This document shows, in pieces, positions 1 through 64,000 of a stretch of DNA of 64,000 nucleotides (its first letter is position 1; every line of letters begins with the position of its first letter). The notes beneath the pieces are model-generated. The model saw only the letters and a program-made list of their open reading frames with translations, was not told where the DNA came from and did no database searches. The stretch covers positions 1 to 64,000 of the forward strand of contig NZ_JRJE01000001.1 of assembly GCF_000763295.1 (NCBI RefSeq). The letters run 5' to 3'. The position numbers and the translations under genes are program-made. The DNA is from Thalassospira australica (GTDB taxonomy: Bacteria > Pseudomonadota > Alphaproteobacteria > Rhodospirillales > Thalassospiraceae).

Positions 1-52
1 TCGCATAAATCCGGCGTTATCCTGCAGCCCCCAAAAAAGAAACATCTCGCTC

Positions 53-86
53 CAAAAACAAAACCCCGCCTCTTAAAGACGGGGTT
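53..86 (-). terminator. Intrinsic terminator, minus strand
   Basis: Inverted repeat AACCCCG (62-68) and CGGGGTT (80-86). An A-rich stretch on its left reads as a U-tract on the minus strand. It lies just past the 3' end of the alcohol dehydrogenase remnant and would end that transcript. Confidence 0.6.
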
Positions 87-99
87 CGTCAGCAGTCTG

Positions 100-127
100 G
101 GTGCCTCAATCAAGGCACCGTTTTTTT
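100..127 (+). terminator. Intrinsic terminator, plus strand
   Basis: Six-base stem GGTGCC (100-105) and GGCACC (114-119) followed by GTTTTTTT. It would end plus-strand transcription entering from the left of the window; the gene it serves lies outside. Confidence 0.6.
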
Positions 128-148
128 GTTTCGCATATCTTATTCTGG

Positions 149-545
149 TCAATAGACCTCGCGATAGATTGCCTCGATTTCCTTGGCAGTCATATCGCAG
201 GGGTTGCTGTCAATCAGGCGGTGGATCTTGGTAAAGACTTCTTCTGCCATTTCCGGCAGAGACTCCTCGGTAACGCCAAGATCGCGCAAACGGGTTTCAA
301 GTCCGCTGGCCGGGACCATTTCCTCGATCCGTTTGACAAAGGCTTCGGCGGCATCGTCTTCGTTGTCGAAATCAACACCCTCTATCAGGCAGGGGGCCAG
401 TTCGGCATAAAGCGTCTTGGCCGCCGGCAGGTTGAACCGGATGACCTGTGCCATAACCAGCGCATTGGCATGACCATGCGGGATGTGGAAACGCGCACCG
501 AGTTCCTTCATCAGGGCTCCGGCTTTGGCGATGCCGCCTGCATCA
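149..545 (-). pseudogene. Iron-containing alcohol dehydrogenase, 3' remnant
   Basis: The minus-strand frame ending at 149 reads as the last 120-130 residues of a group III iron-dependent alcohol dehydrogenase. It contains the FHIPHG metal-ligand region followed by ANALVM, the YAELAP segment and a C-terminal IDSNPCDMT block (family consensus NPR). Full-length family members are about 380-400 residues. Upstream of roughly 545 the frame stays open but no longer resembles the family, and the NAD-binding N-terminal domain is missing. A terminator for the upstream TRAP operon separates it from dctM. I read it as a 5'-truncated, non-functional remnant. A short protein starting at the Met near 508 cannot be excluded but would lack the cofactor-binding domain. 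Confidence 0.7.
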
Positions 546-620
546 AGGTCTGCATGTGAATTGGATGGCCATGCCATTTGCGTGAAGCCTGTGTGCGAAC
601 CCAACCATTGTGCCTCATTT

Positions 621-653
621 AAAAAAGAACGCCCGCGGAGTTCCGGGGCGTTC
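621..653 (-). terminator. Intrinsic terminator after TRAP operon
   Basis: Perfect 8-bp stem GAACGCCC (627-634) with GGGCGTTC (646-653). Six A residues at 621-626 read as a U-tract on the minus strand. It sits just downstream of the stop of the TRAP large permease and should end the hut-TRAP transcript. Confidence 0.8.
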
Positions 654-680
654 CTTGTGTCGGCGTTTTGTTTGGGTCGT

Positions 681-2231
681 TTAAAACACCACACTTGGTA
701 ACCAGTTGGCCAATGACGGCCATAGCCATATGACGAAAATGCCAAACAGCTGAAGGGCGATGAACGGGATGACGCCCTGATAGATTTGCCCGGTGGTGAT
801 TTCGGGCGGTGCGGCACTGCGCAGATAAAACAGCGAGAACCCAAAGGGTGGTGTCAGGAACGATGTCTGCAGGTTGATGGCAATCAGGATGGCCAACCAG
901 ACCGGATCGTGCCCCATCATGATCAATCCCGGCGCAATCAGCGGCAGCAGGATCACCGTGATTTCAACGAAATCAAGGAAGAAGCCCAAAACAAAAATCA
1001 GCGCCATGCAAAAGACCAGCGCACCCGTCGGACCGCCGGGCATGGATTCAAGGATCTCTGCCACATGTTCCTCGCCGCCCAGCCCAACAAACACCAGCGA
1101 GAACATGCTGGCGGTCAGGATGGTGGCAAAAATCATCGAGCTGACCGTCATGGTCGAGGTAAGGGCCGATTTCAGAATATCGGTTTTCCATGCCTGACGC
1201 AGGCAGGCAAGGATCGCAACAATCCCGATCACAGCAAGCACCACATAGCCTGCACCTAGCACATAATCAAAACTGGTCAGATCGCTGCGCTGGAACCGTA
1301 CCGGTGCCACGCCGGCCATCACGGCCAAAATCAAAAGTGCGACGGTCCCGCCCAGAACCAGATTACGGTTCGCTCCCTGACGGACACCGGCCATCAACAT
1401 GGCCCCGATCGCACCAACGGATGCGGCTTCGGTCGGGGTGGCGACACCGCCCAGAATGGCCCCCAGAACGGCAATGATCAGAAGAACCGGTGGCAAAATT
1501 GCCCGGGCAACCTCGCCGATGCCTGGGCGACCATCATCGCTTTTGACCGGCGGCATGTCTTCGGGGCGAAACACCCCGCGCAACAGGATATAAAGGATAT
1601 AAATCGCAACCAGTGTCAGGCCGGGGATCAGCGCACCTGCAAATATCTGTCCGACCGAAATGGTTTCAATCGTGAATTTGCCCTGTTCATACTGGGCCTG
1701 CTGATAGGCCGATGACATCACGTCCGACAGAATAATCAAAAGGGTCGAGGGCGGAATGATCTGGCCCAGCGTACCTGCCGTGCAGACAAGCCCCGATGCC
1801 ATTTTCGGATTATAGCCGGTGCGCAGCATGGTCGGCAGCGCAATCATCCCCATGGCAATCACCGTGGCCCCGACAATCCCGGTCGAGGCGGCCAGCAACG
1901 CACCAACCAGAACGACCGAAATCCCCAAACCCCCGCGCAACTGCCCGAACAGACGCCCCATGGTCTGAAGCAAATCTTCGGCAATGCGCGATCGTTCAAG
2001 GATGACCCCCATGACGACGAACAATGGAATGGCGATCAAAACGTCGTTGGTCAGGGTGCCAAATACCCGTTGTCCGAACGCGCCCATCAGGCTGATGTTC
2101 ATCGTATCGGTGACCCAGCCGAGATAGCCAAAAATCACCGCCGTTCCGGCAATCGAAAACGACACCGGAAAGCCCAACAGAATGCAGCCCATCAGGGCGG
2201 CAAACATCAAAAGATCAAGATATTCCAACAT
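681..2231 (-). CDS. TRAP transporter large permease (DctM family)
   Basis: 516-residue, strongly hydrophobic protein of the TRAP DctM/large subunit family, the channel-forming membrane component of tripartite secondary uptake systems. Visible family features are the N-terminal GFPVSFSIAG helix, the AIPLFVVMGV segment, the GIVGATVIAMG loop and a QIIPPSTLLIIL motif. It is longer than the usual 425-440 residues because of a hydrophobic insert around residues 290-345, a trait of the mannitol/chloroaromatic-type subgroup. The start overlaps the end of the small permease by about one base, indicating translational coupling. Together with the upstream dctQ and dctP it makes a complete transporter. 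Substrate is unknown; its position downstream of hutU suggests, but does not prove, co-expression with histidine catabolism. Confidence 0.92.
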   Translation of the reverse strand: MLEYLDLLMFAALMGCILLGFPVSFSIAGTAVIFGYLGWVTDTMNISLMGAFGQRVFGTLTNDVLIAIPLFVVMGVILERSRIAEDLLQTMGRLFGQLRGGLGISVVLVGALLAASTGIVGATVIAMGMIALPTMLRTGYNPKMASGLVCTAGTLGQIIPPSTLLIILSDVMSSAYQQAQYEQGKFTIETISVGQIFAGALIPGLTLVAIYILYILLRGVFRPEDMPPVKSDDGRPGIGEVARAILPPVLLIIAVLGAILGGVATPTEAASVGAIGAMLMAGVRQGANRNLVLGGTVALLILAVMAGVAPVRFQRSDLTSFDYVLGAGYVVLAVIGIVAILACLRQAWKTDILKSALTSTMTVSSMIFATILTASMFSLVFVGLGGEEHVAEILESMPGGPTGALVFCMALIFVLGFFLDFVEITVILLPLIAPGLIMMGHDPVWLAILIAINLQTSFLTPPFGFSLFYLRSAAPPEITTGQIYQGVIPFIALQLFGIFVIWLWPSLANWLPSVVF

Positions 2232-2752
2232 CAGCTTTGCGCACCCCGGTCGTCAACGCCACTGCGCAAGGCAATGATTTGTCTCAGCAAACAGGCAAGG
2301 GATTGAATAATCAAAAGAATGCAAAAGGCAGGGATCAGTGACTTCAAAAGCCATACGGCGGGAATGCCCCCGACCGAAATTGCCCCTTCCATCATCGAGA
2401 TGGAATTGATCACCGATGGCCAGGTCCAATACAAAAGGGCGACCATCGACGGGATCGCCAAAACCAGATAGCCAAACGTATTGATCCGCGCCTTGGTCTT
2501 GTCGGTGGCAGCAGCATAAAAAATGTCCACCCGGACATGGCCGTCAACCAACAGCGTATAACCCGCCCCCAACATGAACAAAGCGGAATGCAAATACAGA
2601 ACGCTTTCATTCAGTGCGATTGAACTGAAACCGAAAACATAGCGTAACAACACCACGGCAAACTGCAAAAGAACCATGATCAGCGCAAACCAGCGCACCG
2701 TCATGCCGGTCCAGTGATTGACCAGATCAAGCCGATCAGCAAGGCGTTCCAT
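2231..2752 (-). CDS. TRAP transporter small permease (DctQ family)
   Basis: 173-residue membrane protein with four predicted hydrophobic segments, in the position and size of a TRAP small (DctQ) subunit, which bridges the binding protein and the large permease in the inner membrane. The start chosen is the ATG at 2752, giving MERLADRLD. An AGGGGA ribosome-binding site lies a few bases upstream; an in-frame TTG at 2776 overlaps the intergenic hairpin and is less likely. It overlaps dctM at 2231. A GC-rich hairpin separates it from the binding protein gene, probably lowering its expression relative to the abundant periplasmic receptor. Confidence 0.88.
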   Translation of the reverse strand: MERLADRLDLVNHWTGMTVRWFALIMVLLQFAVVLLRYVFGFSSIALNESVLYLHSALFMLGAGYTLLVDGHVRVDIFYAAATDKTKARINTFGYLVLAIPSMVALLYWTWPSVINSISMMEGAISVGGIPAVWLLKSLIPAFCILLIIQSLACLLRQIIALRSGVDDRGAQS

Positions 2753-2774
2753 GTCATTCCCCTGACAAATAAGC

Positions 2775-2804
2775 AACCGGCGCAGGATATTCCCTGCGCC
2801 GGTT
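2775..2804 (-). terminator. Hairpin between dctP and dctQ (attenuator or 3' stabiliser)
   Basis: A 12-bp stem, AACCGGCGCAGG (2775-2786) with CCTGCGCCGGTT (2793-2804), and a six-base loop. On the minus strand it is followed only by a weak T-rich run, so partial termination or 3'-end stabilisation of dctP mRNA is more likely than full termination. Confidence 0.55.
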
Positions 2805-2814
2805 TTCGGTTTTA

Positions 2815-3909
2815 TCAGAAGCCGAGCACTTTGGCGCGTGCATTCATCTGACCGTTATCGGCATACGGCATATAGCCACCGATCAGGTCACGATAGGCAA
2901 CAAAGCTTTCAGTGACCTTGCGGGTCAGGGCATCGTCGCTTTCGCGCAGATCCGCGATCACCTCGGCACCGGCTTTGCCCATGGCGTCAATCACTTCTTC
3001 CGGAAGCATGCGAACTTTAACGTCCTGCTCGGCAACCAGTTTCTGCAACGCCTTGGCATGGTTGGTTTCGTACTCGGTCCAGACTTCGTTATAAAGACTG
3101 TCACAAGCAAATTTAACCACAGCCTGAAGGTCTTCGGGCAGATCGGCAAATGCCTTGGCATTAACCGCACATTCCTCTGCCGAGGACGGCTCGCCAACAC
3201 CCGGCCAGTAGTAGTTCTTGGCAACCTGATAGAAGCCAAGCGCGCTGTCCGTCCAAGGACCGATGAACTCACCGGCATCCAGTGCACCCGACTGCAGGGC
3301 CTGGAACATGTCACGACCGCCCATGGCCTGAACCGCCATGCCAAGTTTGGAACACATCTCGGATGCCAGACCGGTGGTCCGGAATTTAAGACCCTTAAGG
3401 TCATCAGCCGACTTGATTTCATCGCGGAACCAGCCTGCCCACTGCGGGCCGGAGTTCCCGCACAGGAACGGCTTCAGGCCGAATTGGCCATAAATTTCGT
3501 CATAGAGTTCCTGACCGCCGCCATAGGTCAGCCAGCCAACCTGTTCATCGGCACGCAGGCCAAACGGCTGCGAACCAAACAGAAGGATGCCCTTGGATTT
3601 CGATCCCCAATAGGCGGGAACCGCATGATACAGCTCGGCTGTGCCTTCGGAAACGGCGTCAAACACGCCACGTCCCGGGACAAGTTCGCCTGCCGCATGC
3701 AATTTGACTTCAAGGCGACCGCCCGAAAGGATGGTGATACGATCTGCCAGTTTCTGTGCCGCAACACCCGGCCCAGGCAGGTTTTTCGGCCATGCGGTGA
3801 CCATGTTCCATTGCCGTTTGTCCTGGGCGATGGCAGGCGTTGCAAATGTCGCCGCGGCTGCTGCACCTGCGCCGGCAACACCGGCGGTCAAAAATTCACG
3901 TCTTTTCAT
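2815..3909 (-). CDS. TRAP transporter periplasmic substrate-binding protein (DctP family)
   Basis: 364-residue solute receptor of a TRAP system. The ATG at 3909 is preceded by AAGGAGG and gives an N-terminus MKRREFLTAG followed by an Ala-rich hydrophobic stretch ending ATPAIA. This is a twin-arginine signal, so the protein is probably exported folded. The mature region has the family's GGRLEVKLHAAGELVP segment and the ALDAGEFIGPW region expected of the mannitol/chloroaromatic (SmoM-like) subgroup. It lies 77 bp downstream of hutU in the same orientation and ahead of dctQ and dctM. Ligand is unknown; a histidine-pathway compound or another carboxylate are both possible. Confidence 0.9.
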   Translation of the reverse strand: MKRREFLTAGVAGAGAAAAATFATPAIAQDKRQWNMVTAWPKNLPGPGVAAQKLADRITILSGGRLEVKLHAAGELVPGRGVFDAVSEGTAELYHAVPAYWGSKSKGILLFGSQPFGLRADEQVGWLTYGGGQELYDEIYGQFGLKPFLCGNSGPQWAGWFRDEIKSADDLKGLKFRTTGLASEMCSKLGMAVQAMGGRDMFQALQSGALDAGEFIGPWTDSALGFYQVAKNYYWPGVGEPSSAEECAVNAKAFADLPEDLQAVVKFACDSLYNEVWTEYETNHAKALQKLVAEQDVKVRMLPEEVIDAMGKAGAEVIADLRESDDALTRKVTESFVAYRDLIGGYMPYADNGQMNARAKVLGF

Positions 3910-3986
3910 GATAAGAAGCCTCCTTGATTGTACCCTGATTGGGCGGAGCAGGGGCAATCGTCACTGCCCCCACATGAGAGTTTTAC

Positions 3987-5663
3987 TTATTTGCCAAGAA
4001 TACCGGGCAGGTTCAGCCCGTTTTCCCGTGCGCAATCCAGTGCGATGTCATATCCCGCATCGGCATGACGCATCACACCGGTTGCCGGATCGTTCCAAAG
4101 GACGCGTTCGACCCTGCGTGCGGCATCTTCTGTGCCGTCACAACAAATCACCATGCCGGAATGCTGCGAAAAGCCCATTCCGACACCGCCGCCATGATGC
4201 AACGAGACCCAGGTGGCCCCCGATGCCGTATTCAGCAGCGCATTAAGCAGCGGCCAGTCACTGACCGCATCCGAGCCATCTTTCATCGACTCAGTCTCGC
4301 GGTTCGGGCTTGCGACCGAACCACTATCAAGATGGTCACGACCGATCACCACCGGGGCTTTCAGTTCACCATTCTTGACCATTTCGTTGAACGCCATGCC
4401 AAGACGATGGCGCTGCCCCAGACCGACCCAGCAAATACGCGCCGGAAGCCCCTGGAACGAAATACGCTCGCGCGCCATGTCCAGCCAGTTATGCAGGTGC
4501 GGATCATCGGGGATCAGTTCCTTGACCTTTTGGTCGGTCTTGTAAATGTCCTCGGGATCACCCGAAAGGGCGGCCCAACGGAACGGGCCGATGCCCTTGC
4601 AGAACAGCGGGCGGATATAGGCCGGAACAAACCCCGGGAAGGCGAATGCGTTCTCCAACCCTTCTTCCAACGCCATCTGACGAATGTTGTTGCCGTAATC
4701 GACCGTCGGAATACCCGCTTCATGGAAGGCGACCATGGCTTCGACCTGAACACGCATCGATGCACGTGCAGCCTTTGAAACGGCCTTGGGATCGGATTCC
4801 TGTTTTTCGCGCCATTCGGCAACACTCCAGCCTTGCGGCAGGTAACCATGCACAGGATCGTGGGCGGATGTCTGATCGGTCACGATATCCGGGCGGACAC
4901 CACGTTTGACCAGTTCCGGGAACACATCCGCCGCATTGCCAATCAGGGCAACGGACTTTGCTTCGCCTGCCTTGGTCCAGCGGTCGATCATTTCCAGTGC
5001 TTCGTCCAGCGAATGGGTTTTTTCATCGACATAACGGGTGCGCAGACGGAAATCTGCACGGGTTTCATCGGACTCAACGGCCAAGCAGCAAGCCCCGGCC
5101 ATGACAGCGGCCAACGGCTGTGCGCCACCCATGCCGCCAAGACCACCGGTCAGGATCCATTTGCCTTTAAGGTCACCACCGTAATGCTGGCGGCCGGCCT
5201 CGACAAAGGTTTCATAAGTGCCCTGAACGATGCCCTGTGATCCGATATAGATCCACGAACCTGCGGTCATCTGGCCGTACATCGCCAGACCCTTTTTATC
5301 GAGTTCGTTGAAGTGATCCCAATTGGCCCAATGCGGTACAAGGTTGGAGTTCGCAATCAAGACACGCGGCGCATCCTTGTGCGTGCGGAAAACGCCAACC
5401 GGCTTGCCCGACTGCACCAGAAGGGTCTGGTCGTCTTCGAGTTCCTTGAGGCTGGCAACGATTTGATCGAAATCCTTCCAGGTGCGCGCCGCACGGCCAA
5501 TGCCGCCATAGACCACAAGCTCATGCGGGTTCTCGGCAACATCGGGATGCAGGTTGTTCATCAGCATACGCATCGGCGCTTCAGTCAGCCAGCTTTTGGC
5601 TGAAATCTCGGTCCCGGTGTCCGGATAGATGTCACGTTGATTGTGACGCGGATTGTTGGTCAT
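3987..5663 (-). CDS. hutU: Urocanate hydratase
   Basis: 558 residues, the usual length for HutU (EC 4.2.1.49), the cytoplasmic NAD-dependent enzyme that hydrates urocanate to 4-imidazolone-5-propionate, step two of histidine degradation. The glycine-rich cofactor loop [11 protein letters not shown] is at residues 173-183, and the conserved blocks [19 protein letters not shown] and [12 protein letters not shown] are present. Its ATG overlaps the stop of hutG by four bases, so the two are translationally coupled. It is the last hut gene of the minus-strand operon hutI-hutH-hutG-hutU. A TRAP transporter follows 77 bp downstream with no clear terminator between. Confidence 0.97.
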
Positions 5664-6463
5664 GACTTGCCTCTTAGTGCTGGGGCCAAATCGGCCAGTG
5701 TCTTCAGGATTTCAGTAAGGTGCGTGCGCAATTTTGCCGCACGGCTTTCGTCATAGGTCCAAGGCGCTGCCTCAGCCGTCAGATAGGTTGATTGCGCCAG
5801 TTCCATCTGGATGGCGTGCTGATTGATGTCCGGTTGGCCATAATGGCGTGTGGTCCAGCCACCCTTGAAACGCCCGTTCAGAACCGCGCTATATCCCTCG
5901 GCCTGCGAACAGATATCGCTGGTCAGGGTTTCAATCATCGGGTCACATGTCGCGCCAAGATTTGTGCCGATATTGAAATCCGGCAGGGTGCCGTCAAACA
6001 GGAAAGGAATGTTTGAACGGATCGAATGGCAATCATACAGGATCGCCACCCCATGCTTGGCGCGTACACGTTCAAGCTCGGCCGCCAGCGCCTGATGATA
6101 GGGCGCGTGGAAAGTTGCCGCCCGATGGGTGATATCATCTTCGGTCGGTGCCACGTCCCAGATGTTTTCACCGTCAAAGTCGGTCAACGGCACAAGGGTT
6201 GTCGTGTTCTGACCGGGATAAAGGCTGACACCTTCGGGATCACGGTTGGCATCAATCACATAACGATGGAACGTTGCGCGCACGGTGGTGACACCATGAA
6301 GCAATCCGTCATACAGCGTATGGATATGCCAGTCCGTATCGGCCAGCTCGCGGCCACGGTCATTTAGTTTTGCGGCAATGTCGTCGGGGACATATGTGCC
6401 GGTATGGGGCAGGCCCAAAACAATCGGGCTGTCACCGCGTTTGATTTCAACCGGATCGGTCAT
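5660..6463 (-). CDS. hutG: N-formylglutamate deformylase
   Basis: 267-residue member of the N-formylglutamate amidohydrolase family, which hydrolyses N-formyl-L-glutamate to glutamate and formate. Family blocks seen are [11 protein letters not shown] near the N-terminus, the [14 protein letters not shown] segment, and LYDCHSIRS with the expected metal-binding region. Its presence together with hutF shows that this organism uses the five-step histidine route through formylglutamate rather than direct formimidoglutamate hydrolysis. It starts two bases after the hutH stop and overlaps hutU by four bases, so it lies within a tight operon. Confidence 0.95.
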
Positions 6464-6465
6464 GG

Positions 6466-8007
6466 TTATGCATTTCCCCCGACAACAAAGCCAGACAGCT
6501 TGGCTGCGCTGACAAGTGTTCCGTCACTAACCAGCCCCCCGGCCTTGGCAAGGTCCGGTGCCATGTAACGGTCCTGATCGACACTCGGGATGTCCTTGCG
6601 TACGGTCGCAAGGACATTTTGCAGACCCGCACTGGTTTTAAGCGGGGCCCGGAATTCGACACCCTGTGCAGCACAGATCAGTTCAACGCCCAGAATGTTT
6701 GACAGGTTGGCATTCATCCGTTTCAGGCGCAGCGCCCCGTGGGCGGCCATCGACACATGGTCTTCCTGATTGGCGCTGGTCGGTGTGCTGTCGGTTGAAC
6801 ACGGGTTGGCCAGATGTTTGTTTTCGCTCATCAGGGCTGCTGTGGTGACCTCGGCAATCATCAGGCCGGAATTCAGGCCCGGCTCCGGGGTCAGGAACGG
6901 CGGCAGGTCATGCGACAGGGTCGGATCAACCATCAGTGCAACACGGCGCTGGGCAATCGCCCCGATCTCGGCAATTGCAAGCGCGATCTGATCGGCGGCA
7001 AAGGCAACCGGTTCGGCGTGGAAGTTCCCGCCCGAAACAATGCGACCGTCTTCCTTGAGAACAAGGGGATTGTCGGTAACCGCATTGGCTTCGATCTCAA
7101 GCGTCTGACCGGCAAAGCGCAGCAAATCCATGGCCGCCCCGGTGACCTGCGGCTGGCAGCGGATGCAGTATGGGTCTTGAACACGGGTATCACCTTCGCG
7201 GTGGCTTTCGCGGATTTCCGAACCCGCCATCAGATCGCGCATCGCACGTGCGACATTGATCTGGCCCGGATGACCACGCAGTGTATGAATTTCATCAACC
7301 AGCGGGGCGGTTGATCCCATGATGGCATCGGTCGAAAGCGATGCGGTCACAATCGAACTTGCTGCATTCCGCCATGCCGAAAACAGCCCGACCAGCGCGC
7401 AGGCGGTTGAAAACTGCGTACCGTTGATCAGGGCAAGGCCCTCTTTCGGGCCAAGTACCACTGGCGTCAAACCTGCCTTGGCAAGGGCGTCACCACCGGC
7501 CATTGTCGCGCCTTCATACACGGCTTCGCCCGCACCGATCATGACCGCTGCCATATGTGCAAGCGGTGCCAGATCGCCTGACGCACCGACCGATCCTTGT
7601 GATGGGACAACCGGTGTCACACCCTTGGCCAGCATGCCTTCGATCAGGTCAATGACATCCCAGCGCACCCCTGATGCGCCGCGACCAAGCGAAAGCAGTT
7701 TAAGCGCCATCATCAAACGCGTGGTCGCGCCGTCAAGCGGCTCGCCAACGCCACAGCAATGGCTCAGGATCAGGTTGCGTTGCAGGGTTTCGGTATCTTC
7801 CGGGGCAATCTTGACCGAGGCCAGCTTGCCAAAGCCGGTATTTACGCCATACACCGCTTCTTCACCATCGGCGGCCTTACGCACCATCTCGCTTGCGGCT
7901 TCCACACCGGCACGTGCAGCTGGGTCAAGTTTGACCGGAACCTGGTCGCGCCAGATGTGTTCAAGCTCTGCCAGTTTGACCGAAGCGGGGATAAGGGTGA
8001 CAGTCAT
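6466..8007 (-). CDS. hutH: Histidine ammonia-lyase
   Basis: 513-residue histidase (EC 4.3.1.3) that removes ammonia from L-histidine to give urocanate, the entry step of the pathway. The self-processing triad Ala142-Ser143-Gly144, which cyclises to the MIO electrophile, is present in the context [12 protein letters not shown]. The YGVNTGFG and TDNPL family blocks are also visible. The ATG at 8007 is preceded by GAGGA at good spacing. It sits between hutI (62 bp upstream) and hutG (2 bp downstream). Confidence 0.97.
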
Positions 8008-8069
8008 GTTCTATCCTCTGGGCACGTGTTGATGCGGTGGCGCAGTGACGCGTTGGTATGGTCGTTTGG

Positions 8070-9272
8070 TTATGCAGCAGTACTTTCGCCCGCCAGAATG
8101 CGTTCGAACAGCGGGTTGAACCCGATGCGGTATGCAAGCTCGGCCGGGTGTTTGGCGTTCCAGATGGCAAGATCGGCGCGAAGCCCCGGCTTGATCCGCC
8201 CGGTATCCGTCAGGCCAAGTGCGCGTGCCGCATGGGCGGTCGCGCCAACCAAGGCTTCTTCCGGCGTCAGACGGAACAGCGTGCAGGACATGTTCATGGT
8301 CAAAAGGATCGATGCCAGTGGCGATGAGCCCGGATTGCAATCGGTGGCAATGGCCATCGGCACACCATGTTTGCGAAATGCAGCAATCGGCGGCAGTTGC
8401 GTTTCATGCAGGGTGTAAAATGCACCGGGCAGCAAAACCGCGACCGAGCCGGATTTGGCCATGTCAATCGCGTCTTCTTCGGTAGCGTATTCGATGTGAT
8501 CAACCGAAAGCGCACCATAAGCTGCCGCCAGTTTGGTGCCGCCGATGTTTGAAAGTTGTTCGGCATGCAGTTTGACCGGGAGGCCAAGGTCGCGCGCGAC
8601 ATCAAATACACGTTTGATCTGATCGGTATCAAAGGCAATGCCTTCACAAAAACCGTCAACCGCATCAACCAGCCCTTCGGCGTGCGCCTTTTTCAGGGTC
8701 GGGATGCAGACATCATCAATATAGCTGTCGGGATTGTCTTTATATTCGGTGGGCACGGCATGTGCGCCCAAGAAGGTGGTCTTGACCCGCACCGCACGGT
8801 GATCGGCGATCTTGCGCGCCGCACGCAGCATATTAAGTTCGGTCTCTTCGTTCAGGCCGTACCCTGATTTGACTTCAATCACCGAAACACCCTCTGCCAG
8901 CAGCGCATCGACACGCGGCAAGGCCGTGGTCAGAAGGTCTTCAATCGTTGCCTCACGGGTGGCGGAAACCGTCGAAACGATGCCGCCACCGGCGCGCGCC
9001 ACTTCTTCGTAGCTTGCTCCTTTAAGGCGCATCTCAAATTCAACCGCACGGTCGCCGCCATGCACCACATGGGTGTGGCAATCAATCAAGGCCGGGGTGA
9101 TCAGACGACCTTCAAGATCGCGGGTGGGGCCATCAAGATATTTGGCGGGGATCGCATCATCTGTGCCGACCCAATCGATCAGGCCATCCTTGATTGCCAG
9201 CGCACCGCGCGCAATCAGGCCATAGCCACCGTTATCATCGACTGTGACGATTTGTGCATTTGTCAACAACAT
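8070..9272 (-). CDS. hutI: Imidazolonepropionase
   Basis: 400-residue amidohydrolase-superfamily enzyme that opens the ring of 4-imidazolone-5-propionate to N-formimino-L-glutamate. The first metal motif is DCHTH with His66 and His68, followed by [12 protein letters not shown] typical of HutI; KLHAEQ and [10 protein letters not shown] carry later active-site residues. It is the first gene of the minus-strand hut operon and is divergent from hutF, with an 82-bp intergenic region carrying a palindromic operator that probably controls both. Confidence 0.96.
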
Positions 9273-9310
9273 GACGAAGCATCACCCCTTGATAAGTTTG
9301 TTATTAAAGA

Positions 9311-9330
9311 TAATATGTGCGTACATATTA
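9311..9330. promoter_or_regulatory. Probable HutC operator between hutI and hutF
   Basis: Inverted repeat TAATATGT (9311-9318) and ACATATTA (9323-9330) around GCGT, in the short divergent hutI/hutF promoter region. GntR/HutC regulators bind short palindromes with TGT...ACA arms, and the adjacent hutC gene makes it the likely ligand. Binding is inferred. Confidence 0.65.
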
Positions 9331-9354
9331 TTTCTGTCAAGACGGGTAGAGGCA

Positions 9355-10728
9355 ATGACGGTTCTTTGGGCAAAACAGGCACTTACGACGGCAGGCTGGC
9401 AACAGGATGTCCGCATCGAGATTGATGAAAGCGGCAGAATTGCAGCGATTCAGGCCGATTCCCAACAGCCTTCTGGCGCAACCACCCGCACCGATATTCT
9501 GCTTCCGGCGGTTTCAAACCTGCACAGCCACGCATTTCAGCGTTCCATGGCGGGCCTGACGGAAAAGCGTGGGCCAGATCCACGTGATACCTTCTGGACC
9601 TGGCGGCAGTTGATGTTCCGTTTCCTTGATCAATTGACCCCGGATCATGTCGAAGCCATCGCCGCCTTTGTTCAGATGGAGATGTTGGAAGCCGGTTACG
9701 CCAATAATACCGAGTTCCATTACCTGCATCACCGCCCCGGCGGGCATTTGTATGACAATATCGCCGAGATGGCCGAACGCATTGCCGCAGCAACAGAAAT
9801 CACCGGCATTGGCCTGACCATGCTGCCGGTTCATTACCAATATGGCGGCTGCGACAAGCGCCCGCTGGGGCCGGGGCAAATCCGGTTTGGCAATGATTCC
9901 GAACAGTTCGCCAAATTGTATGAGGAAACAGCACGCGCCATTCAAAACCTGCCGTCTGATACTGTTCTGGGGGTTGCACCGCATTCCCTGCGCGCTGTTG
10001 GCCGTGAAGACCTGATCGCGACCGCTAGGCTTTCCAAGGATGGCCCGATCCATATGCATCTGGCCGAACAACTGGCCGAGGTCGATGAGGTCAAGGAAAG
10101 CTGGGGCAAGCGTCCGACTGAATGGTTGCTGGAAAATGCCGATGTCAATGCGAACTGGTGTCTGATCCACTGCACCCAGATGCAAGAACACGAAACCCTT
10201 GGTCTTGCCAAAACCGGTGCGGTTGCGGGCCTGTGCCCGATCACCGAAAGCAGCCTTGGCGATGGCATTTTTGATGGCGTGCGGTATCTGAATGCCGGTG
10301 GCATCATTGGTGTGGGATCGGATTCCAACATCCGCATTTCATTGTCCGAGGAACTGCGCACGCTGGAATACAGCCAGCGCCTGCGCGACAATTCGCGTGC
10401 GGCATTGGCGACTGCGGAAAAATCGACCGCACGTCGTATCTATGAGGATGTCGCCAAGGGCGGGGCGCAGGCCGCAGGTCGCGACGCAGGCCGGATCGAG
10501 GTCGGTGCACTGGCCGATTTGATGGCGCTTGACGGTTCTGTGGTTGACCTTATCGGCCGGACAGGCGATACGATCCTCGATACATATATCTTCGCCGGAG
10601 ATGATCGTATTGTGCGTGATGTCTGGTCGGCCGGTCGCCATGTCGTGACCGAGGGCCGCCACATCGCCCATGACGCGATCACGAACCGGTATCGCAAAGT
10701 GATGGAACAACTCAAGGAAGCGGTGTGA
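9355..10728 (+). CDS. hutF: Formimidoylglutamate deiminase
   Basis: 457-residue amidohydrolase that deaminates N-formimino-L-glutamate to N-formylglutamate, supplying the substrate of HutG. The metal motif NLHSHAFQR (His57, His59) is followed by the family's DTFWTWRQLM block; later GVAPHSLRAV, HMHLAEQ and GVGSDSNIRISL supply the remaining ligands. I chose the ATG at 9355 (MTVLWAKQ) because upstream in-frame starts would place the operator palindrome inside the gene. It overlaps hutC by four bases in a GTGA junction. The pair forms the plus-strand arm of the hut locus. Confidence 0.95.
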   Translation: MTVLWAKQALTTAGWQQDVRIEIDESGRIAAIQADSQQPSGATTRTDILLPAVSNLHSHAFQRSMAGLTEKRGPDPRDTFWTWRQLMFRFLDQLTPDHVEAIAAFVQMEMLEAGYANNTEFHYLHHRPGGHLYDNIAEMAERIAAATEITGIGLTMLPVHYQYGGCDKRPLGPGQIRFGNDSEQFAKLYEETARAIQNLPSDTVLGVAPHSLRAVGREDLIATARLSKDGPIHMHLAEQLAEVDEVKESWGKRPTEWLLENADVNANWCLIHCTQMQEHETLGLAKTGAVAGLCPITESSLGDGIFDGVRYLNAGGIIGVGSDSNIRISLSEELRTLEYSQRLRDNSRAALATAEKSTARRIYEDVAKGGAQAAGRDAGRIEVGALADLMALDGSVVDLIGRTGDTILDTYIFAGDDRIVRDVWSAGRHVVTEGRHIAHDAITNRYRKVMEQLKEAV

Positions 10729-11426
10729 ACAGCCCGCAACAAAAAAACTGGCAGTCGGTCCATGACGAGGTTTTGCGCCGCATTCACACCCGTGAATGGA
10801 AACCCGGCGATCAGATCCCCAAGGAAGTTGAGCTTGCCGAGCAACTTGGCTGCGCACGCGCGACCGTGAACCGGGCGTTGCGTGAACTGGCGTCCGAAGG
10901 GTTCCTTGATCGCAGGCGCAAGGCGGGCACAAGGGTGGCGGCTCATCCGGTGCGGCGCGCCAAGCTTGATATCCCGGTGATCCGTCTTGAAATCGAAGGG
11001 CGCGGGCAGAAATATGCCTATGGCCTGTTGTTTAGCGAACGGCGCACACCGCCGCCGGAAATTTGTGCCAATCTTTGTGTGACCGCAGACAGCGACATGC
11101 TGCATATCACGTCCCTGCATCTGGCCGATGGCAAGCCGTTCATGTTCGAAGACCGCTGGGTGTCGGTTGCGGCAACACCGGCGATCTTGGAAGCCGACCT
11201 TGATGAGATCAGTGCCAATGAATGGCTGGTCCTGCATGCGCCTTATACGCGTGGGGACATCTATTTTTCTGCGGTCAATGCGACCGAGGCCGAAGCCAGA
11301 ATCCTGCGCACCGATCCGGGGACGTCGCTGTTTTTGATGGAACGTACCACGTGGGAAAATGAAACCGGAATCACATCGGCCCGACTGCTGTTCGCGCCCG
11401 GATATCGCAAGCATTCCGCGATCTGA
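10725..11426 (+). CDS. hutC: GntR-family histidine utilisation repressor HutC
   Basis: 233-residue GntR regulator with an N-terminal winged helix (about residues 9-72, including PKEVELAEQL and CARATVNRALRELASEGFLDR) and a C-terminal UTRA ligand-binding domain. The start is a GTG overlapping the hutF stop. In other proteobacteria HutC represses the hut genes and is relieved by urocanate; location inside the hut locus supports the same role here. The palindrome at 9311-9330 is its most likely operator. Confidence 0.93.
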   Translation: MNSPQQKNWQSVHDEVLRRIHTREWKPGDQIPKEVELAEQLGCARATVNRALRELASEGFLDRRRKAGTRVAAHPVRRAKLDIPVIRLEIEGRGQKYAYGLLFSERRTPPPEICANLCVTADSDMLHITSLHLADGKPFMFEDRWVSVAATPAILEADLDEISANEWLVLHAPYTRGDIYFSAVNATEAEARILRTDPGTSLFLMERTTWENETGITSARLLFAPGYRKHSAI

Positions 11427-11521
11427 CCCTCTCCGAACGTCAAGACGGTGATTGCATCGCTGTTTTCCTGTGGCTTGTGTCTTGGGGGCGCTGTTATCGG
11501 ACGGTGGTCTGATGTGTGGCG

Positions 11522-12544
11522 CTACAAATTTTCGGAAATAAGAATTTCAATTCGGATGCGTTCCTGTGAAGCCAGTGTTTCACGGTTTTCGCATTTGGCC
11601 CTGAGGGTGCGAATGGCGCTGCGCACGATATGGCCCGGGTCCTGATTGATCAGTGCATCAAGCGTGTTGTCGCGCAATGCCTGTTCGGTCGACGGGGTGC
11701 GTTCATGGGCAATGGTGATGAGTTTCCCGTCGGGTTTTAGTTGCCGGGCGCATTCAATTGCTGCGCGTGCCTCGGACCCCATGATGTATAGGCCGACTAT
11801 GTCGGGATGGGCGGCAAGTGCGTTTTTTAAAACAAGGTTGGTGCGTTCCGGGTAACCATGTGTCTCAAGGGTCGGCAATGCATGGAATTGCGGGTAGCCA
11901 GGGCTCATCACCCGGTCAAAGCCAAGTCGCCGTTCAAGGCTGTCACGCGATTGCATGGTTTCGGCAAGAACAAGAATATCCCCCGAACGGTTGCCAAGAA
12001 AACGGGCCATAAGACGCCCGGCAGTTGCCCCGGCGGCAACGTTATCGATGCCGACAAAGGATTGGTCGTCTTCTTCCTGCTGGTTGGAGATAATGGCGAC
12101 GGTCTGTATGCCGCGTTCGCGCATACGATAAAGCGCATCACGAATTTGCGGGGTTTCCGGTGCCATGATGGCAATGCCGTCATATTCATCCGCAGACAGG
12201 CGTGACAGTGTTCTGGCCGCGCGATGCGGGTCGTGCTCATCAATGCGCACGATCTTGGTCTGGATCATTTCGGCCCGGCTGGCCTGATCAAATTCCGAGA
12301 TATGCTTGACGATGACGCTTAGGAATTCATCACCGGAACGCGGCACGACAAAGCCAAAGCGATACCCGCGCTGGCGGGCGAGGGTGGCGGCAACCTGATT
12401 GCGTTCAAAGCCAATGCGCGTGATTGCCTCATTAACCGCGTCAACGGTTTTCTGGCGCACGCCGCTGCGTCCGTTCAGTACGCGGTCAACCGTCGCAAGG
12501 CTTACACCGGCTGCCTTTGCAAGGTCTTTTGTGGTCGGTCTCAT
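11522..12544 (-). CDS. LacI-family transcriptional regulator
   Basis: 340 residues. The N-terminal LacI helix-turn-helix is clear (TTKDLAKAAGVSLATVDRVLNGR), followed by the hinge and a periplasmic-binding-protein-like ligand domain. It is divergent from the sugar ABC transporter/DhaK operon, and two tandem palindromes with central CG, as LacI proteins prefer, lie in the shared promoter region. It most likely represses that operon, with the imported polyol or ketose or its product as inducer. The specific ligand cannot be deduced. Confidence 0.92.
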   Translation of the reverse strand: MRPTTKDLAKAAGVSLATVDRVLNGRSGVRQKTVDAVNEAITRIGFERNQVAATLARQRGYRFGFVVPRSGDEFLSVIVKHISEFDQASRAEMIQTKIVRIDEHDPHRAARTLSRLSADEYDGIAIMAPETPQIRDALYRMRERGIQTVAIISNQQEEDDQSFVGIDNVAAGATAGRLMARFLGNRSGDILVLAETMQSRDSLERRLGFDRVMSPGYPQFHALPTLETHGYPERTNLVLKNALAAHPDIVGLYIMGSEARAAIECARQLKPDGKLITIAHERTPSTEQALRDNTLDALINQDPGHIVRSAIRTLRAKCENRETLASQERIRIEILISENL

Positions 12545-12616
12545 TGGTTTTGAAGGCCCAAGTCGGTCTGTTTTTCTTATCTTACCCTTAACTATCTAAG
12601 GCGTCTCTGCAAGAAA

Positions 12617-12636
12617 TTTGAGGTACGTACCGCAAA
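12617..12636. promoter_or_regulatory. LacI-type operator 1
   Basis: Imperfect 20-bp palindrome TTTGAGGTAC/GTACCGCAAA with one mismatched pair and a central CG, between the lacI-type gene and the ABC operon. Confidence 0.65.
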
Positions 12637-12644
12637 AAATACTG

Positions 12645-12668
12645 TTTTTGAGGTGCGTACCTCAAAAA
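12645..12668. promoter_or_regulatory. LacI-type operator 2
   Basis: 24-bp element with perfect 10-base arms TTTTTGAGGT and ACCTCAAAAA around GCGT. Its centre is 30 bp from operator 1, about three helical turns, so two repressor dimers could bind the same DNA face. It lies upstream of the ribosome-binding site of the binding-protein gene. Confidence 0.7.
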
Positions 12669-12730
12669 CTTGTGGTAGAAGTGTCGCAGTCGCTAAAAAG
12701 CCGCGACTTTCCAATGGGAGGAAAAACAAA

Positions 12731-14053
12731 ATGAAATCGATACCTTTGAAGGCGGTTATTGCGTCCGCAATCGTCGCCGGTTCGCTTCCGACAGCAGCTG
12801 CTGCCGAAGATCTGACCTTGTGCTGGGCGGCTTGGGACCCGGCAAATGCGCTTGTCGAGCTTTCCAAGGATTTTGAAGCCAAAAGCGGCCACAACATGAG
12901 CTTCGAGTTTGTGCCGTGGACCTCATTTGCCGATCGCATGCTTAATGAGCTGAATTCAGGTGGTCAGCTTTGTGATTTGATGATTGGCGATAGCCAGTGG
13001 ATTGGCGGGGGTGCCGAAAATGGTCACTACGTCAAACTGAACGACTTCTTTGATGCCAATGGCATTGATATGGGCGACTTTATTCCGGCGACCGTTACCG
13101 GATATGCCGAATGGCCCAAAAACACACCAAACTATTATGCCCTGCCTGCGTTTGGGGATGTGGTCGGCTGGACCTATCGCAAAGACTGGTTCGAACGTCC
13201 GGAAATCCGCGAAGAGTTCAAGGCAAAATACGGCCGCGAATTGGGCGTGCCGGAAACTCTTGAAGAGCTGAAAGATATTGCGCAGTTCTTCCAGGGACGG
13301 GAAATTGATGGCAACACGGTTTACGGTGCGGCGATCTATACCGAGCGTGGCTCCGAAGGCATCACCATGGGCGTTACCAACGCGCTCTATAACTATGGCT
13401 TCCAGTATGAAAACCCGGATCAGCCCTATGACGTTGACGGGTTTGTCAACTCTGACGGGGCCGTCGCGGGGCTTGAATACTACAAGGAACTTTACGATAC
13501 CGCGACACCCCCGGGTTCCTCGAACTGGTATATGGGCGAAAATATCGATGCCTATAAATCCGGTCAGGTTGCGCTTCAGATGAACTTTGCCTTTATCTGG
13601 CCAGGTGTTGAAGCCGATCCGAATGTTGGTGGTGGAAAATCCGGGTACTTCCCCAATCCTGCAGGCCCTGCAGGACAATATGCCCAGCTTGGCGGGCAGG
13701 GGATTTCGGTGGTTGCCTATTCTGAAAAGCAGGACGCGGCACTTGAATACATCCAGTGGTTCGCCCAGCCTGAAATTCAGAACCGCTGGTGGGAACTTGG
13801 TGGCTATTCGGCGCTCCGTGCCGTGGTCGAGGATCCCGGTTTTGCCAGCAGCCAGCCCTATGCACAGACCTTCCTTGATAGCATGGCAATCGTGAAGGAT
13901 TTCTGGGCGGAGCCTGCTTATGCCGATCTGCTTTTGTCGATGCAGGAGCGCGTCCATAACTATGTTGTTGCCGGCGACGGCACGGCAAAGGAAGCGCTTG
14001 ATGATCTGGTCAAGGACTGGATCGAAATCTTCGAAGATGAAGGCAAGCTTTAA
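12731..14053 (+). CDS. ABC transporter substrate-binding protein (sugar/polyol, family 1)
   Basis: 440-residue periplasmic receptor of a carbohydrate ABC importer. The ATG at 12731 follows GGAGG at 12717-12721 and starts a Sec signal peptide (MKSIPLKAVI...) that should be cut after AAAA before EDLTLCWAAW. The mature protein has the family 1 pattern, including CDLMIGDSQW, YYALPAFGDVVGWTYRKDWF and GYFPNPAGP. It heads an operon with two MalF/MalG-type permeases, a small membrane protein, two ATPases and a dihydroxyacetone-kinase-family enzyme. Expected ligand is a small polyol or ketose that can be phosphorylated by a DhaK-type kinase, which is inference. Confidence 0.9.
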   Translation: MKSIPLKAVIASAIVAGSLPTAAAAEDLTLCWAAWDPANALVELSKDFEAKSGHNMSFEFVPWTSFADRMLNELNSGGQLCDLMIGDSQWIGGGAENGHYVKLNDFFDANGIDMGDFIPATVTGYAEWPKNTPNYYALPAFGDVVGWTYRKDWFERPEIREEFKAKYGRELGVPETLEELKDIAQFFQGREIDGNTVYGAAIYTERGSEGITMGVTNALYNYGFQYENPDQPYDVDGFVNSDGAVAGLEYYKELYDTATPPGSSNWYMGENIDAYKSGQVALQMNFAFIWPGVEADPNVGGGKSGYFPNPAGPAGQYAQLGGQGISVVAYSEKQDAALEYIQWFAQPEIQNRWWELGGYSALRAVVEDPGFASSQPYAQTFLDSMAIVKDFWAEPAYADLLLSMQERVHNYVVAGDGTAKEALDDLVKDWIEIFEDEGKL

Positions 14054-14170
14054 GTCGTTTAGGTGACGACGACCGGCTTTGGACCGGTCCCGGTGTGATG
14101 GATAGTTGCGCCGGGACCTTCCCTGACCAAGCATAGACCGTGTGGCGCCGCCGCATGGCCAAGGGCATCC

Positions 14171-15121
14171 ATGATGAAGAATACTCCGATCGAAAAGATC
14201 GCCAGTGCGACACCAGATAACGTGGCGCGGCACATTCGTGGCCTGTCGGACCGCAGTATCGCGTGGATATTTGTCGCCCCAACAATCTTCCTGTTGCTGG
14301 CGATTAACATCTTTCCGCTGATCTGGACCGTCTGGCTCAGTTTTACCAACAGTCGTGTAAACCGTCCCAACCGTGATGTTGATTGGGTGGGGTTACGCAA
14401 CTACGAACGCATCCTGACAGATTCTGATATCTGGAACACGATGCAGGCAACAGCCCATTTTCTGATCTGGACCATCGTTTTGCAGGTTCTGATCGGTTTC
14501 ATGCTGGCTTTCCTGATCAACAAGAAATTCAAGGGCAACGACCTTTGGACGACGATCATCGTCTTTCCGATGATGTTGTCGCCAGCGGTGGTCGGCAATT
14601 TCTGGACGTTCCTGTATCAGCCACAAATCGGCTTGTTCAATTATGTCATCGCCTTCTTTACCGGCGCGGACCCGGCAAGCTTTTCGATGATTGGTGATGT
14701 CCATCTTGCACCTTGGGCGATTGTGATCGCCGATACCTGGATGTGGACGCCGTTTGTGATGCTGATCTGTCTGGCAGGTCTACGATCAATCCCGGGCAGC
14801 ATCTATGAAGCTGCCGAATGTGACCGGGCGTCGAAATGGCGACAATTCTGGACGATTACCGTTCCGATGGTCTTGCCGTTCCTGATGCTGGCCGTGCTGT
14901 TTCGCGGGATTGAGAATTTCAAGATGTTCGACCTTGTGGTCCAGCTTACGGGCGGTGGACCGGGAAACACGACGACATTGACGTCAATCGATCTCAAGCG
15001 TGAAGCCTTTGAAAAATGGCGGACCGGCTATTCGTCGGCCTATGCCGTCATCCTGTTTGTGACGGTGTTTGGCCTTGCGTCGATCTATGTCAAAGCCCTC
15101 AACAAGGTAAAAGAAAGATGA
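14171..15121 (+). CDS. ABC transporter permease (MalF-like)
   Basis: 316-residue inner-membrane permease of the binding-protein-dependent sugar class. It has a long cytoplasmic N-terminus, about six membrane segments and an EAA loop recognisable as YEAAECDRASKWRQFWTITV, the contact site for the ATPase. The protein starts 117 bp after the binding-protein gene; that gap contains a small GACCGG/CCGGTC hairpin at 14071-14089 and no obvious promoter. Its stop overlaps the next permease start (ATGA). Confidence 0.92.
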   Translation: MMKNTPIEKIASATPDNVARHIRGLSDRSIAWIFVAPTIFLLLAINIFPLIWTVWLSFTNSRVNRPNRDVDWVGLRNYERILTDSDIWNTMQATAHFLIWTIVLQVLIGFMLAFLINKKFKGNDLWTTIIVFPMMLSPAVVGNFWTFLYQPQIGLFNYVIAFFTGADPASFSMIGDVHLAPWAIVIADTWMWTPFVMLICLAGLRSIPGSIYEAAECDRASKWRQFWTITVPMVLPFLMLAVLFRGIENFKMFDLVVQLTGGGPGNTTTLTSIDLKREAFEKWRTGYSSAYAVILFVTVFGLASIYVKALNKVKER

Positions 15122-16056
15122 GTTTTTCTGTTACAGAACCAAATAAGGGAACCAAATGGTTCGCCGGGGTCCTTGTTGTTGGCTATGCCCTGGTGACGAT
15201 AGCACCCTTGCTGTGGATCATTGCGACCGGGTTCAAATCCCCCGCTGATTCTATTGCCTATCCGCCAAAGGTGGTGTTTGAGCCATCAATGGAGGGATAT
15301 GTAAACCTGTTTACCGAGCGTACCCGCGCGACCGAGGATATGCTTGAAGCGGCAGGCGAACCCGAAACCTGGTACGAGGAAATTGCACGTGATCAGGGAA
15401 CCGTGATCAGTGGTCCGTCGCGCTATGGCGAACGGTTTCTGAACTCGGTGGTTATCGGGTTTGGTTCGACCGCACTTTGTATGATCCTTGGCACGGCTGC
15501 GGCCTATGCGTTCAGTCGTTTTCGCGTGCCGCTCAAGGACGATTTGCTGTTCTTTATCCTGTCAACGCGGATGATGCCGCCGATTGCTGTCGCCATTCCG
15601 ATCTTTTTGATGTTCAGAAATTTGGGTCTGAATGACACGCATCTGGGGATGATCCTGCTTTATACCGGTGTGAACCTGTCATTGTCGGTTTGGCTGCTTA
15701 AGGGGTTCATTGATGAAATCCCGATCGAGTATGAAGAAGCCGCCCTCATTGATGGCTATACCCGTTTTCAGGCCTTCTACAAGGTGGTTCTGCCACAGGC
15801 GGCCACGGGCATTGCATCGACGGCAATCTTTTGCCTGATCTTTGCGTGGAACGAATATGCGTTTGCAGTCTTGCTGACGTCTGGCACGGCTCAGACCGCA
15901 CCGCCGTTTATTCCGACAATCATCGGTGTCGGTGGCAAGGACTGGCCTGCGGTTGCCGCAGGGGCGACCATCTTCCTTGTTCCGGTCATGGTCTTCACCA
16001 TCCTGTTGCGCAAGCATCTTTTGCGCGGGATCACGTTTGGAGCCGTACGCAAATGA
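15118..16056 (+). CDS. ABC transporter permease (MalG-like)
   Basis: 312-residue partner permease. The ATG at 15118 overlaps the preceding stop in an ATGA junction, so upstream in-frame starts were rejected. It has the MalG-type EAA loop (EYEEAALIDGYTRFQAFYKVVLP) and a large periplasmic loop (about residues 55-110). Its stop overlaps the following small gene by four bases. With the preceding gene it forms the heterodimeric membrane channel. Confidence 0.92.
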   Translation: MSFSVTEPNKGTKWFAGVLVVGYALVTIAPLLWIIATGFKSPADSIAYPPKVVFEPSMEGYVNLFTERTRATEDMLEAAGEPETWYEEIARDQGTVISGPSRYGERFLNSVVIGFGSTALCMILGTAAAYAFSRFRVPLKDDLLFFILSTRMMPPIAVAIPIFLMFRNLGLNDTHLGMILLYTGVNLSLSVWLLKGFIDEIPIEYEEAALIDGYTRFQAFYKVVLPQAATGIASTAIFCLIFAWNEYAFAVLLTSGTAQTAPPFIPTIIGVGGKDWPAVAAGATIFLVPVMVFTILLRKHLLRGITFGAVRK

Positions 16057-16241
16057 GTGATTTCATCCATAACCTTCTTCGGCTGCGCCGTGGTCCATGG
16101 GAAATGGTGGCATCGGTGCTTATTGCGCTGGGTGTTGCCATGCTGATGCAACCGTTTGCGATCACGCTGTACACCTATTCCTTCATTACCACGCTGATTG
16201 GAACAGTCATGTTCATCATCGTCAGCCACTTCCCGGAGTAA
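16053..16241 (+). CDS. Small inner-membrane protein of the ABC operon
   Basis: 62 residues with two predicted membrane helices (about residues 18-35 and 41-58) after a basic N-terminus (MSDFIHNLLRLRRGPWE). It overlaps the upstream permease by four bases and ends three bases before the first ATPase, so it is translated as part of the transporter operon. The arrangement recalls the small membrane subunit of glycerol ABC importers (GlpU, DUF2160) but I see no clear sequence match. It could be an accessory subunit or assembly factor; function unknown. Confidence 0.75.
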   Translation: MSDFIHNLLRLRRGPWEMVASVLIALGVAMLMQPFAITLYTYSFITTLIGTVMFIIVSHFPE

Positions 16242-16244
16242 CCC

Positions 16245-17342
16245 ATGGCACAGATTAGAATTGAAAACGTGCGTAAGGATTTCGGGGCGTTTACGGCAGT
16301 TCAGTCTTCAAGCTTTACGATTGAAGACGGTGAATTTTTCATGCTGCTGGGGCCGTCTGGCTGTGGCAAGACAACAACGCTGCGCATGATGGCCGGGCTT
16401 GAACTGCCAACGCGGGGCGAAATCTATATTGATGGTGAAGAGGTCGGCCAAAAGCCCGCCAGCCAGCGCGATATTGCTTTTGTTTTTCAGATGTTTGCGC
16501 TGTATCCGCATATGAATGTTCGCGGAAACATCAGCTATCCTCTGAAAAGTCAGGGGATGAAATCAGCCGACATCAAAAACAAGGTTGGCGAAGTGGCCGA
16601 AATTCTTGGCATTACAAACATCCTTGACCGTCCTGTCGGCGGGTTGTCTGGCGGGGACCGTCAGCGGGTTGCGTTGGGGCGGGCGATTGTCCGCGATCCC
16701 AAGGCCTTCTTCATGGACGAGCCGCTTGGCGCACTTGATGCCGAGTTCCGCGAACATATGGCCGAAGAACTTCGTGCCCTGCATGACCGGATGGGGGCAA
16801 CCACGGTTTACGTCACCCATGATCAGCTTGAAGCCATGCAAATGGGCGACAAGATCGTTGTCATGAACCATGGCGTTGTCGAACAGTTTGGCGTTCCCCA
16901 GGACATCTATGACTGGCCAGCCACCCGTTTTGTCGCCGAATTTATCGGATCGCCGCCGATGAACTTCCTTGAGTTCGAAGGAATGATCGGCACCGGCGGC
17001 ACAGAGGTGCGGTTAAACGATGTTCCGATGGAAGTGCCGCAAAGCCGCGAGGGAGCAAACGGCAAATTGACCTTTGGTGTGCGCCCCGAACATGTGGGTT
17101 TTGATGATGACGCGCCCTATCGTGGTCGGGTGACTGCGACCGAGTATCTTGGCACCACGCAAATCGTCACCTTTGATACGCCAAATGGTCTGTTAAAGGC
17201 GCGTGTCCCCAGTCATGAAGTTGTGACCAACGGGCAGCTGATTGGTCTGCGGTTTGATCCGAGAACAATCACATTGTTCGATAAGCAACATGGCAAGGCA
17301 TTGCGTTCACAAGGGAATGAAGGAGTGCTCGGACATGGCTGA
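16245..17342 (+). CDS. ABC transporter ATP-binding protein 1 (MalK-type)
   Basis: 365-residue ATPase with Walker A GPSGCGKTT (about 36-44), a signature LSGGDRQRVALGRA, Walker B AFFMDEPLGALD, H-loop TVYVTHDQ and a C-terminal TOBE-like regulatory domain. The signature has Asp in place of the usual Gln, and the Q-loop reads FVFQMFALYPHM. The operon encodes two different ATPases, as in glycerol GlpST importers, suggesting that this protein and the next form a heterodimer. Confidence 0.93.
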   Translation: MAQIRIENVRKDFGAFTAVQSSSFTIEDGEFFMLLGPSGCGKTTTLRMMAGLELPTRGEIYIDGEEVGQKPASQRDIAFVFQMFALYPHMNVRGNISYPLKSQGMKSADIKNKVGEVAEILGITNILDRPVGGLSGGDRQRVALGRAIVRDPKAFFMDEPLGALDAEFREHMAEELRALHDRMGATTVYVTHDQLEAMQMGDKIVVMNHGVVEQFGVPQDIYDWPATRFVAEFIGSPPMNFLEFEGMIGTGGTEVRLNDVPMEVPQSREGANGKLTFGVRPEHVGFDDDAPYRGRVTATEYLGTTQIVTFDTPNGLLKARVPSHEVVTNGQLIGLRFDPRTITLFDKQHGKALRSQGNEGVLGHG

Positions 17343-18330
17343 GGTATGCTTAACCGGTGTCAGCAAGCGCTTTGGCGCGGATGTGGCACTTGATGACGTG
17401 ACAATGACCATTCCCGATGGATCCTTTGTCGTGCTTCTTGGCCCGACCGGGGCAGGGAAAACCACGACACTTCGGATGGTCTCAGGCCTTGATAAGCCTG
17501 ATGCCGGACAGGTCATGATCGGTGGGCGTGACATGGCCGGGCTGACGCCAGCCCAGCGCGATGTCGCGATGGTCTTTCAGCAATATTCGCTTTATCCGCA
17601 TATGACGGTACGCGACAATCTGGAGTTCCCGTTGAAATCGCCGATCCTGAAAACACCGCAGGATCAGATCAAACGCAAGGTCGATGAAATCGCCGAGATT
17701 TTGCAGATCAGCCACAAGCTTGATAACAAGGCGACCGAACTATCGGGTGGTGAGATGCAGCGTGTGTCGATCGGGCGTGCGCTGGTTCGCAAACCAACGG
17801 TCTATCTGATGGATGAGCCGCTCAGTTCGCTTGATGCCAAGCTGCGTGCAGATCTTCGGGTCGAGCTGAAATCCATTCAGGCAGATTCCGGTGCGACGCT
17901 TTTGTACGTCACCCATGATCAGATCGAAGCCATGACCATGGCAACCCATGTCGGGGTTCTTGATCAGGGGCGGCTGGTTCAGTTCGGTGCACCGCGTGAA
18001 ATCTATGAAGATCCGGTCAGCATTTATGCGGCAAGTCGTCTTGGTTTGCCCCGGATCAATGTTCTGCCAGCAGATGTTTTTGCCGGTGCCCCCAGTGGTG
18101 CTGCGAAAATCGGACTGCGTCCTGAACAAATCATTCAGGGCGAGGGCGAGGAAAGCTTTGTTCAGCGGGTGGAACATCTTGGGGATCAAACCCGGCTTCA
18201 TTTGACGTTCAAGTCCCATGACCTGATCACGGTTACAGATGCCCATACCGAACTTAAAACCGGAGACATCGTCAAGATCAGTCCCCGGAAACCATTCTAC
18301 TTTGGCGCTGACGGCGCCCGGGTGGCCTGA
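17335..18330 (+). CDS. ABC transporter ATP-binding protein 2 (MalK-type)
   Basis: 331-residue ATPase, second of the pair. The ATG at 17335 (MAEVCLTGVSKRFG) overlaps the preceding gene by eight bases; longer in-frame starts would run deep into it. Walker A is GPTGAGKTT, the signature is LSGGEMQRVSIGRA, Walker B is YLMDEPLSSLD, and a TOBE-like tail follows. It ends eleven bases before the kinase gene, in one operon. Confidence 0.93.
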   Translation: MAEVCLTGVSKRFGADVALDDVTMTIPDGSFVVLLGPTGAGKTTTLRMVSGLDKPDAGQVMIGGRDMAGLTPAQRDVAMVFQQYSLYPHMTVRDNLEFPLKSPILKTPQDQIKRKVDEIAEILQISHKLDNKATELSGGEMQRVSIGRALVRKPTVYLMDEPLSSLDAKLRADLRVELKSIQADSGATLLYVTHDQIEAMTMATHVGVLDQGRLVQFGAPREIYEDPVSIYAASRLGLPRINVLPADVFAGAPSGAAKIGLRPEQIIQGEGEESFVQRVEHLGDQTRLHLTFKSHDLITVTDAHTELKTGDIVKISPRKPFYFGADGARVA

Positions 18331-18341
18331 AGGAGATCACA

Positions 18342-19964
18342 ATGGCACAATTCATAAACAATAAAGACGCGACCGTAACCGAAGCCATTGACGGCGTGAT
18401 CAAGGCATCGGGCGGAAAACTGGCCCGGATTGACGGGTATCCGCATATTCGCGTGGTTGTACGCAACGACTGGGACAAATCAAAGGTCGCCATCGTTTCC
18501 GGTGGGGGATCTGGTCATGAACCGGCCCATGCCGGTTTCGTCGGGGCGGGTATGCTGACAGCCGCCGTTTGCGGTGACGTTTTTGCATCCCCGTCGGTTG
18601 ATGCGGTGCTTGCCGGTATTTTGTCTGTTACCGGCCCGTCCGGGTGTTTGCTGATTGTTAAAAACTATACCGGGGATCGGCTTAACTTCGGTTTGGCAGC
18701 AGAACGCGCGCGCGCCTTTGGCCTCAAGGTCAATATTGTCATTGTCGATGATGATATCGCCCTGCCGGATCTGCCGCAGCCACGCGGTGTTGCAGGTACG
18801 CTTTTTGTTCATAAAATTGCCGGTGCGATGGCCGAAAGCGGGGCGTCACTTGAAGATGTCACCGCTGCGGCCAATCGGGTAATCGACGGGACAAAATCAA
18901 TTGGCATGTCGCTTGATACCTGTACCGTTCCGGGATCCCCCAAGGAAAACCGCATTGGCGATGGCAAGGCCGAACTTGGCCTTGGCATTCATGGCGAAGC
19001 AGGCGTTCAGCAGATTGATTACCATAATGCCGAACAGGCCATGGCGGCAGTAACCGCCAAGCTTGCAGCGGTCATGGAAAACAAACCGCATGTGGTCTTG
19101 CTGAATAACCTTGGCGGGACATCGGTGCTTGAGATGGCCATTCTGGCCAATGATCTGATCAATTCGTCGATTGCCAAGAACCTGAAATTCATCGTCGGCC
19201 CTGCGGCCATGATGACGTCGCTTGATATGCGTGGCTTTTCTGTATCGGTTTATCCGGTCAGTGCAGAAGATCACGCTTGGTTGTCTGCGCCCTGTGCGCC
19301 ATCAGCCTGGCCCGGTTGCCATCCGATAAAGCCGGTCAGTGTCATCGAGCTTCCCGATGGTCTGACACCAATCCAGCCGATCCCGTCCGAGCACCGCCAG
19401 ACGGCGGCGTTCCTGACCCAATGCTGTCATATTCTGATTGATGCTGAAAATGATCTGAATGCGCTTGATGCAAAGTCAGGTGATGGCGACACCGGCTCCA
19501 CTCTTGCGACAGCAGCACGGGCGCTTATGGGGGCGCTTGATCGACTGCCACTTGCCGATCATACGCAGCTTCTGCGGGCAATCGGGCAGGAGCTTAGCCA
19601 GACCATGGGCGGGTCATCGGGGGTGTTGCTCGCGATCTTCTTTACCGCTGCGGGGGATGCTGCCTCAAGCGGGCGTTCCATGGTTGCCGCCCTTAAGGAC
19701 GGTTTGGAACGCATGCAGCAGATTGGCGGGGCTGAACTTGGGGATCGCACGATGGTTGATGCCTTGAAGCCCGCACTTGATGCGCTCGAAGGCAAAGGCC
19801 TTGCTGCGGCCGCAGAAGCTGCGCGCAAAGGGGCTGTTCATACTTCAACCATCGTCAAGGCCAAGGCCGGACGGGCATCCTATATCAATGCCGAACAGCT
19901 TGAAGGACATATCGACCCGGGGGCAGAGGCCGTCGCTCGATTGTTCGAACAACTGAGTGCCTAG
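18342..19964 (+). CDS. Dihydroxyacetone kinase-family protein (fused DhaK-DhaL)
   Basis: 540-residue fusion of an N-terminal DhaK domain and a C-terminal DhaL ATP-binding domain, as in ATP-dependent dihydroxyacetone kinases. GGGSGHEP (54-61) and the substrate-linking His217 in GLGIHGEAG are present; in the DhaL part GDGDTG (380-385) supplies the Mg-ATP aspartates. Enzymes of this family phosphorylate dihydroxyacetone, glyceraldehyde or tetruloses such as erythrulose. The position at the end of a polyol-type ABC operon suggests that it phosphorylates the imported or oxidised substrate. No polyol dehydrogenase lies in this operon, so a ketose is the simpler substrate. A strong terminator follows. 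Confidence 0.9.
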   Translation: MAQFINNKDATVTEAIDGVIKASGGKLARIDGYPHIRVVVRNDWDKSKVAIVSGGGSGHEPAHAGFVGAGMLTAAVCGDVFASPSVDAVLAGILSVTGPSGCLLIVKNYTGDRLNFGLAAERARAFGLKVNIVIVDDDIALPDLPQPRGVAGTLFVHKIAGAMAESGASLEDVTAAANRVIDGTKSIGMSLDTCTVPGSPKENRIGDGKAELGLGIHGEAGVQQIDYHNAEQAMAAVTAKLAAVMENKPHVVLLNNLGGTSVLEMAILANDLINSSIAKNLKFIVGPAAMMTSLDMRGFSVSVYPVSAEDHAWLSAPCAPSAWPGCHPIKPVSVIELPDGLTPIQPIPSEHRQTAAFLTQCCHILIDAENDLNALDAKSGDGDTGSTLATAARALMGALDRLPLADHTQLLRAIGQELSQTMGGSSGVLLAIFFTAAGDAASSGRSMVAALKDGLERMQQIGGAELGDRTMVDALKPALDALEGKGLAAAAEAARKGAVHTSTIVKAKAGRASYINAEQLEGHIDPGAEAVARLFEQLSA

Positions 19965-19982
19965 TTGGCAACAAGCATGAAT

Positions 19983-20023
19983 AAAAACACCCCCGTCATC
20001 TGTGATGTGACGGGGGTGTTTTT
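19983..20023. terminator. Bidirectional intrinsic terminator
   Basis: Sixteen-base arms (19983-19998 and 20008-20023) pair perfectly around a GC-rich CACCCCCGTCA core with A-tract and T-tract ends. It lies between the converging kinase and hydrolase genes and should work on both strands. Confidence 0.9.
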
Positions 20024-20043
20024 CGTTCAGTGTGCAAGATGCG

Positions 20044-20934
20044 CTAGCTCAGGTACTTATTGAACCAGTCTATCGTGCGTTGCCATGCCAGTTCGGCGGC
20101 GTCCTTGTCATAGCGTGGTGTGGAATCGTTATGGAAACCGTGGTTGGCACCGGGGTAGATGTGGGCTTCATAGACCTTGTCATGTTCCTTTAGTGCCGCC
20201 TCATACGCAGGCCATCCGGCATTGATGCGTTCATCAAGTTCACCATATTGCAACAGGATCGGTGCCTGAATGCGCGGGACGTCTTCGACTGCAGCCTGAC
20301 GGCCATAGAACGGCACGGCAGCGCCAAGTTCGGGATAGGCAACGGCTGCGGCATTGGCAACACCACCCCCATAGCAAAAGCCGGTAATGCCGGTTTTGTC
20401 GGTGGTGGCTTCATGTGCGGTCAGAAATTCAATCGCCGCAAAGAAGTCGTTCATCAGCTTGGTGCTATCGACAGTGCGTTGCAGTTCGCGGCCCTTGTCA
20501 TCATTGCCGGGATATCCGCCAACCGATGTTAGGCCATCTGGTGCCAGTGCAATAAAGCCGGCCTTGGCAACGCGGCGGGCAACATCTTCGATATAGGGGT
20601 TCAGGCCACGGTTTTCGTGAACCACCACAACGCCGGGTACCTTGCCCGTCACATTGGCAGGTTTGACCATATATGCGCGCACTTCGCCGTGTCCGTTTGG
20701 CGATGGATAGGTGATATATTCGGCAACAATATCGGGATCGGTAAAATCGACCTGATGGGCCATGGCATAGTTCGGGCTCATGGCATTGAGAATCGCAAGG
20801 GCGGTCATGCCGCCAACGGCATATCGACCGGCACGATCAAGAAATTCGCGGCGATCAATCATCCTATGGGCATAGAAGTCATACAGTTCGAGAAGTTCTT
20901 GCGAAAAATCCTTGGCAGTCAAACGGTCCATCAT
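20044..20934 (-). CDS. Dienelactone hydrolase-family protein (YghX-like), Tat-type N-terminus
   Basis: 296-residue alpha/beta hydrolase. The family catalytic triad is visible as Cys177 in GFCYGG, Asp214 in ELDERIN and His245 in GANHGFHND. An N-terminal arm of about 25 residues is followed by DRREFL and a hydrophobic stretch, resembling a twin-arginine signal; the same layout is known in the Escherichia coli YghX group. The true substrate of that group is not established. The neighbouring intradiol dioxygenase in the same orientation (178 bp upstream) would fit an aromatic ring-cleavage role, but that is inference. Confidence 0.85.
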   Translation of the reverse strand: MMDRLTAKDFSQELLELYDFYAHRMIDRREFLDRAGRYAVGGMTALAILNAMSPNYAMAHQVDFTDPDIVAEYITYPSPNGHGEVRAYMVKPANVTGKVPGVVVVHENRGLNPYIEDVARRVAKAGFIALAPDGLTSVGGYPGNDDKGRELQRTVDSTKLMNDFFAAIEFLTAHEATTDKTGITGFCYGGGVANAAAVAYPELGAAVPFYGRQAAVEDVPRIQAPILLQYGELDERINAGWPAYEAALKEHDKVYEAHIYPGANHGFHNDSTPRYDKDAAELAWQRTIDWFNKYLS

Positions 20935-21112
20935 GCGCTCCTTGTCGAAATGACGCAGCGATTGGGGGCTTTTGGTGACGGCACTTGATAGATAATCGGA
21001 TTACGTGGGGCTGGCGGCAGGGGGTGTTTTCGAACACTGCGACCAGACGCGTTGATTTTCAGTGATTTACACAATTGCACAAATCACAACAGTGTTACCG
21101 GCAATAAAGCTG

Positions 21113-21973
21113 TCAGGCTGGATTGTTTGGCGGTGTTGCGGGTGCCAGCACAAAATCAAATGATGATTTCCAGACGGGGGTGCCGTTTTCGGTTTTCTCG
21201 AACGGTGCAATCAGACTTTGCTTGACGCCAAACACCGTATCGGATGTCAGATATTCATCCCCGTCAACAAAGGTATGGGTGACCAGTTTCTGATAGCCCG
21301 GAGCCGTGATCATGAAGTGCATATGCGCCGGGCGAAACGGATGGCGGCCAAGCAAGAATAGCATTTTGCCCACCGGGCCATCATCGGGGATCGGATAGCT
21401 GACCGGTTTGCTGCCAACAAAGCAATAGGCGCCGTCGTCGCCTGTGACAAAGATGCCCCGATTGTTCCATTTTGGCTGATGACCGGGTTGCTGAACGTCA
21501 TAGAACCCTTCGGCGTTGTCCGCCCAGACATCGATTTTGGCGTTGCTGATCGGGGTGCCGTCCAGATCGGTAATGCGGCCCTCAAACAGGCAGCTTTCGC
21601 CCTTGCCATCAAGCGAGATGCAGTCACCCATCTTGCGGACCGGGGCGTTTTCGACGTGGAAGGGGCCAAATACCGTGCTTTCGGTCGCCCCTTCTGGACG
21701 TCGATTGTTAATGGCATCTACCAGCATGGATGCGCCAAGCACATCGCTTAAAAGGATATATTCCTGCCGTTGTTCGTCACACATCTGACCAGTGGCCGTC
21801 AGAAAGGATATCGCACGTTCCCATTCGTCTTCGGTCAGCTCCACCTCTTTGACGAAGGCATGCAGGTGATGGACAAGCGCGCTCATGACTGTTTTGAGGC
21901 GCGGATCAACATCCTTGCCCATGCGGGCATTGACCGCATCAGCCGATTGTTCCTCGCTAAAGAAGCTGGTCAT
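21113..21973 (-). CDS. Intradiol ring-cleavage dioxygenase (hydroxyquinol/catechol 1,2-dioxygenase type)
   Basis: 286-residue non-haem Fe(III) dioxygenase. The four iron ligands expected of intradiol enzymes are present: Tyr158 (AEGFYDVQ), Tyr193 (VSYPIPDDGP), His217 and His219 (RPAHMHF). The N-terminal dimerisation segment and the TESTVFGPFH block favour the catechol/hydroxyquinol 1,2-dioxygenase branch over protocatechuate dioxygenase, and hydroxyquinol (giving maleylacetate) is my preferred substrate. GAGGAGGG sits just ahead of the ATG. No maleylacetate reductase is in the window. Confidence 0.85.
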   Translation of the reverse strand: MTSFFSEEQSADAVNARMGKDVDPRLKTVMSALVHHLHAFVKEVELTEDEWERAISFLTATGQMCDEQRQEYILLSDVLGASMLVDAINNRRPEGATESTVFGPFHVENAPVRKMGDCISLDGKGESCLFEGRITDLDGTPISNAKIDVWADNAEGFYDVQQPGHQPKWNNRGIFVTGDDGAYCFVGSKPVSYPIPDDGPVGKMLFLLGRHPFRPAHMHFMITAPGYQKLVTHTFVDGDEYLTSDTVFGVKQSLIAPFEKTENGTPVWKSSFDFVLAPATPPNNPA

Positions 21974-22448
21974 GACATCCCTCCTCTACATAAAACGGCC
22001 CTGACGGTGACGTTTATCCGTGATGGAATGATAGCGCCGCTGTTGACTTGTCGCTAGCCGATATGGGTGGGGGCTAGCGAAAATGACCAAATGTTCTGTG
22101 TAATTGTCTGGTGTTTGATGAAGCTTGGCATCGAAGGTTTGGGCACTCTGCGCCAGGACGTGATGCGATTTCACGGTGTTGTAACATTCGGGCGCAGGCA
22201 GGTGAAAATACGGGAAAAATCCCTGCATTTGTGGGGTGTCTTCGTCAAAAAACCAAAAAAATGCCGCCGCAGACTTGCGGGCGGCGAAATTCAGAACATT
22301 TTTTGCGGGAGAAAGTGCATTGACGTCTTGCCGGAATTCATCATAAATGACCAAAAGTCATTGTGTATGGGCGGGGTGGCAGCCTGATATGCAGATCTAA
22401 GGGGTATGGGGATACCGTGCGCAGCTTTGCGCCCTAGAACGATTGGTG
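21974..22448. other. Intergenic region with an orphan terminator
   Basis: About 475 bp between the dioxygenase start and the DUF2218-like gene. Short open frames here have no protein-like composition. The one clear element is a minus-strand intrinsic terminator at 22244-22285 that no annotated minus-strand gene explains. Confidence 0.5.
22244..22285 (-). terminator. Orphan intrinsic terminator, minus strand
   Basis: GCCGCC (22263-22268) pairs with GGCGGC (22280-22285), with GCA/TGC continuing inside after one bulged base. On the minus strand it is followed by a long T-rich run (ATTTTTTTGG). No minus-strand gene ends here, so it may end a small RNA starting within 22286-22440, or antisense read-through from the LysR gene. 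Confidence 0.65.
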
Positions 22449-22817
22449 ATGCACATGTCTAATCTGGCTCTCAAGATGAATGATGGTTGGCCTGATGCGG
22501 TCAAGTCAACGGAACTTTCCATAAATGATGGCGTCTTTGCATTTGCAGATATTTATCTGCGCAATGCGCCATGCTACCTCAAAGGACTGATGCTCCAGGC
22601 CCGTGGCGATGTCAAAGGCAAGCTCCGTGGTCCCGATGCAGGGGTGCTTGCGTTTGAAGATGGCGCTTGTGACGTCAGCGCGTCGTCGCTTTTCCTGACC
22701 GTGGCCATGGCGGCAACCGATGAGGCGGCCCTCTCAGACATGCAGGCTTACATCGAAAACAAGCTGCGCACCATGTCCCCGCAAACCAGAATTGACTTCG
22801 ATTGGCGCAATAAGTGA
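22449..22817 (+). CDS. DUF2218-like small protein
   Basis: 122-residue soluble protein. The C-terminal two thirds resemble the DUF2218 family, whose members have a glycine-containing beta segment (here LRGPDAGVLAFEDGAC), an A..DEAAL..M helix and end in an acidic-Trp motif (RIDFDWRNK). The family has no established function. Start is uncertain: ATG codons at 22449 and 22455 both lack a good ribosome-binding site. It converges on the LysR gene and stands alone. Confidence 0.6.
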   Translation: MHMSNLALKMNDGWPDAVKSTELSINDGVFAFADIYLRNAPCYLKGLMLQARGDVKGKLRGPDAGVLAFEDGACDVSASSLFLTVAMAATDEAALSDMQAYIENKLRTMSPQTRIDFDWRNK

Positions 22818-22934
22818 CTGTTGGTCGGATTGAGTGGCGTTGGTAATCCTGCGCCATTCGGTGCGATACCTGTCAGGGCGGGGCTGGGTGCAGGCGATGC
22901 ATCAATTTTCCCGGACAACGACAAAGTCGATTGC

Positions 22935-23834
22935 TCAGGCGCGTTCTTCATGGACAATGAACCTGTCACGTGCGGTTCTGACCACACGTGTGATGTGTTC
23001 GGCAACCGTGGCGACGCTTCTGGTGTCCTTGGTGTCGGGATGCTGGAGCATCCAGTAATTTCGTGTAAAACGGATTTCAGGCAGCAGGCGGACAAGGTCC
23101 GGGATGCCATCGGTGGCGTAATCGTGCAGGATGCCGATGCCATATCCATTGCGCACGGCTTGCATCTGGGCGACGACACTGCCGCATTCAAAGCGGCGCT
23201 TCATCAGCTTGCCAAGGCGGGCGGCGTAATCCAATGCCCGGCTGTAAATCAGGTCTTCAATGTGGGTGACGAACAGCCGGTCGCTGAGATCAGCTTCGGT
23301 TTCGACGGTGCCAAAACGGTCGATATAAGCCTTTGTTGCATAAACACTTAGCGTATAATCCGTAAGCTTTTTGATCACCAGACGCCCCTGCTTGGGGCGA
23401 TCAAGGGTGATGGCGATGTCCGCTTCGCGCTGGGACAGTGAAAATGTGCGGGGCAGTGGTACTAACTGAATCACAAGATCCGGGTGGTTGGATGCAAAGT
23501 GAGCCAACTCACTTGCCAAAAAATAATTCCCCAAACCATCAGGCACACCAACCCGCACCGTGCCGCTGATGGTTTCTGTTTGGTTGGAAACGGCGGTGCC
23601 TGCGCGCAGGAAAACGGATTCCGCCGCCTCCGCCGCACTCATGAGTTCCCGGCCGGCCGGGGTCAGGTCCGATCCGGTCGTGCGCCGTTCAACCAGTTTG
23701 GTGCCCAGTTCCTGCTCAAGTGCGGTTAATTGCCGCCCCACCGTTGCATGGTTCAGGCCAAGCTGATGTGCCGCGGCAAGGATTTGGCCGTGTCGGGCGA
23801 CAGCAAGGAAAATGCGGAAGCGATCCCAATCCAT
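22935..23834 (-). CDS. LysR-family transcriptional regulator
   Basis: 299 residues from the ATG at 23834 ([16 protein letters not shown]). The N-terminal winged helix (about 1-60) is typical and a LysR substrate-binding domain follows. A longer start exists but would reach into the divergent promoter region. It is divergent from mmsA with 150 bp between the genes, and an inverted repeat there suits a LysR site. It most probably controls mmsA. Confidence 0.9.
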
Positions 23835-23863
23835 TACGGGCCTATGTCTTTTGACTTTAAATT

Positions 23864-23882
23864 TTGCACATCGAAGGTGCAA
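23864..23882. promoter_or_regulatory. Probable LysR-type operator upstream of mmsA
   Basis: TTGCAC (23864-23869) and GTGCAA (23877-23882) form a perfect inverted repeat with a seven-base spacer in the LysR/mmsA divergent region. Two further TGTGCAT repeats lie at about 23896-23911. Binding is inferred from position. Confidence 0.5.
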
Positions 23883-23984
23883 TAATGATAATTGATGTGC
23901 ATCGCTGTGCATAGGCATAATGTAATCAGCTTATGATGTGTAGAACCACACAAATGGAACAACAGGTTTATCGGGAGAAACCCA

Positions 23985-25484
23985 ATGGCGACCCAGCTTA
24001 CCCACTATATCAATGGCAAACGCGTGGCCGGAACGTCTGGCCGCACCGCGCCGGTTTTCAATCCGGCAACGGGTGCGGAAAGCGCGACGGTTGATCTGGC
24101 CTCCAAATCCGAAGTGCGCGCTGCGGTGGAATCTGCGGTTGCTGTTCGTGATGCTTGGGCCAACACGACCCCGCTGCGCCGTTCGCGTATTCTCAACAAA
24201 TTCCTGGGCATCCTTGAAGACCGTTCCGAGGAACTTGCCGCTGCCATCACAGCCGAGCATGGCAAGGTTCTGTCCGATGCGCTGGGCGAAGTGACCCGCG
24301 GGATCGAGGTTGTCGAGTTCGCCACCGGCGCACCGCAACTTTTGAAAGGTGAGTTCACCGAAAACGTTGGCACCAAGGTCGATAGCCATTCCGTGCGTCA
24401 GCCGCTTGGTATCGTTGCCGGTATCACGCCGTTCAACTTCCCGGCGATGGTGCCGATGTGGATGTTCCCGGTGGCCCTTGCGTGCGGGAATTGCTTTATC
24501 CTCAAACCGTCGGAACGTGATCCGTCTGCATCGCTTCTGCTGGCGGAATGGCTGACCGAGGCTGGCTTGCCCGATGGCGTATTTAACGTTGTTCAGGGCG
24601 ACAAGGAAGCGGTTGATGCGCTTTTGTTTGATCCGGATGTAACGGCAATCAGCTTTGTCGGCTCCACCCCGATTGCGAAATACATCTATGAAAACGCAAC
24701 AGCCCAAGGCAAACGTTGCCAGGCGCTGGGTGGTGCGAAAAACCACATGATCATTATGCCCGATGCGGATATGGATCAGGCGGTTGATGCGCTGATGGGC
24801 GCTGCTTACGGTTCGGCTGGCGAACGTTGCATGGCAATCTCGGTTGCGGTTCCGGTTGGCAAGGAAACCGCAGATACCCTGATCGACAAACTGGTTCCGC
24901 GCATCAATGAATTGCGTGTGGCACCGGGGACTGATCCGGCAGCTGAAATGGGGCCCCTGGTGACGGCGGCTCATCGTGACAAGGTTGTTGGCTATATCGA
25001 CAAGGGTGTCGAAGAAGGTGCGAAACTGGTTGTTGATGGCCGTGGCATTAATCTGCAGGGCTATGAGGACGGCTATTTTGTCGGCGGGACCCTGTTTGAT
25101 GAGGTCACCCCGGACATGAGCATCTACAATGAAGAGATCTTTGGCCCGGTTCTGTCGGTTGTACGTGCCGATGATTACGAAACGGCTGCCAACCTTGTTG
25201 ATAGCCACGAATATGGCAATGGTACTGCGATCTTCACCCGTGATGGCGACACCGCACGCGAGTTTGCTGCACGCACCCAGACCGGCATGGTTGGCATCAA
25301 CGTGCCGATCCCGGTTCCGATGGCCTTCCATTCGTTCGGTGGCTGGAAAGCATCACTGTTTGGCGACCATCACATGCATGGCCCGGAAGGTGTGCGTTTC
25401 TATACGAAACTGAAAACCATCACCTCGCGCTGGCCGACCGGCATTCGCAAGGGTGCTGAATTCGTCATGCCGACGATGAAATAA
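23985..25484 (+). CDS. mmsA: Methylmalonate-semialdehyde dehydrogenase (acylating)
   Basis: 499-residue CoA-acylating aldehyde dehydrogenase. The catalytic Cys282 lies in [10 protein letters not shown], the hallmark of this subfamily, and the NAD-binding fold block [21 protein letters not shown] is intact. It converts (methyl)malonate semialdehyde to propionyl-CoA or acetyl-CoA in valine, myo-inositol or beta-alanine breakdown. Usual partners (mmsB, iol genes) are absent nearby, so the specific pathway cannot be told; the adjacent divergent LysR regulator suggests local induction. A terminator follows. Confidence 0.92.
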
Positions 25485-25508
25485 GCTCTGACCATTTTGT
25501 AAAAAACA

Positions 25509-25542
25509 CCAAAAGGCGCACAATTTTTTGTGCGCCTTTTGG
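25509..25542. terminator. Intrinsic terminator after mmsA
   Basis: A 15-bp perfect stem, CCAAAAGGCGCACAA with TTGTGCGCCTTTTGG, between the converging mmsA and FAD dehydrogenase genes. Confidence 0.75.
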
Positions 25543-25672
25543 CGTTCTAAAGTAGGCCCGTCAGACCGAACCTTTTTGACGTCTGTTCGCATCGTACCGC
25601 GTTAGCAGGATACCAAGTTCACGGACACGCGATTCACGCCAAGCGTCGCGGATTTTAAACTTCGGTTCTTTG

Positions 25673-27091
25673 TCAGTTGAACAGAACGCCGGGGTTCATC
25701 CGGTTGTCGGGGTCGAAAGTTTTCTTGATGTTTTTCATCAGTTCATAGCGAAGCGGATCGCTCAGTCGCGCCAGTTCACCCGTCAGTTTGCGCCCGATAC
25801 CATGTTCGGCACTGAAGGTGCCGCCGAAACTTGCCGAGATGTCGTGCACGCAGGTCTGGATATCGTTGATCATGGCCTCGGGGTCAGACAGATTGTTCCA
25901 ATATTCATGCGGGAACATCAGGATGTAATGCACATTGCCATCGCCCAGATGGTTGACCAAAACCGGGGTGGCTTCGGGGAACTTTTGGGCCGTGACTTCC
26001 TTGGCCTTGGCGATGAATGCGGGAACTTTGGAAACACGCACTGCAATGTCATGTACGATGCCCATGCCTTCAAGCTTGTTAGCTTCGGTCACGGAGTGGC
26101 GTACATGCCAGATTTGTTCGGCCTGCTGGGAATTGCTGGCGATAAAGGCATCCAGCACAGATCCGTTATCAAGGTTATTACCCAGGATTTCCTCGAACGT
26201 CCCATTCAGATCGACATTGGCATCGGTTGATGTCAATTCGATCATCAACGACCAATCCGGCACGGTGTCAAACGGTATGGTTATGCGGTCGATGTGACGA
26301 ACAACGGCATCAATTTCGGTCCCGGAAACCAGTTCAAATGCTTCGACATAGGGGCCACATTTGTCCTGAAACTCGGTAAACAGGCGCACAGCAGTTTCCG
26401 GTGAATCAACCGAAACCCATGCATGGGCATCATTGGTGTTCTCCGGGTGCAGGCGAAGCGCTGCCCCCGTAACAATACCAAGTGTACCCTCGGCCCCGAT
26501 GAACAGGTGTTTTAAGTCGTAACCGGTATTGTTTTTTTTAAGCCCTTCAAGATCGGTCATGATGCGGCCATCGGGCAAAACAACTTCTATTCCACAAACC
26601 AGATCACGCATCGGGCCGTATTTTACAACCCCCGTTCCACCGGCATTGGTTGAAATCAGACCGCCGATTTGCGTGCTGCCTTCACTTCCCAGATAGAGAG
26701 GGAACTGGCGTTTGTTGGGGATACATTTTTCATGAAGGTCAGCAAGGATCACGCCCGCATCAACGGTTGCGATATTTGCCGCAGTATCAATCTCGCGGAT
26801 CAGCTTCATTCGTTGCAGGCTGATGACGATGCCGGGTTTGTCCTTGGGGGTGGGGCTTTCGGGGACGCCGCCGTAACAAAGTCCGGTATTCCCCCCAAGG
26901 GGGAATACCGGCTGGCCTTCCTCGGCAGCCACTTTCATCGTTAGGGAGACCTCTTCGGTACTGGCCGGAAGGGCGACACAAAGTGCGTTGCCTTTCCTGC
27001 GATCACGCCAATCGATCAAGTAAGGGTGCATTTCTTGAGGATCGGTGATCAAACCTTTATCGCCGAGGATTTGGTGGAGACGATCAATCAT
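25673..27091 (-). CDS. FAD-binding D-2-hydroxyacid dehydrogenase (GlcD/D2HGDH type)
   Basis: 472-residue flavoprotein with an N-terminal PCMH FAD domain (PVFPLGGNTGLCYGG; YLGSEGSTQIGGLISTNAGG) and a C-terminal FAD-linked oxidase domain carrying HLGDGNVHY and SAEHGIGRKL, the metal/substrate histidine region of D-lactate and D-2-hydroxyglutarate dehydrogenases. It would oxidise a D-2-hydroxyacid to the 2-oxo acid. It is the last gene of a minus-strand operon after the DapA-family lyase (22 bp gap) and a TRAP transporter, and is preceded by AAGGA. The substrate is unknown. Confidence 0.9.
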   Translation of the reverse strand: MIDRLHQILGDKGLITDPQEMHPYLIDWRDRRKGNALCVALPASTEEVSLTMKVAAEEGQPVFPLGGNTGLCYGGVPESPTPKDKPGIVISLQRMKLIREIDTAANIATVDAGVILADLHEKCIPNKRQFPLYLGSEGSTQIGGLISTNAGGTGVVKYGPMRDLVCGIEVVLPDGRIMTDLEGLKKNNTGYDLKHLFIGAEGTLGIVTGAALRLHPENTNDAHAWVSVDSPETAVRLFTEFQDKCGPYVEAFELVSGTEIDAVVRHIDRITIPFDTVPDWSLMIELTSTDANVDLNGTFEEILGNNLDNGSVLDAFIASNSQQAEQIWHVRHSVTEANKLEGMGIVHDIAVRVSKVPAFIAKAKEVTAQKFPEATPVLVNHLGDGNVHYILMFPHEYWNNLSDPEAMINDIQTCVHDISASFGGTFSAEHGIGRKLTGELARLSDPLRYELMKNIKKTFDPDNRMNPGVLFN

Positions 27092-27113
27092 GGCTGGTCC
27101 TTGGAAAGCTAGG

Positions 27114-28013
27114 TCAGGCTACTTTGGCAAGCGAAGCAGCTTCAAAGGCAATCTTGAGTGCGGAAATGGTTTGTTCGGACGGTCCTTCAAGCGGAAGGCG
27201 AACATCGCCAACCGGCTGACCAGCCAGTTCCATATATTTTTTGAGCGGCCCCGGATTGGTTTCGCGGAAGATCGCATCAATTGCATCGTCCAGTTTGGTT
27301 TGAAGTTTGAGTGCTTCTTTCAGTTTGCCTTCGCTGGCAATCTTGAAGATTTCAACCCAGATTTCCGGATATACGTTGGCGGAAGCCAGTACGCCACCCT
27401 TTGCTCCCATTGCGACGTGGGTTGCAAACAGGGGCTCTTCGCCGCTTAGGATCGCCATTTTGTCACCGGCGAGCTTCATGGTTTTGATGAAGGCAGGCAT
27501 ATCATAGTTCGAACATTTCATCCCGATGATCGAACCATCTTCGGCCATGGCCTGAATGGTTTCAGCATGGGTTGATACACCGGTACGACGCGGGATTTCA
27601 TAAAGCAGAACAGGCACGCCGACTTCGTTGCGGTAGTTGGAAAAATATTCACGCATACCGTCTTGTGTCCCGGCAGCATAATAAGGGGTGACGGTCATCA
27701 CCCCCTTGGCGCCAGCATCTTCGAAATCCTTGCCTGCTTCTACCGCATCCGGGAAGCCTGTGGCCAGTACGCCCGGAATGACCGGAGCGTTACCTGCAGC
27801 ATCAACACAGGTTTTGACAATATCCTTGCGTTCCTGTTGTGACAGGGCGGGGTATTCACCAGTGCCGCCGATCGGGACCACGCCAGCAGCACCTGCCGAG
27901 ATTTGACGGGTGACAAGATTGGCAAGGGCCTTGTGGTCGACCGTCTTGTCGGCATTAAAGGGGGTGACGATGGCCGTATAAAGACCATTGATGTCGTTTT
28001 TGGATAGCGTCAT
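27114..28013 (-). CDS. DapA/NanA-family lyase (aldolase or dehydratase)
   Basis: 299-residue class I TIM-barrel lyase. The Schiff-base Lys166 (SIIGMKCSNYD), Tyr138 (LLYEIPRRTGV) and the GGTGEYPAL carboxylate-binding loop (Thr51) are present. Replacement of the usual YNxP by YEIP and the location in a TRAP/oxidase operon argue for a catabolic family member rather than lysine-pathway dihydrodipicolinate synthase. Pyruvate-releasing aldolases and 2-keto-3-deoxy acid dehydratases share this fold, so the reaction is uncertain. It would act on a 2-oxo acid made by the neighbouring dehydrogenases. Confidence 0.88.
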   Translation of the reverse strand: MTLSKNDINGLYTAIVTPFNADKTVDHKALANLVTRQISAGAAGVVPIGGTGEYPALSQQERKDIVKTCVDAAGNAPVIPGVLATGFPDAVEAGKDFEDAGAKGVMTVTPYYAAGTQDGMREYFSNYRNEVGVPVLLYEIPRRTGVSTHAETIQAMAEDGSIIGMKCSNYDMPAFIKTMKLAGDKMAILSGEEPLFATHVAMGAKGGVLASANVYPEIWVEIFKIASEGKLKEALKLQTKLDDAIDAIFRETNPGPLKKYMELAGQPVGDVRLPLEGPSEQTISALKIAFEAASLAKVA

Positions 28014-28050
28014 TTTTAGTCTCTTATTTTGTGGTGGCGGTAAGTGGTGT

Positions 28051-29355
28051 TTAGTTCAAAAAACCGAAGAGGCGCGGCAATGTGAGCGAAATAGCCGGGA
28101 TGTAGGTAACGAGAAGCAATACGACTATGTTCGACACCAGGAACGGGAAGCTTTTGCGGACAATATTGGCAAGGGGCTGTCCGCTGATGGCTGATCCCAG
28201 ATATAATCCAAGCCCATAGGGCGGGGTCATCAGACCGATCATCACATTGACCACCATGATCACACCAAACTGCACCGGGTCGACACCCATGGCAGCAACG
28301 ATCGGGGTAAAGAGCGGCGCAAAGAGCAGAAGCTGTACTGAATCGCCAATCCAAAGACCGTTGATCAGGAAGAAGATATTAAGACACAGCAACAGCATCC
28401 ACGGCTGCATATCCAGGGTCTCGATCAGCATGGTCAGTTCGGACGGCACGCGTTCGGTGGCAAGAATCCAGCTGATCACGCTGGCAAAGCCGACAATCAG
28501 ATAGACGGATGCTGAGGTGCGGACCGCACGATCAAGGATTTCCCAAATCTGTTTGAGTGACAAGGTGCGATAGGCGCAGATGCCGACCAGAATGGCATAG
28601 GCAACAGCGATCGACGCGGCCTCAGTTGCAGTAAAGATGCCCGAAATAATCCCGCCGATAATGATCAGCGGCATAAAGAGGGCCCAAAACGCGTTGTAGA
28701 AAATGCGGAATGCAAGACCTAACGTCAGAGCCTTGATCGGGTTGGCGGGGAAATTGTTTTTGCGTGCGATGAAGTAAATCACAGCAATCTGAGCAATCCC
28801 CATCATTGCACCGGGAACAGCACCGCCCAGGAACAGGGCCGCGACTGAGGTGTTGGTCAGGCTTGAGAAAATGATGAGCGGAATAGAGGGTGGAATAATC
28901 GGGCCCTGAATGGCTGAGCTGACGGTGACAGCGGCGGCGAAATCTTCGCGGTAGCCATCTTTTTTCATCATATCGATTTCAACCGGACCAAGGGCTGAGA
29001 TATCAGCCAATGCCGACCCCGATACACCTGAAAACATCATTGAGCCGACAACATTGACGTAGGCCAGTCCGCCGCGCCAGCGGCCAACCAATAAGCGGGA
29101 GAACTGAACAAGTCGTTCTGTCATCCCGACCGACGTCATTATTTCACCGGCAATGATGAATAGCGGGATCGACAGCCAAATAAACACATCCATCCCAGTA
29201 AAGAATTTATGGGAATACATGTGCAGCATGTCGACCATGCCAGGTTTGATGAAGAAATAGGAAAGTCCAGCAAAGCCAATTGCAAAGATCACCGGGCTGC
29301 CAAGGAACATCAGCAACAGCAGCAGGCCGATCATGATGAGAAGTGCGTAATCCAT
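28051..29355 (-). CDS. TRAP transporter large permease (DctM family)
   Basis: 434 residues, the usual length for DctM. Family segments GSPVIFAIGFAG, WLSIPLFIIAGEIM, SAIQGPIIPPSIPLIIFSS and TPPYGLGLYLGSAISG are visible among about twelve hydrophobic stretches. It lies nine bases after the small permease gene and 37 bases before the lyase gene, in the same operon. It forms the transport channel of the second TRAP system in this window. Confidence 0.93.
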   Translation of the reverse strand: MDYALLIMIGLLLLLMFLGSPVIFAIGFAGLSYFFIKPGMVDMLHMYSHKFFTGMDVFIWLSIPLFIIAGEIMTSVGMTERLVQFSRLLVGRWRGGLAYVNVVGSMMFSGVSGSALADISALGPVEIDMMKKDGYREDFAAAVTVSSAIQGPIIPPSIPLIIFSSLTNTSVAALFLGGAVPGAMMGIAQIAVIYFIARKNNFPANPIKALTLGLAFRIFYNAFWALFMPLIIIGGIISGIFTATEAASIAVAYAILVGICAYRTLSLKQIWEILDRAVRTSASVYLIVGFASVISWILATERVPSELTMLIETLDMQPWMLLLCLNIFFLINGLWIGDSVQLLLFAPLFTPIVAAMGVDPVQFGVIMVVNVMIGLMTPPYGLGLYLGSAISGQPLANIVRKSFPFLVSNIVVLLLVTYIPAISLTLPRLFGFLN

Positions 29356-29364
29356 AATATTCCC

Positions 29365-29883
29365 CTAGAGCTCGGCGCGCAGAAGAGAGGCTTCGTGCTC
29401 GGTTTCGGGGCCTCTAAACAGGTCGCGGATGGCAAGGATAACCATGTGAAACAGCATCAGAGCTGCTCCGACGGGGACGGAAAGATAAATCCAGAACCAT
29501 GATAAGTTCAGTGCCGCTGAGGTGCGCCGCATACCGAAAATGGCGGAATCAATACCTTTGACCAGCAAGATGCCAAGCAGCACAGCCAGAAGCAGACGAA
29601 ACATGGCATTGCGATAACCCAGCCAATTGCGCGGCCAGAAACGGTCAAAGAAGTCAACACAGACAAGTTGTTCGTCACGGACAAGCAGACTGCCGCCCAG
29701 CATCACGACCCATACCATAAGGAAACGCGATGCTTCCTCAGGCCATGGCAGCGAAAAGTTAAAGCCAAATCGCAAAACGACCTGCACGAACAGAATGACC
29801 GCGACGGACGCAAGCATCAGCCGGGCCGCAATCGACGTTATTCGGGCGACAGTCGATGAGAGTTTGTCGAGGGTTTGAAGCAT
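29365..29883 (-). CDS. TRAP transporter small permease (DctQ family)
   Basis: 172-residue four-helix membrane protein with the DctQ pattern FNFSLPWPEEASRFLMVWVVMLGGSLLVRD, in which the PWPEE(A)xR motif is characteristic. It lies between the binding protein (after a terminator-like hairpin) and the large permease. It likely bridges those two components in the inner membrane. Confidence 0.92.
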   Translation of the reverse strand: MLQTLDKLSSTVARITSIAARLMLASVAVILFVQVVLRFGFNFSLPWPEEASRFLMVWVVMLGGSLLVRDEQLVCVDFFDRFWPRNWLGYRNAMFRLLLAVLLGILLVKGIDSAIFGMRRTSAALNLSWFWIYLSVPVGAALMLFHMVILAIRDLFRGPETEHEASLLRAEL

Positions 29884-29982
29884 GGAAGATCCTCTCTCGG
29901 GCTATGCTTTCATATGAAAAGCACAGATCACGGAACAGCGCACGAACAGACCGCGTACAATCAGTAAATCAGGCGGGAACAG

Positions 29983-30013
29983 AAAAGGGCCTGGTCAGAA
30001 GCTGACCAGGCCC
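29983..30013 (-). terminator. Terminator-like attenuator between dctP and dctQ
   Basis: Twelve-bp perfect stem GGGCCTGGTCAG/CTGACCAGGCCC with a three-base loop, followed on the minus strand by TTTT. It lies directly after the binding-protein stop and probably causes partial termination, so the receptor is made in excess over the permeases. Confidence 0.75.
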
Positions 30014-30019
30014 GGATCA

Positions 30020-31054
30020 TTATTGCTGTGCCGCTTTGACGGCTGCATGAAGTTCGTCGATCAATTCAGCGCCAACCTTTTCTTCCATGAAAGCACGGAT
30101 TGGTTCCTTGGTGGCGTCAACGAATTGCTGGAATTCATCGGGAGTTGGCTGATAAATTTCGACGCCAGCGTCACGGATGACTTTGAGGTCCTGTGATTCC
30201 TTGGCTGCGATGATGCCGAGCATTGCAAAGGTGGCTTCACGGCTGGCATTGTCGAAGATGATTTTGTCTTCGTCGCTCAGCCCCTGATAGAAGTCGTCAT
30301 TGATGGTAACGAGCGGCATGTTGATCAGGTGATGATCGAGCGTGTAGTACTTCTGCACTTCCTGCAGGTTTGTCAGAAGCATGGTGTAAGGGGCGTTTTC
30401 CTGCCCATCGACAACACCCGTCTGAAGGGCACTATAAAGTTCGGCCCAAGCGATCGGGGTCGGAGAAGCACCAAGTGCTTTGACCATTTCCATATGCAGT
30501 GGGACGGTCTGGGTCCGGATTTTCAAACCCTGCATATCTGCAGGCGTCCGGATCGGGCGGACCGAGTTTGAGAAGTTGCGAAATGCACCGGTCAGATAGC
30601 TCATGATGCGCACACCGCTGCCCTCGGCAATCATGTCGGACAGTTTTGCGCCAAACGGCCCATCGTTGAGAACCTTGCGCGCGACTTCAGTAGTCGGGAA
30701 GGTGTAGGGCATCTCAAGGATTTGTGCAGGCGGATAATAGGCGGCAAGATGGCCGGCATTCAAGCCGCCAACCATGTCGACCAGACCGATGGAGTTTTGT
30801 TCGGCAAGGGATTCAAGATCGCCAAGCTGGCCGTTTGGGTAAACCTCAAGTTTATAACGACCCTCAGACTGAGTTTGAAGAACGTTGTCGAAAACCTCGG
30901 TAAAGGTCCAATACGGATTATCAAGAAGATCGCCTTCGCCATCAACGTGGGCGAATTTGACAATGGTTTGTGCGTAGGCAGGTGCAGACAATACGGAGCC
31001 AAGGCCAATGGTGGCGGCGAGGGTGGCAAGCCGAAGTTTTCGAAGGATCGTCAT
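30020..31054 (-). CDS. TRAP transporter periplasmic substrate-binding protein (DctP family)
   Basis: 344 residues from the ATG at 31054, which is preceded by AAAGGAG. The Sec signal peptide MTILRKLRLATLAATIG ends at AYA, and the mature protein begins QTIVKFAHV. DctP family blocks are present, including LKIRTQTVPLHMEMVKALGASPTPIAWAELYSALQTGVVDGQENA, which holds the conserved Arg that grips the ligand carboxylate. It heads the operon dctP-dctQ-dctM-lyase-FAD dehydrogenase. Ligand is expected to be an organic acid, which suits the oxidoreductases encoded around it. Confidence 0.92.
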   Translation of the reverse strand: MTILRKLRLATLAATIGLGSVLSAPAYAQTIVKFAHVDGEGDLLDNPYWTFTEVFDNVLQTQSEGRYKLEVYPNGQLGDLESLAEQNSIGLVDMVGGLNAGHLAAYYPPAQILEMPYTFPTTEVARKVLNDGPFGAKLSDMIAEGSGVRIMSYLTGAFRNFSNSVRPIRTPADMQGLKIRTQTVPLHMEMVKALGASPTPIAWAELYSALQTGVVDGQENAPYTMLLTNLQEVQKYYTLDHHLINMPLVTINDDFYQGLSDEDKIIFDNASREATFAMLGIIAAKESQDLKVIRDAGVEIYQPTPDEFQQFVDATKEPIRAFMEEKVGAELIDELHAAVKAAQQ

Positions 31055-31452
31055 TTCTTCTCCTTTGCCAAACGACGTACAAAGCAGTGGCGCTTCGAAG
31101 GTCGCCCGGTTTCCCTGATTAAATTTGCAACGTTGGTCGGACTTTGTCCTGATCACAGACGTTCGTTTTGTTGCCGGATGCGTGTCAGACGGTCGAGCAA
31201 TGGTGATTGGGCGAGAAAGCCATTACTGAATCCGACGGCATCCGGTAAAATCAAAATATATCGGATGCGATCAGTGTCAACATAATATGACAAAAAATTT
31301 CCTATAGTATATTTTTTGTCATATGTGGCATAATCCAGAGAATGTTATAAAGTGCGTTTGCAGCACAAGAGCACCGGTCGCGCAATTTAAGGTTGTCAGT
31401 TCGGTAACTAATTGAAATAAAATAAGATGTTTGCACAAGGGAATGAGTAAGG
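31055..31452. promoter_or_regulatory. Divergent promoter region of the second TRAP locus
   Basis: 398 bp between dctP and the XRE-cupin gene with no credible gene. It holds the 40-bp inverted repeat at 31285-31324 and a weaker one, TTGCCGGATGC (31171-31181) with GCATCCGGTAA (31238-31248). Confidence 0.6.
31285..31324. promoter_or_regulatory. Large perfect inverted repeat, probable operator of the XRE-cupin regulator
   Basis: Arms ATATGACAAAAAAT (31285-31298) and ATTTTTTGTCATAT (31311-31324) are exact reverse complements around a 12-base AT-rich spacer containing TATAGTAT. The spacing of the arm centres is about 26 bp. It is placed to control both divergent transcripts. Confidence 0.6.
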
Positions 31453-32070
31453 ATGAACGTCGATCTGGAAAATCTTCAGAATCACCGTCGTCAGTTTAAT
31501 GCGGACAGTAACAAGTCCGATGAAATCGGACCCCGGTTACATCAGTTGCGCAAGGGGCGCGGCTGGACGTTGCAGGATGCCAGCAAGGCGTCTGGCATCT
31601 CGGCATCGGCATTTTCCAAGATTGAGCGCGGTGAGCTTTCGCCAACCATCTCGACGATTCAGCGGATTGCGCGCGGGTTCGAGATGGATGTTCTCAGCCT
31701 TTTGTCCGACCCCGATGAACAGCCGACACTCTTGGGGCGCCGAAGTGTGACGCGTGTCAATGAAGGCAAGCCCCATCTGTCAGGTAATTGCGACAACCAA
31801 TTGTTATGTGCGGACTTGAAAAACAAGCGCATGACACCGATTAGAACCCGCGTGGTGGCCCGTGATGTCGAGGAATATGATGTTTGGCCAAAAACCGACG
31901 CCGAAATTTATATGACGGTTCTAAGCGGTACGGTTGTTGTACACAGCAAGATCTATGAGCCGCTTGAACTGCATGAAGGTGACTCGATGTATTATGATGC
32001 GAGTGCCGAACATGTCTGGACGCGAGAGGGGCCCGAAGAAGCCATCGTTCTTTGGGTGCTGACGAGCTGA
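31453..32070 (+). CDS. XRE-family regulator with C-terminal cupin domain
   Basis: 205 residues. An N-terminal helix-turn-helix (about 25-82: IGPRLHQLRKGRGWTLQDASKASGISASAFSKIERGELSP) is joined to a cupin-like sensor domain (about 110-205) with ETHP-type beta strands. Such one-component regulators often sense the substrate of an adjacent uptake or catabolic operon. It is divergent from the TRAP operon and its stop lies eight bases ahead of the FMN oxidase start, so it is co-transcribed with that gene. Confidence 0.9.
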   Translation: MNVDLENLQNHRRQFNADSNKSDEIGPRLHQLRKGRGWTLQDASKASGISASAFSKIERGELSPTISTIQRIARGFEMDVLSLLSDPDEQPTLLGRRSVTRVNEGKPHLSGNCDNQLLCADLKNKRMTPIRTRVVARDVEEYDVWPKTDAEIYMTVLSGTVVVHSKIYEPLELHEGDSMYYDASAEHVWTREGPEEAIVLWVLTS

Positions 32071-32078
32071 CCAATATC

Positions 32079-33224
32079 ATGACCAGCTTGCTAAACGCCG
32101 ATGATTATCGGGCATCTGCCAAAAGATATTTGCCCAAGGGGCTGTTTGAATACATTGACCGCGGGACAGAGGCCGAACTGGCATTGTCTGATATTCGCCG
32201 GTCACTTGATGTGATCAAGTTCCGTCCATCGGTGTTGCAAGGTCATCTGGCCTGCGACATGACAGCGACGTTTCTTGGCAAGCGCCACGCAACCCCCTTG
32301 ATCATTGCGCCAACTGCGCTGGCCGGACTGGTTTCCTATGACGGTGAGGTCAAGCTTGCCCGTGCGGCCAGTCGTTTGGGGATGCCGTTTTGTGTCTCAA
32401 CCCAGTCAGTAACGTCGATTGATGACATCCGCAAAGGGGCACCCGATGCTGACTTGTGGCTGCAGTTATATGTCTGGAAGAACCGCGATTTGACCTGGGG
32501 GCTGTTGGGGCGCGCCAAACGTAGTGGGGTTTCGACATTAGTCGTGACTGCAGATACGCCTCTTTCGCCCAAGCGTGATTATAATCAGCGGAACGGATTT
32601 TCCGTGCCGTTCGTCCCATCGGTACGTGCATCTTGGGATGTGCTAACCCATCCGCGGTGGCTGTGTTCGGTGATGTTGCGTTATCTGATCCATACGGGTA
32701 TGCCCGGCTATGCGCATTATCCAGATGCTTGCAGAACCTCGATTGCCAGCCAAGCAATAACCGAAGATGTTGAAATTGACAGTGCGATCAGTTGGGAAGA
32801 TATCGCCGAGATCAAAAATCGCTGGCCGGGTAAAATGGTTATCAAGGGGGTGTTGTCCGTAAAAGATGCGCTGAAAGCCGAGGCCCTTGGCATGGACGGG
32901 ATTGTTGTTTCGGCCCATGGTGGGCGGAACTTTGATGTCGCGCCCGCACCGGCGGATGTATTGCCCGATATTGTTAAGGCACTTGGCGGCCGGATGACGG
33001 TCATGGCCGATAGTGGCGTGCGCCGAGGCAGCGACGCGTTGAAGTATTTGGCACTGGGCAGTCAGGCGGTGATGATCGGGCGTTTGCCCCTGTATGGCTT
33101 GGCGTCGGGCGGAGAGCAGGGGGCTTGCAACGCGCTTTCCATGCTGATTGAAGAGATGCACAGCAATCTGGTGTTCGCCGGAGCCCGGAATATAGAAGCA
33201 TTTAGTGCCGAAGCGATTTTGTAA
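32079..33224 (+). CDS. FMN-dependent L-2-hydroxyacid oxidase/dehydrogenase (LldD/glycolate oxidase family)
   Basis: 381 residues from the ATG at 32079. The active-site base His280 and following GGR are seen in VVSAHGGRNFD, the family's substrate and FMN site; Lys266 in VIKGV and the GSQAVMIGR phosphate loop are also present. The usual SNHGGR is SAHGGR here. Members oxidise L-lactate, glycolate, mandelate and related L-2-hydroxyacids. Together with the FAD D-2-hydroxyacid dehydrogenase across the regulator and TRAP genes, it suggests a pathway that handles both stereoisomers of one hydroxyacid. Confidence 0.92.
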   Translation: MTSLLNADDYRASAKRYLPKGLFEYIDRGTEAELALSDIRRSLDVIKFRPSVLQGHLACDMTATFLGKRHATPLIIAPTALAGLVSYDGEVKLARAASRLGMPFCVSTQSVTSIDDIRKGAPDADLWLQLYVWKNRDLTWGLLGRAKRSGVSTLVVTADTPLSPKRDYNQRNGFSVPFVPSVRASWDVLTHPRWLCSVMLRYLIHTGMPGYAHYPDACRTSIASQAITEDVEIDSAISWEDIAEIKNRWPGKMVIKGVLSVKDALKAEALGMDGIVVSAHGGRNFDVAPAPADVLPDIVKALGGRMTVMADSGVRRGSDALKYLALGSQAVMIGRLPLYGLASGGEQGACNALSMLIEEMHSNLVFAGARNIEAFSAEAIL

Positions 33225-33254
33225 GACGGTGCGCCAAACTGTCGTGTCATGGCA

Positions 33255-34274
33255 TCAATGCGTGATCGGTTGGGTCAGGGTGACGATGTTGAACCCCTGA
33301 CGGGCGAAGATCTTTGACTGTCGGGTGATGTTTTGGCGTTTTTGATCCGGGTTTTTATCCAGGCTGATGCAGCCAATCGGAATGATCGTGGCATCGCGCC
33401 GGGCAAGGGTCAGGATTTCAGCGGCAATATGATCTTCGTGAAACACGATATCGGCGGTTTCAATCGCACGCGCGATGCCATGCGGCAGGTCAAAGGCATT
33501 GTCGACCGTCAGCTCGGCAAACATGGTTTGTCCGCCCGCAACTGTTGCCAAACTGCCATCGGGAACAAATTGACGCAGTGCCAGATCAATGTCTTCGGGC
33601 CCGGCGCGGTCGGTGGCGCGCGCTTGCAGGCCGCGCTGAAAAAAATGGGTCCAGAACCGTTGGCGAGACAGATTGTCATGCAGGTGATCAGCAACCTTTT
33701 GCCGGGCATCGCGGGCAATGCGGGCCAATTGCGACATCGATGCGGGCAATACGGTTTCAAGGCGCTGGCGAATAATCCGTGCCAAGGCCGGTGCGCAGGC
33801 GCCCGTTGAAATCGTGATCATCACCGGCGAACGGTCCAGAATGGCCGGGACGATAAAATCGCAATGCGGGGTTCTATCCACTACGTTCAACAGGATATTG
33901 CGCCGCTTCGTTGCGGCCTGCAGTCGGTTGGTGAGGTAAGGATCATCCGCAGCGTCAAACACCATCGCGGCCCCATTGACCATGGTGTCAACGAAGGGCG
34001 CGTTTTCCCAAACGATCCGCCCTTCGTCCACCATCACTGCAATATCGTCACAGATTTCCGGGGCGACGACCGTGATTTGCGCCTGACTTCGGATCAGAAG
34101 GCGTAATTTGCCAAGGGCAACTTCACCCCCACCCAGAACCAGAACCTTTTTCCCGGTAACCCGAATGAATGCCGGGAAATAGGCGAAGTTTTCCGACCCG
34201 TCGGGCAACCCATGCCCTGCTGACGCGGTTGCGTCAGGGGTGTTGTTATTCTGCGGCGCGCGGTAGTGCGTCAT
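33255..34274 (-). CDS. cysG: Siroheme synthase-like protein: precorrin-2 dehydrogenase/ferrochelatase domain with degenerate methyltransferase-like tail
   Basis: 339 residues. Residues about 30-230 form the CysG N-terminal module: a Rossmann fold with VLVLGGGEVALGK, then NVVDRTPHCDFIVPAILDRSPVMITISTGACAPALAR. This module oxidises precorrin-2 and inserts iron to make siroheme, the cofactor of NirB. The C-terminal 100 residues resemble only the first part of the uroporphyrinogen-III methyltransferase (SUMT) domain (IETADIVFHEDHIAAEILTLARRDA) but lack the GAGPGD loop and the remaining 170 residues. The gene overlaps nasA by 29 bases at the end of the nitrate operon. A separate SUMT gene must exist elsewhere. 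The symbol reflects only the N-terminal module. Confidence 0.8.
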   Translation of the reverse strand: MTHYRAPQNNNTPDATASAGHGLPDGSENFAYFPAFIRVTGKKVLVLGGGEVALGKLRLLIRSQAQITVVAPEICDDIAVMVDEGRIVWENAPFVDTMVNGAAMVFDAADDPYLTNRLQAATKRRNILLNVVDRTPHCDFIVPAILDRSPVMITISTGACAPALARIIRQRLETVLPASMSQLARIARDARQKVADHLHDNLSRQRFWTHFFQRGLQARATDRAGPEDIDLALRQFVPDGSLATVAGGQTMFAELTVDNAFDLPHGIARAIETADIVFHEDHIAAEILTLARRDATIIPIGCISLDKNPDQKRQNITRQSKIFARQGFNIVTLTQPITH

Positions 34275-36954
34275 CGAGAATCTCCTTTATTTCCGGCAAG
34301 CAGGACCCACATCCTGTCCCTGCCTGAAGCAGGCTGCCAATATCGGCGGCGGTGACGGCATTCTGTTGGGAAATTGCACGGCTGATGGCCGCAAGTCCGA
34401 CCGAGAAACACGAACAGATCAAACGATCATTGAGCGCACTGGCATCGGGCATGCGCCCGGCCAAAAGCGCGTTGCGTTCAACCGGTGCGACAAGATCAGA
34501 TGCAAACAGATTTGACACCCAGTCACGGCCAAGGGCGGGGCGGTCCGGGCCGATAAACAGCGCGCCGGTAATCCGGTCGCCATTCATGCGGGCATAGCGA
34601 TGAATGCCTTTCTGGCTGTCGCTATATTCAATGACCTGTTCGACGTCATTGTTTGCAGCAACCGGTAAAAGGGATTTGAACATCAGCGCTTCATCCCCGG
34701 CGATCTCATAAATCATGCTGCCCGGCCCGGTGGTGCTGACCCAATAAGGCAAATTTGAAAGATCGACCGCTGTGCTGGAAAACAAAATGCCCTGCCATTT
34801 CGGGGTAAAGGGGCATACCGAAACCGGGACATGTTTGCTTTCGGGTTGGCCGGAGTGGGGGTCAACATTGGAGGGCGTTAGTCGACCAATCCCACCCGCA
34901 GCCGAGAAGATATCGTTCCAGTGCATGGGAACAAAAACCTGTCCCGGTGTTTGCGCATCTGTCACAGAAACCCGCATCAGTGCTGTGCCATATTTGCTCG
35001 AAATCCTGGCAATCCCGTTATCGTTCAGGCCATAAAAACCGGCATCCCGGGGGTGGATTTCAAGCAGTGGTTCAGGCCGATGCGCACTTAGGCGTGCGGC
35101 GGTTCCGGTGCGGGTCATGGTGTGCCATTGGTCGCGATAACGACCACTGTTGGCAATCAGTGGAAAGTCCCCATTTGTTTGCGATTGCGGCAGGGCATGT
35201 TCCACGGCAATCATTTTCGCCCGCCCGCTTGAGGTGGTGAAAATCCCGTCACCATAAAGGCGCTTGGCCCCCGATTTCGGTTGATGTTTGCGTGACGCGG
35301 GCCACTGGAACGGTTCCATTGCCTCATAGGCCGATTTCTTTGCCTTGCGCCAGATGCCGATGTCAAAGGCCCGCATGCCGTCGTTTTCAAATTCCGATAG
35401 CGCGGCATGTTCGGCAAAAATGTCGCTGGGGTCGCGGTATTTGAAAGCCTTGGCATATCCCATGGCTTTGGCGACCTCCGTCATGATCCACCAGTCGGGC
35501 TTGGCATTGCCCTGGGACGGGCGAAACGGCCGCTGGCGCGAAATGCGGCGCTCGGAATTGGTCACGGTGCCCGATTTTTCTGCCCATCCGCTGGCGGGCA
35601 GTTTGATGTGGGCATGGCGCAATGTGTCGGTGTCATTGACGACATCAGACACAATCACAAGCGGGCAGCGCGACAGGGCCAGACGTACGCGATCTGCATC
35701 AGGAAGGCTGACCGCCGGGTTGGTCGCCATGATCCAGACGGCCTTGATTTCCCCGCTTTCGATCGCGCGGAACATATCAACGGCCTTGTGGCCTTCGCCC
35801 GGTTCAAGAACGTCTGATTTCCAGAACCGTTTGATCCGATCCACATCCATCGGATCGTTCGGGTTCATATGGGCGGCCAGTTGGTTGGCAAGACCGCCGA
35901 CTTCGCGCCCGCCCATGGCATTGGGTTGGCCGGTGACGGAAAACGGGCTTGAACCCGGTTTTCCGACACGGCCGGTTGCCAGATGGCAATTGAGGATCGA
36001 ATTAACCTTGTCCGATCCGCTAGATGACTGGTTCACGCCCTGAGAAAACACCGTGACGGTGCGATCAAAGGCCGCAAACCAGGTAAACAACGTTTCCAGC
36101 TTTCCCAGACCTGAGCCGGTTTCATCGGCACTTTCTTGGGTGTCGAGCCCGCATTTTTCTGCGGTTGTCTCGATATCCGGGCAGTCAGCACGTGCGTCTG
36201 CCACGGCCTGTTCGTAGCCGCTGACATGGCGGGCCACGTAACGAAGATCGGTATTGCGGGTCTGGTCAAGCCAGGACAGCAAACCGTTAAACAGGGCAAC
36301 GTCGCTGCCCGGTTTGATTGGCAGGTGCAGATCGGCAATATCGCAACTTGCCGTCCGCCTGGGATCAATCACGACGATCTTTGTGCCGCGTTTTTCCCTG
36401 GCCGCACGCAGGCGCTGATTAAGCACCGGGTGGCACCATGCCAGATTTGACCCGGTCAGAATGACCAGATCAGCGATTTCAAGGTCTTCATAGCAGCCGG
36501 GCACAACATCCGCGCCAAAGGCACGTTTGTGACCGACCACGGTGGACGCCATGCAAAGTCGGGAATTGGTATCGATATGCGGCGATCCGATGAAGCCTTT
36601 GATCAGTTTGTTGGCAACGTAGTAATCCTCGGTCAGGAGCTGACCGGAAACATAAAACGCCACCGACTTCGGGCCATGCTTTTCGATGGTGTCACGCAGG
36701 CGATTTGCGGTTTCGGAAATTGCCGCGTTCCAGTCCACCTGTACGCCATCGATTTCCGGTTCCAGCAAACGAAAATCGCGTTTGGTTTCGGCAGTGATCG
36801 TATCGATCAGTGCCGCGCCCTTGGAACATACCCGTCCGAAATTGGCCGGGTGGTCGGGGTCGCCGCCGACAGCCCATCCATCCCGGGTTGGCGAAATGAT
36901 CAGGCCACAGCCAACACCGCAATAGGGGCAGGTTGTTTTGACCTCATCCCGCAT
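34246..36954 (-). CDS. nasA: Assimilatory nitrate reductase catalytic subunit
   Basis: 902-residue molybdopterin oxidoreductase that reduces nitrate to nitrite in the cytoplasm. An N-terminal [4Fe-4S] motif is formed by Cys9, Cys12, Cys16 and Cys43 (TCPYCGVGCG...RVCSKG). Molybdopterin-binding domains follow. The C-terminal 60 residues contain a BFD-like [2Fe-2S] motif (ICSCF...GTGCGSC), found in NasA proteins that take electrons from a partner such as NasB or ferredoxin. It overlaps nirD by 11 bases and cysG-like by 29, in the operon nirB-nirD-nasA-cysG-like. Confidence 0.96.
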   Translation of the reverse strand: MRDEVKTTCPYCGVGCGLIISPTRDGWAVGGDPDHPANFGRVCSKGAALIDTITAETKRDFRLLEPEIDGVQVDWNAAISETANRLRDTIEKHGPKSVAFYVSGQLLTEDYYVANKLIKGFIGSPHIDTNSRLCMASTVVGHKRAFGADVVPGCYEDLEIADLVILTGSNLAWCHPVLNQRLRAAREKRGTKIVVIDPRRTASCDIADLHLPIKPGSDVALFNGLLSWLDQTRNTDLRYVARHVSGYEQAVADARADCPDIETTAEKCGLDTQESADETGSGLGKLETLFTWFAAFDRTVTVFSQGVNQSSSGSDKVNSILNCHLATGRVGKPGSSPFSVTGQPNAMGGREVGGLANQLAAHMNPNDPMDVDRIKRFWKSDVLEPGEGHKAVDMFRAIESGEIKAVWIMATNPAVSLPDADRVRLALSRCPLVIVSDVVNDTDTLRHAHIKLPASGWAEKSGTVTNSERRISRQRPFRPSQGNAKPDWWIMTEVAKAMGYAKAFKYRDPSDIFAEHAALSEFENDGMRAFDIGIWRKAKKSAYEAMEPFQWPASRKHQPKSGAKRLYGDGIFTTSSGRAKMIAVEHALPQSQTNGDFPLIANSGRYRDQWHTMTRTGTAARLSAHRPEPLLEIHPRDAGFYGLNDNGIARISSKYGTALMRVSVTDAQTPGQVFVPMHWNDIFSAAGGIGRLTPSNVDPHSGQPESKHVPVSVCPFTPKWQGILFSSTAVDLSNLPYWVSTTGPGSMIYEIAGDEALMFKSLLPVAANNDVEQVIEYSDSQKGIHRYARMNGDRITGALFIGPDRPALGRDWVSNLFASDLVAPVERNALLAGRMPDASALNDRLICSCFSVGLAAISRAISQQNAVTAADIGSLLQAGTGCGSCLPEIKEILDDALPRAAE

Positions 36955-37291
36955 GGCGCAAACCAGCTTGCAATTCTGTCAGGCCAACTCGCACGGTGCC
37001 ATCCACCACCTGGCATTCCACCTTGGCCGCACAGCCGTCATCGGGGCCCTGGGCCTCGCCGGTTTCAAGTGAAAACACCATGTTATGAAGCGGGCAGGTC
37101 ACAAAATGCCCATGAACGATCCCCTGCGCCAGCGGCCCCTGTTTGTGCGGGCAGCGGTCCAGCAACGCAAAGATCTGATCATCAAGGGTTCTGAAAATCG
37201 CAATACGATCGGTTTCCGTCTGAAGGGTGCGCGCCCCTTGTTGCGGAATGGCCGAAACAGGACCGATATCTATCCAGTGAAGGTTTGTCAT
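36944..37291 (-). CDS. nirD: Assimilatory nitrite reductase small subunit (Rieske type)
   Basis: 115 residues. A Rieske [2Fe-2S] centre is provided by Cys47, His49, Cys66 and His69 in CPHKQGPLAQG and TCPLHNMVF. The size and motifs match NirD, the electron-transfer partner of NirB in NADH-dependent nitrite reduction. It begins five bases after the nirB stop and overlaps the start of nasA. Confidence 0.95.
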   Translation of the reverse strand: MTNLHWIDIGPVSAIPQQGARTLQTETDRIAIFRTLDDQIFALLDRCPHKQGPLAQGIVHGHFVTCPLHNMVFSLETGEAQGPDDGCAAKVECQVVDGTVRVGLTELQAGLRHAG

Positions 37292-37296
37292 CTGTC

Positions 37297-39768
37297 TTAC
37301 TCCGCTGCGACCATCGAAAGAGGATTGAATTCATGCGCATCAACGCCTTCGGATGCGCGTTCGGCCCATGGATCAATCTGTGCGGTTTGCTGGCTGATCA
37401 TGAAACGATCAAACAGCGCCTTGCGGTTGGCTGCATCGTCAACAACACGTTCCTGAACATGTTTCAGGCCAACCCGTTCGATCCATGGGGCGGTACGTTC
37501 AAGGTAACGCGCCTCTTCGCGGTACAGCTGAATGAAGGCGCCGCAATATTCACGGACTTCTTCATCGGTTGTGACCTTGCACAGAAGTTCGGTTGCGCGG
37601 ACGTGAATGCCGCCATTGCCGCCAACATGAAGATCCCAGCCGCCATCGGTTGCCACGACACCGAAATCCTTGATGGTTGCTTCGGCGCAATTACGCGGGC
37701 AGCCCGATACCGCCATTTTGAACTTGTGGGGCATCCATGATCCCCAGGTCATCTTTTCAAGTTCAACCGCCATGCTCATCGACATTTGAGTACCAAAGCG
37801 ACACCATTCCTGCCCGACGCAGCTTTTTACGGTACGAAGCGATTTGCCATAGGCATGACCAGATACCATGCCCGCCGCATTCAGATCGGCCCAAACACCC
37901 GGCAGGTCTTCTTTTTTAACCCCCAAAAGGTCGATGCGCTGTCCGCCCGTGACCTTGACTGTCGGGATTTCAAATTTGTCGGCAACATCGGCAATGGCGC
38001 GCAATTCACGCGGGTTGGTCAGGCCACCCCACATGCGCGGAATAACGGAATAGGTGCCGTCTTTCTGGATGTTGGCGTGAACACGTTCGTTAATGAAACG
38101 CGATGCACCGTGATCAACATAAACACCTGGCCAGGCGGCCAGCAGGTAATAGTTCAATGCCGGACGGCAGACATGGCACCCATCCGATGACCTCCATTCA
38201 AGTTCCTGCATGACGGCAGGCATGGATTTCAAATCCTTGGCAATGATCAGGCGACGCACGCTGTCATGATCATGGTCGGTGCAGGTGCAAATCGGCTTGA
38301 TGGTTGCTGCCTCGTAGTCGCCGCCAAGGGTTGCCGCCAACAGGTTTTCAACAAGGCCAGAACAGGACCCGCAAGACGCGGATGCCTTGGTGTGGCATTT
38401 GACTTCATCAAGGGTTGTCAGGCCCTTTTCATTGATTGCCGAAACGATGGCGCCTTTGCAAACGCCGTTACAGCCACAGATTTCTGCGTCATCTGGCAGG
38501 GCTGCAACGGCGTCAAGAGGGTTTCCCGCAGATCCCCCCGCGAACGCCTGACCAAAGGCAAGGGTGTCACGCAACTCGGTGACGTCTTCGCCATCCTTCA
38601 TAAGCTGGAAATACCAGGCACCATCGGATGTGTCGCCATATAGGACAGCGCCCTTGATCTTGCCGTCTTCAAGGACGATGCGCTTGTAAACGCCGCGCCC
38701 GGCATCGCGGAAGACGATTTCCTCGGTTTCACCGCCACCGGAAAAATCCCCGGCGGAAAACACATCAACGCCGGTCACTTTCAGTTTGGTTGATGTGACC
38801 GACCCGGCGTAGCCGGTGGTGTCAATTTCGGCCAGATGATCAGCACAGGATTTGGCCATTTCAAACAGCGGGGCAACAAGGCCATAGCATTGGCCGCGAT
38901 GCTGGACGCATTCGCCAACAGCAAATACGGCCGGATCACTGGTGGTCATGACATCGTCAACAACGATGCCGCGTTCGACTGCGAGGCCCGCGTCTGCGGC
39001 AAGACGTCCGTTCGGACGAATGCCAACAGCCATAACCACCAGATCAGCCGGGATCATGCGCCCGTCCTTAAGGCGGACACCGGTCACATTTTCACTGCCA
39101 ACAATTTCTGCGGTATCGGCTTCGGTGATGACCGTGATGCCGCGACGTTCAAGTTCCTGGGCCAGAAGATAACCGGCCGATGGGTCAAGCTGGCGTTCCA
39201 TCACATGGCCAGCCAGATGCAGAACCGTGACATCCATGCCGCGTGATTGCAGGCCGACGGCGGCTTCAAGTCCCAAAAGACCACCACCAATGACAACCGC
39301 CGGGCCACCGTTGGCAGCAGCACCCAGCATGGTGTCGACATCATCGACATCGCGGAAGGTCACAACACCATCAAGCTTGTGGCCGGGAACCGGGATGATG
39401 ATCGGGTCAGAACCGGTTGCAAGCAACAGCTGGTCATATTCAGTTTCGGTGCCGCTTTTGGAAATCACCACCTTGCGGTCCCGGTCGACTTCAACCACCG
39501 GATCGCCGGAATAAAGGTGAATGTTGTTTTCTGTGTACCATTCCGGGGTGTTGATGACGATTTCGTCGAATTCCTTTTCCCCGGACAACAGCGGGGAAAG
39601 CATGATGCGGTTGTAGTTCACGCGCGGCTCGGCACCGAAAACGGTGATGTCGTATTTATCCGGTGCGCGGCTTAGAACTTCTTCTACGGTGCGCATGCCG
39701 GCCATGCCGTTGCCGATAACAACCAGGCGGGCCTTGGTGGCTTTTATGTTGGCAGGGACGTGGTTCAT
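37297..39768 (-). CDS. nirB: Assimilatory nitrite reductase large subunit
   Basis: 823 residues from the ATG at 39768, which has GAGGAG about ten bases upstream. An N-terminal FAD/NAD(P) pyridine-nucleotide oxidoreductase domain (VIGNGMAGMRTVEEVL) is followed by a BFD [2Fe-2S] domain (ICGCNGVCKG...CGSCSG) and a C-terminal nitrite/sulfite reductase domain. The latter has siroheme-[4Fe-4S] cysteines in KSCVGQEWC and GCPRNCAEA. It reduces nitrite to ammonium with NAD(P)H. The untranslated leader contains a paired-hairpin NasT target and an overlapping terminator, so expression is probably controlled by antitermination. Confidence 0.96.
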   Translation of the reverse strand: MNHVPANIKATKARLVVIGNGMAGMRTVEEVLSRAPDKYDITVFGAEPRVNYNRIMLSPLLSGEKEFDEIVINTPEWYTENNIHLYSGDPVVEVDRDRKVVISKSGTETEYDQLLLATGSDPIIIPVPGHKLDGVVTFRDVDDVDTMLGAAANGGPAVVIGGGLLGLEAAVGLQSRGMDVTVLHLAGHVMERQLDPSAGYLLAQELERRGITVITEADTAEIVGSENVTGVRLKDGRMIPADLVVMAVGIRPNGRLAADAGLAVERGIVVDDVMTTSDPAVFAVGECVQHRGQCYGLVAPLFEMAKSCADHLAEIDTTGYAGSVTSTKLKVTGVDVFSAGDFSGGGETEEIVFRDAGRGVYKRIVLEDGKIKGAVLYGDTSDGAWYFQLMKDGEDVTELRDTLAFGQAFAGGSAGNPLDAVAALPDDAEICGCNGVCKGAIVSAINEKGLTTLDEVKCHTKASASCGSCSGLVENLLAATLGGDYEAATIKPICTCTDHDHDSVRRLIIAKDLKSMPAVMQELEWRSSDGCHVCRPALNYYLLAAWPGVYVDHGASRFINERVHANIQKDGTYSVIPRMWGGLTNPRELRAIADVADKFEIPTVKVTGGQRIDLLGVKKEDLPGVWADLNAAGMVSGHAYGKSLRTVKSCVGQEWCRFGTQMSMSMAVELEKMTWGSWMPHKFKMAVSGCPRNCAEATIKDFGVVATDGGWDLHVGGNGGIHVRATELLCKVTTDEEVREYCGAFIQLYREEARYLERTAPWIERVGLKHVQERVVDDAANRKALFDRFMISQQTAQIDPWAERASEGVDAHEFNPLSMVAAE

Positions 39769-39807
39769 TTGTCTCTGGCTCCTCGTCGCGGGATGCGAAG
39801 TTGGCAC

Positions 39808-39860
39808 AAAAAAACGCCCGATGCGGCCTGCCCTTTAAAAAGGCATTTCGCAACGGACGT
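39808..39860 (-). terminator. Leader terminator of nirB operon
   Basis: On the minus strand, ACGTCCG pairs with CGGGCGT (7 bp, one G-U), then TGCG with CGCA and TGCC with GGCA, interrupted by a 1x1 and a 3x3 internal loop, with a nine-base terminal loop. Seven T follow. It lies 40 bases ahead of the nirB start codon. Its left arm shares bases with the second hairpin of the ANTAR element, so only one can form. Confidence 0.85.
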
Positions 39861-39889
39861 CGTTATCCGATGAACCCGTCTTTGGATTC
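39854..39889 (-). ncRNA. ANTAR-target paired hairpins in nirB leader (NasT binding site)
   Basis: Read on the minus strand: hairpin P1 is GAATCC-AAAGAC-GGGTTC (39889-39872), hairpin P2 is CGGAT-AACGAC-GTCCG (39869-39854), two bases apart. Both have six-base loops with A at position 1 and G at position 4, the known signature recognised by ANTAR antiterminators. P2 overlaps the terminator's left arm. NasT is encoded about 2.2 kb away, so the circuit is very likely. Confidence 0.8.
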
Positions 39890-39957
39890 TTTATATATAG
39901 GGTTGGCTTTTACGCCGGAGCTGCAGGCGACACTGCCCGCGCTCATGCCTTTCTATA

Positions 39958-39974
39958 TTCAAGCGCCATGCCAG
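39958..39974 (-). promoter_or_regulatory. Weak sigma-54-like promoter for nirB
   Basis: Minus-strand CTGGCATGGCGCTTGAA matches the sigma-54 consensus except for the important -12 GC, which reads GA. The position would give a leader of about 60 bases before the first ANTAR hairpin. Tentative. Confidence 0.35.
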
Positions 39975-40222
39975 AATCGCAAATATCGTTGTTTTCCACA
40001 CAAGGTGCTGAAATTAAAACGATTTCTCAAGTGATGTGCGGCGCTTGAAAACAGGCGCCGTGCTTTGTGTGATCAAAAAATAAACATCACGAAAAGCGTG
40101 TGATGTAAAATTGTGCAAATTGGATTGAAAAACACATGCTCAGAATTTTGCATCGCAGGCGCGATCTTTAAAAAAATAACCATTTCAAATGGTTGGAAGT
40201 TTTATCCCGCATCGCAGAAAAA

Positions 40223-40239
40223 TTGGCGCGCTGTTTGCA
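40223..40239 (+). promoter_or_regulatory. Sigma-54 promoter for narK
   Basis: TTGGCGCGCTGTTTGCA has GG and GC at the required ten-base spacing and matches the -24/-12 consensus at nearly every position. Transcription would begin near 40250. Sigma-54 control suits nitrogen-limitation genes under NtrC. Confidence 0.7.
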
Positions 40240-40253
40240 ATTCCTGATTTCGC

Positions 40254-40321
40254 GTGAGCAGCTTTGACGAAAGCAGGCCCAATGACGGGTGGCTCACAGT
40301 TCTTCGTCCAACGGCGGACGA
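40254..40321 (+). ncRNA. ANTAR-like paired hairpins in narK leader
   Basis: P1 is GCCC-AATGAC-GGGT (40277-40290) and P2 is TCGTCC-AACGGC-GGACGA (40304-40321); both loops are six bases with A1 and G4. An outer stem GTGAGC (40254-40259)/GCTCAC (40292-40297) encloses P1 and a GCTTT-GACG-AAAGC hairpin. Unlike the nirB leader, no U-tract terminator is evident downstream, so how binding would act is unclear. Confidence 0.6.
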
Positions 40322-40484
40322 TCAGACGTTTGGAACAGCAGCGTGATACGCGCGCAGCCTTTCCGATACGAATGACGGGTCGCCTGCGGAATCTTCAAGA
40401 TGATGCATGAGGCCCATGGGGAAAACCGTCGGTCGTTCACAGCCAAAAGCAAGCTCTGTACGACCTAACGAAGGGCTTCAAATC

Positions 40485-41852
40485 ATGGATATCAAGAACA
40501 AGGCTACACGCATCAATCTATTCAGTCTCAAGACTGTTCAGATGCGGACTTTTCATCTTACCTGGCTTTCATTCTTCCTGTGTTTCTTTGGCTGGTTCGG
40601 TATTGCGCCGTTGATGCCACTGGTGCGTGATGATCTGGGTTTAACCAAAAGCGAAATCGGCAGCACGATCATTGCATCGGTTGCCATCACGGTTCTGGTC
40701 CGGCTTTTGATTGGGCCGTTGTGTGACAAAATCGGTCCGCGCAAGACCTATACCGGTTTGTTGGTGCTTGGGTCGCTTCCGGTCATGTTGATCGGTCTTG
40801 CCGACAGCTATGAGACCTTTTTGCTTGCGCGTCTGGCGATCGGGTCAATCGGCGCATCCTTTGTGATCACGCAGTATCATACCTCGATGATGTTTGCCCC
40901 CAATGTTGTCGGGACGGCAAATGCGACAACGGCCGGTTGGGGTAACCTTGGCGGTGGTGTGACCCAGATGGTCATGCCGTTGATTCTTGCCATGGTTCTT
41001 GGCTTTGGCGTTGTTGAAACCATGGGTTGGCGTTTGGCGATGGTCTTCCCGGGGGCGATCATGCTGATCGTTGCCGTGTTGTATTGGAAGTTCACCACCG
41101 ATTGCCCGGATGGCAACTATGCCGAAATGCGCAAAAGTGGTGCGTTGAAGCCCGAAGACGACCATGCCGGTGCGACCAAGGGCATGATGTCTGCGATGTC
41201 TGATTATCGCGTTTGGGCATTGTTCCTGGTCTATGGCGCATGTTTTGGTGTCGAACTTACGATCAACAATATCGCCGCGATCTATTTCTTCGATAAATTT
41301 GATCTGTCGCTGGCGACTGCGGGCATGATTGCCGGTTTGTTTGGCCTGATGAACATTTTCGCCCGCACGCTTGGTGGTGTGTTTTCCGATAAGTTCGCCG
41401 CCAAGGGTGGTCTTTCGGGCCGGGTGAAATTCCTGTTCATGGCACTGTTCATCGAAGGGATCGCGCTTGTTGCCTTCTCGCAGATGGAAGCACTGGTTGT
41501 TGCGGTTTGCGTGATGGTCGTCTTCTCGTTGTTCGTGCAAATGTCAGAAGGGGCGACCTTCGGGATTGTGCCGTTTGTGAACCGTAAGGCGCTTGGTTCT
41601 GTTGCCGGGATCGTCGGTGCCGGTGGGAATGCCGGTGCGGTTGCGGCGGGCTTCTTGTTCAAGTCCGAGGCGCTGACGTATCAGCAAGGCCTTCTGTATC
41701 TTGGTGTTGCCGTGATCATCTGTTCTTTTGCCGCACTTGCTGTTCGTTTCTCTGCTGAAACGCAGGCCGAAGAGAAAGCACGCTTTGACAAGGCGCAGGC
41801 AGAGCGGTTTGGCACCAGTGGTGCACAAGGTCATCCGGTGCCGGCCGAATAA
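40485..41852 (+). CDS. narK: Nitrate/nitrite transporter (NarK family, MFS)
   Basis: 455 residues from the ATG at 40485 (MDIKNKATRINLFSL). It is a twelve-helix major facilitator of the nitrate/nitrite porter family. Both nitrate signature motifs are visible: GWGNLGGGVTQ in helix 5 and [16 protein letters not shown] in helix 11. It imports nitrate for the assimilatory enzymes encoded divergently, since no NrtABC transporter is present. The leader has a sigma-54 promoter and NasT-like RNA hairpins. A longer start at 40407 is possible but lies in the structured leader. Confidence 0.93.
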   Translation: MDIKNKATRINLFSLKTVQMRTFHLTWLSFFLCFFGWFGIAPLMPLVRDDLGLTKSEIGSTIIASVAITVLVRLLIGPLCDKIGPRKTYTGLLVLGSLPVMLIGLADSYETFLLARLAIGSIGASFVITQYHTSMMFAPNVVGTANATTAGWGNLGGGVTQMVMPLILAMVLGFGVVETMGWRLAMVFPGAIMLIVAVLYWKFTTDCPDGNYAEMRKSGALKPEDDHAGATKGMMSAMSDYRVWALFLVYGACFGVELTINNIAAIYFFDKFDLSLATAGMIAGLFGLMNIFARTLGGVFSDKFAAKGGLSGRVKFLFMALFIEGIALVAFSQMEALVVAVCVMVVFSLFVQMSEGATFGIVPFVNRKALGSVAGIVGAGGNAGAVAAGFLFKSEALTYQQGLLYLGVAVIICSFAALAVRFSAETQAEEKARFDKAQAERFGTSGAQGHPVPAE

Positions 41853-41884
41853 GGCCAAGGCCACAGGTTGACGAAAGACTTTTT

Positions 41885-41910
41885 CGGGATGCGGCAGATG
41901 CTGCATCCCG
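41885..41910 (+). other. Hairpin between narK and nasT
   Basis: Eight-bp stem CGGGATGC/GCATCCCG without a T-tract on either strand. It may be a Rho-associated or mRNA-stabilising structure; not a convincing intrinsic terminator. Confidence 0.4.
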
Positions 41911-41997
41911 ATATCCAATTCGGACCCGCAAACGGGCCGGAATAAATAATGTCAGAGAGATCTGGTCGCAAAAGACCGTCAGGGAGTAAGGGCTGGT

Positions 41998-42588
41998 TTG
42001 GTAAAGCTGGAAGAATTCAATATTCTGGTGATTGACGAAGACCCCGACCGCGCCGCCATTGTCGAGCGTGGTCTGGTCGAAAGTGGCTATACCCGTGTGG
42101 CGCGGATTGGCACGTCGCACAATCTGGTGGAGCGCGTTCAGGCACTTGCACCTGATATCATCATCATTGATCTGGAAAATCCCGACCGGGACACGCTGGA
42201 ACAGATGTTTCAGGTGTCACGCGCCATTGCGCGCCCGATTGCGATGTTTGTCGATCAAAGTGACGCATCCATGATTCAGGAAGCCGTTTCTGCCGGGGTG
42301 AGTGCTTATGTCGTTGATGGATTGCGTCAGGATCGCATTCGCCCCATCGTCGAAATGGCGATTTCGCGCTTTAATGTCTTTGACCAGCTCAGACGCGAAC
42401 GGGACGAAGCACAGGCAAAACTCAGCGAACGAAAATTGATTGAACGGGCCAAGGGTATCCTGATGAAGGAAAAGGGCCTGTCAGAAGAGGAATCCTATGC
42501 GCTGCTGCGCAAGAACGCCATGAAGCAAAATCGCAAGATTTATGAGATCGCGCAAAGCGTCATCACGGCGTTTCAGTTGGAGTTTTGA
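41998..42588 (+). CDS. nasT: Nitrate-responsive ANTAR antiterminator
   Basis: 196 residues. An N-terminal receiver-like domain (Asp58 in IIIIDLENP) is joined by a coiled coil (about 120-140) to a C-terminal ANTAR domain (LIERAKGILMKEKGLSEEESYALLRKNAM). The start is a TTG with AAGGG seven bases upstream; no ATG exists nearby. NasT binds paired hairpins in target leaders and prevents termination, and is held inactive by NasS without nitrate. Matching RNA targets are seen in the nirB and narK leaders. nasS follows after three bases. Confidence 0.94.
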   Translation: MVKLEEFNILVIDEDPDRAAIVERGLVESGYTRVARIGTSHNLVERVQALAPDIIIIDLENPDRDTLEQMFQVSRAIARPIAMFVDQSDASMIQEAVSAGVSAYVVDGLRQDRIRPIVEMAISRFNVFDQLRRERDEAQAKLSERKLIERAKGILMKEKGLSEEESYALLRKNAMKQNRKIYEIAQSVITAFQLEF

Positions 42589-42591
42589 GGA

Positions 42592-43773
42592 ATGGCTAAC
42601 ACGGTTCGTCTTGGGTTTGTTCCGCTTGTCGATTGCGCGATTCCGGTTGTTGCGCGGGCTATGGGATTTGCCAAACAGGAAAACATCGACCTTGAGCTGG
42701 TCCGCGAAATGTCTTGGGCGGCCATTCGTGACAAGCTGTCCTACGGCGTTTTTGAAGCGGCCCACTTGCTTGCCGGTATTCCCATCGCGGCCCGACTGGG
42801 GCTTGGTGGGGTTCCGGTTCAAAACATCGTTGTTCCCATGGCGCTTGGGCGTGGTGGAAATGCGATCACGGTTTCGACCGTGCTGTATCAGCGCATGCTT
42901 GAAGCCGACCCGGCCGCCATGCATGGGCCGCGCGGGCTGTCGGCGCGGGCCTTGAAAAAGGTGATTGATGAGGATCGCGCTGCCGGGCGACCTGTCATGT
43001 CCTTTGCGACGGTGTTCCCGTTTTCCAGCCATAATTATGAACTGCGCTACTGGATGGCGGCGGCCGGAATTGATCCGGATCTGGATGTAAACATTGGCGT
43101 GATCGCCCCGCCCCGGATGTTTGACAGTCTGCGCAATGGCTGGGTTGACGGGTATTGCGTGGGGGAACCCTGGAACCAGCGTGCGGTGTTTCATGGCGAT
43201 GGTGTGATTGTTGCGCTTAAGGATGATATCTGGGCACGCAGCCCGGAAAAAGTTCTGGGCGTGCGCGAAGACTGGGTTAATGACAATGCCGATACCGCAG
43301 CAGCATTGGTGCGTGCCCTTGTAAGGGCCGCCGAGTGGGCCGATAAGCCGGGCAATCGGGCCGAACTTGCGCAAATACTTTCAGAAGAAGCCAATGTCGG
43401 CGCGCCCTATGAGGTTCTGAAGGCATCCCTTACCGGCAAGCCGGTTCTGCGTCCGGGCGAAGCGCCACTTGATGTGCCTGATCGGCATGTTTTTTACCGC
43501 TATACCGCAACTTTCCCGTGGTTGTCACAGGGCAGTTGGGTCGGAACCCAGATGAAGCGGTGGGGGCAGGTGCCGCCGGATGCGGATCTGAATGCTGTCG
43601 TTCGACAGGTTTATCGCCCGGATTTGTATCGTGCGGCGGTCGCGGAACTTGATGTTGCCGTGCCCAAGCATGACTGGCGGGTCGAAGGGGCTGCACAGGC
43701 AGATGACCGTGCCTTTGTCGGGCCAGATGGCTTTCTTGATAATACGATTTTCGACCCGGAAAACGTTCGCTAG
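42592..43773 (+). CDS. nasS: Nitrate sensor NasS (NrtA-like)
   Basis: 393 residues related to the nitrate-binding protein NrtA but without a signal peptide (MANTVRLGFVPLVDCAIPVV), so cytoplasmic, as expected for NasS. Conserved NrtA-family blocks include HLLAGIPIAARLG and GYCVGEPWNQ. NasS sequesters NasT and releases it on binding nitrate or nitrite. The close pairing with nasT (three bases) supports equimolar expression of sensor and antiterminator. Confidence 0.93.
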   Translation: MANTVRLGFVPLVDCAIPVVARAMGFAKQENIDLELVREMSWAAIRDKLSYGVFEAAHLLAGIPIAARLGLGGVPVQNIVVPMALGRGGNAITVSTVLYQRMLEADPAAMHGPRGLSARALKKVIDEDRAAGRPVMSFATVFPFSSHNYELRYWMAAAGIDPDLDVNIGVIAPPRMFDSLRNGWVDGYCVGEPWNQRAVFHGDGVIVALKDDIWARSPEKVLGVREDWVNDNADTAAALVRALVRAAEWADKPGNRAELAQILSEEANVGAPYEVLKASLTGKPVLRPGEAPLDVPDRHVFYRYTATFPWLSQGSWVGTQMKRWGQVPPDADLNAVVRQVYRPDLYRAAVAELDVAVPKHDWRVEGAAQADDRAFVGPDGFLDNTIFDPENVR

Positions 43774-43800
43774 GGCGCGTTGCGTTTAGGTCCGGGGGCA

Positions 43801-46566
43801 TTAGTCAATGGAGGTTAGCGGTTTCACCGGTTCAATTGCTTCCATCATTTCGCCGGGGATGAAAACGCGGAAGGTTGCACCCTGGCCGGGGGGGCTTTCG
43901 GCCCATATTTTGCCCTGACAATGTTCGACCACATGTTTGGCAATCGCAAGACCAAGCCCTGATCCCGATGGCCTTGGCTTGTCATCGGCGTATTTGCCCC
44001 CGCGTGAGAACTTGTCGAAAATGATTTCCAGCTCGTTTTGTGCAATGCCTTTGCCGTTGTCGCTGATCGACACCAGATAGCCGCCGTCCATCGCCTCGCC
44101 GCGAACAGCAACTTCGGGGTGGTCGGGGTCGGAAAATTTGGCAGCATTGGACAGAAGGTTGATGAAAACCTGTGTCAGGCGGTCGCGATCCACATGCAGC
44201 AATACCGAATTGCGCGAATATTCGCAGGTCAGAACCACGCCCTTGCGGTCAAACAGGCCTTTGACGGCGTCGATGCTTTCATCAAGGACGGTACGCGGAT
44301 CAACTTCGACGGCGCGCCAGTCCGAATGGCCGGCTTCGAGGCGGGCAAGGTCAAGATGATCGTCAATCAGACGTGTCAGGCGTTCGCTTTCGCGCACAAT
44401 GATTTCAAGGAAACGGTCCGTCTGTTTCGGATCAAGGTTCGGGGAATCGACCAGAATTTCCGAAAACGACCGGATCGATGTAAGCGGGGTTCTGAATTCG
44501 TGGCTGACCATGGTCAGGAATTCATCCTTGAGGCGATCAAGCTCCTTGAGCCGTTCGTTGGCAGCACGCAATTCGGCAGCGGTTTTTTCAAGTTCAATCG
44601 ACTTGGTTTCAAGGCGCTGGGAATATTCAATAACGTGTGAGGTTTCCTCAAGAATTTCAAGAACTTCGTCAAGGCTGACCATCTCGCCCTTGGCAACAGA
44701 CGAAACCATCACCCGGGCCGACGCGGCCCCGATGGACCCCGCCAGAAGCCGTTCGGTAAAGGCGATCATGTCGGCATCGGCTTCGCCCTTGCCCCGCCAG
44801 GATGGGTCGGAGGTCCAGTCAAATTGCCGGAACGATTGATAGGCGCGATCGCGTCCCAAAAACCGTTCGACCAATTCATAAAGATCATTGGCCGAGGCCG
44901 ACGACCGCCAGATCACCGTATCCTGGCCCTTGCGCGAAAAGGCATCGACAAACAGGGTGGCCTGAATGCGCTCAAGCGCACTTGGTTTGGTAAACAGGCT
45001 GATCAGGACATAGGCCCCGGTATTAAGCGAAATCGACCAGATCAGTGCATGGGTCAAGGGGGCAAAACCGGTCAGGCCAAGCAGGCTTTCGGGGCGCAGC
45101 CAGGGGTTGCCAAACGCACCTTCCTGAATAAGGGCCGGGTTCATCCAGCCGCTATCAGCAAGGGATGGCAGCAACAGCGTATAGCCCCAAACAGCAAAGC
45201 CGATAGAAAGTGCAACCTGTGCGCCCGTGCGGGTGCCGCCCTTCCAGTAAAGCCCGCCAATCATGATCGGGATAAACTGAGCAATGGCGGCAAAGGAAAT
45301 CAGCCCGATTTCAGCCAGGGCATCGCTGGCCCCGGCAGACCGGTAATAGGCAAAGCCCATAAACACGACCACAACGATGGACGCGCGCCGGATAAAGATC
45401 AAAAGCCCGGTCAAATCATCGCGTTCGGTCAGGCGCAGCGGACGAATGCGCAAAAGGGCCGGGACGATCAGATCGTTACACACCATGGTCGAAAGGGCGA
45501 TGGTCGCAACGATCACCATGCTCGTACTGGCCGACAACCCCCCGACATAGGCCAAAAGCGCCAGAAGCGACTGGTCCTCAAAAAGCGGCACCGAAATGAC
45601 AAAGAAATCCGGGTCCGACCAGGCCGGAAGGGCGCCAAGCCCCGCCAATGCAATCGGCAGAACAAACAGGTTCATCGCCAGAAGGTATAGCGGAAAGGCC
45701 CAGCTTGCAGTTGCCAGATGGCGTTCATCGACATTTTCAACAATGATCACCTGAAACTGCCGCGGCAGGCACAGGATTGCTGCCATCGACAGCATCATCA
45801 AGGTAAGCCAGCGCGCACTGCTGTCTTCGCGCAGCATCAGAAGTTTGGCGGTGTCGGGATTTTGCGCCGATTGGGCAAATAAATCACCAAGCCCGTCATA
45901 CATGACAAAGGACACAAAGAAACCCACAGCCAAAAGCGCGAACATCTTGACCAGACTTTCAAAGGCGATGGCCGCCACCATGCCTTCATGGTGCTCGTCG
46001 GCGTCAATGAAGCGTGTGCCAAACAAAATGCCAAACAGGGCCAGGCCAACAGCAGCCCAAAAGCCACTATCGGAAAACACGCTGATTGTTTCGCGGGTCG
46101 ATTGGATCATGCCGTGATCCCACGCCGTCAGAACCGTATAGCTGGTGGCGATCGCCTTGAGCTGAAGGGCGATATAAGGCGTTGTTCCAATGACCGCGAT
46201 AAGCGTGACAAGCACGGAAAGTTGCGTGCTTTTGCCATAGCGCGACGAGATAAAATCAGCAATCGAGGTAATCCGGTGGGCCTTGGAAATGCGCAGCATT
46301 TTGCGCAGCAAAAACCACCAGCCCAAAAAGATCACGGTCGGGCCAAGATAGATTGTCAGGTATTCAAGCCCGGTGCGCGCCGCCGTGCCAACCGCACCAT
46401 AAAATGTCCACGACGTACAATAGACCGCAATCGACAGGGTATAGACCGTTGGATTGCGCACCCACGAATGACCATCACGCGCACGCTTGTCGCCCCACCA
46501 TGCAATGGCATAAAGCAGGCCGACGTAAACCAGCGAGACAAAGATGACCAGTTCCGAGGACAACAT
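43801..46566 (-). CDS. CbrA-like sensor: SSS-family transporter domain fused to histidine kinase
   Basis: 921 residues from the ATG at 46566. The N-terminal ~500 residues form a sodium:solute symporter-like domain with many membrane helices (ITSIADFISSRYGKS). A linker region follows, then a histidine kinase with His689 in MVSHEFRTPLTSI and N, G1 and G2 boxes (NLLSNAAKF, SDNGKGIA, GSGLGLAIAKH). The architecture is that of CbrA, which couples nutrient (often histidine) transport to carbon/nitrogen regulation. The likely partner is the stand-alone receiver encoded upstream. A CbrX-like small protein gene precedes it by five bases, suggesting coupled translation. Confidence 0.9.
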   Translation of the reverse strand: MLSSELVIFVSLVYVGLLYAIAWWGDKRARDGHSWVRNPTVYTLSIAVYCTSWTFYGAVGTAARTGLEYLTIYLGPTVIFLGWWFLLRKMLRISKAHRITSIADFISSRYGKSTQLSVLVTLIAVIGTTPYIALQLKAIATSYTVLTAWDHGMIQSTRETISVFSDSGFWAAVGLALFGILFGTRFIDADEHHEGMVAAIAFESLVKMFALLAVGFFVSFVMYDGLGDLFAQSAQNPDTAKLLMLREDSSARWLTLMMLSMAAILCLPRQFQVIIVENVDERHLATASWAFPLYLLAMNLFVLPIALAGLGALPAWSDPDFFVISVPLFEDQSLLALLAYVGGLSASTSMVIVATIALSTMVCNDLIVPALLRIRPLRLTERDDLTGLLIFIRRASIVVVVFMGFAYYRSAGASDALAEIGLISFAAIAQFIPIMIGGLYWKGGTRTGAQVALSIGFAVWGYTLLLPSLADSGWMNPALIQEGAFGNPWLRPESLLGLTGFAPLTHALIWSISLNTGAYVLISLFTKPSALERIQATLFVDAFSRKGQDTVIWRSSASANDLYELVERFLGRDRAYQSFRQFDWTSDPSWRGKGEADADMIAFTERLLAGSIGAASARVMVSSVAKGEMVSLDEVLEILEETSHVIEYSQRLETKSIELEKTAAELRAANERLKELDRLKDEFLTMVSHEFRTPLTSIRSFSEILVDSPNLDPKQTDRFLEIIVRESERLTRLIDDHLDLARLEAGHSDWRAVEVDPRTVLDESIDAVKGLFDRKGVVLTCEYSRNSVLLHVDRDRLTQVFINLLSNAAKFSDPDHPEVAVRGEAMDGGYLVSISDNGKGIAQNELEIIFDKFSRGGKYADDKPRPSGSGLGLAIAKHVVEHCQGKIWAESPPGQGATFRVFIPGEMMEAIEPVKPLTSID

Positions 46567-46570
46567 ATGC

Positions 46571-46792
46571 TTACGGTCCGTCGGCCTGGGCGGCACTTCT
46601 GAGTGCGCGCGTCAGAATGGCACAAAGCGCAATCAGAATAGCCCACCCTGCAAAGAAATAGACAAACAGGATCGGCAGCCCAAGGATGGTGCCATCAAGC
46701 GAAAACATCCCGACAATTGGCGGCAACCATAGGAAAAGGGCCACCAGCATCAAGACGAATGCGCGTTCTGTCAGTTTGCGTGGTGGTGTGAT
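46571..46792 (-). CDS. CbrX-like small membrane protein, possible ATC start
   Basis: Two hydrophobic segments (FVLMLVALFLWLPPIVGMF and LPILFVYFFAGWAILIALCA) in a protein of about 60-73 residues directly upstream of the CbrA-like gene, the position of the small CbrX protein in Pseudomonas. The clear ribosome-binding site AGGAGG (46798-46803) is spaced for an in-frame ATC codon at 46792; the nearest conventional starts, TTG at 46753 and ATG at 46750, lack a binding site and fall inside the first helix. The ATC start is therefore my preferred but unproven choice. Confidence 0.6.
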   Translation of the reverse strand: MTPPRKLTERAFVLMLVALFLWLPPIVGMFSLDGTILGLPILFVYFFAGWAILIALCAILTRALRSAAQADGP

Positions 46793-46833
46793 GGCGGCCT
46801 CCTGGCAGTTGTTATGAACGCAGCGGTGTTGGT

Positions 46834-47217
46834 TTAATTTTCTGCGCGCTCAAGCAGTGCTTTAACCCGCGATACGACGTCGCGGGTCGAGAAGGGTTTG
46901 GTCACGAAATCATCAACGCCAAGCTCAAGGCCCTTGCGGCGGTCCACTTCGCGGGTTTTCGCTGTGAGCATCATGATGGGAATTTTCTGCGTGCTGGAAT
47001 CACCACGTACAGCGCGCACCACTTCAAAGCCGTCGCGAACCGGCATCATGACATCAAGCAAAACCATATCAGGGGTATCGCGCGCGATCATGTTGATCGC
47101 GGTTTGGCCGTCGGTGGCCACGCTTACCTCATAGCCTTCCTTTTCCATCAGGAAGGTAAGGGACTCAACAATGGTTTCCTCGTCTTCGGCAATCAAGACC
47201 TTTGGTCTCTTACTCAA
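46834..47217 (-). CDS. Single-domain response regulator (CheY-like)
   Basis: 127-residue receiver domain with no output domain. The acidic pocket (EDEE), phospho-acceptor Asp55 (MVLLDVMMP), Thr in MLTAK and Lys107 (FVTKPFS) are all present. The start is a TTG with GGGAG eight bases upstream. It lies just upstream of the small membrane protein and CbrA-like kinase genes, and probably receives phosphate from that kinase. In Pseudomonas the partner is the NtrC-type CbrB, so here the signal must pass to another protein. Confidence 0.9.
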   Translation of the reverse strand: MSKRPKVLIAEDEETIVESLTFLMEKEGYEVSVATDGQTAINMIARDTPDMVLLDVMMPVRDGFEVVRAVRGDSSTQKIPIMMLTAKTREVDRRKGLELGVDDFVTKPFSTRDVVSRVKALLERAEN

Positions 47218-47338
47218 GGACGTTCTCCCGATTTTTCGGATTGTTATGGCCCCAATCCTAACTGCTTATGGTGCAGATTATAATGCTACTTTGGGGTGGT
47301 ATCCTTTGGGGTACTGTTTTGCCCGTGTTCAAGGGGTT

Positions 47339-48913
47339 CTAGCCTGCTGCTTTTGGGGTGCGGTCGGCCATTTCATATGCGCGTTGCGCACAGTCTTCTC
47401 GCGGGCACTGACGACATGCAATTCCCACAGGAACCGCAGAATCCGGGCGATCAAGCGACAGTCGGTCGCCGTAAACGACATCATTTGAAAACGCGGTATC
47501 GCACCCGATCATCACGGAATGAACCGAGCGCGGAACGCCATACCCACCCGCAGTTGAACGAAGCGCGCGGGCAACAAACAGATATTCGCTGCCATCGGGA
47601 AGGCGGACAAATTGCGGAATCACCCGTTCGGGGGCGGTGTAGGCTTCATGCACAACCCAGCGCGGACACGCCCCGCCATAGCGCGGCAATTGCAGGCCCG
47701 ATGCGGAAAATCGTTTGGAAATATTTCCGGCAATGTCGGTGCGGATCAGGTGAAACGGAATACCTTCTGCCCCCGGACGGCGAAGCGTCGTCAGGCGGTG
47801 GCAGATTTGCTCCCAGCTTGCGGAATAACGTTGCTGCAGCAGTTCGATGTCATGGCGCATGCGACGTGCATCTTCAAGAAATGGCTCATAGGGAAACAGC
47901 AATGCTGCCGCAGCATAGGAAATCAGGGCTTCTGATGCGCGCACCCGTCCGGCGTCGCTGCCAATCTGGGCGTGATCAAGAATTTCATTGATCGGCTCGG
48001 CGGCCTCAATCCGGCAAATGGTGCGCGCAGCCTGAAACCGGGCAGATGTGATCGGCAGGGCGCGCGAAACGCGCAATGTGTTGTTTTGCGCATCCCATTG
48101 ATAGCCGCTTGTCAGGAATTCCTCGGACGGCAGCCGTTCAATCCGGGTGTTGTGCGTGTTTTCAAGATAGTTGATCAGGTCTGTCAGATACAGGCCGCCT
48201 TGCGGATCAATGATCGGGCGCATGGCGCTGGCGTGATCTTCCAGCGTCGGGAAGTGGTTGGCATTGTCATATAGCAAATCATCGACTTCCTCGGCCGGGC
48301 TGGCGGCCGGGCGACCGGCCTCGCCGCGTTCAAGAAAGTTGAAAATTTCGGTCGCGGATTCTGCAAGGCGCTGGGACTCGCGTACCAGTGTCGCATTGAA
48401 ACGCGCCCGCTGATCGGATGAAAGATCGTCATAATCATCAAAAATCTCGGCCACAGTGCGGATGGATGTGATCCGCGTAAGGATCGAATGGCTGGCCTCG
48501 GTCAGGAACGGGTCGTGGCTGAGCCGCTCGGACAGGGCGTTAATATCATCAAGGCCGCTGCGATACGCACGATATAGCGACAGAAAAGCGGTGATCATGC
48601 CCGGTGCTGCGGCGATCATCGCGGGGAACTCGCGGCTTTCAACCGGGGTGGTGCGAAAAACCGGATCAGAGGCGGCTTCGCTCAGATCAGACAGAAGGCG
48701 GCTTTCTTCGGATCCGGACAGGGTATGGGGCTGAATTTCAAGCGCTTCGGCGATCCGCATCAGCAAACCGCCACCGATCGAGCGACGGTTGTGTTCGATC
48801 AGATTAAGGTAGGAAGGCGAAATCCCCGCAGCCTTCGCCAGGGCATTCTGGGTCATGCCGATATCTTTTCGCCGTCCGCGAATGCGGTGCCCGATGGGTG
48901 CCTGACGCGCCAT
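47339..48913 (-). CDS. ScfR/MccR-type short-chain acyl-CoA regulator (XRE family)
   Basis: 524 residues with an N-terminal XRE helix-turn-helix (IGHRIRGRRKDIGMTQNALAKAAGISPSYLNLIEHN), a central region and a C-terminal DUF2083 domain that includes the cysteine-rich CRQCPREDCAQRA motif near residues 500-512. Blocks such as WEQICHRLTTLRRPG, GIPFHLIRTDIAGNISKR and GGACPRWVVHEA match RamB/ScfR/MccR regulators, which sense acyl-CoA esters to control the glyoxylate shunt, methylcitrate or propionyl-CoA pathways. The HExxH metal motif seen in some members is not apparent. It is divergent from the Liv-type transporter. Confidence 0.88.
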   Translation of the reverse strand: MARQAPIGHRIRGRRKDIGMTQNALAKAAGISPSYLNLIEHNRRSIGGGLLMRIAEALEIQPHTLSGSEESRLLSDLSEAASDPVFRTTPVESREFPAMIAAAPGMITAFLSLYRAYRSGLDDINALSERLSHDPFLTEASHSILTRITSIRTVAEIFDDYDDLSSDQRARFNATLVRESQRLAESATEIFNFLERGEAGRPAASPAEEVDDLLYDNANHFPTLEDHASAMRPIIDPQGGLYLTDLINYLENTHNTRIERLPSEEFLTSGYQWDAQNNTLRVSRALPITSARFQAARTICRIEAAEPINEILDHAQIGSDAGRVRASEALISYAAAALLFPYEPFLEDARRMRHDIELLQQRYSASWEQICHRLTTLRRPGAEGIPFHLIRTDIAGNISKRFSASGLQLPRYGGACPRWVVHEAYTAPERVIPQFVRLPDGSEYLFVARALRSTAGGYGVPRSVHSVMIGCDTAFSNDVVYGDRLSLDRPDSAVPVGIACRQCPREDCAQRAYEMADRTPKAAG

Positions 48914-49117
48914 ACTAAAGTCGTACCCCTTGACATAATTTACAAGTTTTCACAGCAACTGCTTATATATTTACAAAAAAAACGTTTTATATCAACTGGG
49001 TGTTGATTCATTTTCAAATGATGCTCATTGTTTGTACAGGTCGCTAAGAAAATAAGCCAAAAAACACAGACCTCAGATTTCTCTGAAACAAATCCCAAGA
49101 CATTGGGGAGGAAAACC

Positions 49118-50479
49118 ATGTCGGAGACTAAGCTTATCGGAAATGTATCCCGCCGTACGATCCTTAAGGGGTCAGCGGCTACTACTGGTGCGGCCCTTAT
49201 TGGTGGCACGTTCCCGATGCATTTCATCAAGAATGCCCACGCCCAGACCTTCCGTGGCGATCCGGGCAATGCTGCCAGCGTCAAGCTCGGCTTTAACGTG
49301 CCGCAGACCGGCCCGTATGCCGATGAGGGTGCTGACGAACTGCGTGCCTACCAGCTTGCGGTCAAGCACATCAACGGCGAAGGCGACGGTGGTATGCTTA
49401 ACACCATCAAGCCGCTGGAACTCAAGGGTAACGGTATTCTTGGCAAAAAAGTCGAGTTCGTTACAGGGGATACCCAGACCAAATCCGATGCTGCGCGTGC
49501 TTCTGCAAAACGCATGATCGAAAAAGACAATGTTGCAATGGTCACCGGTGGTTCGTCCTCGGGTGTTGCGATTGCCGTGCAGGGTCTTTGCCAGGAAATG
49601 GGCGTCATTTTCATGGCGGGTCTGACCCACTCCAACGACACCACCGGTAAAGACAAAAAGCGTTATGGCTTCCGCCACTTCTTCAATGCTTATATGTCGG
49701 GTCAGGCGATCGCGCCGGTTCTGCTCGACGAGTATGGTGCAGAGCGTCGCGCTTATCACCTGACGGCTGATTACACCTGGGGCTGGACCCAGGAAGAATC
49801 GATCAAGGCCGCGACCGAGAATATCGGTTGGGAAACTGTGAACACCGTTCGTACCCCGGTTGGTGCGGGTGACTTCTCGCAGTACATCACGCCGGTTCTG
49901 AACTCGGGCGCAGATGTCCTGATCCTGAACCACTATGGTAAGGATATGGTCAACTCCCTGACCCAGGCTGTTCAGTTCGGTCTGCGTGACAAGCAGGTGA
50001 ATGGCAAGAACTTCGAAATCGTTGTTCCGCTTTATTCCCGCCTGATGGCACAGGGTGCTGGCGAAGCTGCAAAAGGTATCCTTGGTACCACCAACTGGCA
50101 CTGGTCGCTGACCGATGCCGGTTCGCAGGCCTTCGTGAAATCGTTCGGTCAGGAATACGGCTTCCCGCCGTCCCAGGCTGCTCACACCTGCTACGTCCAG
50201 ACGCTGCTTTATGCAAACGCCTGCGAATTGGCCGGTACCTTCGCACCTTGGGAAGTCATCAAGCAGCTCGAAGGCTTCGAGTTCGATGGCGCAGGCAACG
50301 GCCCGACCCTTTACCGTGCCGAAGATCACCAGTGCTTCAAAGACGTTCTGGTTGTGCGTGGTAAACAAGAGCCGCAGTCCAACTTTGACCTTCTTGAAGT
50401 CGTCAAGGAAGTGCCGCGTGCACAGGTTGAGTATCCGGCCGACATGTTCGGCGGGGAACTCGGACCCTACAAGGTCTGA
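49118..50479 (+). CDS. ABC transporter substrate-binding protein (branched-chain amino acid/urea type)
   Basis: 453 residues from the ATG at 49118, which follows GGGGAGG. The N-terminus carries a twin-arginine signal (SRRTILKGSAATTGAAL) ending in AHA. The mature protein has the periplasmic-binding fold type I of the Liv/Urt family (VKLGFNVPQTGPYADEG; GDTQTKSDAARASAKRMIEKD; MVTGGSSSGVAIAV). Ligand is not deducible; urea, amides, amino acids or short carboxylates are known for relatives. It heads an operon with two permeases and two ATPases. Confidence 0.9.
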   Translation: MSETKLIGNVSRRTILKGSAATTGAALIGGTFPMHFIKNAHAQTFRGDPGNAASVKLGFNVPQTGPYADEGADELRAYQLAVKHINGEGDGGMLNTIKPLELKGNGILGKKVEFVTGDTQTKSDAARASAKRMIEKDNVAMVTGGSSSGVAIAVQGLCQEMGVIFMAGLTHSNDTTGKDKKRYGFRHFFNAYMSGQAIAPVLLDEYGAERRAYHLTADYTWGWTQEESIKAATENIGWETVNTVRTPVGAGDFSQYITPVLNSGADVLILNHYGKDMVNSLTQAVQFGLRDKQVNGKNFEIVVPLYSRLMAQGAGEAAKGILGTTNWHWSLTDAGSQAFVKSFGQEYGFPPSQAAHTCYVQTLLYANACELAGTFAPWEVIKQLEGFEFDGAGNGPTLYRAEDHQCFKDVLVVRGKQEPQSNFDLLEVVKEVPRAQVEYPADMFGGELGPYKV

Positions 50480-50501
50480 TCGACCTACATCGATGCAAGC
50501 A

Positions 50502-50529
50502 GGGCCGGCCATCTCCCAATGGCCGGCCC
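50502..50529 (+). terminator. Hairpin after binding-protein gene (attenuator or stabiliser)
   Basis: Eleven-bp perfect stem GGGCCGGCCAT/ATGGCCGGCCC with a six-base loop, 22 bases after the stop and ahead of the permease gene. The following T content is low, so partial termination or 3'-end protection is likely. Confidence 0.6.
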
Positions 50530-50598
50530 GTTTGCCCTCTGGCTTTGGCCTATACGACTTTTGACTAAGTCCCTTACGACTACGCGGCGGATAACCTG

Positions 50599-51615
50599 AT
50601 GGACGCTATATTTCTTCAAATCCTGAACGGTCTGGACAAGGGTGGTGCTTATGCGCTGATTGCTCTTGGTTTGACCCTGGTGTTTGGCACGCTTGGCGTG
50701 GTGAACTTTGCGCATGGCGCCATCTTCATGATGGGCGCGTTCTGTGCAGTTACTGTTGAAAAACTTCTGACCTTGTCGGTCAAGGTCAAGGATGAGTCGG
50801 TTACCTTCTTTGACGCCTATAAGGAAACGCCCTACCTCGAACTGTGGTTTGGCGATACCGGTACGGCGATCATTGACTGGTCCGTGCCCTTATCCATCTT
50901 ACTGGCGATACCGGTGATGCTGTTAATCGGCATTGTGATGGAAAGATCTCTCATCCGGTATTTCTATAAGCGTCCTCATGCAGAACAGATCCTTGTGACC
51001 TTTGGTCTGGCCATCGTTCTTCAGGAACTGGTCAAGGCGGCCTTTGGCGCCAACCCGATCCCGCAGGGGGCACCTGACATCGTTGCAGGTTCAGCCGCTG
51101 TTGGTGCGATCTTTGGTCTGGGTGAAGCTGTTGTTTATCCGTGGTGGCGTCTGATTTATCTGGCCTTCTCGCTGTTGACCATTGGTTTGGTCTTCTCGTT
51201 CCTGCATTTCACCACCTACGGGATGGTTGTACGTGCGGGGATGGCGGACCGCGAGACGGTCGAACTTCTGGGCATCAATATTGAACGTCGATTTACGATT
51301 GTGTTTGGCATCGCGGCAGTGGTCGCGGGTCTGGCAGGCGTGATGTACACGCCGGTTCTGCCCCCGGATTATCATCTGGGCATGGACTTCCTGGTGCTGT
51401 CGTTTGTTGTGGTTGTTGTTGGGGGCATGGGCTCTTTGCCTGGTGCGGTGGCCGCTGGCTTCCTGCTGGGGATCTTGCAGTCCTTCTCGTCGATGACCGA
51501 AGTAAAAGACATTTTCCCGGGTATTGACCAGATCATCATCTACCTTGTTGCCGTCGTTATTCTGCTGACCCGTCCGCGTGGTCTGCTGGGACGCCGGGGC
51601 GTGATGGAGAGCTAA
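50599..51615 (+). CDS. ABC transporter permease (LivH type)
   Basis: 338 residues, inner-membrane permease of the branched-chain amino acid class. Family features are [27 protein letters not shown] at the N-terminus, [21 protein letters not shown] (the ATPase contact loop) and [21 protein letters not shown] loop of about 40 residues (about 50-92) is longer than in LivH of enteric bacteria. It is in operon with the LivM partner two bases downstream. Confidence 0.93.
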
Positions 51616-51617
51616 AA

Positions 51618-52796
51618 ATGACAAATACAAAAATCGTCTCGCCCAAAAAAGATATGATCTTCATGGCCATCCTGTCGGCCGTGGTCCTGACCATGCCGCT
51701 GTGGTTGCAGCCTTTCGGTGCGGCCTATCCCGATCTGATGCAGAAGTTCATGATCTTTGGCATCTTTGCCATCGGCTATAACATTCTGTTTGGTTTGACC
51801 GGTTATCTGTCCTTTGGTCACGCTGCCTTTCTGGGGGTCGGGTCATATACCGCTGTCTGGTCGTTCAAGCTGCTAAGCATGAATGTCATCCCGGCGCTGC
51901 TTTTCGGAACCGTGCTTTCGGGGCTGTTTGCCCTGGCGATCGGCTTTGTGTCGTTGCGTCGTTCGGGGATTTACTTCTCGATCCTGACACTGGCCTTTGC
52001 ACAGATGTCTTATAATCTTGCCTATTCGGTTCTGACCCCGATCACCAATGGTGAAACCGGTCTGCAACTCGAACAGGCCGATCCGCGTGTGCTTGACCGC
52101 ATGTCGGGGATCGAGGCAAACTCTTCGCTTCCGACCCCGAACCTGTTCGGGATCGAAGGTGTCGGTTATTCCGGCTTCTATATCTGTGCGGCCTTGATGC
52201 TGATTTCGTTCTTTATCTATCTGCGAATTTTCCGTTCGCCGTTTGGATTGAAGTTGCGTGCCATCAAGTCGAACCAGAACCGTATGAGCTATACCGGATA
52301 CAGCACGCGTCCCTATCTGATGACGGCCTTTGTCATCTCGGGCATGTATGCCGGTCTTGCCGGTTCGCTTCTGGCGGTGACCGATCCGCTGGCGGGTGCC
52401 GAACGGATGCAATGGACCGCCTCGGGCGAGGTTGTTCTGATTACGATCCTTGGTGGCGTTGGCACCCTGATTGGTCCGCTTCTGGGCGCTGGTATTATCA
52501 AATACTTCGAAAACATCTTTTCGGCCTTTAACGATACGGTCCTGCTCAATGCGTTCTCCTTCCTTCCGGATTGGCTCGCGCATGGTGTGGCGTCTGTCGT
52601 TGGCCTGTTTGTTGGCGAAGGCTGGCACTTGACCCTTGGCCTTGTGTTCATGTTGATCGTGATCTTCCTGCCTGGTGGCATCATGGAAGGCATCAGTCGT
52701 CTTGCGCGGTTGGTCACCAACCGTAGCAAGTCCGATCCGAAATCCGATACGCATGAAAACAAAGAAAAAGAACAAACATCGGCGGGGGAGGTCTGA
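51618..52796 (+). CDS. ABC transporter permease (LivM type)
   Basis: 392 residues. LivM features include [23 protein letters not shown] near the N-terminus, [20 protein letters not shown] as ATPase-contact loop and [17 protein letters not shown] hydrophilic insert of about 40 residues (about 142-180) and a basic-acidic tail of 30 residues are unusual additions. Works as heterodimer with the preceding permease. Confidence 0.93.
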
Positions 52797-52799
52797 TCC

Positions 52800-53561
52800 A
52801 TGTCCGAATACATTCTTGACGTCACCGACGTTGACAAGAACTTTGGCGGTCTGAAGGCGCTTTCCGACATTAACCTTCGGGTTAAGGAAGGCACGGTTCA
52901 CGCCATCATCGGGCCGAACGGTGCAGGTAAATCGACATTGCTGAACGTGATTGTCGGTCGACTGGCACCAAACCGTGGCCGCGTGTTGCTGGGGGATCAG
53001 GTTTTGACGGGCAAGGAGCCTTACGAAATCAACCAGCTTGGCGTGGCACGTGTTTTCCAGACGCCGGAAATCTTCCCGGAACTGTCATTGTTGCAAAACG
53101 TGATGGTCCCGGCCTTTGCCAAGCGCGAAGGCATTTTCAAGATGAACTTCATCAAAAGCCTGTTTGCGGAAAAAGAAATCCTCGAACATGCAGAACACCT
53201 TCTTGAAGATGTTGGCCTGCTGCAACACAAGGATCATCTGGCCGGTTCGATGTCACGCGGTGACAAACGCCGTCTGGAACTTGCCATGTGTCTGGGGCAG
53301 CAACCAAAGCTGTTCCTGCTTGATGAGCCAACCGCAGGCATGTCACGCCACGATACCAACCGCACGATTGACCTGCTTAAGCGGATCAAGGAACGCGGCA
53401 TGACCAAAGTCATTATCGAACATGACATGCATGTGGTCTTTAGCCTTGCTGACCGCATCAGCGTGCTCGCGCAGGGGGCCATCATTTGTGAAGGCACCCC
53501 GGAAGAAGTCCGTAACGACCCACGGGTCAAGGAAGCCTATCTCGGAGGGGAAACGGTATGA
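52800..53561 (+). CDS. ABC transporter ATP-binding protein (LivG type)
   Basis: 253 residues. Walker A is GPNGAGKST, the signature is the variant MSRGDKRRLELAM in place of LSGGQ, Walker B is LFLLDEPTAGMS, and H-loop is VIIEHDMHVV. The C-terminal DPRVKEAYLG is the usual LivG end. It begins three bases after the LivM stop and overlaps the LivF start by four. The altered signature motif is notable but occurs among LivG-like proteins. Confidence 0.93.
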   Translation: MSEYILDVTDVDKNFGGLKALSDINLRVKEGTVHAIIGPNGAGKSTLLNVIVGRLAPNRGRVLLGDQVLTGKEPYEINQLGVARVFQTPEIFPELSLLQNVMVPAFAKREGIFKMNFIKSLFAEKEILEHAEHLLEDVGLLQHKDHLAGSMSRGDKRRLELAMCLGQQPKLFLLDEPTAGMSRHDTNRTIDLLKRIKERGMTKVIIEHDMHVVFSLADRISVLAQGAIICEGTPEEVRNDPRVKEAYLGGETV

Positions 53562-54310
53562 ACGCGTTGCCAAAATATGAACCCGTCCGCAAACAGGGCG
53601 GCGATCCGGCATTTTTCTCGGTCTATGACATTCACGCCTATTACGGTGAAAGCTATATCGTTCAGGGCGTGTCGTTTGAGATCCGCGAAGGCGAAATCCT
53701 CGCCCTTCTCGGGCGTAACGGTGCGGGCAAGACGTCAACCTTGCGCGCACTGGCCCGGATGTCGGACCCGGAACTCAAGCACGGTGAAATCTGGCTTGAT
53801 CATCAGCCACTGCACGAAATGAAGGCATGGCAGGCCGCCCGTCTGGGTCTGCAGCTTGTGCCTGAAGATCGGCGCATCATTCCGGGCATGACGGTTGAAC
53901 AGAACCTTGAGCTGGCCCAGATTGCCGAACCGCATGGCTGGTCCATTCAGCGTATCTACGAGCTGTTCCCGCGCCTTGGTGAAAGGGCAGAGCAAGAAGC
54001 CATCACCCTTTCGGGTGGTGAACAGCAGATGCTTGCCATTGGCCGTGCGTTGGCCCGTGACATCAAGCTTTTGCTGCTTGATGAGCCCTACGAAGGTTTG
54101 GCGCCGGTGATTGTTCAGGAAATCGAAAAGACGCTGCAAAACGTCAAGAAGCTTGGCATCACGACCATCATTGTTGAACAAAACGCGATTGCGGCCCTGA
54201 AGCTGGCAGACCGTGCCATCATCATGGACAGCGGCGAGATCGTCTTTGACGGGACCGCGCAGGCGGTTCTTGATGACGAAGAACTGCGCGACCAATACCT
54301 CGCGATCTAG
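53558..54310 (+). CDS. ABC transporter ATP-binding protein (LivF type)
   Basis: 250 residues. Walker A GRNGAGKTS, signature LSGGEQQMLAIGRA, Walker B LLLLDEPYEGLAP and H-loop IIVEQNAIAA identify LivF. An N-terminal extension of about 22 residues precedes the ATPase core. It is the last gene of the transporter operon and is followed by terminator-like hairpins. Confidence 0.94.
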   Translation: MNALPKYEPVRKQGGDPAFFSVYDIHAYYGESYIVQGVSFEIREGEILALLGRNGAGKTSTLRALARMSDPELKHGEIWLDHQPLHEMKAWQAARLGLQLVPEDRRIIPGMTVEQNLELAQIAEPHGWSIQRIYELFPRLGERAEQEAITLSGGEQQMLAIGRALARDIKLLLLDEPYEGLAPVIVQEIEKTLQNVKKLGITTIIVEQNAIAALKLADRAIIMDSGEIVFDGTAQAVLDDEELRDQYLAI

Positions 54311-54327
54311 CTTTGTTTGTGGGGGGC

Positions 54328-54392
54328 TTCCAAAGCTTTGTTGTAAGGGGAGCTTTGGAACAGGGAAGGCCGTGCCGATTGGGCGCGGCCTT
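54328..54392 (+). terminator. Tandem hairpins ending the Liv operon
   Basis: TTCCAAAGCT/AGCTTTGGAA (54328-54337, 54351-54360) is followed by AAGGCCG/CGGCCTT (54366-54372, 54386-54392), then a TTTACCGTTTTT run. The second hairpin is the more likely plus-strand terminator. Confidence 0.6.
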
Positions 54393-54422
54393 TACCGTTT
54401 TTGGCATCTATAAAGTGTGTGT

Positions 54423-54896
54423 TTAATGCGCGCTGACCGCGACCCCTTCAAAATCCTTAAGCACATTTAGCACGATTGACGTTTTGACATGCTGGACCGA
54501 GTCATGGGGCAAAAGCACCTCATTGACGAAATGTGACAGGGCGGCAAGATCGTGCGTTGCGACTTTCAGGTGGTAATCCATCTCCCCGGTCAGGGAAAAG
54601 GCTTCTAAGACCTCGGGCAGGTCGGCCAGCAACCGGGCAAATCGTTTGGCATTGTCGCGGTTATGGGTGGCAAGCGTCACCGAAATCACCACCAGCAAGC
54701 CCAATCCCATCTTCTGACGGTCGATGTCGGCGCGATAACCCCGGATCACCTTGTCATCCTCAAGCCGTGCGCGACGGCGCGAACATTGCGATGGCGACAG
54801 ACCGATGCGTTCTGACAACTCACTGTTGGTCAGGCGGCCATCCTTTTGCAGCTCAGCCAGTAATTTCAGATCCAGTTTGTCCAGGGTGCTTTGCAT
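54423..54896 (-). CDS. Lrp/AsnC-family regulator of tyrosine catabolism
   Basis: 157 residues. An N-terminal helix-turn-helix (DLKLLAELQKDGRLTNSELSERIGLSPSQCSRRRARLE) precedes the RAM/AsnC ligand-binding domain. It is divergent from hppD by 145 bp. Local Lrp-type activators of hppD/hmgA responding to aromatic amino acids are common in proteobacteria, and an inverted repeat in the intergenic region supports such control. Confidence 0.92.
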   Translation of the reverse strand: MQSTLDKLDLKLLAELQKDGRLTNSELSERIGLSPSQCSRRRARLEDDKVIRGYRADIDRQKMGLGLLVVISVTLATHNRDNAKRFARLLADLPEVLEAFSLTGEMDYHLKVATHDLAALSHFVNEVLLPHDSVQHVKTSIVLNVLKDFEGVAVSAH

Positions 54897-54919
54897 GTTT
54901 CACGCGCCAAATTTACCAA

Positions 54920-54938
54920 ATACGCATGATGTGTGTAT
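54920..54938. promoter_or_regulatory. Probable Lrp-family binding site upstream of hppD
   Basis: ATACGCA (54920-54926) and TGTGTAT (54932-54938) form an inverted repeat with one mismatch and a five-base spacer, in the divergent Lrp/hppD region. Inferred from position. Confidence 0.4.
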
Positions 54939-55041
54939 TGAAATGCGAAAATCAACCCTGAATGCATGCACGTTGCATCCGTTTTGGCGCACGATTGGGA
55001 CATGACAAGAATTCGAATGTTTCAATCAGAGGAGACTTGCA

Positions 55042-56154
55042 ATGGGACCGTTCCCGCATGACGCCCCCCGTGCAATCATCAGTGATAAGAACCCGGCCGG
55101 TACCGACGGGTTCGAGTTTGTCGAATTTGCCCACGAAGATGCCGAAAAACTTGGTGTCCTGTTTGAACGCATGGGCTACACCCCGGTCGCCAAACACAAG
55201 ACCAAAAACATCACCGTCTGGCGCCAGGGCGATATCAACTACATCCTCAATGCCGAGCCGTCCTCATACGGCATGAAGTTTGTCGCAAAACACGGGCCTT
55301 GCGCACCCTCCATGGCATGGCGTGTTGTTGATGCCAAGCACGCCTTTGATCATGCTGTTGCCAAGGGGGCGGAACCCTATTTGGGCGATGACAAGACGCT
55401 TGATGTGCCGGCCATTGTCGGCATTGGCGGATCATTGCTGTATTTCATCGACAAATATGGTGAAACCGGTTCGGCCTATGACGCGGAATTTGACTGGTTG
55501 GGTGAACGCGATCCCAGGCCCGAAGGTGTCGGCTTCTATTACCTTGATCACCTGACCCACAATGTCTATCGCGGCAATATGGACAAATGGTGGGATTTCT
55601 ACCGCGATCTGTTCGGTTTCAAGCAAATCCACTTCTTTGATATTGCCGGGAAAATCACCGGCCTTGTCAGCCGTGCGATCACATCCCCCTGCGGTAAAAT
55701 CCGCATTCCGCTTAATGAATCGACCGATGACAAAAGTCAGATCGAGGAATATCTGCGTAAATACAAGGGCGAAGGCATTCAGCATATCGCCGTGGGAACC
55801 GATGGTATTTATGAGGCGACCGACAAGCTGGCCGCCAATGATCTGAAATTCATGCCCGGTCCGCCGGAAACCTATTACGAAAAATCCCGTGAGCGTGTGC
55901 AAGGTCATGAAGAGCCGATTGAACGCATGAAGCAACACGGCATTCTGATTGACGGCGAGGGTGTCATTGATGGCGGCACGACCAAAATCCTGTTGCAGAT
56001 CTTTTCCAAAACCGTGATCGGGCCGATCTTCTTTGAGTTCATCCAGCGCAAAGGCGACGAAGGCTTTGGCGAAGGCAACTTCCGCGCCCTGTTCGAAAGC
56101 ATCGAAGAAGACCAGATCCGCCGGGGCGTTTTGAAGGTTGATGCTGCGGAATAA
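55042..56154 (+). CDS. hppD: 4-Hydroxyphenylpyruvate dioxygenase
   Basis: 370-residue Fe(II) dioxygenase that turns 4-hydroxyphenylpyruvate into homogentisate. The iron ligands are His170 (YLDHLTHNV), His248 (GIQHIAV) and Glu332 (FFEFIQRKG), at the normal positions for bacterial HPPD. GAGGAG lies about nine bases before the ATG. It is first in a homogentisate pathway with hmgA and a fumarylacetoacetase gene, with an Lrp-type regulator opposite. Confidence 0.96.
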   Translation: MGPFPHDAPRAIISDKNPAGTDGFEFVEFAHEDAEKLGVLFERMGYTPVAKHKTKNITVWRQGDINYILNAEPSSYGMKFVAKHGPCAPSMAWRVVDAKHAFDHAVAKGAEPYLGDDKTLDVPAIVGIGGSLLYFIDKYGETGSAYDAEFDWLGERDPRPEGVGFYYLDHLTHNVYRGNMDKWWDFYRDLFGFKQIHFFDIAGKITGLVSRAITSPCGKIRIPLNESTDDKSQIEEYLRKYKGEGIQHIAVGTDGIYEATDKLAANDLKFMPGPPETYYEKSRERVQGHEEPIERMKQHGILIDGEGVIDGGTTKILLQIFSKTVIGPIFFEFIQRKGDEGFGEGNFRALFESIEEDQIRRGVLKVDAAE

Positions 56155-56174
56155 TCCCGCAATCCCCATATAAG

Positions 56175-56211
56175 CGTCAGGGCCGGGTCGCATGAGCGGC
56201 TGGCCCTGACG
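56175..56211 (+). terminator. Hairpin between hppD and hmgA
   Basis: Ten-bp perfect stem CGTCAGGGCC/GGCCCTGACG followed by GTTTGTTG. Termination may be partial, since hmgA lies only about 40 bases further and no strong promoter is seen. Confidence 0.55.
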
Positions 56212-56252
56212 GTTTGTTGTCATCACATATGTTTGCTGCTTGGGACGTTGCC

Positions 56253-57623
56253 ATGCTTGATAAACCGACCCGTGATTCCGCCAAGACGGCCACTGATCAG
56301 GCCGCGCTGACCTATATGTCTGGTTTTGGCAATGACTTCGAAACTGAAAGTCTGCCCGGTGCGCTGCCCCAAGGTCAGAACAGCCCGCAAAAATGCGCCT
56401 ACGGGCTTTATGCCGAACAGCTTTCAGGCTCCCCATTTACCGCACCGCGCGGGACCAATGAACGGTCATGGCTGTATCGCATACGCCCAAGTGTCAAACA
56501 TAACGGGCGCTTTACCGCGCTTGATCGCCCCCATTGGAAAACCGCACCATGCATCAATGATCATAGTCTCGCCCTTGGTCAGTTGCGCTGGGACCCGGTG
56601 CCCATGCCCAGGGATGCGACAGATTTCGTATCGGGCATGCGCACGATCACGACGGCGGGCGATGCGCTGACCCAGACGGGCATGGCAAGCCATGTTTACC
56701 TCTGCAATACCGATATGGTGGATGACTATTTCTTCAATGCCGATGGCGAACTTCTGATCGTGCCGGAATCTGGCACGCTTCGGATATTTACCGAACTTGG
56801 CATGATGGATGTGGCCCCGCTTGAGGTCGCCCTTGTTCCGCGTGGCATGATGTTTAAGGTCAGCATCCTTCACGCCGGGATTGATGGCGGTGCGCGTGGC
56901 TATGTTTGTGAAAACTATGGTGCGAAATTTACCCTGCCGGACCGGGGGCCGATCGGGGCGAACTGCCTTGCCAATCCGCGTGATTTCAAAACCCCTGTGG
57001 CCGCCTATGAGGATAAGGAAACGCCCTGTCGCGTCATGGTGAAATGGTGTGGGCAGTTCCATCAAACCGACATCGGGCATTCGCCGCTTGATGTCGTCGC
57101 ATGGCACGGCAATTACACGCCGTTCAAATATGATTTGCGCAGCTTTTCGCCGGTTGGCGCCATTGCCTTTGACCATCCCGACCCGTCGATCTTTACGGTT
57201 CTCACCGCACCTTCGGACGAGGCCGGAACAGCCAATGTTGATTTCGTGATCTTTCCCCCGCGCTGGATGGTGGCCGAACATACCTTCCGCCCGCCCTGGT
57301 ATCATCGCAACATCATGTCAGAATTCATGGGGCTGATTTGCGGTCAATATGACGCCAAGGAAAAGGGGTTTGTCCCCGGCGGGATGAGCTTGCATAACAT
57401 GATGCTGGCCCATGGCCCGGATGCAGACGGGTTTGAAAAGGCAACGCATGCCGACCTTGCCCCGCAGAAGCTTGAAGGCACGATGGCCTTCATGTTTGAA
57501 ACCCGTTTCCCGCAGCAACTAAGCAAATTCGCAGCTGAACTTGAAACACGTCAGGATGATTATCTTGATTGCTGGGCGGGGCTTGAACGCAAGTTTGATG
57601 GCACGCCCGAAGGCCGGAAGTGA
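56253..57623 (+). CDS. hmgA: Homogentisate 1,2-dioxygenase
   Basis: 456 residues from the ATG at 56253 ([11 protein letters not shown]); an ATG at 56229 is also possible, neither having a strong ribosome-binding site. The protein shows the family's [12 protein letters not shown] block, [14 protein letters not shown], and the C-terminal iron region [18 protein letters not shown]...EFMG. It opens homogentisate to maleylacetoacetate. The next gene is 11 bases downstream. Confidence 0.94.
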
Positions 57624-57634
57624 GGGCGGGAAAA

Positions 57635-58660
57635 ATGAAGCTCGCGACCCTAAAAAACGGCACCCGCGATGGTCAACTTGTTCTGGTGACCCGCGATCTG
57701 GCATTTTATGTCGACGCCAGTGCCATCGCCCCGACCCTGCAGGCCGCCCTTGATAACTGGGCCGTTATTGCACCGCGCCTGCAAGAACTGGCCGATGAAA
57801 TAGATGCCGGTTCGACCATCGCAAAGCGCATCACGCTTGATCCCGAAAACCTGCATGCCCCTTTGGCGCGCGCCTATCAGTGGGCGGATGGATCGGCCTA
57901 TGTCAATCATGTTGAACTGGTGCGAAAGGCGCGTGGGGCTGAAATGCCGCAAAGCTTCTGGACCGATCCGCTGATCTATCAGGGCGGATCAGACAGCTTT
58001 CTTGGCCCGCGGGATGATATTGTAATTGCCGATGCGGCCTGGGGCATTGATATGGAAGGCGAAATTGCCGTCATCACCGACGATGTCCCGATGGGGGCCA
58101 GTCTTGATCAGGCCAGGACAGCCATCCGGCTGATCATGCTGGTCAATGACGTTTCGTTACGTGGTCTGATTCCTGGTGAACTTGCCAAGGGGTTCGGCTT
58201 CTTTCAATCAAAGCCGTCATCTGCCTTTTCCCCGGTTGCGGTAACCCCTGATGAACTTGGGGATGCCTGGGATGGGGGAAAGGTGCATTTGCCGCTGCAT
58301 GTTGATCTGAATGGTCAACCGTTTGGCCGCGCCAATGCCGGGGTTGATATGACCTTTGATTTTGCCCAATTGATCGCCCATGCCGCCCGGACCCGCCCAT
58401 TGGTTGCGGGCACGGTTATCGGATCGGGCACCGTGTCAAACAAGCTGGAGGGCGGGCCGGGCAAACCGCTGGCGAAAGGCGGGGCGGGCTATTCCTGCAT
58501 TGCCGAACTTCGCATGATCGAAACCATTGAAAACGGCACCGCCAAAACACCGTTCTTGCAGTTCGGCGATCAGGTCAAAATTGAAATGTTTGATGCGGAC
58601 GGCGCATCGATCTTTGGCGCGATTGAACAATCGGTGCGCCAGTATGAAGCCCCGTCATAA
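57635..58660 (+). CDS. fahA: Fumarylacetoacetase (fumarylacetoacetate hydrolase family)
   Basis: 341 residues from the ATG at 57635 (MKLATLKNGTRDG). It belongs to the bacterial-length FAH group (about 330-345 residues), with the metal-binding DMEGEIAVITDD, LVNDVSLRGLIP and SNKLEGGPGKPLAKGG blocks. In this operon it should hydrolyse the product of HmgA (after isomerisation) to fumarate and acetoacetate. No maleylacetoacetate isomerase gene (maiA) is in the window. The assignment rests on family plus context. Confidence 0.87.
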   Translation: MKLATLKNGTRDGQLVLVTRDLAFYVDASAIAPTLQAALDNWAVIAPRLQELADEIDAGSTIAKRITLDPENLHAPLARAYQWADGSAYVNHVELVRKARGAEMPQSFWTDPLIYQGGSDSFLGPRDDIVIADAAWGIDMEGEIAVITDDVPMGASLDQARTAIRLIMLVNDVSLRGLIPGELAKGFGFFQSKPSSAFSPVAVTPDELGDAWDGGKVHLPLHVDLNGQPFGRANAGVDMTFDFAQLIAHAARTRPLVAGTVIGSGTVSNKLEGGPGKPLAKGGAGYSCIAELRMIETIENGTAKTPFLQFGDQVKIEMFDADGASIFGAIEQSVRQYEAPS

Positions 58661-58767
58661 GCCCGATGCAATAATGTGAGAAATCCTCATATTCGTTAAA
58701 TTGGCGCATTTCGGTGATGTGCGATCACGCTGATCGCATCCCATTTCCCTGATCTTGACCTGATCGT

Positions 58768-60360
58768 TTACACGCCAATCGCCCTGCCATCACTGCGTGG
58801 ATCGTGCGCGCCATCAACAATACCGTCGTCATCAATTCGAATGATCCCGGCCTGCCCGGCCAGTGCGCTTTGTGCTTCAATCGCGCGCAACATGTGCCCG
58901 CGCTGAGAAAGCGCGTCAAACACGTCATCCCCGGCATCGATTTCAAGTTTCAGACTGTCATTGGTATCTGAAAACGTCTTTCCCAGCAGGAAACGCGGCT
59001 TTGCAAGGGCGTCGGCGGGTGACAGGCCAAAATCAAGCAAGCGGGTCAAAAGCATGGCAAGGGTTTGTGGCTGCCCATCAGCCCCTTGCGTCCCATACAG
59101 CAAATGCGGTTTGCCGTCTTTCAGCGCCATGCCGGGGTTCAGCGTATAGAACGGAAGCTTGCCCGGTGCGAAGGCATTCGGGTGGCTTGGGTCCGTGCTA
59201 AACGCCGCCCCACGGTTTTGCCAGACAATGCCGGTATCCCCGGCAACAACCCCGCTGCCCCAATCGAAATAGGTGCTTTGCAAAACACTGGCGCAATTGC
59301 CGTTTGCGTCCTTCGCGGCAAGGAATACCGTATCGCCATGCCGGAACGGATGGGGCCACTCAAGCGCCTTGGTGGGCGAGATGCCTTTGGCGTCTTGGGC
59401 CAGAGCGGCCTGGTCGAGAAGGGCTGCAAAATCGGTGTCGGCGACGTCAGGATCGGCAATCTGATTACGCTTCAAAAACGCGCGTTTGATCGCCTCGACC
59501 ACCAGGTGGTAATGATCCGCCGTTCCCTCTGCCCAGTTTTTTGCGCCCAGTTCACGCAACACCCCCATGGTCATCAGGGTCGCCAATCCTTGGGTCGGGG
59601 CAGGCGGGGCATAAAGCGTAACATCGCCATACTCAAGCGATACGGCATCCACTGTTCTGGTGCGGGTCTTGGCAAGGTCGGTTTTGCTGATCGGGGATCC
59701 GTGCGCAGACAGCCCGGCAACGATCTGATCGGCAAGCACACCCTCATAGAAATCGCGTGCGCCATGTTCGGCAATGCGTTTCAGGCTGCTGGCCAATTGG
59801 GGCTGATGGAATGTATCGCCGACATTGGGCATGCGGCCATTGGGCGCAAAGATATCGGCAAAGCCCGGCCATTGCGCGATTTCTTCCTTCCGGAAGCTTA
59901 GCCAAAAACACTGTGACGCGCTTATCGGAAAACCGTTTTCGGCAAGGGCGATGGCCGGTGCGATCAGATCAGACAGGCTTTTGCCGCCGCCCCAATGTTT
60001 GGCCGAATGATCCAGGGCATGTTGCCAGGAATCCACCGTGCAGGCCGTGGTCAGGGTTGATTCCGGACCGCGTAGTGGAATGGGCGTGTTGGGCGTGATG
60101 TGATCGCCGCCATTCTCCGCAGCCTGCCCGATGCCAAGGAAGGATTGCACTTTGCCGGAACTGTCTGACACCATCCAGACCGCGTCCCCACCAATCCCGC
60201 AGAAGTGCGGGTATGTGACGGCCAATACCGAGGCGGTGGCAACCACGGCCTCGATCGCCGTTCCGCCCTCGCGCAGGATTTTTGCACCGGCCTCGCTGGC
60301 GGCAGTACTTGGGCTTGTCACCATTGCGCGGCTTTTTGGGGCATTTTGGCTTACGGTCAT
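58768..60360 (-). CDS. Gamma-glutamyltransferase family protein
   Basis: 530 residues of the Ntn-hydrolase GGT family. The predicted self-cleavage nucleophile is Thr344 (HGDTVFLAAKD), followed by GNCASVLQSTYFDWGSGVV, QNRGAAFS and GTQGADGQPQTLAM. There is no signal peptide, so unlike classical GGT it is probably cytoplasmic. Many non-signal-peptide relatives are acylases or oxamate hydrolases rather than glutathione-degrading enzymes. It is divergent from a GntR regulator, with a palindromic operator between them. Confidence 0.88.
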   Translation of the reverse strand: MTVSQNAPKSRAMVTSPSTAASEAGAKILREGGTAIEAVVATASVLAVTYPHFCGIGGDAVWMVSDSSGKVQSFLGIGQAAENGGDHITPNTPIPLRGPESTLTTACTVDSWQHALDHSAKHWGGGKSLSDLIAPAIALAENGFPISASQCFWLSFRKEEIAQWPGFADIFAPNGRMPNVGDTFHQPQLASSLKRIAEHGARDFYEGVLADQIVAGLSAHGSPISKTDLAKTRTRTVDAVSLEYGDVTLYAPPAPTQGLATLMTMGVLRELGAKNWAEGTADHYHLVVEAIKRAFLKRNQIADPDVADTDFAALLDQAALAQDAKGISPTKALEWPHPFRHGDTVFLAAKDANGNCASVLQSTYFDWGSGVVAGDTGIVWQNRGAAFSTDPSHPNAFAPGKLPFYTLNPGMALKDGKPHLLYGTQGADGQPQTLAMLLTRLLDFGLSPADALAKPRFLLGKTFSDTNDSLKLEIDAGDDVFDALSQRGHMLRAIEAQSALAGQAGIIRIDDDGIVDGAHDPRSDGRAIGV

Positions 60361-60430
60361 GGGCGTTTCTTTCGGGAAGTGAGTGTGACGTCAAAAAGGT
60401 TGATCTGTTGCGCGGATCGGTTGTGGCGAA

Positions 60431-60442
60431 ATTGCATGCAAT
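60431..60442. promoter_or_regulatory. GntR operator between ggt-family gene and gntR
   Basis: Perfect 12-bp palindrome ATTGCATGCAAT in the divergent promoter region. The same sequence recurs exactly at 61852-61863, upstream of the SnoaL-like and Liv transporter genes, supporting control by the GntR protein encoded here. Confidence 0.65.
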
Positions 60443-60498
60443 CCTTTATACAAGCGCAAGCAACGAATTGTTCCTAACAAGAAACTTGGTGGGCAGGG

Positions 60499-61212
60499 AT
60501 GAAGGCAGCGGACAAGGCAAAACATCGTACGGACATGATCAGTTCCGCGTTGCGCTCGGCAATTCTCGAGCGCGTGTTGATGCCCGGCATGAAGCTGCCC
60601 GAAGATTCCCTTGGCGAGCGGTTTGGTGTCAGCCGAACCCTGATCCGCCAATCGCTTGAACGGCTTGCCGCCGAAGGGCTGGTTGAACTGCGCCGGAACA
60701 AGGGGGCGATGGTTGCCAAGCCAAGCCTTGAAGAAGCCCGCGATCTGTTTGAGCTGCGCACCCAGATCGAAGATCTTGTGATCAGCCGGGTGATCAAGAA
60801 CATGAACCCGGAAATTCTCGACGAACTTGAAGCCCATCTTGCCAAGGAAATCGCCGCCGAACATGCGTCCGAGCCGATTTCCATCCGTCTTGCGACCGAG
60901 TTCCACATCCTGCTGGCAAAGCTTGCCGGAAGCCCGGTTTTGTTGCGTTATGTCGAGGAAATCGGCTATCGCTGCGGATTGACCTTGTCGCTGTATGCGC
61001 GGCCGCATTCCACCGACTGCGGTATTCAGGAACACCGCCAGATCATTGATGCACTGGCCAAGGGCGATGAAGAAACCGCGCGCGAATTGATGCGTCATCA
61101 CCTGACCGCTGTTGCCGACCGTGCGCTTTTCACCACCGTCGAAGGTGGGCCGCTTTTGTATCTTGATGCGCTTGAACCCTATGCCAAAAAAGTGCGCGAC
61201 GGCGGGGCTTAG
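60499..61212 (+). CDS. GntR-family regulator (FCD domain)
   Basis: 237 residues. An N-terminal winged helix (MKLPEDSLGERFGVSRTLIRQSLERLAAEGLVELRRNKG) is followed by an all-helical FCD domain with metal/ligand positions LFELRTQIED, FHILLAKLAG and EHRQIIDAL. FCD members usually respond to organic acids or amino-acid derivatives. It is divergent from the GGT-family gene; palindromes near its own promoter and near the second Liv transporter suggest one regulon. Confidence 0.92.
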   Translation: MKAADKAKHRTDMISSALRSAILERVLMPGMKLPEDSLGERFGVSRTLIRQSLERLAAEGLVELRRNKGAMVAKPSLEEARDLFELRTQIEDLVISRVIKNMNPEILDELEAHLAKEIAAEHASEPISIRLATEFHILLAKLAGSPVLLRYVEEIGYRCGLTLSLYARPHSTDCGIQEHRQIIDALAKGDEETARELMRHHLTAVADRALFTTVEGGPLLYLDALEPYAKKVRDGGA

Positions 61213-61343
61213 GGCAACGGTGCCGCCGCGCACATTGTCGCCTGTCCGCAAGAGCAGGCGATCTCCAAATCTTAGAAGATATTGGGCCGGATTGGCTGGA
61301 TCGACTGGTTGGGCTGTGCGCATCAGGTGCATGGTTAAGCTGC

Positions 61344-61769
61344 TCAGGCCTTGATGCCCTTGCGGATCAGAATGCGCTCTGCACTTTCGTTCCACACATC
61401 CATTTTGATGATTTTCCCATTTTCGATCACAAAGCGGTCGATATAACGATTGCCTTCAAACGGGGTGCCATCGGGCCATTCGCCATATAGCCAGCCGGTG
61501 CTATAGACCACGGTTTGCCCGTTGGTATTGGCGACATCAAACTGACCAAACTTCTTTTTTACCCACTTATAGCGTGCTGCATTGAATGCGGTTGTTCCCG
61601 ACGGATGGTCGTATTTTTGACCATCGGTAAAGGTAATCACGACATCATCAGACATGAAAGTCGCGGCCAATTCCGGGTCAGGCTTCATCGACGCATCAAG
61701 AAATTCACGCACGGTCCGGGCTTCGGGTGGCAGCGTATCAAGCACATTTTCCGTGGTCTGGTCGGTCAT
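61344..61769 (-). CDS. SnoaL-like (NTF2-fold) protein
   Basis: 141 residues from the ATG at 61769, which has GAGGA nine bases upstream; longer frames run through the operator region and were rejected. It has the SnoaL/NTF2-like fold pattern (MSDDVVITFTDGQKYDHPSG; ENGKIIKMDVWNES). Members are small cone-shaped ligand-binding proteins or hydratases/isomerases. It is divergent from the second Liv-type binding protein and shares its palindromic operators. Confidence 0.8.
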   Translation of the reverse strand: MTDQTTENVLDTLPPEARTVREFLDASMKPDPELAATFMSDDVVITFTDGQKYDHPSGTTAFNAARYKWVKKKFGQFDVANTNGQTVVYSTGWLYGEWPDGTPFEGNRYIDRFVIENGKIIKMDVWNESAERILIRKGIKA

Positions 61770-61825
61770 CTGAAAATCCTCATTCACAGCAATTGATCTT
61801 CGCGCAGCATAATATGTGAGCAGAA

Positions 61826-61837
61826 AATTTGCATGCA
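61826..61837. promoter_or_regulatory. GntR-type operator, imperfect copy
   Basis: TTTGCATGCATT with the TGCATGCA core at 61828-61835, 26 bp centre-to-centre from the perfect copy. Confidence 0.5.
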
Positions 61838-61850
61838 TTAATTTTATGCA

Positions 61851-61864
61851 ATAATTGCATGCAA
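61851..61864. promoter_or_regulatory. GntR-type operator, perfect copy
   Basis: Perfect 14-bp palindrome AATTGCATGCAATT between the SnoaL-like gene and the Liv-type binding protein gene, containing the same 12-mer as 60431-60442. Confidence 0.65.
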
Positions 61865-62038
61865 TTTGCGTATACATGAGGCAGTTGCCGTTCGAAGAAT
61901 GACAGAGAGTCACATAAGATATTGAAAATAAACAATTCCTGTTCTTGGCATGGGCTTTGCTGCAGTGCGGTGACTGTTTGGCGCGCACCGTGAAACTGCG
62001 ACGACCAAATACGAAGTCACATAATCAGGGAGTCTCAC

Positions 62039-63226
62039 ATGCCTATTTCTTCGCCTTTCCCGAAACTGACGCGACGGGCTGCCCTTTTGGGTGCGGCGGC
62101 TGCGTTGGTGTTTGCGGCCGTATTGCCGACCCAGAATGCCCGTGCTGAAGATACTGTTAAGCTTGGCCTTGTTGCCGCGCTGAGCGGTCAGTCCGCAAAA
62201 TCGGGTGAAGCCATCACGCGCGGCATCACCCTTGCGATTGACAAGATCAATGCCGAAGGCGGCGTTCTTGGCAAGCCGCTTGAACTTGTATCGCGTGATG
62301 ATGAAAGCAACCCGGGCAAGGGGCTGGTTGCAGCCCGTGAACTTGCCCAGCGCGAAGGCGTTGCTGCGATCATCGGCGGCCTTGATACGCCGGTATCCTT
62401 TGCCATCGTGCCTTACGTCAATCAGCAGAAAATGCCGTTCATTGGCCCGTGGGCAGCAGGCACCGGGATCACCAAAAACGGGGCTGACGAAAACTATGTC
62501 TTCCGTGTTTCGGCTGTTGATGAATATGTCGACGAAGCAATTACCGAATATCTGATCGCCAATTACGGTGCAAAGAAACCGGGCATGATCCTGATCAATA
62601 ACCCGTGGGGGGAATCCAACGAAAAGGGCTTGCTCAAGGCGCTTGAAAAACGCGGCATGGACCATGCCGGGATTGAAAAGTTTGAATCCAACGACGTTGA
62701 TGTTGTCCCGCAGCTGACCCGTCTCAAGGAAAACGGTGCAGATTCCCTGTTTGTTGTTGCCAACGTGGCCCCGACCGCACAGGTCATCAAATCGCTTGAT
62801 CGTATGGGCTGGGATGTTCCGATTTCATCACACTGGGGCCCGGCAGGTGGTCGCTTTACCGAGCTTGCAGGCAAGTCGGGTGAGAAGGTCCACTTCATTC
62901 AGACCTATCTGTTTACCGATGCGGCTGATCCGATGTTCGCCAAGCTTCAGGAAAAATTCCCCGAGATCGAAACCCTTGCGGACGTAACCCCGGCAACCGG
63001 TATTGCCAATGCCTATGATGCGACCCTGTTGGTTGCGGCAGCCATTGAAAAAGCCGGTTCGACCGATGGTCCGGCCATCCGCGAAGCAATGTACGAAATC
63101 AGTGGTGTCGAAGGCATGATCAAAACCTATGACACGCCGTTCACCCCGGAAGATCAGGACGCGCTTGGTCCTGAAGATTACACCTTCGCGCATTTCGTCG
63201 AAGGTCAGATCATCCCGATCAAATAA
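62039..63226 (+). CDS. ABC transporter substrate-binding protein (Liv type)
   Basis: 395 residues. The signal peptide begins MPISSPFPKLTRRAALLGAA, a twin-arginine-like motif, and ends at ARA before EDTVKLGLVAALSG. The mature part has the type I periplasmic-binding fold (INAEGGVLGKPLELVSRDDESNPGKGLVAARELAQRE). It heads a second branched-chain-type importer; a LivH-like permease follows. It may bring in an amino acid or gamma-glutamyl compound used by the GGT-family enzyme, which is inference from shared operators. Confidence 0.9.
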   Translation: MPISSPFPKLTRRAALLGAAAALVFAAVLPTQNARAEDTVKLGLVAALSGQSAKSGEAITRGITLAIDKINAEGGVLGKPLELVSRDDESNPGKGLVAARELAQREGVAAIIGGLDTPVSFAIVPYVNQQKMPFIGPWAAGTGITKNGADENYVFRVSAVDEYVDEAITEYLIANYGAKKPGMILINNPWGESNEKGLLKALEKRGMDHAGIEKFESNDVDVVPQLTRLKENGADSLFVVANVAPTAQVIKSLDRMGWDVPISSHWGPAGGRFTELAGKSGEKVHFIQTYLFTDAADPMFAKLQEKFPEIETLADVTPATGIANAYDATLLVAAAIEKAGSTDGPAIREAMYEISGVEGMIKTYDTPFTPEDQDALGPEDYTFAHFVEGQIIPIK

Positions 63227-63239
63227 GCAATCCATTTTA

Positions 63240-63273
63240 CCTGTGCGGCGCGTTTTCCGATGCGCCGCACAGG
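63240..63273 (+). terminator. Hairpin after Liv-type binding-protein gene
   Basis: Twelve-bp perfect stem CCTGTGCGGCGC/GCGCCGCACAGG followed by GATTTCTTCCTTTTTG. It lies between the binding-protein and permease genes and may cause partial termination. Confidence 0.65.
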
Positions 63274-63330
63274 GATTTCTTCCTTTTTGAATGATGCATC
63301 TTTGTGCATGGCAGAAGCAGGCGACTGGCA

Positions 63331-64000
63331 ATGACATTATTAATCGCGGCCCTGATTACCGGTATCGGTCTTGGCAGTATGTACGGGCTGATCGCGCTCG
63401 GTTTTCAGATCACCTACTCGGTGTCCTCAAAGGTCAATTTCGCCCAAGGGTCCATGGTGATGCTTGGTGCGGTTCTTGGCTTTGTCTTTTGCGAGAAATA
63501 TGGTTTCCCGGTCATTGTCGGTTATCCTCTGGCGATCCTGTGTTGCGGGGTCGCTGGCATTCTGGTGGAATTTTTCCTTGTCCGTCCGTTTGCCGTTCGC
63601 AATTCCGAAGCCTGGCTGATGGCAACCGTTGCCGGTGGTATCCTGCTTGATAACACTGTGCTGTTTACCTTTGGCAATGAGCCACGCACCTTGCCATCCG
63701 CCCTTGTTGGTGAAAGCTGGAACATCTTTGGTACCGGCGTTTATCCGCAACAAATTCTGATCCCGATTGCCGCTATTGGTGTGGCCTTGGCACTGCATGC
63801 GCTGTTTCGTCATACCCGACAGGGGCGCGCCTTGCTTGCGGTTGTGCAAAACCTTCAGGCAGCCAAGCTGATGGGGATCAACACCACCCTTATGGTGACG
63901 GGATCCTTTGCGATTTCATCGATGCTTGCCGGGGCGGCCGGTCTTTTGATCGCACCGCTGTTTTCGGTGCATTCTGATATGGGAACGCTGTTTGGGCTTA
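63331..64000 (+). CDS. ABC transporter permease (LivH type), partial at window end
   Basis: Open frame from the ATG at 63331 to the end of the window, 223 codons without a stop. It reads MTLLIAALITGIGLGSMYGL, then ALGFQITYSVSSKVNFAQGSMVMLGA, the LivH N-terminal signature, and GRALLAVVQNLQAAKLMGIN, the ATPase-contact loop. LivH proteins are about 290 residues, so roughly three quarters are present. It belongs with the upstream binding protein; ATPase genes are expected to the right. Confidence 0.9.
   Translation, partial: MTLLIAALITGIGLGSMYGLIALGFQITYSVSSKVNFAQGSMVMLGAVLGFVFCEKYGFPVIVGYPLAILCCGVAGILVEFFLVRPFAVRNSEAWLMATVAGGILLDNTVLFTFGNEPRTLPSALVGESWNIFGTGVYPQQILIPIAAIGVALALHALFRHTRQGRALLAVVQNLQAAKLMGINTTLMVTGSFAISSMLAGAAGLLIAPLFSVHSDMGTLFGL

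Follow-up and report, generated by a model that had tools for sequence, protein, structure and literature searches.

The window analysed here, a 64,000-nucleotide stretch of contig NZ_JRJE01000001.1 of Thalassospira australica, contains two divergent sets of genes. On the minus strand, nirB is followed by nirD, a nasA-like reductase gene and a cysG-like gene, and on the plus strand, divergent from nirB, lie a narK-like gene, nasT and nasS (Table 1). The ATG start of the narK-like gene was assigned from conservation among relatives, and an N-terminal extension from 40407 was rejected because the reading frame of relatives is shifted and interrupted by a stop in this stretch. The adjacency of nasT and nasS identifies them as a NasS-NasT two-component regulator, and the genome encodes no ANTAR protein other than NasT. 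The start of nasT (41998) lies about 2.1 kb from the nirB leader, in agreement with an earlier note on this DNA, made from the sequence alone, which had placed nasT and nasS 2 kb away. The closest solved relatives of NasT include EutV and NasR. When aligned with 6wsh/6ww6, with the list of contacts taken from PMC8934654 and a chain offset of two mapped by hand, NasT is identical to EutV at six of the seven RNA-contact residues (Arg142, Lys143, Lys149, Glu160, Tyr164 and Met172), while Lys147 is replaced by Arg.

Table 1. Genes, promoters and RNA elements of the nirB-narK region, with positions in the window
Feature	Position	Strand	Description
nirB, assimilatory nitrite reductase large subunit	37297..39768	(-)	TIGR02374 964 bits; putative regulated gene
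Intrinsic terminator, exclusive with P2	39808..39860	(-)	ACGTCCG...CGGGCGT hairpin + T7
P2 antiterminator hairpin	39854..39869	(-)	CGGAT-AACGAC-GTCCG, 5 bp, U.G closing pair
P1 antiterminator hairpin	39872..39889	(-)	GAATCC-AAAGAC-GGGTTC, 6 bp stem, loop AAAGAC
P0, third A1/G4 hexaloop hairpin	39923..39940	(-)	GCGGGC-AGTGTC-GCCTGC, near predicted 5' end of nirB transcript
Sigma54-type -24/-12 promoter of nirB	39958..39973	(-)	TGGCATGGCGCTTGAA; consensus match, start site predicted
Sigma54-type promoter of narK-like gene	40223..40239	(+)	TTGGCGCGCTGTTTGCA; consensus match; GGC and TTTGCA conserved in genus
Outer helix and side hairpin around P1'	40254..40297	(+)	Pair counts, 18 variants
P1'	40277..40290	(+)	GCCC-AATGAC-GGGT
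Candidate anti-Shine-Dalgarno, overlaps P2' 5' arm	40298..40307	(+)	Invariant GTTCTTCGT within AGTTCTTCGT; complementary to 40468-40475
P2'	40304..40321	(+)	TCGTCC-AACGGC-GGACGA
Candidate anti-P2'	40380..40384	(+)	TCGCC; potential partner of GGCGG in P2' (40313-40317)
narK Shine-Dalgarno region	40468..40475	(+)	ACGAAGGG
narK-like nitrate/nitrite MFS transporter	40485..41852	(+)	TIGR00886 307.7 bits, cut-off 311.7 narrowly missed
nasT, receiver-ANTAR RNA-binding regulator	41998..42588	(+)	PF03861 72 bits
nasS, NMT1-like (NrtA-type) nitrate sensor	42592..43773	(+)	PF13379 246 bits

The nirB leader carries two neighbouring hairpins, P1 and P2, whose six-base loops both begin with A and have G as their fourth base (A1/G4), followed by an intrinsic terminator. 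The earlier note had described these hairpins as having stems of 6 bp and 5 bp and standing two bases apart, and the exact coordinates match the sequence. Also present as described are the GTCCG stretch common to P2 and the terminator (39858-39854), the seven U, and the 40 nt that separate the terminator from the nirB ATG (39768); the common stretch grows to 7 nt, (AC)GUCCG, when the last two loop bases are counted. Among hairpin pairs with A1/G4 loops, stems of at least 5 bp and a gap of at most 6, the one in the nirB leader is alone in the window on either strand. In first-order Markov sequences, such close pairs arise at a rate of 0.1 per 64 kb strand, and pairs with a T6 run downstream at 0.0. 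The folding energy of the terminator segment is 4.5 sd lower than that of shuffles. A switch on the plus strand was considered and rejected, the plus-strand fold of the leader region having a z of -0.43; it is the minus strand that carries the switch. A search of the whole window at gathering thresholds gave no matching Rfam family.

Upstream of these hairpins, all but one of the Thalassospira nirB leaders scanned (17 of 18) keep the promoter pattern TGGCAY...TTG(A/T)A; the exception, L072, lacks a match, and L041, its counterpart, reads N at this position. In Thalassospira, the loops of P1 and of a further hairpin, P0, are closed by C:G, and that of P2 by U.G. We also observed that AUCC of P1 is able to pair with GGAU of P2 (39889-39854, minus strand).

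RNA folding of a transcript that ends after P2 gives P1 and P2, whereas once the terminator is complete, the fold consists of P1 and the terminator. In stepwise transcript folding, the formation of P2 costs 0.2-0.3 kcal/mol before the terminator is transcribed and 6.4 kcal/mol afterwards, so the mutual exclusion of P2 and terminator claimed earlier is reproduced as a folding switch. Because keeping P2 is this costly once the terminator has been made, the leader terminates by default, and read-through would be possible if a protein held P2. In the 14 species variants folded, the terminator has a predicted energy between -21.8 and -29.8 kcal/mol, and a run of seven or more T follows it in every one.

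The conservation of the leader was followed in the source genome and 22 other Thalassospira with nasT and nirB, and in six congeners with neither. P1, P2, all their A1/G4 residues and the terminator are retained in all 23 species encoding nasT, with a linker of 2-3 nt; in the six without nasT, nirB and the leader element are absent too. Model R1 reaches 45-53 bits in each of the 23 nasT genomes and does not exceed 26.8 bits in the six others, and genome-wide it finds a single strong site per Thalassospira genome, that of nirB. Its other matches in the source genome stay at or below 19.2 bits, which is chance level, and lend no support to a wider regulon. Within the loops of P1 and P2, positions 3 and 5 vary over the 23 species and positions 1 and 4 do not (AAAGAC, AACGAC, AATGAC, AATGGC and AATGTC occur). 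The earlier note would have given up its proposal had the loop residues proved not to be conserved in close relatives, and this attempt at refutation failed.

Covariation of the stems had been named as a check by the earlier note. The P1 and P2 stems show zero variation inside Thalassospira, and evidence from covariation must therefore come from outside the genus. There, other families do carry compensatory changes: in family f22, leaders of nrtA repeat the P1-P2-terminator layout on stems of different sequence. In a set of nine sequences from Thalassospira and f22, 95.6% of cells are paired, both partners have changed in four pairs, and covariation scores higher than in any of 500 shuffles, although relatedness can inflate such scores. 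The terminator showed no covariation above its shuffles. The gene order in the relatives with nrtA leaders is nasT-nasS-[P1-P2-terminator]-nrtA...nirBD-nasA, and a wider scan found P1-P2-terminator leaders upstream of nirB or nrtA in Caenispirillum, Niveispirillum, Tistlia, Jiella and Burkholderiales.

Some features of these leaders deserve separate mention. The invariance of the P1/P2 stems (39889-39854, minus strand) over 23 species goes beyond what base pairing needs, and the P2 stem CGGAU/GUCCG is retained also in Caenispirillum, Niveispirillum and Tistlia. A nirB leader of another family (L158, genome G473) has P1 as CGTCC-AATGGC-GGGCG, a P2 loop AAAGCT and a T7 terminator. In the nrtA leaders L050 and L052, the two A1/G4 hairpins are separated by about 23-26 nt that contain an additional hairpin, an arrangement unusual for ANTAR leaders.

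P0, upstream of P1, is a third hairpin with an A1/G4 hexaloop. Both residues are retained in 23 of 23 Thalassospira among otherwise diverse loops (AGTGTC, AAGGTC, AGAGCC, AAAGCT, ACAGAT and AGCGAC), and the stem of L017 has an A.C mismatch. Pairing in the stem reaches 97.9% across eight variants; shuffling the 3' letters, however, gives scores about as high, so the support for P0 lies in its fixed loop positions and its recurrence. Hairpins of this kind, closed by C:G, occur upstream of P1 in 23 of 42 NasT leaders, compared with 0.2 expected from shuffles; 18 of the 42 are from Thalassospira and are not independent. Other carriers of such hairpins are Niveispirillum-type genomes, with covarying stems around AACGCT, and G050 (L060), L044 and L103, and a P0-like hairpin was also seen in G046, outside the 42-leader set. 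P0 is probably an added recruitment hairpin upstream of P1. It has been proposed that P1 recruits the ANTAR protein and then hands over to P2 (PMC8934654). A third hairpin is not described in the literature examined here.

The nirB leader belongs to the ANTAR dual-hexaloop antiterminators, the tested defining features of which it shows, and the presence of P0 makes it a variant of this class. Very likely, NasT controls transcription through this leader by antitermination; that NasT binds the RNA, that nitrate governs the switch, what P0 does and that nirB is transcribed from a sigma54 promoter are the parts of this proposal that we infer. RNA polymerase would start at the sigma54 promoter, and P0, P1 and P2 would fold in turn as they are transcribed. 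Without nitrate, NasS would hold NasT, the terminator would capture the 3' arm of P2, and transcription would stop 40 nt before nirB. Nitrate or nitrite would free NasT, which would bind the A1/G4 hexaloops and hold P2 until polymerase passes the T-tract, and the resulting read-through would allow expression of nirBD and the genes behind. The leader could instead be a plain terminator or attenuator under other control, with P1 and P2 as bystanders and sigma54/NtrC as the sole control of nirB, a reading with which the sigma54-type promoters upstream of both nirB and narK and the missing P1/P2 stem covariation within Thalassospira agree. However, A1 and G4 of both loops are fixed over 23 species next to variable loop bases, neither the leader nor nasT occurs without the other within Thalassospira, and the loop positions are retained in other families although the stems differ, all of which makes mere bystanders most improbable.

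NasT antitermination at nirB is expected biology, and the leader class is a known one. NasT antitermination of nirBD in Pseudomonas aeruginosa is the subject named in the title of Romeo et al. (2012; doi 10.1099/mic.0.053850-0), cited in PMC3795266, and to the extent of that title the regulator, the nirB target and the mode of leader antitermination are the same as those proposed here. In Paracoccus denitrificans, nitrate splits the NasS-NasT complex and NasT binds the nasA leader RNA (PMC3795266), and a mutant in the leader hairpin loses growth on nitrate (PMC5424462). The target operon in Paracoccus differs from nirB, and its nasA leader lies between nasS and nasA, whereas in Thalassospira nirB has its own leader, facing narK-nasT-nasS. 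The EutV system of the Enterococcus eut genes (PMC3369931, PMC8934654) shares the two A1/G4 hexaloop hairpins and a P2 exclusive with the terminator, but EutV is activated by phosphorylation and the Thalassospira leader has three A1/G4 hairpins. The Klebsiella nasF leader and its regulator NasR (PMC7496416) share a nitrate-responsive ANTAR protein and two hexaloop hairpins, but the regulator there is a one-component protein of the NIT-ANTAR type. NasR favours C:G closing pairs in the loops selected with it in vitro (PMC7496416), as a preference and not as a strict requirement, whereas the nirB P2 is closed by U.G.

The narK-like gene on the other strand is preceded by a sister element, the pair of A1/G4 hexaloop hairpins P1' and P2'. 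To call the NasT switch complete, as the earlier note did, was thus too strong: the elements it described are all present, but P0 and the narK element had been missed. P2' is present in all 22 genus genomes aligned and A1/G4 of P1' in 21 of them, L007 being the exception with loop GAAGAT. P2' also occurs upstream of narK in Caenispirillum, Niveispirillum, Tistlia and others, and is near-invariant across several genera. Its 16-base core was found in 11 of 385 genomes of the class, with several matches by chance, as a reversed control pattern matched at a similar rate; matches upstream of narK were those of L154, L156 and L161. The linker between P1' and P2' is 13 nt, longer than the short linker of ANTAR antiterminators, and none of 35 narK-type leaders has a run of five or more T between P2' and the start codon, which excludes an intrinsic terminator as far as can be read from the letters. 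With neither terminator nor short linker, the narK element is not classed as a terminator-type member; it may answer to the same protein, NasT, through a different mode of action.

Three further observations concern the surroundings of the element. Single-base length differences led us to reject a coding leader peptide for GGCCGCC..GATGAAGC, a conserved block of the narK leader. A hairpin GGUCGU...ACGACC (40431-40465, plus strand) lies directly 5' of the narK Shine-Dalgarno region, and its stem is kept with pair changes in the genus. In L155 (G387), a narK-type P2' leader stands directly upstream of nasT with no narK detected between them, and in L100 and L105 nasT is likewise without a narK match; this layout suggests that a narK-type leader may govern nasT itself.

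As to how P1' and P2' might act, they could control translation of narK, with a segment at the 5' arm of P2' pairing with the Shine-Dalgarno or start region and NasT-stabilised P2' releasing the Shine-Dalgarno. We consider this tenable, if somewhat short of probable. In line with it, there is no T run of five or more from P2' to the start codon in the 35 leaders, and GUUCUUCGU, which never varies (within 40298-40307), could base-pair with the Shine-Dalgarno ACGAAGGG in 17-18 of 18 variants. This complementarity exceeds that of shuffles in five of six Thalassospira variants tested (p 0.003-0.053) and in L161 (0.010), L090 (0.007) and L099 (<0.004), in L090 and L099 with different sequences, but it is not significant in L017 (0.24) or in L091, L093, L095, L101, L104 and L154. 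The GUUCUU beside P2' is invariant though unpaired in the P2' state, and unforced folding disfavours P2' in most variants (P <0.1 in 10 of 18). Against control of translation, forcing P2' brought no consistent or clear gain in the predicted accessibility of the ribosome binding site (RBS), so that the model rests on the complementarity and the missing terminator; further, the 13 nt linker is to be set against the loss of EutV antitermination when 20 nt were added to the linker there (PMC8934654). In favour of it, actinobacterial ANTAR RNAs, which lack an intrinsic terminator, are reported to act on translation (PMC8164766). However, their hairpins overlap the RBS and repress, whereas P2' lies about 165 nt upstream and would activate.

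P1' and P2' could also act through Rho-dependent termination or a U-less terminator, since GGCGG of P2' and a downstream YCGCC would form a long hairpin of terminator-like geometry. This pairing holds in 18 of 18 variants, GGYCGCC recurs 3' of P2' in other genera and consensus folding predicts the long hairpin, but the U-tract is absent and covariation of the pairing is limited to a C/U change, and we regard termination of this kind as rather unlikely. It is improbable that TCGTCC-N6-GGACGA is no RNA hairpin and serves as a DNA operator of a dimeric repressor: an inverted repeat that hardly varies and lies downstream of the promoter would suit an operator, yet the change GGACGA/GGGCGA maintains a U.G pair in RNA while breaking the symmetry of the DNA, the spacer is asymmetric, the A1/G4 of ANTAR targets is retained and the closing pair is C:G. 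Bringing both leaders together, we tentatively propose that one NasT serves two divergent operons by two mechanisms, namely antitermination with three hexaloops at nirB and a terminator-free mode at narK, there most likely translation activation by freeing of the Shine-Dalgarno.

For the nirB leader, the comparison offers a comparative case of 23 species with the system and six without it. P0 bears on a question raised in PMC8934654, namely for what reason several hairpins are required if the ANTAR protein engages a single hexaloop at a time, and a recruitment hairpin upstream of P1 could be used by a model of step-by-step recruitment. If control of narK translation holds, the narK element would represent a proteobacterial ANTAR target that acts positively and without a terminator, and it may bear on the report that the Nas proteins of Paracoccus are translated only with nitrate (PMC5424462).
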